This document shows, one piece after another, positions 1 through 36,649 of a DNA stretch of 36,649 nucleotides. The notes beneath the pieces were generated by a model. It was not told the origin of the DNA. It worked only from the letters and a program-made list of their open reading frames with translations, and made no database searches. The translations under genes were made by a program, and so were the position numbers. The stretch lies in the NCBI GenBank assembly GCA_944325215.1, contig CALUZC010000024.1:1-36649 (forward strand), in the 5' to 3' direction. How positions within the stretch are numbered: position 1 is the stretch's first letter; the number at the start of each line of letters is the position of its first letter. This DNA is from an uncultured Mucispirillum sp. GTDB lineage: Bacteria > Chrysiogenota > Deferribacteres > Deferribacterales > Mucispirillaceae.

Positions 1-59
1 AAGATTCGTATCTCAACTCATTAGCTTTATAAACTATTGATAACTAATAATATTTTTAA

Positions 60-77
60 ATACCGAAGAGGGGACTT
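60..77 (-). repeat. Direct repeat of the tRNA-Leu 3' end
   Basis: These 18 bases are identical to 249-266, which is the 3' terminus of the tRNA-Leu gene (acceptor strand plus part of the T arm), and lie in the same orientation. No rest of a tRNA follows, so this is a 3'-end fragment rather than a second gene. Such fragments are the classic product of site-specific integration into tRNA genes (att duplication); the element itself is not visible in the 170 bp between the copies. Confidence 0.7.
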
Positions 78-91
78 CTTTTTTAAAATTT

Positions 92-192
92 TAGTCCTAA
101 AAATTCTAAAAAAGCCAGCCAAATTTGGTCGCAGGCGTCCTGCCTGCTTCTTCCTCCCTATTCGGTCGGCAAAATTTAGCTTCAAGTCCCCA
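92..192. other. GC-richer structured intergenic segment
   Basis: This non-coding stretch is much richer in G and C than its surroundings. It holds a hairpin GCAGG-cgt-CCTGC, a palindrome CCAAATTTGG and a terminal AAGTCCCC that is complementary to GGGGACTT at 69-76. It contains CCTATTCGGTCGG, close to CCTATTCGTCGG inside the inserted element at 4883-5154. It may be the remnant of a small mobile element or a structured RNA; no ORF of note is present. Confidence 0.4.
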
Positions 193-202
193 CATTCTAG
201 AT

Positions 203-240
203 AATTAAAAATAAAGCCAGTGATATAAAAATCACTGGCT
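203..240 (-). terminator. Rho-independent terminator after tRNA-Leu
   Basis: A 10-bp stem (215-224 with 231-240) with a 6-nt A/T loop is followed on the minus strand by TTTATTTTTAATT. It lies directly downstream of the minus-strand tRNA-Leu gene. Confidence 0.75.
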
Positions 241-249
241 TATATTTTA

Positions 250-331
250 TACCGAAGAGGGGACTTGAACCCCTACGATTAGAAACCGGTGGATTTTGAG
301 TCCACTGCGTCTACCATTCCGCCACTTCGGC
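250..331 (-). tRNA. tRNA-Leu, anticodon CAA
   Basis: Read on the minus strand, the sequence folds as a class II tRNA. The acceptor stem starts GCCGAAG and pairs with CTTCGGT, with G1.U72 at the end and A73 as discriminator. The anticodon stem-loop is GTGGA-CTCAAAA-TCCAC, giving anticodon CAA (reads UUG). A long variable arm and a T arm with the loop TTCAAGT follow. CCA is not encoded. The extra arm and the anticodon both identify leucine. Confidence 0.95.
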
Positions 332-383
332 TCATATTTTTAAGATTACTGATTAAACATAATTTATATTAGTTTGTCAATAC

Positions 384-983
384 TTAATCAATGATATCTA
401 TTGCTTTTTTTGCAAGCTCATCTGCCATATCATTGTATAAATCACCTGAATGACTTTTTACTTTTATAAACTTGATTTCTATTTGTTCTTTTAAACTTTC
501 TATATAGTTTTTATAATTGATTGTGCCTTCCTGCTTTGTTTTCCATTCACCTTTTGCCCATGCAGAAATTCCTGTATAATCATGATGTATTGTAATCTCT
601 TTATACCCATTATCCAATGCCCATTTAGCTGCCATTCCTGTTGCAAAAAGTTCACCTGCTACATTACGCATATCAATATATTTCTTACTTTTACCACTAA
701 TAGTGTGCTTTATCTCCCCATTATATAATATTACTGCACCATAGCCAGTTTCCTGTAATGAGTTTGAAAAACTGCCATCAACATAGGCATGTAAACCTGA
801 TAAATCATCTGATGAGTTTTCTTCTTCTTTTGTATTTAAAAAGTCTTTAGCTGCTTTTAAATCTGTAAATTTTTTATATACTGCACCACTAAAATTTATA
901 ATCTGTTTCTGGCATTCTTCCCAGCTTTCAAATATCCCAGTTTCTCTGCCCACTTTTACAGTATAATACTTTTTTTCGCTCAT
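384..983 (-). CDS. rnhA: Ribonuclease HI with N-terminal hybrid-binding domain
   Basis: It cleaves the RNA strand of RNA-DNA hybrids (R-loops, primers) in the cytoplasm. The 199-residue protein has the small N-terminal hybrid-binding (viroplasmin-like) domain at about 5-50, with the YYTVKVGRETGIF pattern. A short acidic linker follows, then the RNase H fold from about 64. The expected catalytic carboxylates are visible as D69 (YVDGS), E111 (AGELF), D135 (HHDYTG) and D188 (MADEL), and the helper histidine is H178. The length is normal for RNase HI with an added hybrid-binding domain. The ATG sits 7 bases after the stop of the small membrane protein gene, so the two are probably co-transcribed; its Shine-Dalgarno is weak (AGGG). 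Confidence 0.93.
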   Translation of the reverse strand: MSEKKYYTVKVGRETGIFESWEECQKQIINFSGAVYKKFTDLKAAKDFLNTKEEENSSDDLSGLHAYVDGSFSNSLQETGYGAVILYNGEIKHTISGKSKKYIDMRNVAGELFATGMAAKWALDNGYKEITIHHDYTGISAWAKGEWKTKQEGTINYKNYIESLKEQIEIKFIKVKSHSGDLYNDMADELAKKAIDIID

Positions 984-990
984 ACAAACC

Positions 991-1296
991 CTAGAATAAA
1001 TATTTTAATAAATCTAAAGGAATTTCACCTGTAAAAAAGGCATAAAAAGCACCTACAATAATAAGAACTAATATAAAAAATAAAGTTTTACCACCAGATG
1101 AGCTCATAATTGGTTCTTGAATGATTTTTTGAGTAAGCTCTCTGCCAGAATTTGAAATATTATTTTTTTTAGTTTTAAGTTCAAACTTTGAAGTATCTTC
1201 TTTTTGAGTTTTTATTTTGCCGTTATCTTTTTTTGAAGCAAAAAGATTTACTATAATTAATATCACTAACCCAATAATTATTTCTATGAAAGACAT
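991..1296 (-). CDS. Small membrane protein of unknown function
   Basis: I do not recognise this 101-residue protein. It has two predicted membrane segments, at about 4-19 (IEIIIGLVILIIVNLF) and 72-88 (LFFILVLIIVGAFYAFF). They are separated by a polar, lysine-rich stretch of about 50 residues. There is no cysteine lipobox and no known motif. It lies 7 bases upstream of rnhA in the same direction, which suggests a shared transcript but says nothing about its role. Frame length and hydrophobic pattern support a real gene. Confidence 0.6.
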   Translation of the reverse strand: MSFIEIIIGLVILIIVNLFASKKDNGKIKTQKEDTSKFELKTKKNNISNSGRELTQKIIQEPIMSSSGGKTLFFILVLIIVGAFYAFFTGEIPLDLLKYLF

Positions 1297-1492
1297 TGTT
1301 TCTCCAATAATATTATCTATAATAATATTTAACTTAACTATTTAATTAATATAAAATTTCCTTTTATGCAAGTATATATTATTTTTAAAGCTATTTATAG
1401 AATTATTTTGTTTTGATTTAATTTTTATAATGTTTGATAAATTAGTATATATGAAAATGTAATAGTTATGATAAATTAGTATAAATTGATAT

Positions 1493-1525
1493 AAAAAAAC
1501 GCCTTTCTGCCTAAAGCAGAAAGGC
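1493..1525 (-). terminator. Rho-independent terminator of the mutase gene
   Basis: A perfect 10-bp stem (1501-1510 with 1516-1525, loop CTAAA) is followed on the minus strand by GTTTTTTTAT. It begins 8 bases past the mutase stop codon. Confidence 0.9.
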
Positions 1526-1532
1526 TTATATA

Positions 1533-3173
1533 TTATAATACAATATTTTCTTGATATTCGCCAAAAACTTCTTTTAATGCATTAATAGTCTCACCAAGTG
1601 TTGCATAAGTTTTAACAGCATTTAATATTTTTGGCATTAAGTTATCGCTTGTTTTTGCAGCTGCTGTAAGTTCTTCTAATGCTTTTTTAACTGCCATATT
1701 ATCGCGAGTTTCTCTTAATTGTTTTAATTTAGCTTTTTGGCTAACTTCCACTGAAGAATCAATTTTTAAAAGCCCAGTTGGTGCTGGTTCTTCTATATGG
1801 TATTTATTTACACCAACAATAATTAAGTCTTCTGTTTCAATAGCTTTTTGGTATTCATATGCACTATTTTGGATTTCTCTTTGTGGGTAACCTTGTTCAA
1901 TAGCGCGCATCATACCACCTAAATCATCTATTTTTTGGATATATTCAAAAGCACGTTTTTCAATATCATCAGTCATAGCTTCAACCATGTAAGCACCAGC
2001 AAGTGGGTCAATAGTATCTGCTGCACCTGATTCGTTTGCAACTATTTGCTGAGTTCTTAATGCAATACGAACAGAATTTTCTGTAGGTAATGCTAATGCT
2101 TCATCATATGAGTTAGTATGTAATGACTGTGTGCCACCCATACAAGCTGCTAATGTTTGAAGTGCAACACGAACAATGTTGTTTTGTGGCTGTTGTGCTG
2201 TTAATGTAGAGCCTGCAGTTTGTGTGTGGAAACGTAGCATTGTAGATTTTGGTTTTTTAGCTTTAAAACGTTCTGTCATAATTTTTGCCCACATTCTTCT
2301 TGCTGCTCTAAATTTTGCAACTTCTTCAATAAAGTTGTTATGGCAGTTAAAGAAGAATGAAAGCCTGCCTGCAAAATCATCAACATCTAAGCCCGCTTTA
2401 ATAGCTGCTTCAACATAAGCAATACCATCTGCTAATGTAAATGCAACTTCCTGCACTGCATCACTACCTGCTTCACGAATATGGTAACCACTAATACTAA
2501 TTGTATTCCATAAAGGCACATTATCTTTACAGAATGAGAAAATATCAGTAATTAATCTCATAGACTGAGTAGGTGGGAAACGGTAAGTTCCTCTTGCCAT
2601 GTATTCTTTTAATATATCATTTTGTATTGTTCCTGCTAATTTTTCAGATGAAACACCTTGTTTTTCACCAACTGCTATATAGCATGATAAAAGATAAGAT
2701 GCTGTAGCATTAATTGTCATAGATGTAGAAACTTTATCAAGTGGGATAGAGTTAAAAAGTATTTCCATATCAGCCAGAGAGTCAATAGCAACGCCCACCT
2801 TACCAACTTCACCAGAAGCCATAGCATCATCTGAATCATAACCTATTTGAGTAGGCAGGTCAAAAGCAACAGAAAGACCTGTTGTGCCCTGGTCTAACAA
2901 ATATCTGTAACGTTTATTTGATTCTTCTGCTGTAGCAAATCCTGCGTATTGCCTCATTGTCCAAAAACGGCCACGATACATTGTAGGCTGCACACCCCTT
3001 GTAAGAGGGTAAATACCTGGATAACCAAGTTTTTTCTCGTAATCAAAATCAGGAATATCGTTTGGAGTGTAGAAAGGTTTTACTTCATAACCTGAAGTAG
3101 TTTTAAAAGTTTTCTTACGCTCAGGAAATTTACTGATTGTTTTTTCATACTGTTCTTTCCATTTTTCGTACAT
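1533..3173 (-). CDS. Methylmalonyl-CoA mutase, large (alpha) subunit
   Basis: It interconverts (R)-methylmalonyl-CoA and succinyl-CoA by an AdoCbl radical mechanism, linking propionyl-CoA to the citric acid cycle. The 546-residue protein matches the substrate-binding TIM-barrel part of the family. [20 protein letters not shown] is the signature start, [18 protein letters not shown] follows, and [10 protein letters not shown] carries the active-site histidine. The arginine in [10 protein letters not shown], which binds the free carboxylate in methylmalonyl-CoA mutase (glutamine in isobutyryl-CoA mutase), is present and supports this substrate. The C-terminal cobalamin-binding domain (DxHxxG) is absent, so a separate small subunit must exist elsewhere, as in split mutases. 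I chose the ATG at 3173 because GAGG stands 8 bases upstream; a frame-open ATG 18 codons earlier has no such site. Confidence 0.9.
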
Positions 3174-3283
3174 AGCTGACCTCGCTAAAAAAATATAATG
3201 TTTTGAAACAATATTTAATATTAACATATTTTTTTAAAAACTGATAGTATAAAAAAAGATAATTTCTATATTTTTTAAAAAAT

Positions 3284-3316
3284 AAAAAAAGGGCAGTAGA
3301 TATATTTCAACTGCCC
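3284..3316 (-). terminator. Rho-independent terminator of the dicarboxylate symporter gene
   Basis: A 7-bp stem GGGCAGT/ACTGCCC (3291-3297 with 3310-3316) is followed on the minus strand by TTTTTTTATTTTT. It lies 27 bases past the symporter stop and separates it from the mutase gene. Confidence 0.88.
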
Positions 3317-3342
3317 CTTGTGATTTGTATTATTCCTTGTTA

Positions 3343-4740
3343 TTATATATCATTAAATTTATCAGGATTATCAAGAGCATAGCGGAATTTTTCCATATCA
3401 ACTCTTTTATCCCATATACTGATTACAACACATGCAATTGCATTACCGCATAAGTTACCAACACTTCTCATTTCACTTAAAAATTTATCAATACCTAAAA
3501 CTGCCGCCACAGTAACAGCTGGTATTAAATGGCTTCCATCAGGTAAAGTTAATGCTGAGAGTGTTCCTGCAAGTACAATAAAGCCACTGCCTGTTACTCC
3601 CACTGCACCTTTTGATGATACCATTAAAATAATTAAAAGTGTAATAACTTGTTCTATTGTAATTGGTATATTAAAGGCTTGTGCTAAAAAGATAACTACA
3701 AGACTTAAATATATATTTGTTGCATCAAGATTAAAACTATACCCTGTTGGCATAATAAGCCCAACTGCTGCCTTATCTATACCTGCCTTTTCAAGCTTTC
3801 GCATAAGAGGGGCAAGTGCTGTTTCACTACTTGAAGTAGCAAATACTATTAAAATTTCTTTGTAAATAAACCGCATAAGTTTAAATATATTAACTTTTGC
3901 AACAGCTGCAATAGCGCCAAGCACCACAAATATAAATACAAGCACAGTAACTGCCATAGCAATCAACAGCATAATCATACCTGTAATAGAGCTAAATCCA
4001 AATTTAGCAATAAGATAAGCCATAGCACCAAAAGTAGCAAGTGGGCTGTACCATATTAATACAGATAATATTTTAAAGAAAGTTTCCTGCATTGTTTCAA
4101 AATGATTAAGTACATATTCTTTAAATTTTGGTCTGCTAAAAGAAAGGACAAGAGCAATAATGATTGCTAAAACAAGAACTTGTAATGTTTTTCCTTCAAC
4201 AAAAGGCGTAATAGGGTCATGAGGTATTGCACCTTTTAATATATGAATAAGCTCATCACCTGCTGTCATAGGCTGAGATGCACCTTTTTCAATATAGCCT
4301 GCTACACTTTTTTCATCAAGGCTTGATACATCTAAATTCATACCAACACCCGGCTGTAAAAGATAGCCAAATAATACGCCTAATATTAATGCGATAGTAC
4401 TTATAACTTCAAAGTATATAAGTGTTTTTACCCCAAGAGTGCCAAGTGTTTTAATATCTTCAAGTCTAACTATCCCCACAATAACTGTTAAGAAAATTAT
4501 TGGCCCCATTAATAATTTTAAGCCTTTAATAAAAGGGTCAATAGTATATTCTTTTGCAACAACAGAAAAATCATAAAAGAATTTAAGAACAGCATTTGAT
4601 TCTTCTGCATTAGGCTTGTGAAAACTGCCTATTGTACCAACAATAATACCAAGACATAAACCAACAAGTACCCAGAATACAAGACTTTTATAAAACTTCT
4701 TTTTTTTAGCCTCTTTATCGTCAAAATTTTGTTCCAGCAT
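3343..4740 (-). CDS. Dicarboxylate/amino acid:cation symporter (DctA/GltP type)
   Basis: This is a secondary transporter of the DAACS family, taking up C4-dicarboxylates or acidic amino acids with H+ or Na+ across the inner membrane. The 465-residue protein has about eight membrane helices. It also has the family hallmarks of the C-terminal half: the serine-rich hairpin ATSSSETALAP, then MPTGYSFNLDATNIYLSL, the second hairpin SSKGAVGVTGSGFI, and DKFLSEMRSVGNLCGNAIA. Substrate cannot be fixed from sequence alone; DctA-like dicarboxylate use would fit the Dcu carrier and malic enzyme in the window. The ATG at 4740 is preferred because GGAGGTG stands just upstream. An in-frame ATG four codons earlier overlaps that ribosome site. 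Confidence 0.9.
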   Translation of the reverse strand: MLEQNFDDKEAKKKKFYKSLVFWVLVGLCLGIIVGTIGSFHKPNAEESNAVLKFFYDFSVVAKEYTIDPFIKGLKLLMGPIIFLTVIVGIVRLEDIKTLGTLGVKTLIYFEVISTIALILGVLFGYLLQPGVGMNLDVSSLDEKSVAGYIEKGASQPMTAGDELIHILKGAIPHDPITPFVEGKTLQVLVLAIIIALVLSFSRPKFKEYVLNHFETMQETFFKILSVLIWYSPLATFGAMAYLIAKFGFSSITGMIMLLIAMAVTVLVFIFVVLGAIAAVAKVNIFKLMRFIYKEILIVFATSSSETALAPLMRKLEKAGIDKAAVGLIMPTGYSFNLDATNIYLSLVVIFLAQAFNIPITIEQVITLLIILMVSSKGAVGVTGSGFIVLAGTLSALTLPDGSHLIPAVTVAAVLGIDKFLSEMRSVGNLCGNAIACVVISIWDKRVDMEKFRYALDNPDKFNDI

Positions 4741-4761
4741 AAACACCTCCAAAAGTATATT

Positions 4762-4790
4762 ATTCTATACTATTATACTGACCTAATCAA
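4762..4790 (-). promoter_or_regulatory. Sigma-70-type promoter of the symporter gene
   Basis: On the minus strand TTGATT (4790-4785) and TAGAAT (4767-4762) are separated by 17 bases, upstream of the symporter start. Confidence 0.55.
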
Positions 4791-4872
4791 CATATAACAT
4801 TAATTTAAAAAAGGCAATTAAAAAATAATAAATTGTAAAAATAAAATAGAGTTATATAATAATAAGTGTTGA

Positions 4873-5164
4873 ATACTATATTCTGGTGGTATTTCATTCT
4901 TTTGTTTAAAAATGCTATAACTACTTTATAATATATGTAAAAATATAAATAATAGCAATAACTGTGCAACTACAGAAATAAATTCTTTGTTGCTCTGGTA
5001 AGCGACGGTGCGGTCCAGCTACGGACTTTTGATTCCTTCCTATTCGTCGGAAAGTCCTTGCGTCGCAAAAAAAACGCTCCACTGCATCTATATCTACTTT
5101 TCGCTTCGCATCAAGGTGACATAAGGTGTTGTGAAAAAAATGGGGTACCACCAGATACTATATT
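4873..5164. mobile_element. MITE-like element with inverted repeats and 10-bp target duplication
   Basis: The element core is 4883-5154 (272 bp). Its ends are inverted repeats: CTGGTGGTA at 4883-4891 and TACCACCAG at 5146-5154. Imperfect similarity extends inward to about 21 bp (17 of 21 matching). The perfect direct repeat ATACTATATT flanks it at 4873-4882 and 5155-5164, as expected of a target-site duplication. It carries no recognisable transposase; the one open frame inside (5151-4921, minus) matches nothing I know. The middle is GC-richer than its surroundings and strongly structured. It would need a transposase supplied from elsewhere. It lies just upstream of the pncA promoter. Confidence 0.75.
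5002..5066 (+). other. Nested hairpin inside the MITE-like element
   Basis: An outer stem GCGACG/CGTCGC (5002-5007 with 5061-5066) encloses an inner stem GGACTTT/AAAGTCC (5023-5029 with 5051-5057). An A8 run follows on the plus strand; the inner loop holds CCTATTCGTCGG. This could be a folded RNA or only a cruciform-forming part of the element. Confidence 0.5.
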
Positions 5165-5167
5165 TTC

Positions 5168-5196
5168 TTGATTTTTATATGTGAAAAATATATACT
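5168..5196 (+). promoter_or_regulatory. Sigma-70-type promoter of the pncA operon
   Basis: TTGATT at 5168-5173 and TATACT at 5191-5196 are 17 bases apart, 26 bases before the pncA start. The -35 box begins only 3 bases after the right target duplication of the inserted element, so the insertion replaced all upstream sequence. Confidence 0.6.
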
Positions 5197-5222
5197 ATAA
5201 GTAAAGTTTAATGGGGAAGTGT

Positions 5223-6029
5223 ATGAAAAAAATTCATCTTTTAATAATAGATGCTCAGAATGATTTTTGTGATAAATCTGGTGCATTATATGTTTCTGGT
5301 GCAGATGATGATATGAAGCGGCTTGCTGATTTTATAAATAAATACAGGTCAAAAATAAGCGGAATAACAGTTACATTTGATTTACATAAAAGTTTTCACA
5401 TTGCTTCCCCTGTTTTCTGGGTTGATGAAAATAATAATAATCCTGCCCCCTTTACAATAATCAAAAAAGATGATGTAATGGGTGGTAAATATAGAGCATC
5501 TGTAAAAGAGTACCAAGCAATAGCAGAAGAATATGTTACAAACCTTGAAAAAAATGGCAGGTATGAACTTTGTATTTGGCCACCTCATTGTATTGCAGGC
5601 TCTTTTGGGGCAGATATTTATAAACCCTTATATGATGCAATAGAAGAATATAACAAAGTAAATTACAATAAAGTAGAATATATTTTTAAAGATATGAACT
5701 CTTTTACAGAGCAGTATTCTATTTTAAGGGCAGATGTAGAGATAGGTGAAAATAACAGTGCAAAGACTATTGCATATTTATCGCAGCTTGTTGACAATAA
5801 TGATGTTATATTTATATCTGGTGAAGCATTAAGCCACTGTGTTGCAAATTCCATTTTAGATATAGCCACTTATGTTTCAAAAGATTTAAGTAAATTTGTA
5901 TTGTTAATGGATACAGTTTCCTGTGTGTCTGGTTTTGAATATTTAGGGGATAATTTTTTAGATAAAGCTAAAGGGTTAGGTATGAAAGTAAGCACTATAT
6001 TAGATACTGGAGTATTTTTAAATGAATAA
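5223..6029 (+). CDS. pncA: Nicotinamidase (isochorismatase-like cysteine hydrolase)
   Basis: It hydrolyses nicotinamide to nicotinate and ammonia in the cytoplasm, the first step of NAD salvage. The 268-residue protein shows the catalytic Asp in LIIDAQNDF and the metal-binding FDLHKSFH. The nicotinamidase signature WPPHCIAGSFGA is present, and the nucleophilic cysteine lies in GEALSHCVANS. It is somewhat longer than typical nicotinamidases because of an insert of about 40 residues after the WPPHC motif. The ATG at 5223 is preferred, with GGGGAAG just upstream; an in-frame ATG four codons earlier overlaps that site. The next gene, encoding the enzyme that uses nicotinate, overlaps this one by 8 bases, which strengthens the call. 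Confidence 0.88.
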   Translation: MKKIHLLIIDAQNDFCDKSGALYVSGADDDMKRLADFINKYRSKISGITVTFDLHKSFHIASPVFWVDENNNNPAPFTIIKKDDVMGGKYRASVKEYQAIAEEYVTNLEKNGRYELCIWPPHCIAGSFGADIYKPLYDAIEEYNKVNYNKVEYIFKDMNSFTEQYSILRADVEIGENNSAKTIAYLSQLVDNNDVIFISGEALSHCVANSILDIATYVSKDLSKFVLLMDTVSCVSGFEYLGDNFLDKAKGLGMKVSTILDTGVFLNE

Positions 6030-7563
6030 TTTTGAAAGTAAATTATTAAATACACCTTTAAAAGATATTTTTTTAAAGAAAAAAGTTTTTGATGAACTTT
6101 TGCCTTTTGATGAATACCATCTTGTTATGGCCCAGTCTGATTATCTGCTTAATATACACAATAAAAGTGCTGTTAAAACATATTTTTATAGAGCAGCACC
6201 ATTTGGCAGTTCTTATATTTTAACGGCAGGGCTTTCTGCCTTCCTTGCAAAAGTTGATAATTTTTCCTATAAGCAAATTATTTCATATTTGGAAAATAAG
6301 GGATATAAAAAAGAATATATAGATTATTTAAAAATGCGGGATAAAATTAGTGTAAAAATATATTCTTTGCCAGAAAATAGTGTTGCATTTCCAAATGAAC
6401 CAATCATTATTTTAGAAACTACGCTCCATGATGCAAGAATATTAGAAGGCATACTACTTTCTGAAATGAATTTTGCAAGTCTTGTGGCAACAAAATGGCA
6501 TAGAATACAAAAGGCTGCTATGAATTGTTCTGTTATGGAGTTTGGCAGAAGAAGGGCTCAAAACAGCCTTAAAGCTTCACTTTATTCTTATATGGCAGGC
6601 GTATCAGGAACGAGCAATTGTGAAGCTAATCATTTTTTTGGTATTCCATCATCTGGAACTATGGGGCATGAGTTTATTCAATCCTTTGCAACAGAGTATG
6701 ATTCATTTGATAAATGGCTTGAAATTAACCCTGAAAAACCATTACTTTTGGCTGATACTATCGATACTTTAGAAAGTGGGGTGGAGAACGCCATTAAAGT
6801 ATTTAAAAAACATAAGGATAAATTAATTAATTTGGGCAGCTGGAATAAAATTGGTATAAGAATAGACAGCGGTGATTTAGCATATATTGCACTACAAAGT
6901 TATGATAGAATCTCTAAAGCACTGGATACAAAAGATGTGACAATAGTGCTAAGTAATGATTTAGATGAATTTAGTATTCAGGATATTTTCACACAGCTTA
7001 CTCAGGCTGGTAAAGAATATATTATAAAGCATATATCATTTGGTGTAGGCACAAAAGGTGCTACAGCTTGGGGTAATCCTGCATTAGGTGGAGTATGTAA
7101 AATTACTGAAATTAATAATACATATATTTTAAAAATATCAAATCATAATGAAAAGACAACTATTCCAGGTAACTTACGCAGTAGTTTTGTTATAGATAAA
7201 AATGGTGAATATATTACATCACTTATTCATTTTTATAATGAAGATTATAAATCAACAAGTAAATTTGTCCATGTTTTTGATGACAGCAAGTTTATGAATA
7301 ATTCTTCTTCTAAATATGATATCTTAAGTGTAAGACAGCATCTTGTTTATATAAGTGATGGTAAAAAAAGTATATTTGAAGGTAAATACAGCTGTCAGAG
7401 TATGCTTGAAATTAGGGAAAATTCTAAAGCTGATTTAGATATGCTTGACTGGTCATACAAAAGGATAGTTAAGCCTCACAGAGCAAAGGTAAGTTTATCA
7501 GATAAAGTATTTAAAGTAAAGAATTACATGCGTAGAAATAACCTGCTGCAAATGAAAGGATAG
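6022..7563 (+). CDS. pncB: Nicotinate phosphoribosyltransferase
   Basis: It joins nicotinate to PRPP, using ATP, to give nicotinate mononucleotide, the committed step of the Preiss-Handler route to NAD. The 513-residue protein carries the family motifs: SDYLLNIH near the start, TYFYRAAPFG, EFGRRRAQ with the conserved arginines, SGTMGHEFIQSF and RIDSGDLAY in the phosphate-binding half. The length fits the longer (PncB2-like) bacterial form. It overlaps pncA by 8 bases, consistent with translational coupling, and together they form a complete nicotinamide-to-NaMN path. Confidence 0.93.
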   Translation: MNNFESKLLNTPLKDIFLKKKVFDELLPFDEYHLVMAQSDYLLNIHNKSAVKTYFYRAAPFGSSYILTAGLSAFLAKVDNFSYKQIISYLENKGYKKEYIDYLKMRDKISVKIYSLPENSVAFPNEPIIILETTLHDARILEGILLSEMNFASLVATKWHRIQKAAMNCSVMEFGRRRAQNSLKASLYSYMAGVSGTSNCEANHFFGIPSSGTMGHEFIQSFATEYDSFDKWLEINPEKPLLLADTIDTLESGVENAIKVFKKHKDKLINLGSWNKIGIRIDSGDLAYIALQSYDRISKALDTKDVTIVLSNDLDEFSIQDIFTQLTQAGKEYIIKHISFGVGTKGATAWGNPALGGVCKITEINNTYILKISNHNEKTTIPGNLRSSFVIDKNGEYITSLIHFYNEDYKSTSKFVHVFDDSKFMNNSSSKYDILSVRQHLVYISDGKKSIFEGKYSCQSMLEIRENSKADLDMLDWSYKRIVKPHRAKVSLSDKVFKVKNYMRRNNLLQMKG

Positions 7564-7620
7564 TATTTCGGCATTAAAATTGCATATAAATCATATATTT
7601 TATAAATTAAAGGTGTAAGT

Positions 7621-8199
7621 ATGGAAAAGTTTAAAAAATTTATTAAAGAAATGCGTTTTGAGTATAAAGTTTTAAGTATTGTAATGATTTTGTTGCTACT
7701 TTCAATACCGTATTCAATTATTAAAAAGAAATTTTTTCCTGATAATAATATAGTGCAGCTATCAAATAGTGGGATAGGTAATGGCAGCGGCAGTAATACT
7801 GCAGGTGTTGCATCAACAAGTTTAACTGATATGCAGAATAATGCTGCTTCATCAGATGCAAATGGTGGCAGCTCGCCTTCTTCCATTAGTGAGGCAGTAA
7901 ATGCAGACCGTCCACTAATTATTGATGAAACAGCTATTACAAACCAAAATACTTCCCAGTTACAACAGCTTATGGCAGAAATTCCAGATATAAAACATAT
8001 TGAACTTGCCACACAGGTTGAAAACCCTACTGTTTGGATATATAGTTTAAATGATGGTTTACGAAAAGATGAAGAGGCGTTAAATTATTGCATACTTTTG
8101 CATGCTAAAGGAATACCAGCATCGAATGTTACAATTTATGATGAAAGAGCAAGAAGAAGTGGTAAGTTAATAGAGTTAGGAACTGCTAGTTGTATGTAG
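7621..8199 (+). CDS. Anchored protein of unknown function with Ser/Asn-rich linker
   Basis: I do not recognise this 192-residue protein. It has one N-terminal membrane helix at about 20-36 (LSIVMILLLLSIPYSII), preceded by a basic and acidic tail. A low-complexity linker rich in Ser, Asn, Gly and Ala follows (about 45-95), then a compact C-terminal domain of roughly 80 residues containing PTVWIYSLNDGLRKDEEAL. The layout, with a cytoplasmic N-terminus and an extracytoplasmic domain on a flexible stalk, is seen in cell-envelope proteins, but no function can be given. The start has AAAGGTG at a good distance. It lies 57 bases after pncB and 10 before the Sel1-repeat gene. Confidence 0.7.
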   Translation: MEKFKKFIKEMRFEYKVLSIVMILLLLSIPYSIIKKKFFPDNNIVQLSNSGIGNGSGSNTAGVASTSLTDMQNNAASSDANGGSSPSSISEAVNADRPLIIDETAITNQNTSQLQQLMAEIPDIKHIELATQVENPTVWIYSLNDGLRKDEEALNYCILLHAKGIPASNVTIYDERARRSGKLIELGTASCM

Positions 8200-8209
8200 T
8201 ATATAGAAA

Positions 8210-8881
8210 ATGATAAAGTTTTTTAAAAAAATATTTAAAAGAAAACCAAAATATACCCTTTATGAGCTTGGCTCTATGGCAGCAGATAGAAATGATTTTG
8301 CCACTGCATTTAAGTATTTTGTAGCTGATGCAAAGCAGAATAATAATCCACAATCTCAATTTCTAACTGCGTTCTTTTTATATCACGGCACAGGTGTTAC
8401 AAAAAATTACAAGTATGCTCTTGACTGGTTTGAGTTAGCTGCTGAAAATGGTAATGTTGATGCTATGTTTTATATTGGAGAAATCCATAAGAATGGTAAA
8501 GGTGTTATGAAAAATATAAATAAAGCAGCTGCATGGTATTTAAAAGCTGCTGAACTTGGCCATACAGAAGCACAGTTTAATATAGGCTTTTGTTATAAAA
8601 ATGGTAAAGGTGTTCCTAAAAATGACATTGAAGCATTAAGATGGCTTGAGCCTGCTGCTGAAAAAGGCCATATGAAAGCTCAGTATAATATGGGCATTAT
8701 GTGTGCAGGTGGCAGAGGTATGCCTAAAGATGATGAGGCAGCAGTTGAATGGTATAGAAAGGCAGCTATGCAGGGCTATACTATTGCTATGTATAATCTT
8801 GGCTTTATGTATCAAAGTGGCAGAGGCGTTGAAAGAGATTATAAAGAAGCTGTAAAATGGTTTAAAAAATCGGGAGAATAG
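8210..8881 (+). CDS. Sel1-repeat (TPR-like) protein
   Basis: A 223-residue protein built almost wholly of Sel1-like repeats of 36 residues. At least five are visible, each with the pattern A.....G.......GKGV.KN...A..W...AAE.GH..AQ, for example GKGVPKNDIEALRWLEPAAE. Such alpha-alpha solenoids mediate protein-protein contact. The repeats begin at about residue 12 after a short basic start (KFFKKIFKRKPKY). No signal peptide is evident, so it is probably cytoplasmic, perhaps membrane-near through its basic tail. It starts 10 bases after the previous stop and ends 2 bases before the next gene, so it belongs to the same operon. The partner is unknown. Confidence 0.88.
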   Translation: MIKFFKKIFKRKPKYTLYELGSMAADRNDFATAFKYFVADAKQNNNPQSQFLTAFFLYHGTGVTKNYKYALDWFELAAENGNVDAMFYIGEIHKNGKGVMKNINKAAAWYLKAAELGHTEAQFNIGFCYKNGKGVPKNDIEALRWLEPAAEKGHMKAQYNMGIMCAGGRGMPKDDEAAVEWYRKAAMQGYTIAMYNLGFMYQSGRGVERDYKEAVKWFKKSGE

Positions 8882-8883
8882 TA

Positions 8884-9696
8884 ATGGATTTTTTTCATTT
8901 ACATACATATGGTTATATTTTTGTATGGTTTATAATATATTCTTTTTTTGGCTGGGTTTATGAAAGCTTATGGGCTAGTTTCAATGAAAAGCAGTGGGTA
9001 AACCGTGGGTTCTTATCTGGTCCTGTTATACCTATTTATGGGGCGGGAGCAGTGCTTTTTGTGCTGCTTTTAGAAAACATAGAAAACCCAGTTGTTATAT
9101 TTTTATTAGGTATGGTAATAGCTTCTATATTAGAGTATTTTACATCTTGGGCTATGGAGAAATTATTTCATGCAAGGTGGTGGGATTATCACCATTACCC
9201 ATTTAATTTAAATGGCAGAATATGTTTATATGGTGCATTATTATTTGGATTTTTTGCTGTATTAATCAATAAAGTTATACAACCTTATGTAGAAAAGTTT
9301 GTAAGCAGTTTTTCAGATTATCAGTTGTATATATTATCAGTTATTTTAATGATTTTATTTTTAACAGATACTACTTTGACCATTAGAAAAGTGCTGCATT
9401 TAAAAGAGCGTTTTAAAGAGCTGCAAAATGCTATTACAGAATACAGGATACAGGCTGAAGCACGTATTAAAGATTATAAAAAATATAGACAGGAGCAGCG
9501 TGCTCAACTTCTTTTAAATATTAGAGAAGAGTTTGAAGAAAGTAAACTTTACCAAAAATTAAAAGAAAAATATGGGGAGCTTTCCTTTAATGAAAAAAGG
9601 CTTTTAAAAGCATTCCCAAATTTTCATTCAATTGAATATGATGATGCAGTCATACGTATAAAAAATAAGCTGGCAGAATTAAAAGTGAGGAAATAA
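8884..9696 (+). CDS. CmpB-type putative membrane transporter protein (ABC_trans_CmpB family)
   Basis: The 270-residue protein matches the family annotated as putative ABC-transporter type IV (CmpB). The N-terminus has [15 protein letters not shown], followed by [17 protein letters not shown], then [21 protein letters not shown] and [12 protein letters not shown]. About five membrane helices fill residues 8-165. The C-terminal 100 residues are charged and predicted coiled coil, rich in Lys, Glu, Arg and Gln. The true function of this family is not established, and no ATPase gene accompanies it here. It sits in the operon between the Sel1-repeat gene (2-base gap) and yjbQ (4-base gap). Confidence 0.8.
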
Positions 9697-9700
9697 TATA

Positions 9701-10117
9701 ATGAAATCTTACCGTAAAGAACTTACAATTAACTATCCAAATAGAAGGGGTTATGTGAATATTACACCAGATGTTGAAAAAGCTCTAAAAGAAAGTGGTG
9801 TAAAAGAAGGGCTTGTTTTAGTTAACTCTATGCATATTACATCAAGTGTATTTATAAATGATGATGAGCAGGGCTTACTTTCAGATTTTGAAGTATGGCT
9901 AGAAAAATTAGCACCAGAAAAACCACACAGCCAATACAGGCATAATGGTTATGAAGATAATGCAGATGCTCATATGAAAAGGCAGTTAATGGGTAGAGAA
10001 GTTGTGGTGGCTGTAACTGAAGGAAAGCTGGATTTTGGCACTTGGGAACAAATATTTTACGGAGAATATGACGGTAAAAGAAATAAACGTCTTTTAATAA
10101 AGATTATTGGTGAATAA
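9701..10117 (+). CDS. yjbQ: YjbQ family protein (UPF0047)
   Basis: The 138-residue protein is a full-length member of the YjbQ/UPF0047 family. It shows [13 protein letters not shown], then [16 protein letters not shown], and [18 protein letters not shown]. The conserved histidines and the GxW..IF..E.D motif belong to the family's presumed active site. Some members show weak thiamine-phosphate synthase activity, but the physiological role is unknown. It starts 4 bases after the preceding stop. Confidence 0.9.
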
Positions 10118-10121
10118 ATAC

Positions 10122-11477
10122 ATGGTTAAATTGTTTTCATCTTTTATACTTATTTTTCTTTTATGTTTCTATGCATATGGTTATGAAAAAGTATATTTTG
10201 AAGATGAAGAAAATTCACTACGATATATGATAAGGGATTATAATTTTATTCGTGGTTATAATCAGCTTTGGCAGGCTGCATGCGAAAGCACCAATATATC
10301 TTTATATGATGATTTTATTAATAAAGATTTCAGCCAAATACCACCTAAAAAAGCACGAGAGGAAGCAATTAATTTCATTATTAATTATCAAGTTAATATT
10401 GATTTTGGTAATAACGGTATGCTTTTAAGGTATCCACTTACCAATATTTTAGTGATACAAAATAGAGCATTATTAAAAGCAAGAAAAATATTAAATGAGC
10501 TTCCAATACATGAAAAAACTAGTTTAGTATATTTAGCAGCAGGTATTTCATATATTAAAAGTGACGGTCTTTATGAGCTTGAAAAACTGCAAAAAATATT
10601 TAAAGAATGGCTTCGGCTTGGCGGTGATGATTTTAAGCACATATCACAATCAGAAAAAGAAAATAGAAAAAAGTTTTTTACATATATTGCAAATATGGAC
10701 AGCTCTCCAGATGCAGGGGAAGAATTTATTAATATTATTGTGCAAAATTATTATAACGAACTTTTTTTTAAAAAAGGGTATTTTGATTTATTTAACACTC
10801 AAGAATATATTCCAATAGATAATAATGAAATAGCAGCAGGTAAAAATTTTGTAGAATATTATACTGATTTTATTAAGGCAGAATATATGGATATAGTAAG
10901 CCTTGAACATTTTAGGCTAAATATGGCAGGAAAAGATATAAACCATTACTTTACAGTGTGGGATTATGATAATAATTTAAAAAGAATAAGAGATAATTTT
11001 TATATTTTTCCATTTAACAAACAAACTTTTGTAATATTTACAGATGAAACAGAAGATGAATATATTTTTAGGTTAAACTATTATAATCCACGTTATATAT
11101 CTAAACCAGAATTTGCAGAGGTTATAGTATCAAAAAAAGATAATAATGTTAAAAGCCGTCAATTATGGTCATATCAACACGCAAGGGGCAGGGTAGTAAG
11201 TCCGTTAACTGCTGATCCGTCATTTGTATGCAGCAGCAATATTGACGACAGGAAGCTTATAATATGTGAAAGTTTTATATTACGAATGCTTGATAAAATA
11301 AGTAGCAGAAAATATTATACATTATATTCCAGTGTAAAAAATAGACCTAAATTAAAGTATAACCTTAATAAAATCCACACTACTTTTAAAGATGAGATAG
11401 CAGGCTGCAATGTTGATAAAGATTGTATGCAGCAGGCTTATGAAAAATATTTAGATGCTATGATAAAAGAGTTTTAA
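10122..11477 (+). CDS. Secreted protein of unknown function
   Basis: I do not recognise this 451-residue protein. It begins with a signal peptide (MVKLFSSFILIFLLCFYAYG, probable cleavage around residue 20), so it is exported. The rest is mixed alpha/beta and rich in Tyr, Asn and Asp. Its last 30 residues contain CNVDKDCMQQAYEKYLDAM. This resembles the Cys-x(n)-Cys-helix pattern of LprI-like (DUF1311) proteins, but the match is weak. I chose the ATG at 10122, just after the yjbQ stop; an upstream TTG would overlap yjbQ. Its 3' end overlaps that of the convergent btuC by 4 bases. It is the last gene of the pncA operon run. Confidence 0.7.
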   Translation: MVKLFSSFILIFLLCFYAYGYEKVYFEDEENSLRYMIRDYNFIRGYNQLWQAACESTNISLYDDFINKDFSQIPPKKAREEAINFIINYQVNIDFGNNGMLLRYPLTNILVIQNRALLKARKILNELPIHEKTSLVYLAAGISYIKSDGLYELEKLQKIFKEWLRLGGDDFKHISQSEKENRKKFFTYIANMDSSPDAGEEFINIIVQNYYNELFFKKGYFDLFNTQEYIPIDNNEIAAGKNFVEYYTDFIKAEYMDIVSLEHFRLNMAGKDINHYFTVWDYDNNLKRIRDNFYIFPFNKQTFVIFTDETEDEYIFRLNYYNPRYISKPEFAEVIVSKKDNNVKSRQLWSYQHARGRVVSPLTADPSFVCSSNIDDRKLIICESFILRMLDKISSRKYYTLYSSVKNRPKLKYNLNKIHTTFKDEIAGCNVDKDCMQQAYEKYLDAMIKEF

Positions 11478-12451
11478 ATTTTACCACCTTTTATTATTAG
11501 AAAAATAAAAAATGGAGCACCAAGAAGTGATGTAATAATAGCAACGGGCAGTTCAATTGGTGCTATAATAATTCTTGCAAAAGTATCACACATTACTAAA
11601 AAAGCACCACCTGCAAAAAATGTGGCAGGTATTAATATTTTATTTATACTGCTTATTGTTATTCTAATAATATGGGGTATCATCATGCCTACAAAACCAA
11701 TAGGGCCAGCTGCAGATGTTATTATAGCTATGGCAAATGATACTGTAAAATATAATATAGTGATAGTTCTTGTAACGTTTACACCTCTGCTGTGGGCAAT
11801 ATTGGAGCCTGTTGCTAAAATATCTAACTCTTTATGAAATGAATAAACGGTTATAAAAAATATTAATGATACAGGTAAAATAAAGAATATGTTATCAATA
11901 GTTATATTTGATGTTGAGCCTATCATATACCTTGTTATTTTATAATTTGATGCAGGGTCTGCAAAATACTGTAAAAACATAATTAATGCCGATGAAAAAA
12001 AGTTTATAGCAACGCCTGCTAAAAGTAAAGTATTGCTATATATTTTACCTGTAAAAGAAGCTATGCTGTATACAAGTAAAATAGATAACACTCCACCAGC
12101 CATAGCAAAAAATGAGCTGCCTAAAAAAGCTATTGTGACTGAATATGTGCCAGAAACTATAAATAATGCTGCCCCTAGAGATGCTCCACTTGCTACACCT
12201 AATGTATATGGAGTAGCAATAGGATTTTTAAAAACAGACTGGAAAACAAGCCCGCTTAAAGCCAAAATACTACCAGTTAAAAAACCAGCTATTACTCTTG
12301 GCAGACGTGAGCCAAAAAATACGTAATTATCTATCATTTCTTTATTTAATATATTGCCATAATCCAGTTTATGCCAGCCTATAAAAGGTGATAAGCATAT
12401 AATTATAAAACTTATAAAAAATAATAAAAAAAGTTTTGCTTTACTGCTCAT
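11474..12451 (-). CDS. btuC: Cobalamin ABC importer, permease (BtuC-like, FecCD family)
   Basis: This is the inner-membrane permease of a type II ABC importer for vitamin B12 (or a related corrinoid). The 325-residue protein is very hydrophobic, with eight to ten helices. It has the FecCD hallmarks GSILALSGLVFQSVFKNPIA followed by TPYTLGVASGASLGA near residue 80, and AAGPIGFVGMMIPHIIR in the coupling region near 240. FecCD proteins also serve siderophores and haem; the cobalamin assignment rests on the riboswitch and btuB in the same operon. Its start overlaps the ATPase stop by 4 bases. Confidence 0.85.
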   Translation of the reverse strand: MSSKAKLFLLFFISFIIICLSPFIGWHKLDYGNILNKEMIDNYVFFGSRLPRVIAGFLTGSILALSGLVFQSVFKNPIATPYTLGVASGASLGAALFIVSGTYSVTIAFLGSSFFAMAGGVLSILLVYSIASFTGKIYSNTLLLAGVAINFFSSALIMFLQYFADPASNYKITRYMIGSTSNITIDNIFFILPVSLIFFITVYSFHKELDILATGSNIAHSRGVNVTRTITILYFTVSFAIAIITSAAGPIGFVGMMIPHIIRITISSINKILIPATFFAGGAFLVMCDTFARIIIAPIELPVAIITSLLGAPFFIFLIIKGGKI

Positions 12452-13212
12452 TTTGGAATTATAACCTCTTTATTATCATATTTTATATACGAAAATTCCA
12501 TATTAAAAAGAGAATCAAATATTTTTTTTTCAAACATTTCACTATGGGGTAAAAATGCATGAAGTCTGCCTTCTTTTATACATAAAAATTTTGATTTTGC
12601 TTCCAGGCTGTAATTTAAATCATGAGTTACAGATATGATAGTATATTTTTTTTCTGTATTTAGTTTTATTAAAAGGTTATTAATATCATACTTTGTTTTT
12701 GGGTCTAAATTTGATGAAACTTCATCAAAAATTATAAATTCTGCTTCCTGAGCTAATGCTGCTGCAATAGAAACACGTTGTTTTTCTCCACCACTTAATG
12801 ATGAAATATGTCTGTTTTTTAAGTGGTATATATCTGTTAATGTCATGTAGTATGTAATTTTATCCATTTGCTCTTTATCTATTGTGCCAAAATAGTCAAG
12901 ATAAGGGTATCGTCCTGTGGAAACAAATTCTTCCACTGTTAAATCTGCCACAGTAAAATTATATTCCTGGGGCACAAAACTAATTAACTTTGCCCTGTCT
13001 TTTTTATTATATTCTTTTATTTTTTTATTATATAAATAAACACTGCCACTATCTGCTTTTAATATATCCATTATTATATTTACTAATGTAGATTTTCCTG
13101 CACCATTAGGTCCAATTACTGATATCATTTCACCATGTTCTATTTGGAAACTTATATTATCTATTATTTTGTGGTTTTTTATACTGTATGTTATATTTTC
13201 TACTTTAATCAT
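12448..13212 (-). CDS. btuD: Cobalamin ABC importer, ATPase (BtuD-like)
   Basis: This is the ATP-hydrolysing subunit that drives the BtuC channel from the cytoplasm. The 254-residue protein has the complete set of ABC motifs: Walker A GPNGAGKST (34-42), Q-loop SFVPQEY, signature LSGGEKQRVSIAAALAQ, Walker B FIIFDEVSSNLDP, and H-loop SVTHD. It overlaps the binding-protein gene by 8 bases and the permease gene by 4, so all three are translated as one block. The FecE/BtuD/HmuV group cannot be told apart by sequence alone; the operon's riboswitch points to cobalamin. Confidence 0.87.
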   Translation of the reverse strand: MIKVENITYSIKNHKIIDNISFQIEHGEMISVIGPNGAGKSTLVNIIMDILKADSGSVYLYNKKIKEYNKKDRAKLISFVPQEYNFTVADLTVEEFVSTGRYPYLDYFGTIDKEQMDKITYYMTLTDIYHLKNRHISSLSGGEKQRVSIAAALAQEAEFIIFDEVSSNLDPKTKYDINNLLIKLNTEKKYTIISVTHDLNYSLEAKSKFLCIKEGRLHAFLPHSEMFEKKIFDSLFNMEFSYIKYDNKEVIIPK

Positions 13213-14092
13213 TATTTACCTTTATGTATTCATTAGCAAATTTTTCAATAATTTTATCAATTCTAGGTCCTGGTAAACTTAAGTATGTATCATTTAAAAT
13301 AATAATCTTATTATTTTTTTCAGCATATAATGGTATATCTTTCCAGTCATTATAAGCATAAGTAGTATCTCTGCCATGAAACATATCAAAAATTACATAA
13401 GGGTTAGATGATATTATACTTTCTATAGATACTTCTGTATATGGCATATAATCTTTATACGGATTTTCTAAATTTAATATATTTAATATATCATTATAAA
13501 TATTATTTCCACCTGCAATAGTCAAAGATGTAACTTTTGAACCATAATTTCTAAATATGGATACTACAGCTTTATGTTTTTTTCCTTTTTTAATACTTGC
13601 TTTTACTTTATTTATGTTATTTTCTATTTCTTTTTTACGTTTATCTGCCTTTTCTTCTATATGAAATGCTTTTCCTAAAATATCATATGATGTTAATATT
13701 TCATCAATAGTATTATTATTTACAACAACTACTTTTATTCCCATACTTTCCAGATGAGTTTTTTGGTCTGCCATATGTTCATGAATTATGGCTGTATTAA
13801 TTTGTAATTTTGCTATCTGTTCATAATTTATATCACTAAATGTGCCTATTTTTTCTTTATTTTTTGCTTGTTCTGGGTAGTTACAGTAGGTAGTATTAGC
13901 TATAAGATATTTATCTAACCCTAAATCATAAATATATTCTGTAATACTAGGGGAAAGGCTTGCAATTCTTAAACTATCATTGTTACTTATATTATAGTTT
14001 TTTTGGCTGTATAAGATAAAAAATGCTGAAATTAACAGCACTAAAAATATAATAGCCAGTAAAAGCCCATAATTTTCTTTTATTTTTTTCAT
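13205..14092 (-). CDS. btuF: Periplasmic cobalamin-binding protein (BtuF-like)
   Basis: It captures B12 in the periplasm and delivers it to BtuCD. The 295-residue protein has the class III binding-protein fold (PF01497 type), with RIASLSPSITEYIYDLG at about 43-59 and ANTTYCNYPEQAKNKEKIG. The second motif resembles the start of BtuF-like proteins. At the N-terminus a basic tail and one long hydrophobic helix (about 9-28) are followed by polar residues, with no lipobox cysteine and no clear cleavage site. It may remain anchored in the inner membrane rather than being free. It starts 2 bases after tonB stops and overlaps btuD by 8. Confidence 0.83.
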   Translation of the reverse strand: MKKIKENYGLLLAIIFLVLLISAFFILYSQKNYNISNNDSLRIASLSPSITEYIYDLGLDKYLIANTTYCNYPEQAKNKEKIGTFSDINYEQIAKLQINTAIIHEHMADQKTHLESMGIKVVVVNNNTIDEILTSYDILGKAFHIEEKADKRKKEIENNINKVKASIKKGKKHKAVVSIFRNYGSKVTSLTIAGGNNIYNDILNILNLENPYKDYMPYTEVSIESIISSNPYVIFDMFHGRDTTYAYNDWKDIPLYAEKNNKIIILNDTYLSLPGPRIDKIIEKFANEYIKVNND

Positions 14093-14094
14093 AC

Positions 14095-14706
14095 TTATTT
14101 ATCCTTTAATGTAAATGTAATTTTTAGCTCAAAAATAGAATCAACTTTATTTCCATTTTCTATAGCTGGCTTAAATTTAGCATTTTTTACTGATTTTTCC
14201 GCCTGCTTATCAAGTTTTTTATATCCTGAAGATTTTATTATTTTGTAATTTATTAGTTTACCATTTTTATCTATATTTATTCTAAATATAACAGTTCCTT
14301 CCTCTTTATTTCTACGGGAAGATAAAGGGTAGGAAGGGCTTGGAATATAGCTTGCATATCCTTGGGTAAAGTTTGCATTTTTATTATAGCCTTCCATACC
14401 AGCTTTAGCAGATTTATTTATATTCTGCCTGTTTATTTCATGCTGTTTCTTTTTGCCTGTATCACTTTTTTCTTTTTTTTCTACCTTTTCATTTTTCGTT
14501 CTTTTAGATGATACTTTATCACTTCCTATATTATCTTTTGATGTTTGGCTTCCTCTGTTTGCTGTATGAACAGTATATATTTCTATAGATGTATAAGCAG
14601 ATGATAAAGCAGTATTATTTTTCATACTTTCATGTTTACTAAAACTATATAGTAAAACAGTATGTATCAAAATTGATATAATAAATGTAAAAGGTAGTTT
14701 ATTCAT
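14095..14706 (-). CDS. tonB: TonB-family energy transducer
   Basis: It couples the inner-membrane proton motive force (through ExbB/ExbD, not in this window) to the outer-membrane receptor. The 203-residue protein has an N-terminal membrane helix (about 4-20, FTFIISILIHTVLLYSF with the conserved Ser and His). A charged periplasmic linker rich in Lys, Glu, Ser and Asn takes the place of the usual Pro-rich one. The TonB C-terminal domain at about 115-203 has EGTVIFRINIDKNGKL, IIKSSGYKKLDKQAEKSV and AKFKPAIENG. It lies 1 base from btuB and 2 from btuF, so it is a dedicated TonB for this receptor. Confidence 0.9.
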   Translation of the reverse strand: MNKLPFTFIISILIHTVLLYSFSKHESMKNNTALSSAYTSIEIYTVHTANRGSQTSKDNIGSDKVSSKRTKNEKVEKKEKSDTGKKKQHEINRQNINKSAKAGMEGYNKNANFTQGYASYIPSPSYPLSSRRNKEEGTVIFRINIDKNGKLINYKIIKSSGYKKLDKQAEKSVKNAKFKPAIENGNKVDSIFELKITFTLKDK

Positions 14707-14707
14707 T

Positions 14708-16588
14708 TTATATTTTAGCTTTTAACCCCGCAAATATTTCTATACCTTTTGTACCATAGCCATAAATTTCTTCATAATCTTCATTGGTTAGGTTTGTGCC
14801 TTTTATATAAACTTGAATATTATCATTAATATCATAAGATATATTAGCATTTAAAAGAAAATAGTCATCATTTATATTGCTGTTTTCATATACTGTGGCA
14901 ACACTTTCTCCGCTGTATATAAATCCTATATTAATTTTTAATCTATCTATCGGTATAATATTAATATAGGTAGATACCTGATGTTCTGGGCGTCTTGCAA
15001 GTGGGTTGCCGTCAATATTAAACGTTTGCAGCCAAGTATAAGTTGCACCAAAATTAATATATTTTACAGGCTCAAATGAAATATCTGCTTCAATCCCCCT
15101 TGTATGGGTTTTTGTTTCGTTATAAAATCCTGTTTTTATGCTGTTTGTATCATCAATATAAGAGCCGTAAGCAATCATATTATTATAATAATTATCAAAC
15201 CATGAAAGCCCATATACTATTTTTCTATTTAAAAGTCCGTTGGAAAATCCAACTTCATATGCAAAACTTTCCTGCATTTTTAAACTGCTGTTGCCAAATA
15301 CAGGGTCGTATAACTGGTAAAGAGATGGTGATAATGCACCATTTCCAACAGATGCTTTTATCTGCATATCAATGGCAGTAATATCATATACAGATGATAC
15401 TCTGTAGAGTGGTACAAACTCCATATTTTCATCTTTTTGACCGCGAAAGGCTAGTATTGTAACCCAGTTATCAAAAAGGGTGATTGTGCCTTGAAGGTAG
15501 CCTGCAACATTATTTACATCTTTATTATTTTTAAGTGAGCCAGTGCGGGTAAATATTTGGTTATATTCATAATTTATGCCAGCACTTAATATAAATTCAT
15601 CAATAATATATACATTATTTTGAAAGTCTAAGTTTATAGTATGGCCGTCAAAAATATCGTTTTCATTATTTCTTATTTGAGATGATGAGCCATATATTCT
15701 ATCCTGATATGTATATGCTAAATTTATTGACGGCTCCCATATATCATTATATAGGTAACTGGTTTTAAAATAAGTGCTTACTCGCTTTGTATCCTGCATA
15801 TAGTCAGGATTATCGTTATTTGCTCCGCCCCCACTATCTAAATCACTTTTTCTATTAGTATAATCTATGTAAAATGAAGTATTTAAATTATCAACTGGGC
15901 TGCCACCTAAATATGTAGAAAAATGCCCCATTGCATCTGGGTCATTTTCAGTATTACCATATTTATAAGCAGCAGACGATACATTTTCATCGTATAAAAA
16001 TGCTGCATTTACCCTGTAATCAAACCTGTCTTTAGAACCAAAAAGAGATGCATTGCCAGTATAGTATGCACTTAATAGTGAACTTTGTAATTGAGTGTAT
16101 GCTTGAACTGGTCTATCACCGCCTTTTTTTGTAATAATATTAATAGCACCATTCATGGCAGATGTTCCAAGTGAAGCACTTACTGGTCCTTTTATTATTT
16201 CTATTTTTTCAATATTATCAACTGGTATGCTTGATAAATCAATATCACTGCTAATGCTTGATGCATCATTTACAGGGTTGCCATCTATCATAATCATAGT
16301 AGAACCACTATTACCGCCACGCATACTTAAAGATGTTAATTTACCTGATGAATTTTGGCGTATTACAATACCTGGAACGTATCTTAATACTTCATCAAAA
16401 GTAGATGGGTTGATGGCTTGGATTTGCTCTTGTGTAATTGTTGCAATACCGATACCTGCTTTTGTAGAAGCAATGGGGACAGCAAGCCCTGTTACAAAAA
16501 TTTCCTGAGTATTTTCTGTTTGAGCAAAAATACTATTAGTAAATAGTAAATTAAAAAAGATAAATAGTAGTAATGAATATTTTTTCAT
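14708..16588 (-). CDS. btuB: TonB-dependent outer-membrane cobalamin receptor
   Basis: This is an outer-membrane beta-barrel gate that imports B12 into the periplasm with energy from TonB. The 626-residue precursor has a signal peptide ending near SIFAQ, then a TonB-box-like stretch (TQEIFVTG). The plug domain (about 40-155) has EVLRYVPGIVIRQN, SMRGGNSGSTMIMIDGNPVN and IEKIEIIKGPVSASLGTSAM, and the barrel has the C-terminal strand motif YIKGTNLTNEDYEEIYGYGTKG. The final residue is not the usual aromatic. I chose the ATG at 16588, preceded by GGAGGAAGG; an in-frame ATG four codons earlier overlaps that site. The cobalamin riboswitch upstream identifies the ligand class. Confidence 0.92.
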   Translation of the reverse strand: MKKYSLLLFIFFNLLFTNSIFAQTENTQEIFVTGLAVPIASTKAGIGIATITQEQIQAINPSTFDEVLRYVPGIVIRQNSSGKLTSLSMRGGNSGSTMIMIDGNPVNDASSISSDIDLSSIPVDNIEKIEIIKGPVSASLGTSAMNGAINIITKKGGDRPVQAYTQLQSSLLSAYYTGNASLFGSKDRFDYRVNAAFLYDENVSSAAYKYGNTENDPDAMGHFSTYLGGSPVDNLNTSFYIDYTNRKSDLDSGGGANNDNPDYMQDTKRVSTYFKTSYLYNDIWEPSINLAYTYQDRIYGSSSQIRNNENDIFDGHTINLDFQNNVYIIDEFILSAGINYEYNQIFTRTGSLKNNKDVNNVAGYLQGTITLFDNWVTILAFRGQKDENMEFVPLYRVSSVYDITAIDMQIKASVGNGALSPSLYQLYDPVFGNSSLKMQESFAYEVGFSNGLLNRKIVYGLSWFDNYYNNMIAYGSYIDDTNSIKTGFYNETKTHTRGIEADISFEPVKYINFGATYTWLQTFNIDGNPLARRPEHQVSTYINIIPIDRLKINIGFIYSGESVATVYENSNINDDYFLLNANISYDINDNIQVYIKGTNLTNEDYEEIYGYGTKGIEIFAGLKAKI

Positions 16589-16624
16589 ACCTTCCTCCAT
16601 AACTCAAGTGGATACTTGGCTAAT

Positions 16625-16763
16625 ATGTTTGCAGGTCTCCTGACTAACTTTCATCTTAAAACACGCCTTCCCAAGATTATTTCTCAGTGGCATTATGTGT
16701 TTTAATCCAGATTACAGTCGCTTGAGCGGTTAGAGATTTTCACTCTATTCCCTTTTCAAACAT
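16625..16763 (-). promoter_or_regulatory. Cobalamin riboswitch controlling btuB-tonB-btuFDC
   Basis: The minus strand shows the conserved blocks of the AdoCbl-type riboswitch in order: AAAAGGGAAT, GTGAAAATC, a P5 arm ending GCGACTGTAA, GCCACTG, GGGAAGGC, GATGAAAG and CAGGAGACCTGC. P1 forms from ATGTTTG with CAAACAT (16763-16757 and 16631-16625). The L5 sequence CTCAAG (16726-16721) is exactly complementary to CTTGAG at 16608-16603. The latter stands 4 bases before the btuB Shine-Dalgarno, so an L5 pairing could hide the ribosome site when cobalamin is bound. A local hairpin CAAGT/ACTTG competes with that pairing. High B12 is expected to repress. Confidence 0.92.
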
Positions 16764-16770
16764 GAGCTAA

Positions 16771-16799
16771 AATATAGTTTATAAATTTTAAGAAATCAA
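16771..16799 (-). promoter_or_regulatory. Sigma-70-type promoter of the btuB operon
   Basis: On the minus strand TTGATT (16799-16794) and TATATT (16776-16771) are 17 bases apart, directly upstream of the riboswitch aptamer. Confidence 0.65.
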
Positions 16800-16815
16800 G
16801 TAGAAAATTTTTTTC

Positions 16816-16842
16816 TTGACAAATCTTAAAATTATTTATAGT
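16816..16842 (+). promoter_or_regulatory. Sigma-70-type promoter of the RCC1 lipoprotein gene
   Basis: TTGACA at 16816-16821 and TATAGT at 16837-16842, spacer 15 (slightly short), precede the second riboswitch. It is divergent from the btuB promoter without overlapping it. Confidence 0.5.
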
Positions 16843-16855
16843 TTTAATCATAAGA

Positions 16856-17031
16856 TATGCAAACGGAAGTGTGGTGTAAATCCACTGCTGCCCCCCGCAA
16901 CTGTAATATCGGACGAGTTCATGTATATCCACCAAAAAGTTTAGCTTAATGGGAAGGAATGAATTAGGTTGATGATTAAGCCAGGAGACGCTGCATAGTC
17001 TTAAAATATATTCTTCGGGAGGAAGACTATG
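16856..17031 (+). promoter_or_regulatory. Second cobalamin riboswitch, controlling the leader ORF and RCC1 lipoprotein
   Basis: The plus strand carries ACGGAAG, GGTGTAAATCCAC, the P5 arm GCTGCCCCCCGCAACTGTAA, GGGAAGG, then GATGATTAAG and CCAGGAGACGCTGC: all key blocks of an AdoCbl-type aptamer. P1 pairs TATGCA (16856-16861) with TGCATA (16992-16997). The expression platform is clear. P13 is CATAGTCTT (16994-17002) with AAGACTATG (17023-17031), closing a 20-base loop. That loop contains CGGGAGG (17016-17022), which can pair with L5 CCCCCCG (16891-16897) in six of seven positions. The loop sequence is itself a Shine-Dalgarno and the ATG of an 18-codon ORF lies in P13. Ligand binding should therefore shut its translation. 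Confidence 0.93.
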
Positions 17032-17085
17032 AAATCTTACACATATCATTTCTTTGATTTTAGATTTTATCAAAACTTTATTTAA
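17029..17085 (+). CDS. Aromatic-rich 18-residue leader ORF in the riboswitch expression platform
   Basis: An ATG with a strong Shine-Dalgarno (GGGAGGA, five bases away) opens an 18-codon frame, starting MKSYTYHFFDFR and ending at TAA 17083-17085. Eight of the 18 residues are Phe or Tyr. Its Shine-Dalgarno is loop L13 and its start codon is in stem P13 of the riboswitch, so this ORF, not the lipoprotein gene 44 bases further on, is what the riboswitch directly gates. It could couple translation to the downstream gene or protect the mRNA from early termination. No homologue is known to me. The RNA context supports it; the peptide itself may be irrelevant. Confidence 0.55.
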   Translation: MKSYTYHFFDFRFYQNFI

Positions 17086-17128
17086 TCAACTTTTTTTTAT
17101 TTAATTTAAAATTTTTAGGAGCAAGTTT

Positions 17129-18796
17129 ATGAAAAGACTTCGTAATATTGTGCTGCCCATTTGTGCAGTATTATTACTATCTTCTTGTGCAGAAGAAGTA
17201 AATAAAAAAGGCAATAACACACCACCACCTGTAATTAGTGAAGGTTTATCAAATGTTGCAATACTTCATGACAGCCCAAAAATAGGTACAGTTACATTTA
17301 AAGCAGCAGAGCATATACAAGGCTCATCATATGTATGGAGCATTGAAGGTGTTAATTTATCAAATAACCAAGACAGGCAGATTACAGCAGATTTTAATAC
17401 AGCAGGCTCATATCTTGTATCATTAAATGTGGACGGAATAGAGTATAAAGGTAATATAATAATACCAAATACTGAGCCATCATATGAAATAGATATGGGA
17501 AAAAGTCATACAATAATTTCAGATAAAACGCAAAAAAAATTATTTGTATATGGTGATAATTCAAAAGGTCAGCTGTGTATTGAAAAATCAATAACTTCTT
17601 TAAAAGAGCCAAGAATATTAAAATCATACACTAGTGAAATAACTTCTGTTGCTTCAGGCAATAACCATACGCTTTTTACTGACAATGCTTATATTTACGG
17701 CTGTGGAGATAACAGTTTTGGACAGCTTGGTTTAGGTTCTACTGATGTGGTTGATAATGTTGTAACTATTTCAAGTATTCCACAAATTTCAAATATACGT
17801 AGAATATTTGTTTCTTCTGGTGGTGATATGTCTGTGGCTGGTATTGAGTTTTTAGAAGCAGCTGCTCCAAAAATTTCAATTTATCACTGGGGCTATGATG
17901 ATACAAAAGAGAATAAAATTCAAAGTTCAGCCAATTTATTAACAACTAGTAACTCAAGAGATGAAGTGCTTTTTGCAACAGGAAATAATTTTTCTATTGT
18001 AAGAGCAACAAACAGTTATAATGTATTTTCTTTTGGTGTAAATGATAAATGGCAGTTAGGAAGAATACAAGGGGCAGGAACAGGCTATCCATCACAAGGT
18101 GAGGAAGAAAAAAACAGCCCAGATAATAATCCAACTTTAAATAAAACAGATATGGCTGCAGGTTATGTTTATACTCCATATGGTGAAGAAGATGACTATG
18201 TAAATTATTATCAAAATAATTATTTTGGAAAAATTGCAACAGGCGATGATTTTGTTGTATCTATTAAAAAAGAAACAAAAGCAGATTCATCTTGGACAAA
18301 AATAGAAAAATATTCTTTATATGTATGGGGTAATAATGATAAAAATCAGCTAGGCTTTAATTCTATCAGCAGCACAGTAAGCAGACCAACACCATTATTT
18401 GACGGCCTGCAAAATCAACCAATGAAAACAGACCCAAACAAAGTTAAACCAATACAAAAAGAAATGGTGGAAGTAGCAGCAGGCAGAGCAACAGGCTATG
18501 CTATTTCAAATGACGGTATTCTTTATGGCTGGGGCGATGAAAGTAAAGGTCAGCTTACAAATAATAAGCAGGCAAATATAGTAAATAATATGGTTTATGA
18601 AATATCAAATCCTACTGGGGTAACACAAGGCTATAAGAAAGTATGGGCAGGTGGCGATAGAGTTATTGCATTAGCGGGGGATAATAACTTATACACTTGG
18701 GGTGATAATACAAATGGTATTTTAGGTATAAATAATACAAATGCAGTAATCAATTCACCTGAAAAAATATTTTTTAGTTTAGCACTAGTAGAGTAA
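17129..18796 (+). CDS. RCC1-repeat beta-propeller lipoprotein under cobalamin riboswitch control
   Basis: The 555-residue protein has a lipoprotein signal (LLLSSC, Cys20). A PKD/Ig-like domain at about 35-120 has YVWSIEG and FNTAGSYLVSLNV. Seven RCC1-type motifs follow, near residues 141 (YGDNSKGQL), 189 (GDNSFGQLGLG), 251 (HWGYDDTKENK), 301 (SFGVNDKWQLG), 397 (WGNNDKNQLGF), 466 (WGDESKGQL) and 521 (WGDNTNGILG). Seven repeats imply a seven-bladed propeller. The gap between motifs four and five is about twice normal and holds an acidic, Tyr-rich insert. Its cobalamin riboswitch and divergent position to btuB suggest a corrinoid-binding surface lipoprotein, a functional counterpart of BtuG; this role is inferred. 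It has its own AGGAGC ribosome site. Confidence 0.88.
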   Translation: MKRLRNIVLPICAVLLLSSCAEEVNKKGNNTPPPVISEGLSNVAILHDSPKIGTVTFKAAEHIQGSSYVWSIEGVNLSNNQDRQITADFNTAGSYLVSLNVDGIEYKGNIIIPNTEPSYEIDMGKSHTIISDKTQKKLFVYGDNSKGQLCIEKSITSLKEPRILKSYTSEITSVASGNNHTLFTDNAYIYGCGDNSFGQLGLGSTDVVDNVVTISSIPQISNIRRIFVSSGGDMSVAGIEFLEAAAPKISIYHWGYDDTKENKIQSSANLLTTSNSRDEVLFATGNNFSIVRATNSYNVFSFGVNDKWQLGRIQGAGTGYPSQGEEEKNSPDNNPTLNKTDMAAGYVYTPYGEEDDYVNYYQNNYFGKIATGDDFVVSIKKETKADSSWTKIEKYSLYVWGNNDKNQLGFNSISSTVSRPTPLFDGLQNQPMKTDPNKVKPIQKEMVEVAAGRATGYAISNDGILYGWGDESKGQLTNNKQANIVNNMVYEISNPTGVTQGYKKVWAGGDRVIALAGDNNLYTWGDNTNGILGINNTNAVINSPEKIFFSLALVE

Positions 18797-18798
18797 AG

Positions 18799-18830
18799 TA
18801 AAAAACCCTGCCTTTAAACTTGGGCAGGGT
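18799..18830 (-). terminator. Rho-independent terminator of ansA (possibly bidirectional)
   Basis: An 8-bp stem ACCCTGCC/GGCAGGGT (18805-18812 with 18823-18830) is followed on the minus strand by TTTTTACTTTACTC. It lies between the convergent ends of the RCC1 lipoprotein gene and the asparaginase gene and may serve both. Confidence 0.85.
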
Positions 18831-18837
18831 ATAAAGT

Positions 18838-19806
18838 TTAATTTTCAATATATTCTTTTAACGTTTTATTATCCATATTTTTTCCAAGCCCAATCATTAG
18901 TTTGGCTAGAGTATTTTCTAAAGTCATATTTTTAGCACTAATTGCACCAGATTTTTCTGCCAGCACTCCCATTGGGTATTTATCAAGATGAACTCCATTA
19001 TAAAGGCATTGAGTAATACAAACTACTGCAACACCATTTTTAATGGCATATTTTATGGCAGGGATAAAATCTTTTTCTTTAATTGTTGGAACACCGCCTG
19101 CTCCATAGCCTTCAATAATTATTCCTTTATAACCAATATTAACTAAAGTATTAATAATATCTGGCTTTAGGGTAGGGATAATTTTTAATACAAAAATATT
19201 TTCACATATTTCTTTACTAAATACAATGCTTTCAGTGTAAGTTTTATGTCTTATATTCCACCTAATACTGTTATTTACTATTTTACCTGCAGTATCACTA
19301 TTTATAGATAAAAAGCCTGTAAAATCTTCACTATATATTTTTTTTACACATGAGCCTAAATGAATATCTCCATGAAATACTAAAAATACTCCACCAGCAC
19401 CAGATGAGGCAGTTAAAAAAGCATCATAAATATTTTTTAAAGCATCTGTATTTTGTGCTTTTACAGGCAGCTGAGAACCAGTTAAAACAATTGGCTTATT
19501 AAGGTTATTTATAGCATTAGATAAAAAAGATGAAGAATAAGCCATTGTATCTGTGCCATGGGTTATAACAAAACCATCGTATAAATCATAATTTTTTTCA
19601 ATAGTTTCAACTATTTGTAAAAAATTTTCAGGGGAAATATTAGAGCTGTCTATATTCATAATTTCTATGGCAGTAATACTGCATATATCTTTTAATTTAG
19701 GAACAAAATTTATTATATCTTCCCCAGTTAAAGCAGGTATAAGCCCACCATCTGATGGCACAGAAGCAATCGTTCCACCTGTTGCAATCATTAAAATATT
19801 TCTCAT
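18838..19806 (-). CDS. ansA: L-asparaginase, cytoplasmic type I
   Basis: It hydrolyses L-asparagine to aspartate and ammonia. The 322-residue protein has both catalytic threonine motifs: ATGGTIAS near the start (Thr12) and ITHGTDTMAYSS around residues 80-91. TGSQLPVKAQNTDALKN and GAGGVP are further family patterns. It has no signal peptide, which favours the cytoplasmic enzyme over the periplasmic high-affinity type. The aspartate formed could enter fumarate respiration or the malate pool, fitting the neighbouring malic enzyme. The gene lies 81 bases downstream of the malic enzyme gene on the same strand, separated by a strong hairpin. Confidence 0.92.
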   Translation of the reverse strand: MRNILMIATGGTIASVPSDGGLIPALTGEDIINFVPKLKDICSITAIEIMNIDSSNISPENFLQIVETIEKNYDLYDGFVITHGTDTMAYSSSFLSNAINNLNKPIVLTGSQLPVKAQNTDALKNIYDAFLTASSGAGGVFLVFHGDIHLGSCVKKIYSEDFTGFLSINSDTAGKIVNNSIRWNIRHKTYTESIVFSKEICENIFVLKIIPTLKPDIINTLVNIGYKGIIIEGYGAGGVPTIKEKDFIPAIKYAIKNGVAVVCITQCLYNGVHLDKYPMGVLAEKSGAISAKNMTLENTLAKLMIGLGKNMDNKTLKEYIEN

Positions 19807-19827
19807 AATTTACCTAAAAAGTAAAAG

Positions 19828-19872
19828 TGATGCGAACCCCATTTATTGGACAAATAAATGGGGTTCGCATCA
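19828..19872. terminator. Perfect 20-bp hairpin between the malic enzyme gene and ansA
   Basis: Arms 19828-19847 and 19853-19872 are fully complementary with a 5-base loop (GGACA). On the minus strand the hairpin is followed by CTTTTACTTTTTAGG, an imperfect U tract, so it may terminate or attenuate the malic enzyme transcript before ansA. The stem is much longer and more perfect than a standard terminator. Confidence 0.6.
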
Positions 19873-19887
19873 AAAAGGGCTTTTATG

Positions 19888-22137
19888 TTATATACTTGCA
19901 GCAGCAATAACTGCTAAATTAAATATTTCATCAGATGAAGCAGTGTTTTCTGCTATCTGGACAGGTTCTGACATACCTTGAATTGTTTTTGCACAAACTT
20001 TAAAACCACCAAACATTGTAAGTGATTTAATGCATGCACTTGCTGCTTGAGCTGTGCTAAATACTAAAGTATTAGCATTACCATCTGCCTCTGATAAAGG
20101 ATAATGTTTTGCAGCATGTGGGTTTAGTGCAGTTTCTAAATCCATATCACCTTCAATATGAAGTTTTGAATTAGTTTGTTTTGCAATATCAATAGCACTT
20201 GTAATTACTTCTGTATCACAAGATGTTCCAAAATTACCATTTGATATAACTGCAATATTTGGTTTAATATCAAGTGTTTCACATAGGTCAGCAGACTGTA
20301 GTATAACTTCTGATAAAAATTCATCATCTTCAGATGAATATAATTCAGGGTCTGCAATAATAAAGCTTTTAGTTTTATTAGCTAAAAGCACAGCAGATGA
20401 AGCTGAGTAGTAGTCTTCTTTTAAATCTATCATATCAACAATAGCTGCTAAAGAAGTTTCTATGTTTTTTAAAGCATAGCCAACCATAGCATCAATATCA
20501 CCATGAGCTAAAACTGCAGCTGCAAATCTATTGTAATGACCATGTTTTATTTCCTGTTCTGCCTGTTTTTTTGTTAAGCCTGTTCTCCAGTATTTTTCAT
20601 AGTGTTTCTTTACTATTTTACTAGTATGCTTATATGTTTCTGGGTCAATAATTTCCATGTGTTTTATATTAATATTTAACTCTTCAGCAGTTTTTTTAAT
20701 TTTATTGGTATTACCCACTAAGCATGCAGTTCCTAAGTTTAAATCGTTATATTTTACTGCAGCAGATAAAACAGAAGGTTTATCTGCAAAAGCAAAGCCT
20801 ATGCGTGCTTTATTTTTCTTCGCTTTTTTTAGTGCATTATGTAACATGTTTATTGCAGGGTTCATACGTGCTTCTAGCGATAATTTATATTCATCAAAAT
20901 CTTTAATAGGCATTGTAGCAACACCAGTATCCATAGCAGCACGTGCAACTGCAGCACTAACAGTAGGAAGTAAGCGAGGGTCAAAAGGTGTTGGAAGAAT
21001 ATAATCTCTACCAAAAGTAAAATTTTTGCCATTATATGCTTTTCTAACTACTTCTGGAACAGGCAAATGTGCCAGTTCTGCAATAGCATATGCTGCAGCC
21101 ATTTTCATTTCTTCATTTATTATAGTAGTGCGAACATCTAATGCACCTCTAAACATAAATGGAAAGCACATAACATTGTTAATTTGGTTAGGGTAATCAC
21201 TTCTACCTGTAGCCATAATAACATCATCTCTTATTTTGCCAACTTCTTCAGGTGTTATTTCTGGGTCAGGGTTTGCCATAGCAAAAATAATAGGATTTTT
21301 TGCCATACTTTTAACCATAGTTTCAGTAAAAGCACCTTTTTTTGAAAGTCCATATAAAACATCAGCACCTTTAACTGCTTCTTCCAATGTGCGAGCAGAA
21401 TTTTCAGTTGCAAATTTTTCTTTATAAGGGTTCATACCTTTTTCTCTACCCTTATATATAACCCCATTTGTATCACATAAAATTAAGTTTTCCTTTTTAA
21501 CACCAAGGTTTGTAATAAGCGAAGCAATAGCAAGCCCAGAAGCTCCAGCTCCATTCATTACAACTTTTACATTTTCTATATTCTTACCTGCTACTTTCAA
21601 GGCATTTATTAATGCAGCACCACCAACAATAGCTGTTCCGTGCTGGTCATCATGGAAAACAGGTATATTCATTGTCTTTTTAAGCTCTTCTTCAATAATA
21701 AAACATTCTGGAGCTTTAATGTCTTCTAAATTTATACCACCAAAAGTAGGTTCTAATAACTGACATGCTTTTATAATTTCTGAAGTATCTGTAGAGTTTA
21801 ACTCTATATCAAAAACATCAACATCAGCAAATTTTTTAAATAAAACTCCTTTTCCTTCCATAACAGGTTTACCTGCCATAGCACCAATGTTGCCAAGTCC
21901 CAGCACTGCTGTTCCATTAGTAATAACTGCAACTAAATTTCCTTTTGCAGTGTATTTGTATGCATTGTCTGGGTTTTCTTCAATAGCAAGGCATGGGACA
22001 GCTACACCCGGTGTATATGCAAGAGACAATTCTTCCTGCGTATCACATGGTTTTGTTGGAATAACTTCTATTTTACCAGCAACTGGCATGTTATGATAAT
22101 CTAAAGCCATTTGTGCTAAATCATTATGTTTACTCAA
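19888..22137 (-). CDS. maeB: NADP-type malic enzyme fused to a phosphotransacetylase-like domain
   Basis: It oxidatively decarboxylates malate to pyruvate, giving NAD(P)H, in the cytoplasm. The 749-residue protein has the N-terminal malic domain, with the catalytic tyrosine in [12 protein letters not shown], lysine in [25 protein letters not shown] (shown by its parts [10 protein letters not shown] and DVDVFDIE), and [12 protein letters not shown] Rossmann NAD(P) domain ([14 protein letters not shown]) follows. From about residue 430 to the end there is a phosphotransacetylase-like domain, which in this family regulates the enzyme, often in response to acetyl-CoA, rather than catalysing. The start is a TTG at 22137, with GGAGG about 9 bases upstream. 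Gene length is standard for MaeB. Confidence 0.93.
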
Positions 22138-22279
22138 AACAAGTATCCTCCATATTTTAATACATTAACGGATAATATTAATCTAATTTAATAAAAATGC
22201 AATAAAAAAATAAATTATTTTAACTTTTCTCAGATAATTGTCTTTATTATTTTACTACAATTATGACATATTTTATTAT

Positions 22280-22306
22280 TAAAGATAAAAAAATATGAGC
22301 CGATAT
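22280..22306 (+). promoter_or_regulatory. Sigma-28 (FliA) promoter of the motility operon
   Basis: TAAAGATA at 22280-22287 and GCCGATAT at 22299-22306 are exactly 11 bases apart. This is close to the flagellar sigma-28 consensus TAAAGTTT-N11-GCCGATAA (13 of 16 positions). The motA start lies 113 bases downstream. Confidence 0.85.
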
Positions 22307-22418
22307 ACAAATTATTATAGACAAATGTTGTTTTTAATAGTAGAAGTATTATATTGCGTATTTTATTATGGCATAGTAATATTATTAAATCATAAAATTT
22401 TATACAGGGTTGAGAAAT

Positions 22419-23183
22419 ATGGATATAGGAAGTATTGTTGGTTTAGTCATTGCATGGGCACTAGTAATATGGTCATTGGTGATTGGGGCTGGTATTGCTC
22501 CTTATATTGATTTTCCATCCTTTCTTATTACTGTGGGTGGTTCTATTGGTGTTGTTATATCGGCATTTCCAGTTGATAAGCTTATAATTGGTTTAAAGGC
22601 AGCTTCAAAAGCGTTTATATATATACCACAATCAGAGCAGAGTCTTATTTCTCAGCTTGTAGATTTTGCTGTTAAAGCTCGCCGTGATGGTATATTATCT
22701 CTTGAATCTGAAGAAGAAAATATGAAAGATGAATTTCTAAAAAAAGGTATTCGCTTGGCAGTTGATGGTACTGAGCCTGAAGTTATTAGAACAGTACTTG
22801 AGATGGATTTTGAAAATATGGTTCAAAGGCACGAAGCAAATATAAGTGTTATTTCATATTTTACAGATATTGGTCCTGCAATGGGTATGATTGGTACTCT
22901 TATAGGGCTTGTTGCCATGCTTTTAAACATGAGTGATCCTTCAGCTATTGGTCCTGCTATGGCGGTTGCCTTAATTACTACATTTTACGGTTCTTTGATT
23001 GCCAATATGATTTCTACTCCAATAGCTACAAAGATGAAGATACGTTCTATGGAAGAGCAGCACTTACGTGAAATTATGCTTGCGGGCATTATGGCAATTC
23101 AGTCTGGTGATAACCCTAGGATTGTTGAGCAGAAGCTTAATGCTTATCTGCCACCTTCTCAGCGTAAATCTCAATTTGATTAG
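22419..23183 (+). CDS. motA: Flagellar motor stator protein MotA
   Basis: This is the inner-membrane stator subunit that, with MotB, conducts ions and drives rotor torque. The 254-residue protein has four membrane segments. Two are at the start, including FLITVGGSIGVVISAF at about 31-46. Two are in the C-terminal half: GPAMGMIGTLIGLVAML and GPAMAVALITTFYGSLIANM, carrying the two functional prolines of the channel region. The cytoplasmic loop between them holds charged residues for contact with FliG. I chose the ATG at 22419; an in-frame TTG three codons earlier is less likely. It is preceded by a sigma-28 promoter and followed after 15 bases by motB. Confidence 0.93.
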   Translation: MDIGSIVGLVIAWALVIWSLVIGAGIAPYIDFPSFLITVGGSIGVVISAFPVDKLIIGLKAASKAFIYIPQSEQSLISQLVDFAVKARRDGILSLESEEENMKDEFLKKGIRLAVDGTEPEVIRTVLEMDFENMVQRHEANISVISYFTDIGPAMGMIGTLIGLVAMLLNMSDPSAIGPAMAVALITTFYGSLIANMISTPIATKMKIRSMEEQHLREIMLAGIMAIQSGDNPRIVEQKLNAYLPPSQRKSQFD

Positions 23184-23198
23184 TTTTAGAGGTGTGTT

Positions 23199-23912
23199 GT
23201 GGCTAAAAAAAAATGCCCAGAATGTCCAAAAGGGGCACCAATGTGGATGACAACATTTTCTGATATGACAACTTTGCTTTTAACATTCTTCGTTTTGCTT
23301 TTATCTATGGCAAACTTTGATAAAGTAAAAATGGAGCAGTCTTTTGGTATTTTAGCAGGTTCTTCTGGTATTATGACAAATCCTAGTGTTACACCTTTAA
23401 GTCAAATGAATATTGTAGCAAAGCGTTCATTAAAAGATACAGTCACTAGAACAGAAGAGCAGGTGGAAAGCCAAATTAAAACAATGATGCAGGCTCAGAA
23501 TATGGATAATTTAGTTTCTGTTGTAAAAACAGATAAAGGTTTAAGTGTTCGTATTTTAGATTCTGCACTTTTTACGCCCGGCAGTTCTGAACTGCTTCCT
23601 GATGCTGGTCCTATTTTGGATAAGATTATTAATATAGTTAAAGATACATCATATTATGTTAATATAGAAGGTCATACAGATGATACAGGAGACCCTGATT
23701 TTAACTGGAAACTTTCAACAGACAGGTCTTTATCTGTTGTTAGATATTTTGTAAATGCTGATTTTAACCCTGTGCGTCTTTCTGCGTCAGGTTACGGAGA
23801 ATATCACCCTATACTGCCAAATTATACAGAACAAAATAGAAGTATGAATAGAAGGGTTGAAATAAATATGGTAACACCAGAGTTTGCAGAAACAGGTAAA
23901 AGTACATTTTAA
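23199..23912 (+). CDS. motB: Flagellar motor stator protein MotB
   Basis: This stator subunit anchors to peptidoglycan and carries the ion-binding residue. The 237-residue protein begins with CPECPKGAPMWMTTFSD. Asp22, just inside the single membrane helix (MTTLLLTFFVLLLSM), is the ion site. The C-terminal OmpA-like peptidoglycan-binding domain (about 120-230) has IEGHTDDTGDP, LSTDRSLSVVRYFV and NRSMNRRVEINM. Proton or sodium use cannot be decided from this alone. The start codon is GTG with AGAGG upstream. It is co-transcribed with motA and fliL. Confidence 0.93.
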   Translation: MAKKKCPECPKGAPMWMTTFSDMTTLLLTFFVLLLSMANFDKVKMEQSFGILAGSSGIMTNPSVTPLSQMNIVAKRSLKDTVTRTEEQVESQIKTMMQAQNMDNLVSVVKTDKGLSVRILDSALFTPGSSELLPDAGPILDKIINIVKDTSYYVNIEGHTDDTGDPDFNWKLSTDRSLSVVRYFVNADFNPVRLSASGYGEYHPILPNYTEQNRSMNRRVEINMVTPEFAETGKSTF

Positions 23913-23940
23913 TATATTATTTGGTTTTAGGAGGTATATA

Positions 23941-24543
23941 ATGCCAGAAGATAATGAAAATAATGAACAACAGCAGACAGCAAAAAAATCATCTAAATTA
24001 AAGTTGATTATTATAGGTGTTGTTGCTTTAATATTAATAATATTAATATTGGTTGTTGTATATTCGCTAGTATTAGCACCAAAAAATGAACAGGCAGCAC
24101 CACAAGCGCAGGGAACACAGGCTCAAGCTCCAGCAGCACAAGCACAAGCTCCTGCACCAGCACCAATGCAGCAACAACAACAGCTTGCTCCAATTCCTGC
24201 AATGGATATGGGTATGTCTAATACTGAAATAGGGCAGATATATCCTTTACCTACAATGAATCTTAATCTTTCAGACCCTACAGGTATTACATATCTTTCT
24301 ATAACATTAGCATTAGAGTTTGATCCTAAAAATGCAGAGTTATTTACAGAAATTGAATCAAAAATGCCAAGAATACAGGATATGATAATAACAGTGCTTT
24401 CATCAAAAGCGTATGAAGAAATCTCAACTGCACAAGGTAAAGTTAACCTTCGTAATGAGTTTATGCGTAGAATTAATATGATGATGGCAAAAGGAAAATT
24501 ATATAACATATATATTACTGGTTTTACAGTGCAAAGACAATAA
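23941..24543 (+). CDS. fliL: Flagellar basal body-associated protein FliL
   Basis: This inner-membrane protein supports the stator units around the basal body. The 200-residue protein has a polar N-terminal tail rich in Asn, Glu and Gln and one membrane helix (about 22-43, LIIIGVVALILIILILVVVY). An unusually long linker of Ala, Pro and Gln (about 48-80) and the periplasmic FliL domain to the end follow. The domain has the typical IYPLPTMNLNLSDPTGITYL and LSSKAYEEISTAQGK. The ATG at 23941 has a perfect GGAGG seven bases upstream, so the 19 earlier in-frame codons that overlap motB are not used. Confidence 0.9.
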   Translation: MPEDNENNEQQQTAKKSSKLKLIIIGVVALILIILILVVVYSLVLAPKNEQAAPQAQGTQAQAPAAQAQAPAPAPMQQQQQLAPIPAMDMGMSNTEIGQIYPLPTMNLNLSDPTGITYLSITLALEFDPKNAELFTEIESKMPRIQDMIITVLSSKAYEEISTAQGKVNLRNEFMRRINMMMAKGKLYNIYITGFTVQRQ

Positions 24544-24558
24544 TTTAGGTGTTGCATT

Positions 24559-24843
24559 ATGACTAGGGAAGAAATTAAAGAAATATTTGGTGAAGTTCTT
24601 TTTAATGTTAGTGTTGAGCTTGGAAGAAAAAAAGTCACTATAGGTGAAATGCTTAGGTGGGAAAGTGGAACGATTATTCGTATGAATAAAACTTCTGGTG
24701 AACCAGTTGATTTTTTAGTTAATGAAAAACCATTAGCCTATGGTGAAGTTATGGTGCTTGATGAGAAGTTTGGTATCCGTGTTAGTGAGATATTAACAAA
24801 AGAACAGTTGGTAGAAAAATTTAAAGATGGGCTTTATGGGTAA
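24559..24843 (+). CDS. fliN: Flagellar motor switch protein FliN
   Basis: This component of the cytoplasmic C-ring takes part in switching and in binding export chaperones. The 94-residue protein is essentially only the SpoA/FliN domain. It shows VLFNVSVELGRKKVTIGEML, then G.P.DFLVNEKPLAYGEVMVLDEKFGIRVSEIL in parts (for example VDFLVNEKPLAYGEV and EKFGIRVSEIL). It is at the short end of the family, lacking the variable N-terminal extension. It stands 15 bases after fliL, where fliM is commonly found in related operons; fliM is absent here. Its 3' end overlaps fliO. Confidence 0.88.
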   Translation: MTREEIKEIFGEVLFNVSVELGRKKVTIGEMLRWESGTIIRMNKTSGEPVDFLVNEKPLAYGEVMVLDEKFGIRVSEILTKEQLVEKFKDGLYG

Positions 24844-25678
24844 AAAATTATTTTTTTTATGCATGCTTATTTTATTTTCATTTTCTACATATGCGGCAGA
24901 ATTAAAATCAAATGTTGAAAGTAATAAGGTAGAATTTAAATTTACATTTCAAAAAGGTTATTCTGCTTTTGAGCAGCTTTTAGATGAGACAACCAATACT
25001 CTTGTTTTTTCATTTGATACATCAGAAGAGCTTTCATTTGAACGTGAAAATTATTTTGATATTCCTATAAAAAGTGCATATTTAACTGTAAAAGATAGAA
25101 AGAGATTTTTTGTAGAATTTAAAGATAAGCCAATTGAACCTATTGTAAATAAAACAGGAAAAGAAATATCAATTGTTTTTCCTATATCTGTAAAAACGGA
25201 AACAACAATGGCAGAAAGGGCAGCCTCACCAAACCCTGCAGCTAAACCAGCAGAAATTGGGGCAGGCAGTTATGCTAGAATGCTTTTTGGTTTAACTGTT
25301 GTATTAATAGTTATAATGGTATTATTTTGGCTGCTTAAAGTATTTTATAAAAAACAAATATATTCTGATATTCCTGGTAGTGGCAGGCTTTTAGGTAAAG
25401 TAGATTTAGAATTAAGAAAATCACTTTATTTTTATGAAATTGGTGATATTATATATATTATCGGTGTAACAGAAAATGGTATGAATGTTATAGATAAAGT
25501 TTTAGATGAAGCAGAAGCTAGTAAAATCAGGGCAGGTTTTATTAAAAAGCATGATTTTAAAGGGTATATGAATTTCTTTAAAAGAAAGGAAATGTTAGAT
25601 GATGAACTATCTTCCAGTAATGCTATGGTTGAAGAAAAACTAAACTCTATGAGAAAAAGAAAAAATAAGGTGGATTAA
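24836..25678 (+). CDS. fliO: Flagellar biosynthesis protein FliO with N-terminal ectodomain
   Basis: FliO helps to assemble FliP in the flagellar type III export gate. The 280-residue protein starts with a signal-like hydrophobic segment (LFFLCMLILFSFSTYAAE). A predicted beta-rich extracytoplasmic region of about 120 residues resembling an AMIN-type domain follows, then a membrane helix at about 157-176 (MLFGLTVVLIVIMVLFWLL). The cytoplasmic FliO domain has GSGRLLGKVDLELRKSLYFYEIGDIIYIIGV in pieces (GRLLGKVDLEL, SLYFYEIG). Enterobacterial FliO is about 120 residues and lacks the ectodomain. Either ATG 24836 or ATG 24827 may start it; both overlap fliN, suggesting translational coupling. Confidence 0.82.
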   Translation: MGKKLFFLCMLILFSFSTYAAELKSNVESNKVEFKFTFQKGYSAFEQLLDETTNTLVFSFDTSEELSFERENYFDIPIKSAYLTVKDRKRFFVEFKDKPIEPIVNKTGKEISIVFPISVKTETTMAERAASPNPAAKPAEIGAGSYARMLFGLTVVLIVIMVLFWLLKVFYKKQIYSDIPGSGRLLGKVDLELRKSLYFYEIGDIIYIIGVTENGMNVIDKVLDEAEASKIRAGFIKKHDFKGYMNFFKRKEMLDDELSSSNAMVEEKLNSMRKRKNKVD

Positions 25679-25684
25679 TTACCT

Positions 25685-26482
25685 GTGACTAGAATAATAA
25701 AAATGAAAACATTAAAAAAATCATTATTATTTGGTATTACTTTAGGTATTATATTTCTTGGTTTTGCAGGTGTTAGTTATGCTCAAAACCAAACCATACC
25801 TATACCTACATTCCGTTTCGGTGTAGAAGGGGCAGAAACTCCCCAAGATGTCGCTTTTTCTTTGCAGGTAGTTTTTATATTTACAATATTAGCTCTTGCA
25901 CCATCTATTATTATGGTAATGACGAGTTTTACCAGAATTATTATAGTTTTTTCATTTTTAAGAACAGCAATGGGAACAGCTACAATGCCACCTAACCAAA
26001 TCCTAACTGGTATGGCATTACTGCTTACTTTTTATATTATGACACCTGTATTATCAGAAATAAACAGGAATTCTTTTGCACCATATGTAAATGAAGAAAT
26101 AACTTTTAAGCAGGCAGTTGAAGAAGCAAGAAAGCCCATGCGTCAATTTTTAATTGCAAATACAAGAGAAAAAGATATTATATTATTTACTGAATTATCA
26201 CGATCAGAACGCCCTAAAACAATAGATGAAATACCAGATTTGGTTTTAGTGGCAGCTTTTGTAATGAGTGAAGTGCAGGTGGCATTCCAAATAGGTTTTT
26301 TACTATTTTTACCATTTTTGATTATTGATTTTGTTATTTCCAGTGTGCTTTTAGCTATGGGTATGATGATGCTTCCACCTGTTATGATATCTGTTCCATT
26401 TAAGATACTGCTTTTTGTATTAGTTGATGGCTGGTCATTATTAATTACAGGGCTTGTAAATAGTTATGCAATAGCGGGGTAG
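25685..26482 (+). CDS. fliP: Flagellar export gate protein FliP
   Basis: This is a core subunit of the export gate (FliP5-FliQ4-FliR1). The 265-residue protein has an N-terminal signal peptide ending near VSYAQ, as is usual for FliP. Hydrophobic segments with APSIIMVMTSFTRIIIVFSF, RTAMGTATMPPNQILTGMAL and AFVMSEVQVAFQIGFLLFLP follow, then IDFVISSVLLAMGMMMLPPV, all classic family motifs. I list the GTG at 25685; the ATG at 25703 (MKTLKKSLL) is an alternative, and neither has a clear Shine-Dalgarno. It lies between fliO and fliQ with gaps of 6 and 3 bases. Confidence 0.93.
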   Translation: MTRIIKMKTLKKSLLFGITLGIIFLGFAGVSYAQNQTIPIPTFRFGVEGAETPQDVAFSLQVVFIFTILALAPSIIMVMTSFTRIIIVFSFLRTAMGTATMPPNQILTGMALLLTFYIMTPVLSEINRNSFAPYVNEEITFKQAVEEARKPMRQFLIANTREKDIILFTELSRSERPKTIDEIPDLVLVAAFVMSEVQVAFQIGFLLFLPFLIIDFVISSVLLAMGMMMLPPVMISVPFKILLFVLVDGWSLLITGLVNSYAIAG

Positions 26483-26485
26483 GGT

Positions 26486-26758
26486 ATGAGTCCAGATATA
26501 GTTGTAGCATTAGTTTCAAAAGGCTTGGAGATTGCACTAATTATTTCTGCACCTACATTAATTGCAGGTTTAGCAGTAGGTTTACTTGTAAGTATTTTCC
26601 AAGCAGTTACTCAAATCCAAGAGATGACATTATCTTTTATTCCAAAAATTATTGTAATGGTGGCATTAATAGGTGTAACATTTCCATGGATGCTTTCCAC
26701 ATTAATGGAATACACTATGGCATTACTTCAAAATATGAACATGTATATTGGTAAATAG
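26486..26758 (+). CDS. fliQ: Flagellar export gate protein FliQ
   Basis: This small subunit of the export gate wraps around the FliP/FliR core. The 90-residue protein has two membrane helices, with the family motifs ISAPTLIAGLAVGLLVSIFQ, AVTQIQEMTLSFIPKI and GVTFPWMLSTLMEY. It begins 3 bases after fliP stops, with GGGGTAGGG as ribosome site. FliR and FlhB, which normally follow, are absent; the flagellar operon ends here and the next gene is convergent. In the 173 bp that follow I see only an AT-only inverted repeat (26778-26788 with 26829-26839) and no good terminator. Confidence 0.93.
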   Translation: MSPDIVVALVSKGLEIALIISAPTLIAGLAVGLLVSIFQAVTQIQEMTLSFIPKIIVMVALIGVTFPWMLSTLMEYTMALLQNMNMYIGK

Positions 26759-26931
26759 TGTTTGTTCTTATTTTGTAATTATATAGTAAGGCAACTGCTG
26801 TTTAAATAACATAAAATTTAATTTATTATACTATATAATCAATAGAATATAGCTATTTCTAAAGCTAAGCTGTATTATAAATTAACTTTGATTATAATTT
26901 ATTAGCTTGAGAAATATGTATATATTATACT

Positions 26932-28044
26932 TTATTTTCCAGAAACATTAATTACTACAATTTCAGATTTTGTACCAACTCTCATAGGCGGCCCCCACAA
27001 ACCAAGCCCACTTGAAACTATGTAATTAAATCCATTATCACTTATTATTCCATGAGATAGCACATTTAAATGGCGAACAATTAAGTTTATAGGGAAAAAC
27101 TGCCCGTCATGAGTATGACCAGAGATTTGTATATCTGCATTGATTTTTTTACCATCATTAAGCCCTTTTGGAACATGGTCTAATATAATTAAAGGTTTTG
27201 TTTTATCTTCTATTAAAGAAGAAAATTCTTCTATCTGTTTTCTTTCGCTTCCATCAGAATTTGTTTTCCTTAAACTGTCCCTGCCTAAAATATAAATTCC
27301 AAGTTCATTAATGTAAGTAATATTATCTACTAATGTATTAAAATTAGATTTTGTAAATAATTTAGTTATTTCATTTGCAGGACCACTATAATATTCATGG
27401 TTACCAAATACTGTATAAACTCCATATTTTGCTTTTAATTTTTTAAATGCTTCAATATGCTGCTCTGTATAATCTTTTATATCATTATCTATAACATCAC
27501 CTGCAATACAAATAATATCAGGATTTTGGTTATTTATAATTTCCACTTCTTTTAAAAGCCTTCTTGGGCTCATATCTGCACCAATATGAATATCTGATAC
27601 TGCAACAATTTTAAATGGTTTCTCTACTTGTTTACTTAGTTTTATATCATATACTGTAATGTTAGTATAGTGACTGTTCAAATATCCATATATAAATATA
27701 ATAAATGATAATGATAAAACTATAATACCTTGTCCTTTGTGGGATAAATATGTTTTTTTACCAATTTTAAATAAGATTCTTATTATATCAGTTAGAATAA
27801 AAATAAGAAGTATATAAATACTTATGCCAAATATAATATGTGCAAGAAAAATTAACCAGTCAGGCGAAGCAATACCTAAATATTTATTTAATACACGTGT
27901 AATAGTAAAAATATTATTGATAATTAATATTACAGGAATAATAATATATGCTTTATATTGGCGAAAAAGAGCATAATATATTCTGTATGATATATATAAA
28001 CCGAAAATAAAGTTTTGGACTAAAAGTAAAATTAAAATTCCCAT
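26932..28044 (-). CDS. Membrane-anchored metallophosphoesterase
   Basis: The 370-residue protein has about four membrane helices in its first 140 residues. A calcineurin-type phosphoesterase domain follows at about 145-366. All metal-binding motifs are present: AVSDIHIGAD, CIAGDVIDND, VFGNHEYYSG, ILDHVP and SGHTHDGQF. The arrangement resembles the YaeI/YkuE group, in which the substrate is thought to be a membrane or envelope phosphoester (lipid intermediates in some members), though it is not certain here. The start has AGGAG at a good distance. It stands alone, convergent with the flagellar operon. Confidence 0.88.
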   Translation of the reverse strand: MGILILLLVQNFIFGLYISYRIYYALFRQYKAYIIIPVILIINNIFTITRVLNKYLGIASPDWLIFLAHIIFGISIYILLIFILTDIIRILFKIGKKTYLSHKGQGIIVLSLSFIIFIYGYLNSHYTNITVYDIKLSKQVEKPFKIVAVSDIHIGADMSPRRLLKEVEIINNQNPDIICIAGDVIDNDIKDYTEQHIEAFKKLKAKYGVYTVFGNHEYYSGPANEITKLFTKSNFNTLVDNITYINELGIYILGRDSLRKTNSDGSERKQIEEFSSLIEDKTKPLIILDHVPKGLNDGKKINADIQISGHTHDGQFFPINLIVRHLNVLSHGIISDNGFNYIVSSGLGLWGPPMRVGTKSEIVVINVSGK

Positions 28045-28097
28045 TGCTTCTCCTAAATTTATATAAGTTATATTACATATATAAAACTATATCAAGC

Positions 28098-28128
28098 AAA
28101 AAAAAGTGGTTTCAAAAAAGAAACCACT
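28098..28128 (-). terminator. Rho-independent terminator, distal of two
   Basis: A 9-bp stem AGTGGTTTC/GAAACCACT (28105-28113 with 28120-28128) is followed on the minus strand by TTTTTTTTGC. It lies upstream of the phosphoesterase gene and would stop read-through from the binding-protein genes. Between it and the next hairpin (28287) the 300-bp gap also holds an 11-bp inverted repeat (28133-28143 with 28157-28167) but no ORF. Confidence 0.8.
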
Positions 28129-28280
28129 CATCTCAAATATAAAACAGGGGAAGTTATTTATATTTGAACTAAATATGGGAAAGTGGATAAAAAAGATATT
28201 ATTTATCCATTATTTTAATATATGAAGAATCCAATTTTTTTCAAGGGGAAAAATTAAAAATAATATAATTTTTACTGATA

Positions 28281-28328
28281 AAAAAATACTGCCAAAAAAT
28301 GCTGTATATTCAATTTATTTGGCAGTAT
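28281..28328 (-). terminator. Rho-independent terminator of the binding-protein genes
   Basis: An 11-bp stem ATACTGCCAAA/TTTGGCAGTAT (28287-28297 with 28318-28328) is followed on the minus strand by TTTTTTATCAG, 17 bases past the stop at 28346. Confidence 0.85.
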
Positions 28329-28345
28329 AAAAAAGTAAAATTGTG

Positions 28346-29341
28346 TTATTTTTGTGTAAGAGTTTTGTCTTTGATTATATATTTAGCACTATTTATTAAT
28401 TCATCATTTACAGTAATTCCTAAATGGGCAGCCGTATCTAAATCAAAAAGTTTATTATAATATTTATCATCTTTTAAAGCTATTATAGGTAACTCTTCAG
28501 CTTTTTTGCCATTTAAAATATCTATTATTAACTTACCTGTCATTCTGCCCATTTCATAGTAGCTGTAACCAAGAGCATAAACAACACCACCATTTAATGT
28601 TGGTGTAATATCGCCACCAAATACAGGTATTTTTTTCTGTGCTGCAGTTTCTGTAAGGGCAGACATGGCTGTTGCTATGGAATTATCTGTAAAACAGTAA
28701 AATGCATCAACTCTATCTACCATACTTTCTGCAGCCTGTTTTAATTCAGCAGGTGTTGTAATACTTTGAAGCACAAGTTCAAGACCAAGTTCTGCACATG
28801 CTTTTTTTGTTGTTTCTACCATACTAATAGAGTTTGTTTCAGATGAAGTATATATAACCCCAACACGTTTAAAGTCATAAAACTTTTTAAATTCTGCCAA
28901 CTGTTCTTTTATAGGTATAGCATCAATAACACCTGTAATATTTTTTTTGCCCTGAGTTATTGATGTGGCAAACCCACCCATAACAGGGTCAGTAACTGCA
29001 GTAAAAACAATAGGTGTATTATCAAGTGTATTATAAAGAGCTGCAGTCATTGGTGTAGCGATACCAACAGCTACATCAACTTTATCTGCTTTAAATTTAT
29101 TAGCAATGGCTGTAGCATTACCTAAATCACCATTAGCATCAAGCTGTTGTATATTTACTTTTATTCCTTGTGCATTTAATTCATCAATAATACCACGTTC
29201 TGCATCATTTAATGAATTATGGTTGATTAATTTTGCAATACCAATTGTTGGCAGGTCTGGATTATAATTTGCATTTTTTTTGCAGGCAGCAAAACTAAAT
29301 ATTATAATTATTGCTGTTAACAGTAGTAAAAATCTTTTCAT
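28346..29341 (-). CDS. ABC transporter substrate-binding lipoprotein, second paralogue
   Basis: The 331-residue protein belongs to the ABC_sub_bind (TrpX-like) family. It has a lipoprotein signal ending FAAC (Cys20) and the family start TIGIAKLINHNSLNDAERGI. AVGIATPMTAALYNTL, FTAVTDPVMGGF and DAFYCFTDNSIATAM follow. Known members bind small molecules such as tryptophan or other aromatic amino acids; the ligand here is undetermined. It lies 9 bases after a close paralogue of the same length, clearly a tandem duplication. No permease or ATPase gene follows in the window. RBS: GGAG in the gap. Confidence 0.88.
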   Translation of the reverse strand: MKRFLLLLTAIIIIFSFAACKKNANYNPDLPTIGIAKLINHNSLNDAERGIIDELNAQGIKVNIQQLDANGDLGNATAIANKFKADKVDVAVGIATPMTAALYNTLDNTPIVFTAVTDPVMGGFATSITQGKKNITGVIDAIPIKEQLAEFKKFYDFKRVGVIYTSSETNSISMVETTKKACAELGLELVLQSITTPAELKQAAESMVDRVDAFYCFTDNSIATAMSALTETAAQKKIPVFGGDITPTLNGGVVYALGYSYYEMGRMTGKLIIDILNGKKAEELPIIALKDDKYYNKLFDLDTAAHLGITVNDELINSAKYIIKDKTLTQK

Positions 29342-29350
29342 GCTGTGCTC

Positions 29351-30346
29351 CTATTGATTTAAAAATACAGCATTAGCTGGTATTAATTCTTGTGGAATAG
29401 TAACATTTAATGCTTTTACAACATTAGCGTCAATAATAACTTTTGTTTCTTCTACACCCTGCACATATCTTGTAGGCATATCTTCTGTTTTTTTACCGTT
29501 TAATATTTCTATTATTTGTTTACCAGTTAATCTGCCAACAGTATAATAATCAGCACCTGCTGTATAAAGCACGCCACCAAACTGCATACTTGATGCTGGA
29601 TCTGATGAGAATACAGGAATATTTTTAGCAGCAGCCGTATCAGTTAATGCACCTAATGATGAACAAACGTTATTATCTGTAACAACATAAAATGCATCAA
29701 CCCTGTCAACAAGGCTTTGTGCTGCTTGTTTTATTTCGCTTATATTTGTTATAGCCTGGCTTATAAGTTCAACACCAAGTTTTTCACATACTTCTTTTGT
29801 TGTATTATACATTGCAATAGAATTATCTTCTGAATTTGTATAAATTAAACCTAATTTTTTAAATGGGACAATTTTTCTGAAATTATTAAGCTGCTCTTCC
29901 ACATTTACTGCATCAGAAACACCTGTAATATTTTTGCCACCTTTATCTTTTGATGGCATTAATTTAGCAGAAACAGGGTCAGTAATAGCCGAAAATACTA
30001 TTGGTCTGTTTTGTATAGTATTATATAAAGCTAAAGCCATAGGCGTGCCTATTCCCACAGCAATATCCACATTATCAGTTTTAAATTTTGTAGCAATAGA
30101 GTTAATAAAGCTGACTTCGGCATTTGCATTTTGCAAATCATATGTAACATTGATATTTTGTTCTTTAAGTTCATCTTGAATACCCTGTTCTACAGCATTT
30201 AGAGCAGGGTGGGGTAAAAGTTTTGCAATACCAATTACAGGAACATTACTTCCTGATGTATTATTATCACCTGATGTATTACTTTTTTTACAGCCAAATA
30301 GAACAGCCAGTAATGATAAAAGTGTTATTAATAGAATTTTTTTCAT
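29351..30346 (-). CDS. ABC transporter substrate-binding lipoprotein, first paralogue
   Basis: The 331-residue protein of the same ABC_sub_bind family as its downstream neighbour aligns with it over the full length. Shared patterns are IGIAKLLPHPALNAVEQGI, AVGIGTPMALALYNTI, FSAITDPVSAKL, VDRVDAFYVVTDNN and GRLTGKQIIEILNGKK. The signal peptide ends LFGC, giving an N-terminal lipidated cysteine. A Ser/Asn/Gly linker of about 20 residues separates the anchor from the domain. I chose the ATG at 30346 because GGAGAA stands just upstream; an in-frame ATG four codons earlier overlaps that site. It is probably co-transcribed with the second copy; the ligand is unknown. Confidence 0.88.
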   Translation of the reverse strand: MKKILLITLLSLLAVLFGCKKSNTSGDNNTSGSNVPVIGIAKLLPHPALNAVEQGIQDELKEQNINVTYDLQNANAEVSFINSIATKFKTDNVDIAVGIGTPMALALYNTIQNRPIVFSAITDPVSAKLMPSKDKGGKNITGVSDAVNVEEQLNNFRKIVPFKKLGLIYTNSEDNSIAMYNTTKEVCEKLGVELISQAITNISEIKQAAQSLVDRVDAFYVVTDNNVCSSLGALTDTAAAKNIPVFSSDPASSMQFGGVLYTAGADYYTVGRLTGKQIIEILNGKKTEDMPTRYVQGVEETKVIIDANVVKALNVTIPQELIPANAVFLNQ

Positions 30347-30466
30347 AAATTTCTCCATTAAATATTATATAACCTTAAAAGGCTACCATAAAATGAAAAG
30401 TTTTTAAAGTGAAATTTAAGTATATATTATATAAATAGCAATATATTGTATGCATAAATAAAATAC

Positions 30467-30495
30467 TTGCAAAAATTATAATATTTTTTTATGAT
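30467..30495 (+). promoter_or_regulatory. Sigma-70-type promoter of the LprI-like gene
   Basis: TTGCAA at 30467-30472 and TATGAT at 30490-30495, 17 bases apart, 28 bases before the start codon. Confidence 0.5.
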
Positions 30496-30523
30496 TTTAG
30501 AAATTTTATATTGAGAGTTTTTT

Positions 30524-31573
30524 ATGAAATATTTATCAGTTTTTTTATTATTATTTTTTATACCAGTTTATAGTTTTGCTGAAGAACTAGTTAATGAATG
30601 TTTTGCAACAGATGATGCTTATTATAGATTAATTTATGCTAAAAAGATTAAATATAAAAAAGCTATAAGTTACAAGCTGTTTGTAAGTTATAAAACTAAT
30701 AATGATAAGTTTAGCTTATCTGGTGATAACTTAGAATTAAATGATGATAATTCTATAAAAGAACTTATATTCAAAAATTATGGCAGTAGAAATGATACAA
30801 TAGTCATGAACAGCTTAAAACCTAAAACAATTACTGTAAATGGTGAAATAAAGTCAGTTAAAAAAATAGACTGCTATACATTTATATCCACCTTTGACAG
30901 ATATATTTATGAAAATGGGAAGTCTGTTTCCATATATACAAAAGGCAAAAATTTCATGGAAGAAAAATTTAAATCTTCTTCATATAAGCCATCATTTAAT
31001 TGTAAAAAAGCCACATCAAGTATAGAAAAAGCCATATGCAGTAACAGTGAAGTATCTTATTTAGATAACTTATTTCATTCATCTACTAAATGCTATAAAG
31101 AGATAGTATTAAGCCATGTAAAAAATCAAGAATATTTTGAAAACCAAATGGATATTCTTATTAATGATTTTATTTCTTATAGAGATTTATCATATAAATC
31201 AGATAATGGAACTTTTACTAATAAAGAGTTGGAACAGGTGAAAAAAGCGTATATGCTTGGCTTAATGTTTATTCCTATGGTAGTTGGAGCAAACGATGGT
31301 GATTTATGTATTTTAGGTAAAAAGCTTTTTATGTCTTATTATATGCTTTCAATGCAGGGTGTAAAATTTACAGAAAAACATGCACAAAAAGGATTAGGAT
31401 TATCATTATATGGATTATATCCAAATGAGTATAATGATGAGATAATGTATTATTATGCAGGGGTATATGATAATTTTAACTCAAAACTGCCACATCTTTT
31501 TTACTATACAGTTTATTTAATGGAAAAATATGGTTTAGTAGATAGTGAAGGAAATTATAAATGTAAACATTAG
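30524..31573 (+). CDS. Secreted protein with LprI-like (DUF1311) segment
   Basis: The 349-residue protein has a signal peptide (KYLSVFLLLFFIPVYSFAEE, cleavage near residue 19). After a beta-rich N-terminal half comes PSFNCKKATSSIEKAICSNS, then EVSYLDNLFHSSTKCYKE, around residues 158-195. This is the Cys-x(n)-EKAIC pattern of the lysozyme-inhibitor LprI-like family (DUF1311). The remaining 150 residues are helical and not recognised. In other bacteria such domains can inhibit host lysozyme, but many members have no tested function, so the role stays open. It is monocistronic: its own promoter lies upstream and convergent DNA follows. Confidence 0.75.
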   Translation: MKYLSVFLLLFFIPVYSFAEELVNECFATDDAYYRLIYAKKIKYKKAISYKLFVSYKTNNDKFSLSGDNLELNDDNSIKELIFKNYGSRNDTIVMNSLKPKTITVNGEIKSVKKIDCYTFISTFDRYIYENGKSVSIYTKGKNFMEEKFKSSSYKPSFNCKKATSSIEKAICSNSEVSYLDNLFHSSTKCYKEIVLSHVKNQEYFENQMDILINDFISYRDLSYKSDNGTFTNKELEQVKKAYMLGLMFIPMVVGANDGDLCILGKKLFMSYYMLSMQGVKFTEKHAQKGLGLSLYGLYPNEYNDEIMYYYAGVYDNFNSKLPHLFYYTVYLMEKYGLVDSEGNYKCKH

Positions 31574-31577
31574 GTAC

Positions 31578-31602
31578 GAAAAAAATGCCATAAACTATGG
31601 CA
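31578..31602 (-). terminator. Hairpin with U tract on the minus strand
   Basis: A 7-bp stem TGCCATA/TATGGCA (31586-31592 with 31596-31602) is followed on the minus strand by TTTTTTTTCG. It would terminate a minus-strand transcript coming from hsp20, 236 bases past the stop, rather than the plus-strand LprI-like gene. Confidence 0.55.
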
Positions 31603-31676
31603 GCTAATACCACCAAAAAATTAGTTAATTAAATTTTGAATATCAATTACTAAATAAATTAAAAATTATTCTGCCC

Positions 31677-31776
31677 TGAGTTAAACTTGGAGCATATATC
31701 AAAGTTTAGCTCACCTTAATTAGCCTAAAAAATTCATTTTTTCGACAATATGAGGCTGCCATAAATTATGGCAGCC
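31677..31776. other. Intergenic hairpins downstream of hsp20
   Basis: TGAGTTAAACTT (31677-31688) pairs with AAGTTTAGCTCA (31702-31713) in 11 of 12 positions. A perfect palindrome of 11-bp arms spans 31754-31776. The latter shares 17 of 18 bases with the hairpin at 31587-31604. No ORF is present. Possibly a small RNA or the 3' untranslated region of hsp20. Confidence 0.4.
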
Positions 31777-31837
31777 TGTGTTTAAGTAGGAGGTGTGTAT
31801 GAAGTAAATATAATTTATATAAAAGATTTATATAAAA

Positions 31838-32266
31838 TTATTTAATATTAATCACTTTTTTAGGTTCTTCCTGTGGTTCTTTTTTAGGTATATGAACACT
31901 TAATATACCATTTTCAAAGGAAGCTTGAATATCTTCTTCAGAAATATTTTCTCCAACATAAAAACTTCTTGAACAGTTGCTGGAATATCTTTCTCTTAAG
32001 ATATATTTAGTATTAGCATCTTCTGAAGTGTTTTCAACATTTTTACTTGTACTTACATTTAAGTAGCCATCTTTTAATTCAGCATTGATTTCATCTTTTT
32101 TAAATCCTGGCAGGTCAATATGAATATCAAAGCCTTTTTCTGTTTCTTTAATATCTGTTCTCATTAAGTCGCATTCGCTTCTTCTAAAAACTTTCTCCAT
32201 ATCTTTTGTAAAGTCATTATTTAATAAATCTCTAAAAAGCTGGTTGTTAAAAATTACTGGTAACAT
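31838..32266 (-). CDS. Small heat-shock protein (Hsp20/alpha-crystallin family)
   Basis: This is an ATP-independent holdase that binds unfolding proteins under stress. The 142-residue protein has a short N-terminal arm. The alpha-crystallin domain at about 35-130 has MRTDIKETEKGFDIHIDLPGF in two parts (TDIKETEKGF, DIHIDLPGF), then KDEINAELKDGYLNVS and ERYSSNCSRSFYVGENI. FENGILSVHIPKK carries the family's G-x-L motif, and a C-terminal VINIK is an I/V-x-I motif for oligomer formation. The start has GGAGAA upstream. A CIRCE operator 73 bases before the start indicates HrcA control. Confidence 0.93.
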   Translation of the reverse strand: MLPVIFNNQLFRDLLNNDFTKDMEKVFRRSECDLMRTDIKETEKGFDIHIDLPGFKKDEINAELKDGYLNVSTSKNVENTSEDANTKYILRERYSSNCSRSFYVGENISEEDIQASFENGILSVHIPKKEPQEEPKKVINIK

Positions 32267-32323
32267 ATTAATTTCTCCTTTATATATGCTTATTTAATTG
32301 TTTGCTTTCGCTTTATGAGTATA

Positions 32324-32351
32324 AATATATAAAAATTATTAGCACTGTCAA
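32324..32351 (-). promoter_or_regulatory. Sigma-70-type promoter of hsp20
   Basis: On the minus strand TTGACA (32351-32346) and TATATT (32329-32324) are 16 bases apart. The -35 box lies inside the CIRCE operator, so HrcA binding would block RNA polymerase. Confidence 0.75.
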
Positions 32352-32365
32352 GTGGTGAGTGCTAA
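32339..32365. promoter_or_regulatory. CIRCE operator (HrcA binding site)
   Basis: TTAGCACTG-N9-GAGTGCTAA matches the CIRCE consensus TTAGCACTC-N9-GAGTGCTAA with one mismatch in 18 arm positions. It overlaps the hsp20 promoter. The hrcA gene is not in the window. Confidence 0.92.
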
Positions 32366-32969
32366 AAATTTTTAATTTTTATAAATATATGATAAATAAA
32401 GTATATTTCGATAGAAATGTTTATTGTATTAACAAAATAGGTAATTATGTTAAGTTATTTTTATAAAAAACTTTAAATTACATATATAGAAAGATAGTTT
32501 AAAATTTACTTTATAAGTTTAGGTATATGACTTTTTAAAACTATATTAAATGAAAGATGATTAATAAAATATTTATGGTAAGTAGATAAAATAGTAAATA
32601 ATCATGCAGTAAACCTGTAAGAATTTATAAAGCATATAAAATTAGCTATATATTTATAGTAGAAAAAGCATATTTTTTAAAATAAAAAACAACAAACAAA
32701 CCCAATATGTTCAAATATAATTTATTTTAATAATGAAAATATATGGAAATAATATGTAAATAAATTAAAACATAAGAAATCCTATAATAAATATATGAAT
32801 TAAAAATAAAAATATAGTATATAATATAAAATTTTAATAATTTAAAAATTAATAAAATTAAACTAATATGTATTTAATTTATATTGAAATAATATAAATT
32901 ATATAGTAATATTAAGGAAAATAATAAATATAAATATGTTATATTTTAAATAAAAACAGGGGGTGTAAA
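32366..32969. other. AT-rich intergenic region without genes
   Basis: About 600 bases, by eye well above 80 percent A+T, with frequent stop codons in all frames. I see no ORF, RNA gene or strong hairpin. A possible promoter for the Dcu gene is TTGAAA (32884-32889) with TAATAT (32907-32912), 17 bases apart, but in such AT-rich DNA this may be chance. Confidence 0.6.
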
Positions 32970-34340
32970 ATGATAATAGTGATTTTACAAATCATAGTAT
33001 TGTTTGGAGCAATCTATTTAGGTGTAAAGATTGGTGGTATAGCTATTGGCTATGCTGGTGGTTTAGGCGTAGTTGTTCTTTCGCTTTTACTAGGTATGAA
33101 ACCTGGCTCAATACCTTGGGACGTTATTTTAATTATTATGTCTGTTATAGCTGCAATTACAGCTATGCAGGTAGCAGGTGGGCTTGATTATTTAGTTCAG
33201 CTTGCAGAAAGAATATTACGTAAAAATCCTAAACAAATAAATTATCTTGCCCCTACTGTAACATATCTTTTAACACTTTTTGCAGGCACTGGACATACTG
33301 CATTTTCTATGATACCAGTTATAGTGGAAGTTGCCAAAGAGCAAAATATCAAGCCTTCAGCACCGCTAGCTTTAGCTGTTGTATCATCACAAATTGCAAT
33401 TACTGCTTCCCCTGTTAGTGCTGCTGTGATTTTCTTAAGTGGTGTTATTGAGCCTTTTGGTGTAAGTTATCCACTTTTACTAGCTATTTGTATACCAACA
33501 ACTTATTTAGGTTGTATGATAGCTGCAGTATTAGTTAATAAGTTTAGTAATTTAAAACTTTCAGATGATCCTGTTTATAAAGAAAGGCTGGCAGCAGGTC
33601 TTATAAAAGAGCCGTCCACATCTATACATGAAAAAGTTCTCCCTAATGGTGCTAAACTTTCAGTGCTTATTTTTTTAATTGGTGTTGTTGCTGTTGTATT
33701 TTATGCAAGTGCTATAAGTGACAGTCTAAAATGGATAGACCCTGTTATCATGAAAAGAGATGAAGCAATTATTAGTTTTATGCTTGCTATTGCAACTATA
33801 ATTACAGTAGTTTGTAAGCTTGATGTATCTAAACTTGTAGAAACAAATACATTTCGTTCAGGCATGACTGCTGCTATATGTGTACTTGGTGTTGCATGGC
33901 TTGGAGATACATTTGTAAAAGGCTATGAAAGTAATATTAAACAGTTTGCAGAAGCAGTTGTTGAAGATTTTCCATTTATTTTAGCTGTTGTGCTGGCATT
34001 GGCTGCTATGCTTTTATATTCTCAAGCAGCAACAGCTAAAGCAATTATGCCAACAGTAATTGTTGCTTTAGGTATTACTCAGGAAAACCCTGGAAATATA
34101 TACATAATAGTAGCATCATTTGCAGCAGTTTCTGCTTTATTTATACTTCCAACTTATCCTACACTTTTAGGTGCTGTACAAATGGACGATACAGGCTCTA
34201 CACGAATAGGGAAATATATCTTTAACCACTCATTTTTGGTAACAGGTTTGATGATGATTTTCTTTTCAGTATTATTGGGATTTATTATTGCACCAGTGGC
34301 AATAAACTTATTTGGGACTATTCCTACCACAACTCCATAA
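32970..34340 (+). CDS. Anaerobic C4-dicarboxylate transporter (DcuA/DcuB family)
   Basis: It exchanges fumarate, malate, aspartate or succinate across the inner membrane, typically fumarate or aspartate in and succinate out during fumarate respiration. The 456-residue protein has about ten or more membrane helices. It follows the DcuA/B pattern: KIGGIAIGYAGGLGVVVLSL, AAITAMQVAGGLDYLVQLAE, RILRKNPKQINYLAPTVTYL, LFAGTGHTAFSMIP and SSQIAITASPVSAAVIFLSG. DcuA and DcuB cannot be separated safely by eye. The start has AGGGGGTG upstream. The long AT-rich 5' region and the divergent neighbours leave it as a single-gene unit. Confidence 0.9.
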   Translation: MIIVILQIIVLFGAIYLGVKIGGIAIGYAGGLGVVVLSLLLGMKPGSIPWDVILIIMSVIAAITAMQVAGGLDYLVQLAERILRKNPKQINYLAPTVTYLLTLFAGTGHTAFSMIPVIVEVAKEQNIKPSAPLALAVVSSQIAITASPVSAAVIFLSGVIEPFGVSYPLLLAICIPTTYLGCMIAAVLVNKFSNLKLSDDPVYKERLAAGLIKEPSTSIHEKVLPNGAKLSVLIFLIGVVAVVFYASAISDSLKWIDPVIMKRDEAIISFMLAIATIITVVCKLDVSKLVETNTFRSGMTAAICVLGVAWLGDTFVKGYESNIKQFAEAVVEDFPFILAVVLALAAMLLYSQAATAKAIMPTVIVALGITQENPGNIYIIVASFAAVSALFILPTYPTLLGAVQMDDTGSTRIGKYIFNHSFLVTGLMMIFFSVLLGFIIAPVAINLFGTIPTTTP

Positions 34341-34353
34341 TATATAGTAGAAA

Positions 34354-34390
34354 TAATACTCCTGCTGTGATTTATTTGGCAGGAGTATTA
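34354..34390. terminator. Hairpin between the Dcu gene and the DUF362 gene
   Basis: A 12-bp stem (34354-34365 with 34379-34390), loop 13 bases, stands 13 bases after the Dcu stop and 36 bases before the convergent DUF362 stop. The flanking U tracts are imperfect on both strands; it is probably a shared bidirectional terminator. Confidence 0.65.
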
Positions 34391-34426
34391 TGCTCAATAT
34401 TTTATTACTATCTTTATTAATAGTTA

Positions 34427-35374
34427 TTATATTTCAACTATCTTATAGTTATTATTTCCCATTTTCATTTCTTTCATATAAGTTAGCTGACGAAGCCCAC
34501 TACGGCTTTCAATTCGCTCTATTAAATCTTTTCCTTTATTATTTTTCATGTTGTATATTATATCAACACTTGCTTTATCTATGGCTAAAATATCGGTAGA
34601 AGCAAGGATACCATAATCTGGAACAGTAGGTTCTACTGCATTTATTCTCTCACAGTCACAGCTTACACTCATTCTTCTTAAAACATTAATATATACGATT
34701 TTTTTACCAAAGTGGTCTGTTAATGCTTTTCCACCTTCTACCATATTTTCCATAAATTTTTCTCCAGTAGCACCCCACATACCTTCATGAAGCTGAGATT
34801 TTCCTGTTTTTCCAGAAGCACAGCCAATAGAAAGATTTTTTAATGAGCCACCAAAACCGCCCATTGTATGTCCTTTAAAATGTGTTAAAACTACCATAGA
34901 ATCATAGTTTAATATATTTTTGCCGAAAGCAATTTGTTTAAAATGTTTACCGCCTTTAACTGGCAGGTTAACTTCTCCATCTTCGTCCATTATATCTATT
35001 GGAGCAAACGTCCAGCCATTTGTTTTTAAAGTTTCCCTGTGTGTATCAGTATGTTGTCTAGGGCTTGGATAAAGCACATTACATTCAACAATGGTAGAGT
35101 TTGGAATAACTGTTAAAAACTCTTTTACCCATGCAGGTGGGATAATGTTAGGACCATGTGGCTCTCCAGTGTGCAGCTTAATAGCTACTTTGCCTGTAAC
35201 ATTTTTATTTATATATGAATATATTTTTTTTAGTCCTTCTGGGCTTAAATCTTTCGTCATATAAACTGTGGAAGTAGTTTCTTTAGCATATACATCATCA
35301 ATGTTAGAACACACTGCCACTGCCGGAGTTAAAATAGAAGCCTTAAGAATATCTCTGCGTGAAATTTTTTCCAT
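34427..35374 (-). CDS. Tat-exported DUF362 protein
   Basis: The 315-residue protein begins MEKISRRDILKASILTPAVA, a twin-arginine signal (S-R-R-D-I-L-K), so it is exported folded. The remainder matches DUF362: VAIKLHTGEPHGPNIIPPAW, VECNVLYPSPRQHTDTHRET, VVLTHFKGHTMGGFGGSLKN and SIGCASGKTGK. Many DUF362 proteins carry an added ferredoxin domain with two CxxCxxCxxxC clusters; none is present here. Cofactor and reaction are unknown; Tat export suggests a periplasmic protein that binds a cofactor. An AraC-type regulator is divergently transcribed 149 bases away and may control it. Confidence 0.85.
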   Translation of the reverse strand: MEKISRRDILKASILTPAVAVCSNIDDVYAKETTSTVYMTKDLSPEGLKKIYSYINKNVTGKVAIKLHTGEPHGPNIIPPAWVKEFLTVIPNSTIVECNVLYPSPRQHTDTHRETLKTNGWTFAPIDIMDEDGEVNLPVKGGKHFKQIAFGKNILNYDSMVVLTHFKGHTMGGFGGSLKNLSIGCASGKTGKSQLHEGMWGATGEKFMENMVEGGKALTDHFGKKIVYINVLRRMSVSCDCERINAVEPTVPDYGILASTDILAIDKASVDIIYNMKNNKGKDLIERIESRSGLRQLTYMKEMKMGNNNYKIVEI

Positions 35375-35477
35375 AATGCACCTTATAATACTTGTATTTT
35401 ATGATATAATATAAATCTATTATTTCCAATAAAAAATATAAAATACTATCATTTTTTTGCATAAAACTATTGTTTTG

Positions 35478-35506
35478 TTGATAATATTAATATTAAAGTA
35501 TATAAT
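35478..35506 (+). promoter_or_regulatory. Sigma-70-type promoter of the AraC-type gene
   Basis: TTGATA at 35478-35483 and TATAAT at 35501-35506 are 17 bases apart, 18 bases before the start codon. Confidence 0.65.
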
Positions 35507-35523
35507 TTTTTAATGGTGAAATA

Positions 35524-36408
35524 ATGACTAATTACTTTAAAGAAAAAAAACAGGATTTGTTAAATGCATTGCTTCCTTTAATGCCAGAATCAAAATCTTA
35601 TGATACTTTAGTTGATGGCTTATTGATTGTAAAACGTGAGCAAACTATAGAATCTGAAGTTTGTTTGCAGCAGCCTATTTTTATATTTTCAGTTCAAGGG
35701 CAAAAGAGATATGCAGCAGGAAGTGAAGTAATTGATTACAGGCAGGGGCAGATAGTATTTCAAGGTGCTCCAATGCCTTGTTCAAGCTATGTATTAAAGG
35801 CTTCCGTAGAAGAACCATATGTGGCTATGGTGTTAACTTTAAATATGCAGATATTGACAGAATTAATATATGCAAGTGAAGATATTAATTCATCATATAT
35901 TAATCAGTCTTATTCAAGCCTTGGAGTGATAGATGTATCTGATGATTTAGTAGACTGTTTTTTAAGGCTTGCAAAGCTGCTTAATCAAAATAGTAATGAT
36001 ATAAAGATACTTTCACCTCTTATTATAAAAGAGATGTATTATTATCTTTTAAAAACACCATTAAGAGAAAAGCTTGTTTCTTTTGCTGTTGCATCAAGTC
36101 AGAATAATAAAATTTTAAAGGCAGTAACTTATTTGAAAGAAAATTACAGTAAAAAACTTAGTATTAATGATTTAGCAGATACCGTAAATATGTCACCGGC
36201 AACATTTCACAGGCATTTTAAAATGGTTACAACCTTAAGCCCTATACAGTATCAAAAGTCGTTACGTTTATTAGAAGCTGCAAGAATACTACAGTATGAA
36301 AATGCAAATGTTTCAGAAACTGCATATAGAGTAGGGTATGAAAGCTTAAGCCAGTTTACAAGAGAATATAAAAGATATTTTCAAACTACACCTAAAAAGA
36401 AACAATAA
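35524..36408 (+). CDS. AraC-family transcriptional regulator
   Basis: The 294-residue protein has an AraC_N-type N-terminal domain at about 20-175 (LVDGLLIVKREQTIESEVCL, QPIFIFSVQGQKRY, YRQGQIVFQGAP). The C-terminal double helix-turn-helix lies at about 200-290, with LSINDLADTVNMSPATFHRH as first helix-turn-helix and ETAYRVGYESLSQFTREYKR as second; the AraC signature ends FQTTPKK. The effector is unknown. It is transcribed divergently from the DUF362 gene, the usual position for a regulator of that gene. The start has GGTGA upstream. Confidence 0.92.
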   Translation: MTNYFKEKKQDLLNALLPLMPESKSYDTLVDGLLIVKREQTIESEVCLQQPIFIFSVQGQKRYAAGSEVIDYRQGQIVFQGAPMPCSSYVLKASVEEPYVAMVLTLNMQILTELIYASEDINSSYINQSYSSLGVIDVSDDLVDCFLRLAKLLNQNSNDIKILSPLIIKEMYYYLLKTPLREKLVSFAVASSQNNKILKAVTYLKENYSKKLSINDLADTVNMSPATFHRHFKMVTTLSPIQYQKSLRLLEAARILQYENANVSETAYRVGYESLSQFTREYKRYFQTTPKKKQ

Positions 36409-36480
36409 TATATAGTAAAAATATTTTATATCGTTTAATAAATTGTTTTTATTTAAAAAAAAGGCGAAAATAAATATTTG

Positions 36481-36649
36481 AGCCTGTGAAAAAAAGTCTG
36501 TAAATAGTGCAAACTTAAGTTTTCTATGATATACTAATAAAATATGAAAGGAGCTTAAGTATGGCACGAATGAAGAAACCAGTACACAAAGTAGTAATGA
36601 CGGAGGGTAAGCGTCAAATAATAGCGAATTTATTATCAGAATACGATAT
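36481..36649 (+). mobile_element. Left end of an IS256-family insertion sequence (cut by the window edge)
   Basis: The sequence from about 36489 (AAAAAAAGTCTGTAAATAGTGC) is read in parts: AAAGTCTGTAAATAGTG resembles the terminal repeat of IS256-type elements, which holds GTCCGTATAATTGTG. It stands 50-70 bases before a transposase start. The exact left end and target duplication cannot be fixed because the right end is missing. Confidence 0.7.
36561..36649 (+). CDS. IS256-family transposase, N-terminal fragment (continues past the window)
   Basis: The first 29 codons are visible: MARMKKPVHKVVMTEGKRQI followed by IANLLSEYD. The MTEGKR.II..LL.EYDI pattern is typical of the start of IS256-family DDE transposases, and the upstream terminal-repeat-like sequence agrees. 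AAAGGAGC stands 8 bases before the ATG. The catalytic DDE residues lie outside the window, so intactness cannot be judged. Confidence 0.8.
   Translation, partial: MARMKKPVHKVVMTEGKRQIIANLLSEYD

Follow-up and report, generated by a model that had tools for sequence, protein, structure and literature searches.

The locus and its two cobalamin riboswitches

The stretch of DNA analysed here (the window, 36,649 nucleotides) derives from Mucispirillum (Deferribacterota), a gut bacterium, and its features are listed in Table 1. Rfam analysis bore out the two complete, back-to-back cobalamin riboswitches named in the preliminary description: both aptamers are full-length (RF00174, model positions 1-189 of 189) and both exceed the gathering score of 31.5. 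The minus-strand riboswitch precedes btuB, tonB, btuF, btuD and btuC, while the plus-strand riboswitch precedes the gene of a 555-residue RCC1 lipoprotein with seven motifs, an arrangement likewise described earlier and upheld by the Rfam and Pfam matches and the open reading frames. Pairing of the L5 loop with the tail is clear only for the btuB riboswitch (GCUCAAG with CUUGAGU); a pairing proposed for the RCC1 riboswitch was unconvincing and was dropped.

The predicted receptor resembles E. coli BtuB structures over its full length (E 7e-29 over 570 residues), and its six best matches are all BtuB. Its closest NCBIfam family is TIGR01779, with the caveat that the TIGR01779/PRK10641 equivalog score is not reached (190 bits against the 599.7 required). 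The assignment to BtuB is based on the full-length similarity together with the context of btuFCD and riboswitch. BtuF structures also occur among the structure-sequence matches of the btuF product.

Table 1. Features of the corrinoid uptake locus and the adjoining RCC1 lipoprotein gene (positions in the window)
Feature	Position	Strand	Basis
btuC, permease	11474..12451	-	PF01032; best NCBIfam BtuC
btuD, ABC ATPase	12448..13212	-	PF00005
btuF, periplasmic binding protein	13205..14092	-	PF01497; best NCBIfam PRK03379 BtuF
tonB	14095..14706	-	PF03544, TIGR01352
btuB, TonB-dependent corrinoid receptor	14708..16588	-	Similarity to E. coli BtuB structures; operon context
Cobalamin riboswitch 5' of btuB operon	16613..16786	-	RF00174, 90.2 bits, E 3e-21
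Cobalamin riboswitch 5' of RCC1 lipoprotein	16822..17009	+	RF00174, 72.5 bits, E 3.6e-16
Putative short leader ORF, 18 codons, MKSYTYHFFDFRFYQNFI	17029..17085	+	Strong Shine-Dalgarno directly 3' of aptamer
RCC1-propeller lipoprotein, 555 aa	17129..18796	+	ORF, Pfam, orthologues
Lipobox L17-S18-S19-C20, lipid-anchor cysteine	17177..17188	+	Sequence; lipobox cysteine retained in relatives
N-terminal Ig/PKD-like domain, residues 22-117	17192..17479	+	Sub-threshold PKD matches, alignment
Seven-bladed RCC1 propeller, residues 118-555	17480..18793	+	Pfam, motif register, structure model
Insert between blades 4 and 5, residues 312-368	18062..18232	+	Alignment; low model confidence

The putative leader ORF is in frame across all five aligned orthologues, and analogous short ORFs lie behind the riboswitches of other RCC1 genes, of nrdAB and of a GLUG-lipoprotein gene. 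Judged from these sequences, all three kinds of riboswitch run into a conserved leader ORF, not into the start of the structural gene. The gap between leader ORF and RCC1 gene is ~40 nt in the window and longer at other loci. In M. tuberculosis, the B12 riboswitch of ppe2 has a riboswitch-controlled uORF (PMC11260477), and a uORF with Rho has been described for the pe20 Mbox (PMC12810186). The order of riboswitch, short leader ORF and structural gene is shared with these cases; there is, however, no overlap between the putative leader ORF reported here and its gene, and such ORFs are found repeatedly, at RCC1, nrdAB and GLUG genes.

Domains and predicted fold of the RCC1 lipoprotein

Pfam analysis of the lipoprotein returned matches to the RCC1 repeat (PF00415, 107 bits against a cut-off of 21.7) and the RCC1-like domain (PF25390, 162.6 bits against 150), and five of five orthologues match this repeat family. 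Seven WG/YG-type motifs lie near residues 141, 192, 254, 302, 400, 468 and 524; an alignment with 13 other RCC1 proteins places them in register with seven blades in a row. Among known structures, the closest by sequence is RPGR (E 2e-24). The PKD-like domain suggested earlier is seen in sub-threshold matches only (PF16820, E 0.011; PF00801, E 7e-4 in a relative), and its H47-D48-x-P50-K51 motif is invariant among nine aligned clade members. Orthologues in four named Mucispirillum genomes are 72-84% identical to the lipoprotein, and the gene is, to judge from its codons, under purifying selection (dN/dS 0.22-0.34).

A structure model, computed from an alignment of the orthologues with 13 RCC1 segments taken from viral contigs, is a seven-bladed propeller (pLDDT 76, pTM 0.83); a model from the five orthologues alone was discarded (pLDDT 31). 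Fold comparison matched the model along its length to UVR8 and other RCC1 propellers; for UVR8, Z is 41 across 350 residues at 22% identity. Together with the motif register, the model thus supports the earlier reading of seven motifs as seven predicted blades. BtuG, the propeller lipoprotein of Bacteroides, is not among the fold matches listed for the model, though the folds may still be alike. By sequence, the lipoprotein falls outside the BtuG family: PF16819 (DUF5074) is not among its Pfam matches at E values up to 0.1, and a search of 15 Mucispirillaceae genomes found none, while a Bacteroides control search was positive.

The oversized acidic, Tyr-rich insert is indeed present, with eight Tyr and a net charge of -5 in the window's protein, but its limits are better placed at about residues 312-368 than at 315-395. 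Its motif [VM][YF]xP[YR][GK] is kept across genera, and P350 and Y360 are invariant in the clade alignment. Strong negative charge was considered as a ligand-attraction feature and set aside as non-specific, being no higher than in RCC1 paralogues without B12 control.

Linkage of the RCC1 lipoprotein to btuB across genomes

Relatives were sought in genomes of the phylum Deferribacterota. RCC1 lipoproteins with an upstream cobalamin riboswitch, as looked for on the earlier proposal, number 13 and form one clade: eight from Mucispirillum genomes, an extra copy in one of these (G007) and four from genomes of a sister genus. In all 13 the riboswitch lies 5' of the gene on the same strand, so the refuting case, homologues consistently lacking a riboswitch or btuB link, did not arise. 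No upstream cobalamin riboswitch was found for RCC1 lipoproteins outside the clade in the phylum's genomes. The riboswitch-linked members occupy one side of a branch with support 100/99, a separate clade from the RCC1 paralogues by this tree. An orthologue-profile search of viral contigs found no relative of the lipoprotein.

The back-to-back riboswitches with btuB are kept at all four named orthologous loci, and in Mucispirillum the RCC1 gene adjoins btuB in every case where both are visible. The two are also absent together in one genome. In G006, a one-contig Mucispirillum genome, btuB and all RCC1 matches are absent, the whole module missing as one block: the syntenic site holds ~210 bp in place of the 7.4-kb module. 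This genome keeps CbiD and corrin synthesis. CbiD is missing from the window's own genome, in which the module is present; it is missing from G000, G007 and the sister genus, all with btuB and RCC1. In G011, of a third genus, riboswitch-btuB-tonB-btuFDC is present with no RCC1 gene, so BtuB can function without the RCC1 lipoprotein.

A cobalamin riboswitch alone does not imply an uptake role, since nrdAB stands under another one in the same genome. The protein might then be an envelope protein of B12 starvation (an adhesin, a stress protein or a factor in surface remodelling), regulated as nrdAB is and without a direct part in uptake. Four RCC1 lipoproteins of the same genome, paralogues that lack B12 control, fit such a role, as does the sister genus, where the RCC1 gene is not adjacent to btuB and a riboswitch precedes a GLUG-motif lipoprotein as well. 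We nevertheless regard this explanation as unlikely, given the constant adjacency to btuB in Mucispirillum, the shared absence, the distinctness of the riboswitch-linked clade from the paralogues, and one case in which the gene stands in line with btuB behind a single riboswitch.

That case is G007, where the order on one strand is riboswitch, RCC1, btuB, tonB. Compared with the window's pair, the in-line RCC1 protein is 36% and the BtuB 56-57% identical, while the in-line tonB has 95% DNA identity to the other tonB copy of the same genome. From these identities, the RCC1-btuB pair appears to have been exchanged as a unit, as would a matched pair. BtuB of E. coli serves phages and colicins as a receptor, and the lipoprotein could correspondingly shield BtuB against phages or bacteriocins during B12 uptake; exchange of the pair would, however, be equally expected of a lid, and we consider a shield very improbable. 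In the second G007 copy of the lipoprotein, the +2 residue following the lipid-anchor cysteine is Asp, which favours inner-membrane retention in E. coli by a rule not established for this phylum.

A probable partner of BtuB and its known counterparts

Control by a B12 riboswitch and co-travel with BtuB in evolution suggest that the lipoprotein is probably a B12-uptake partner, and by sequence probably one of a family other than that used by Bacteroides. We judge it fairly likely, overall, that it is a lipid-anchored accessory of corrinoid uptake through BtuB. Under B12 shortage, both riboswitches would release expression, and BtuB and the lipoprotein would consequently be made together. The lipoprotein, composed of a lipid anchor, one Ig/PKD-like spacer and a predicted seven-bladed RCC1 propeller whose blades 4 and 5 are separated by an additional loop, would most likely lie on the outer membrane beside BtuB. 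There it would most likely capture a corrinoid, or a corrinoid carrier, and pass it to BtuB, from which TonB and BtuFCD would carry it inward. Its mode of action would then resemble that of BtuG in Bacteroides.

Direct binding of the corrinoid by the propeller is the sub-hypothesis that we favour, although its chances seem slightly under even. The ligands of known RCC1 propellers are more commonly proteins than small molecules, and Mucispirillum inhabits gut mucus. The propeller might thus bind a host or bacterial B12-carrier protein instead of free corrinoid, with the B12 then going to BtuB. Such a role, which we think rather improbable, would agree with the solved relatives, all protein binders by their structure titles (RCC1-Ran, RPGR-PDE6D, BLIP-II/beta-lactamase, UVR8-COP1), and with the removal of B12 from intrinsic factor by BtuG2 (PMC6143338). 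The fuller version of direct binding, in which the propeller binds corrinoid, forms a lid on BtuB and represents an independent BtuG-like invention in Deferribacterota with the blade 4-5 insert as ligand or receptor loop, is likewise put forward tentatively. The earlier idea of an independently evolved BtuG counterpart is supported in its genetic link to B12 uptake, its seven-bladed model and its non-BtuG family, and as a whole only in part.

UVR8, RPGR, HERC2, RCC1 and bacterial BLIP-II share the fold and sequence family of the lipoprotein; they differ in being eukaryotic or secreted protein binders with no lipid anchor. We know of no corrinoid role for any of these five, nor of a nutrient-uptake role for the RCC1 fold, which the fold would gain if our reading holds. 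A literature search for a link between RCC1 and B12 uptake found none; one lead, a Leptospira paper, proved unrelated.

BtuH and BtuJ (DUF4465) are accessory B12-binding lipoproteins (PMC8941943, PMC13398666). They resemble the present protein as accessory lipoproteins of riboswitch-controlled btu loci, and some BtuH proteins have an N-terminal PKD domain; their folds, a globular BtuH domain and a jelly-roll BtuJ, include no RCC1 propeller.

The closest parallel is BtuG (DUF5074, PF16819), which in Bacteroides is a seven-bladed propeller lipoprotein acting with BtuB (PMC6143338, PMC10404256) and has been reported only in Bacteroidetes (PMC6143338). Both are lipoproteins with a seven-bladed propeller (here modelled), and their genes adjoin btuB or share its operon and are controlled by a cobalamin riboswitch. 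The Mucispirillum protein differs in its RCC1 family, its extra N-terminal Ig/PKD-like domain and its phylum, and its gene is usually divergent from btuB with a riboswitch of its own. If the proposed role is correct, it would be a second BtuB-tied propeller lipoprotein, from an unrelated family and another gut phylum, for which 13 sequences and one diverged matched receptor pair form a small testable set. Lipoprotein-assisted B12 capture would then have more than one evolutionary origin, and might be a general feature of B12-competitive habitats.

Riboswitches and genes at the btuB locus

The window is part of a Mucispirillum genome (G000, contig C24). Rfam detects two cobalamin riboswitches in it, both complete, facing outward in opposite orientations with 35 bases between them, and these and the genes of the locus bear out the preliminary description of a back-to-back pair serving btuB on one side and an RCC1 lipoprotein on the other. 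The latter carries a signal peptide and a lipobox ending at C20, followed by a short N-terminal β-rich domain and seven RCC1 motifs. One further cobalamin riboswitch in G000 lies 5' of the genes of a class I ribonucleotide reductase, which we take to be nrdB-nrdA.

G000 encodes four more RCC1 lipoproteins, some with nearly identical blades and none with a cobalamin riboswitch nearby. By eye, the N-terminal part of the window BtuB is closer to the sequence at locus L017 than to that at L018, and the C-terminal part closer to L018 than to L017, a mixed likeness that suggests recombination inside btuB.

Features of the window and of loci compared with it
Feature	Location	Strand	Remark
Cobalamin riboswitch	16613-16786	-	heads btuB-tonB-btuF-btuD-btuC
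btuB	14708-16588	-	
Cobalamin riboswitch	16822-17009	+	heads 555-aa RCC1 lipoprotein gene
Leader ORF	17029-17085		18 codons, behind RCC1 riboswitch
RCC1 lipoprotein gene	17129-18796	+	
Other G000 RCC1 lipoprotein	L012:1415-3142		
Other G000 RCC1 lipoprotein	L013:4594-6246		
Other G000 RCC1 lipoprotein	L014:5122-6915		
Other G000 RCC1 lipoprotein	L015:3829-5544		
Sequence compared with BtuB	L018:5582-7474		
GLUG-motif lipoprotein, g2	L073:4839-6470		riboswitch at G012:C7:52791-53014
GLUG-motif lipoprotein, g2	L077:700-2703		
Locus L068	G006:C1:1303000-1313000		

Distribution of the RCC1 clade

Orthologues in four named Mucispirillum genomes are 72-84% identical, with both riboswitches at each and a divergently oriented btuB at the three loci that reach far enough. 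In a wider survey of 40 relatives, and then of 51 genomes of the phylum, the clade was present in eight of ten Mucispirillum genomes and all four of the sister genus g2, with a second copy in genome G007, and was found in no other genome among the 51. Homologues without a riboswitch or btuB link, which would speak against the proposed role, were looked for across the phylum: all 13 clade members have a same-strand cobalamin riboswitch upstream, and no RCC1 protein outside the clade, in G000 or other genomes of the phylum, lies near one. Furthermore, a 21-sequence tree, which took in 12 of the 13 riboswitch-linked sequences, separates these from the remaining sequences by a branch supported at 100/99. 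On such comparative evidence, a link of the RCC1 gene to B12 is well supported.

In G011, from a third genus, the riboswitch-btuB-tonB-btuFDC operon is complete although an RCC1 protein is missing, and the RCC1 protein would thus be accessory. The g2 RCC1 gene stands apart from btuB under its own, weaker riboswitch (44.7-47 bits), and in three g2 genomes a large lipoprotein bearing Kelch-like repeats is encoded nearby. A second g2 lipoprotein, which carries GLUG motifs but lacks RCC1 motifs, likewise has a cobalamin riboswitch upstream; of the two aptamers, one falls short of the gathering threshold.

The one-contig Mucispirillum genome G006 has no match to btuB or RCC1, and at its syntenic site the flanking genes are ~210 bp apart, against 7.4 kb in the window. 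It keeps CbiD, of anaerobic corrin synthesis, which was not found in G000, G007 or g2, all of which possess btuB and RCC1. The RCC1 gene therefore follows uptake rather than synthesis, the single btuB-less genome being an example and not a statistic. In G005, only 57% complete, RCC1 is missing and btuB is present as a fragment. CbiD is absent from G000, G007 and G010-G014 and present in eight other Mucispirillum genomes, a distribution by which corrin synthesis differs among close species. A cobalamin riboswitch also stands at locus L068 of G006, in the region where G000 carries nrdAB, but neither nrdB nor nrdA has a match there.

On contig C40 of G007, a riboswitch, RCC1, btuB and tonB follow one another on one strand. 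Its RCC1 protein (36% identical to that of the window) and BtuB (56-57%) are both strongly diverged, whereas its tonB shares 95% DNA identity with the second tonB gene in G007, and the RCC1-btuB pair therefore looks to have been exchanged as a unit. C40 may be the allele of a second strain within a mixed assembly. RCC1 and btuB meet in mid-contig; only the tonB end lies close to a contig end, and a malic-enzyme fragment is fused there.

Propeller, selection and leader ORF

Each of the seven motifs can be aligned to propeller blades in 13 further RCC1 proteins. Structure prediction, proposed earlier as a check, agrees: an AlphaFold2 model of residues 113-555 (pLDDT 76, pTM 0.83) finds RCC1 propellers as its best matches, UVR8 first (Z 41 over 350 residues, 2.9 Å). 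Model confidence is low for residues ~312-368, which form an insert between blades 4 and 5; the acidic character of this insert, remarked upon previously, is real but not distinctive. The insert's motif [VM][YF]xP[YR][GK], P350 and Y360 are retained in both genera, and these, with H47, D48, P50 and K51 of the N-terminal domain (invariant across nine aligned clade members), are the best mutational targets. Purifying selection is weaker on the RCC1 gene (dN/dS 0.22-0.34) than on btuB (0.11-0.14).

The RCC1 riboswitch stops short of the RCC1 start codon. Immediately 3' of the aptamer come the block CTTCGG(G)AGG(A/G)AAG and a short ORF, in frame in all five aligned orthologues, then an A+T-rich gap and RCC1. 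This block recurs, together with different short ORFs, behind the riboswitches of the G007 RCC1 copy, the g2 RCC1 genes, nrdAB and the GLUG-motif lipoprotein (loci L061, L062-L065, L016, L073 and L077), and is absent behind those of btuB and cbi. In the window, a 9-bp stem is predicted over the start codon of the leader ORF, but it is not stronger than shuffles (z -1.2). Leader ORFs under riboswitch control are known from M. tuberculosis and are followed there by re-initiation or by termination through Rho (PMC11260477, PMC12810186); here, the gap before RCC1 argues for the Rho type over overlap re-initiation.

Proposed role in corrinoid uptake

Judging by the riboswitch family, B12 limitation would lead both riboswitches to permit expression, and BtuB and the lipoprotein would be made together, the latter probably moving to the outer membrane to act beside BtuB. 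That the protein serves corrinoid uptake together with BtuB is the likelier reading, and it is a plausible candidate for corrinoid capture. RCC1 propellers are mostly protein binders, and direct corrinoid binding is for this reason put forward only tentatively. The literature searched held no link between RCC1 proteins and B12 uptake, and DUF5074, the BtuG domain, has no match in the RCC1 protein or in 15 genomes of the taxonomic family.

Among comparable systems, the best documented is BtuG-BtuB of Bacteroides, in which a seven-bladed lipoprotein forms a lid on BtuB, binds B12 and hands it over (PMC10404256; PMC6143338). The setting of the RCC1 protein is similar, but the protein falls outside the BtuG family. 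The RCC1-btuB operon of G007 likewise resembles the common operon of btuG and btuB in Bacteroides (PMC10404256).
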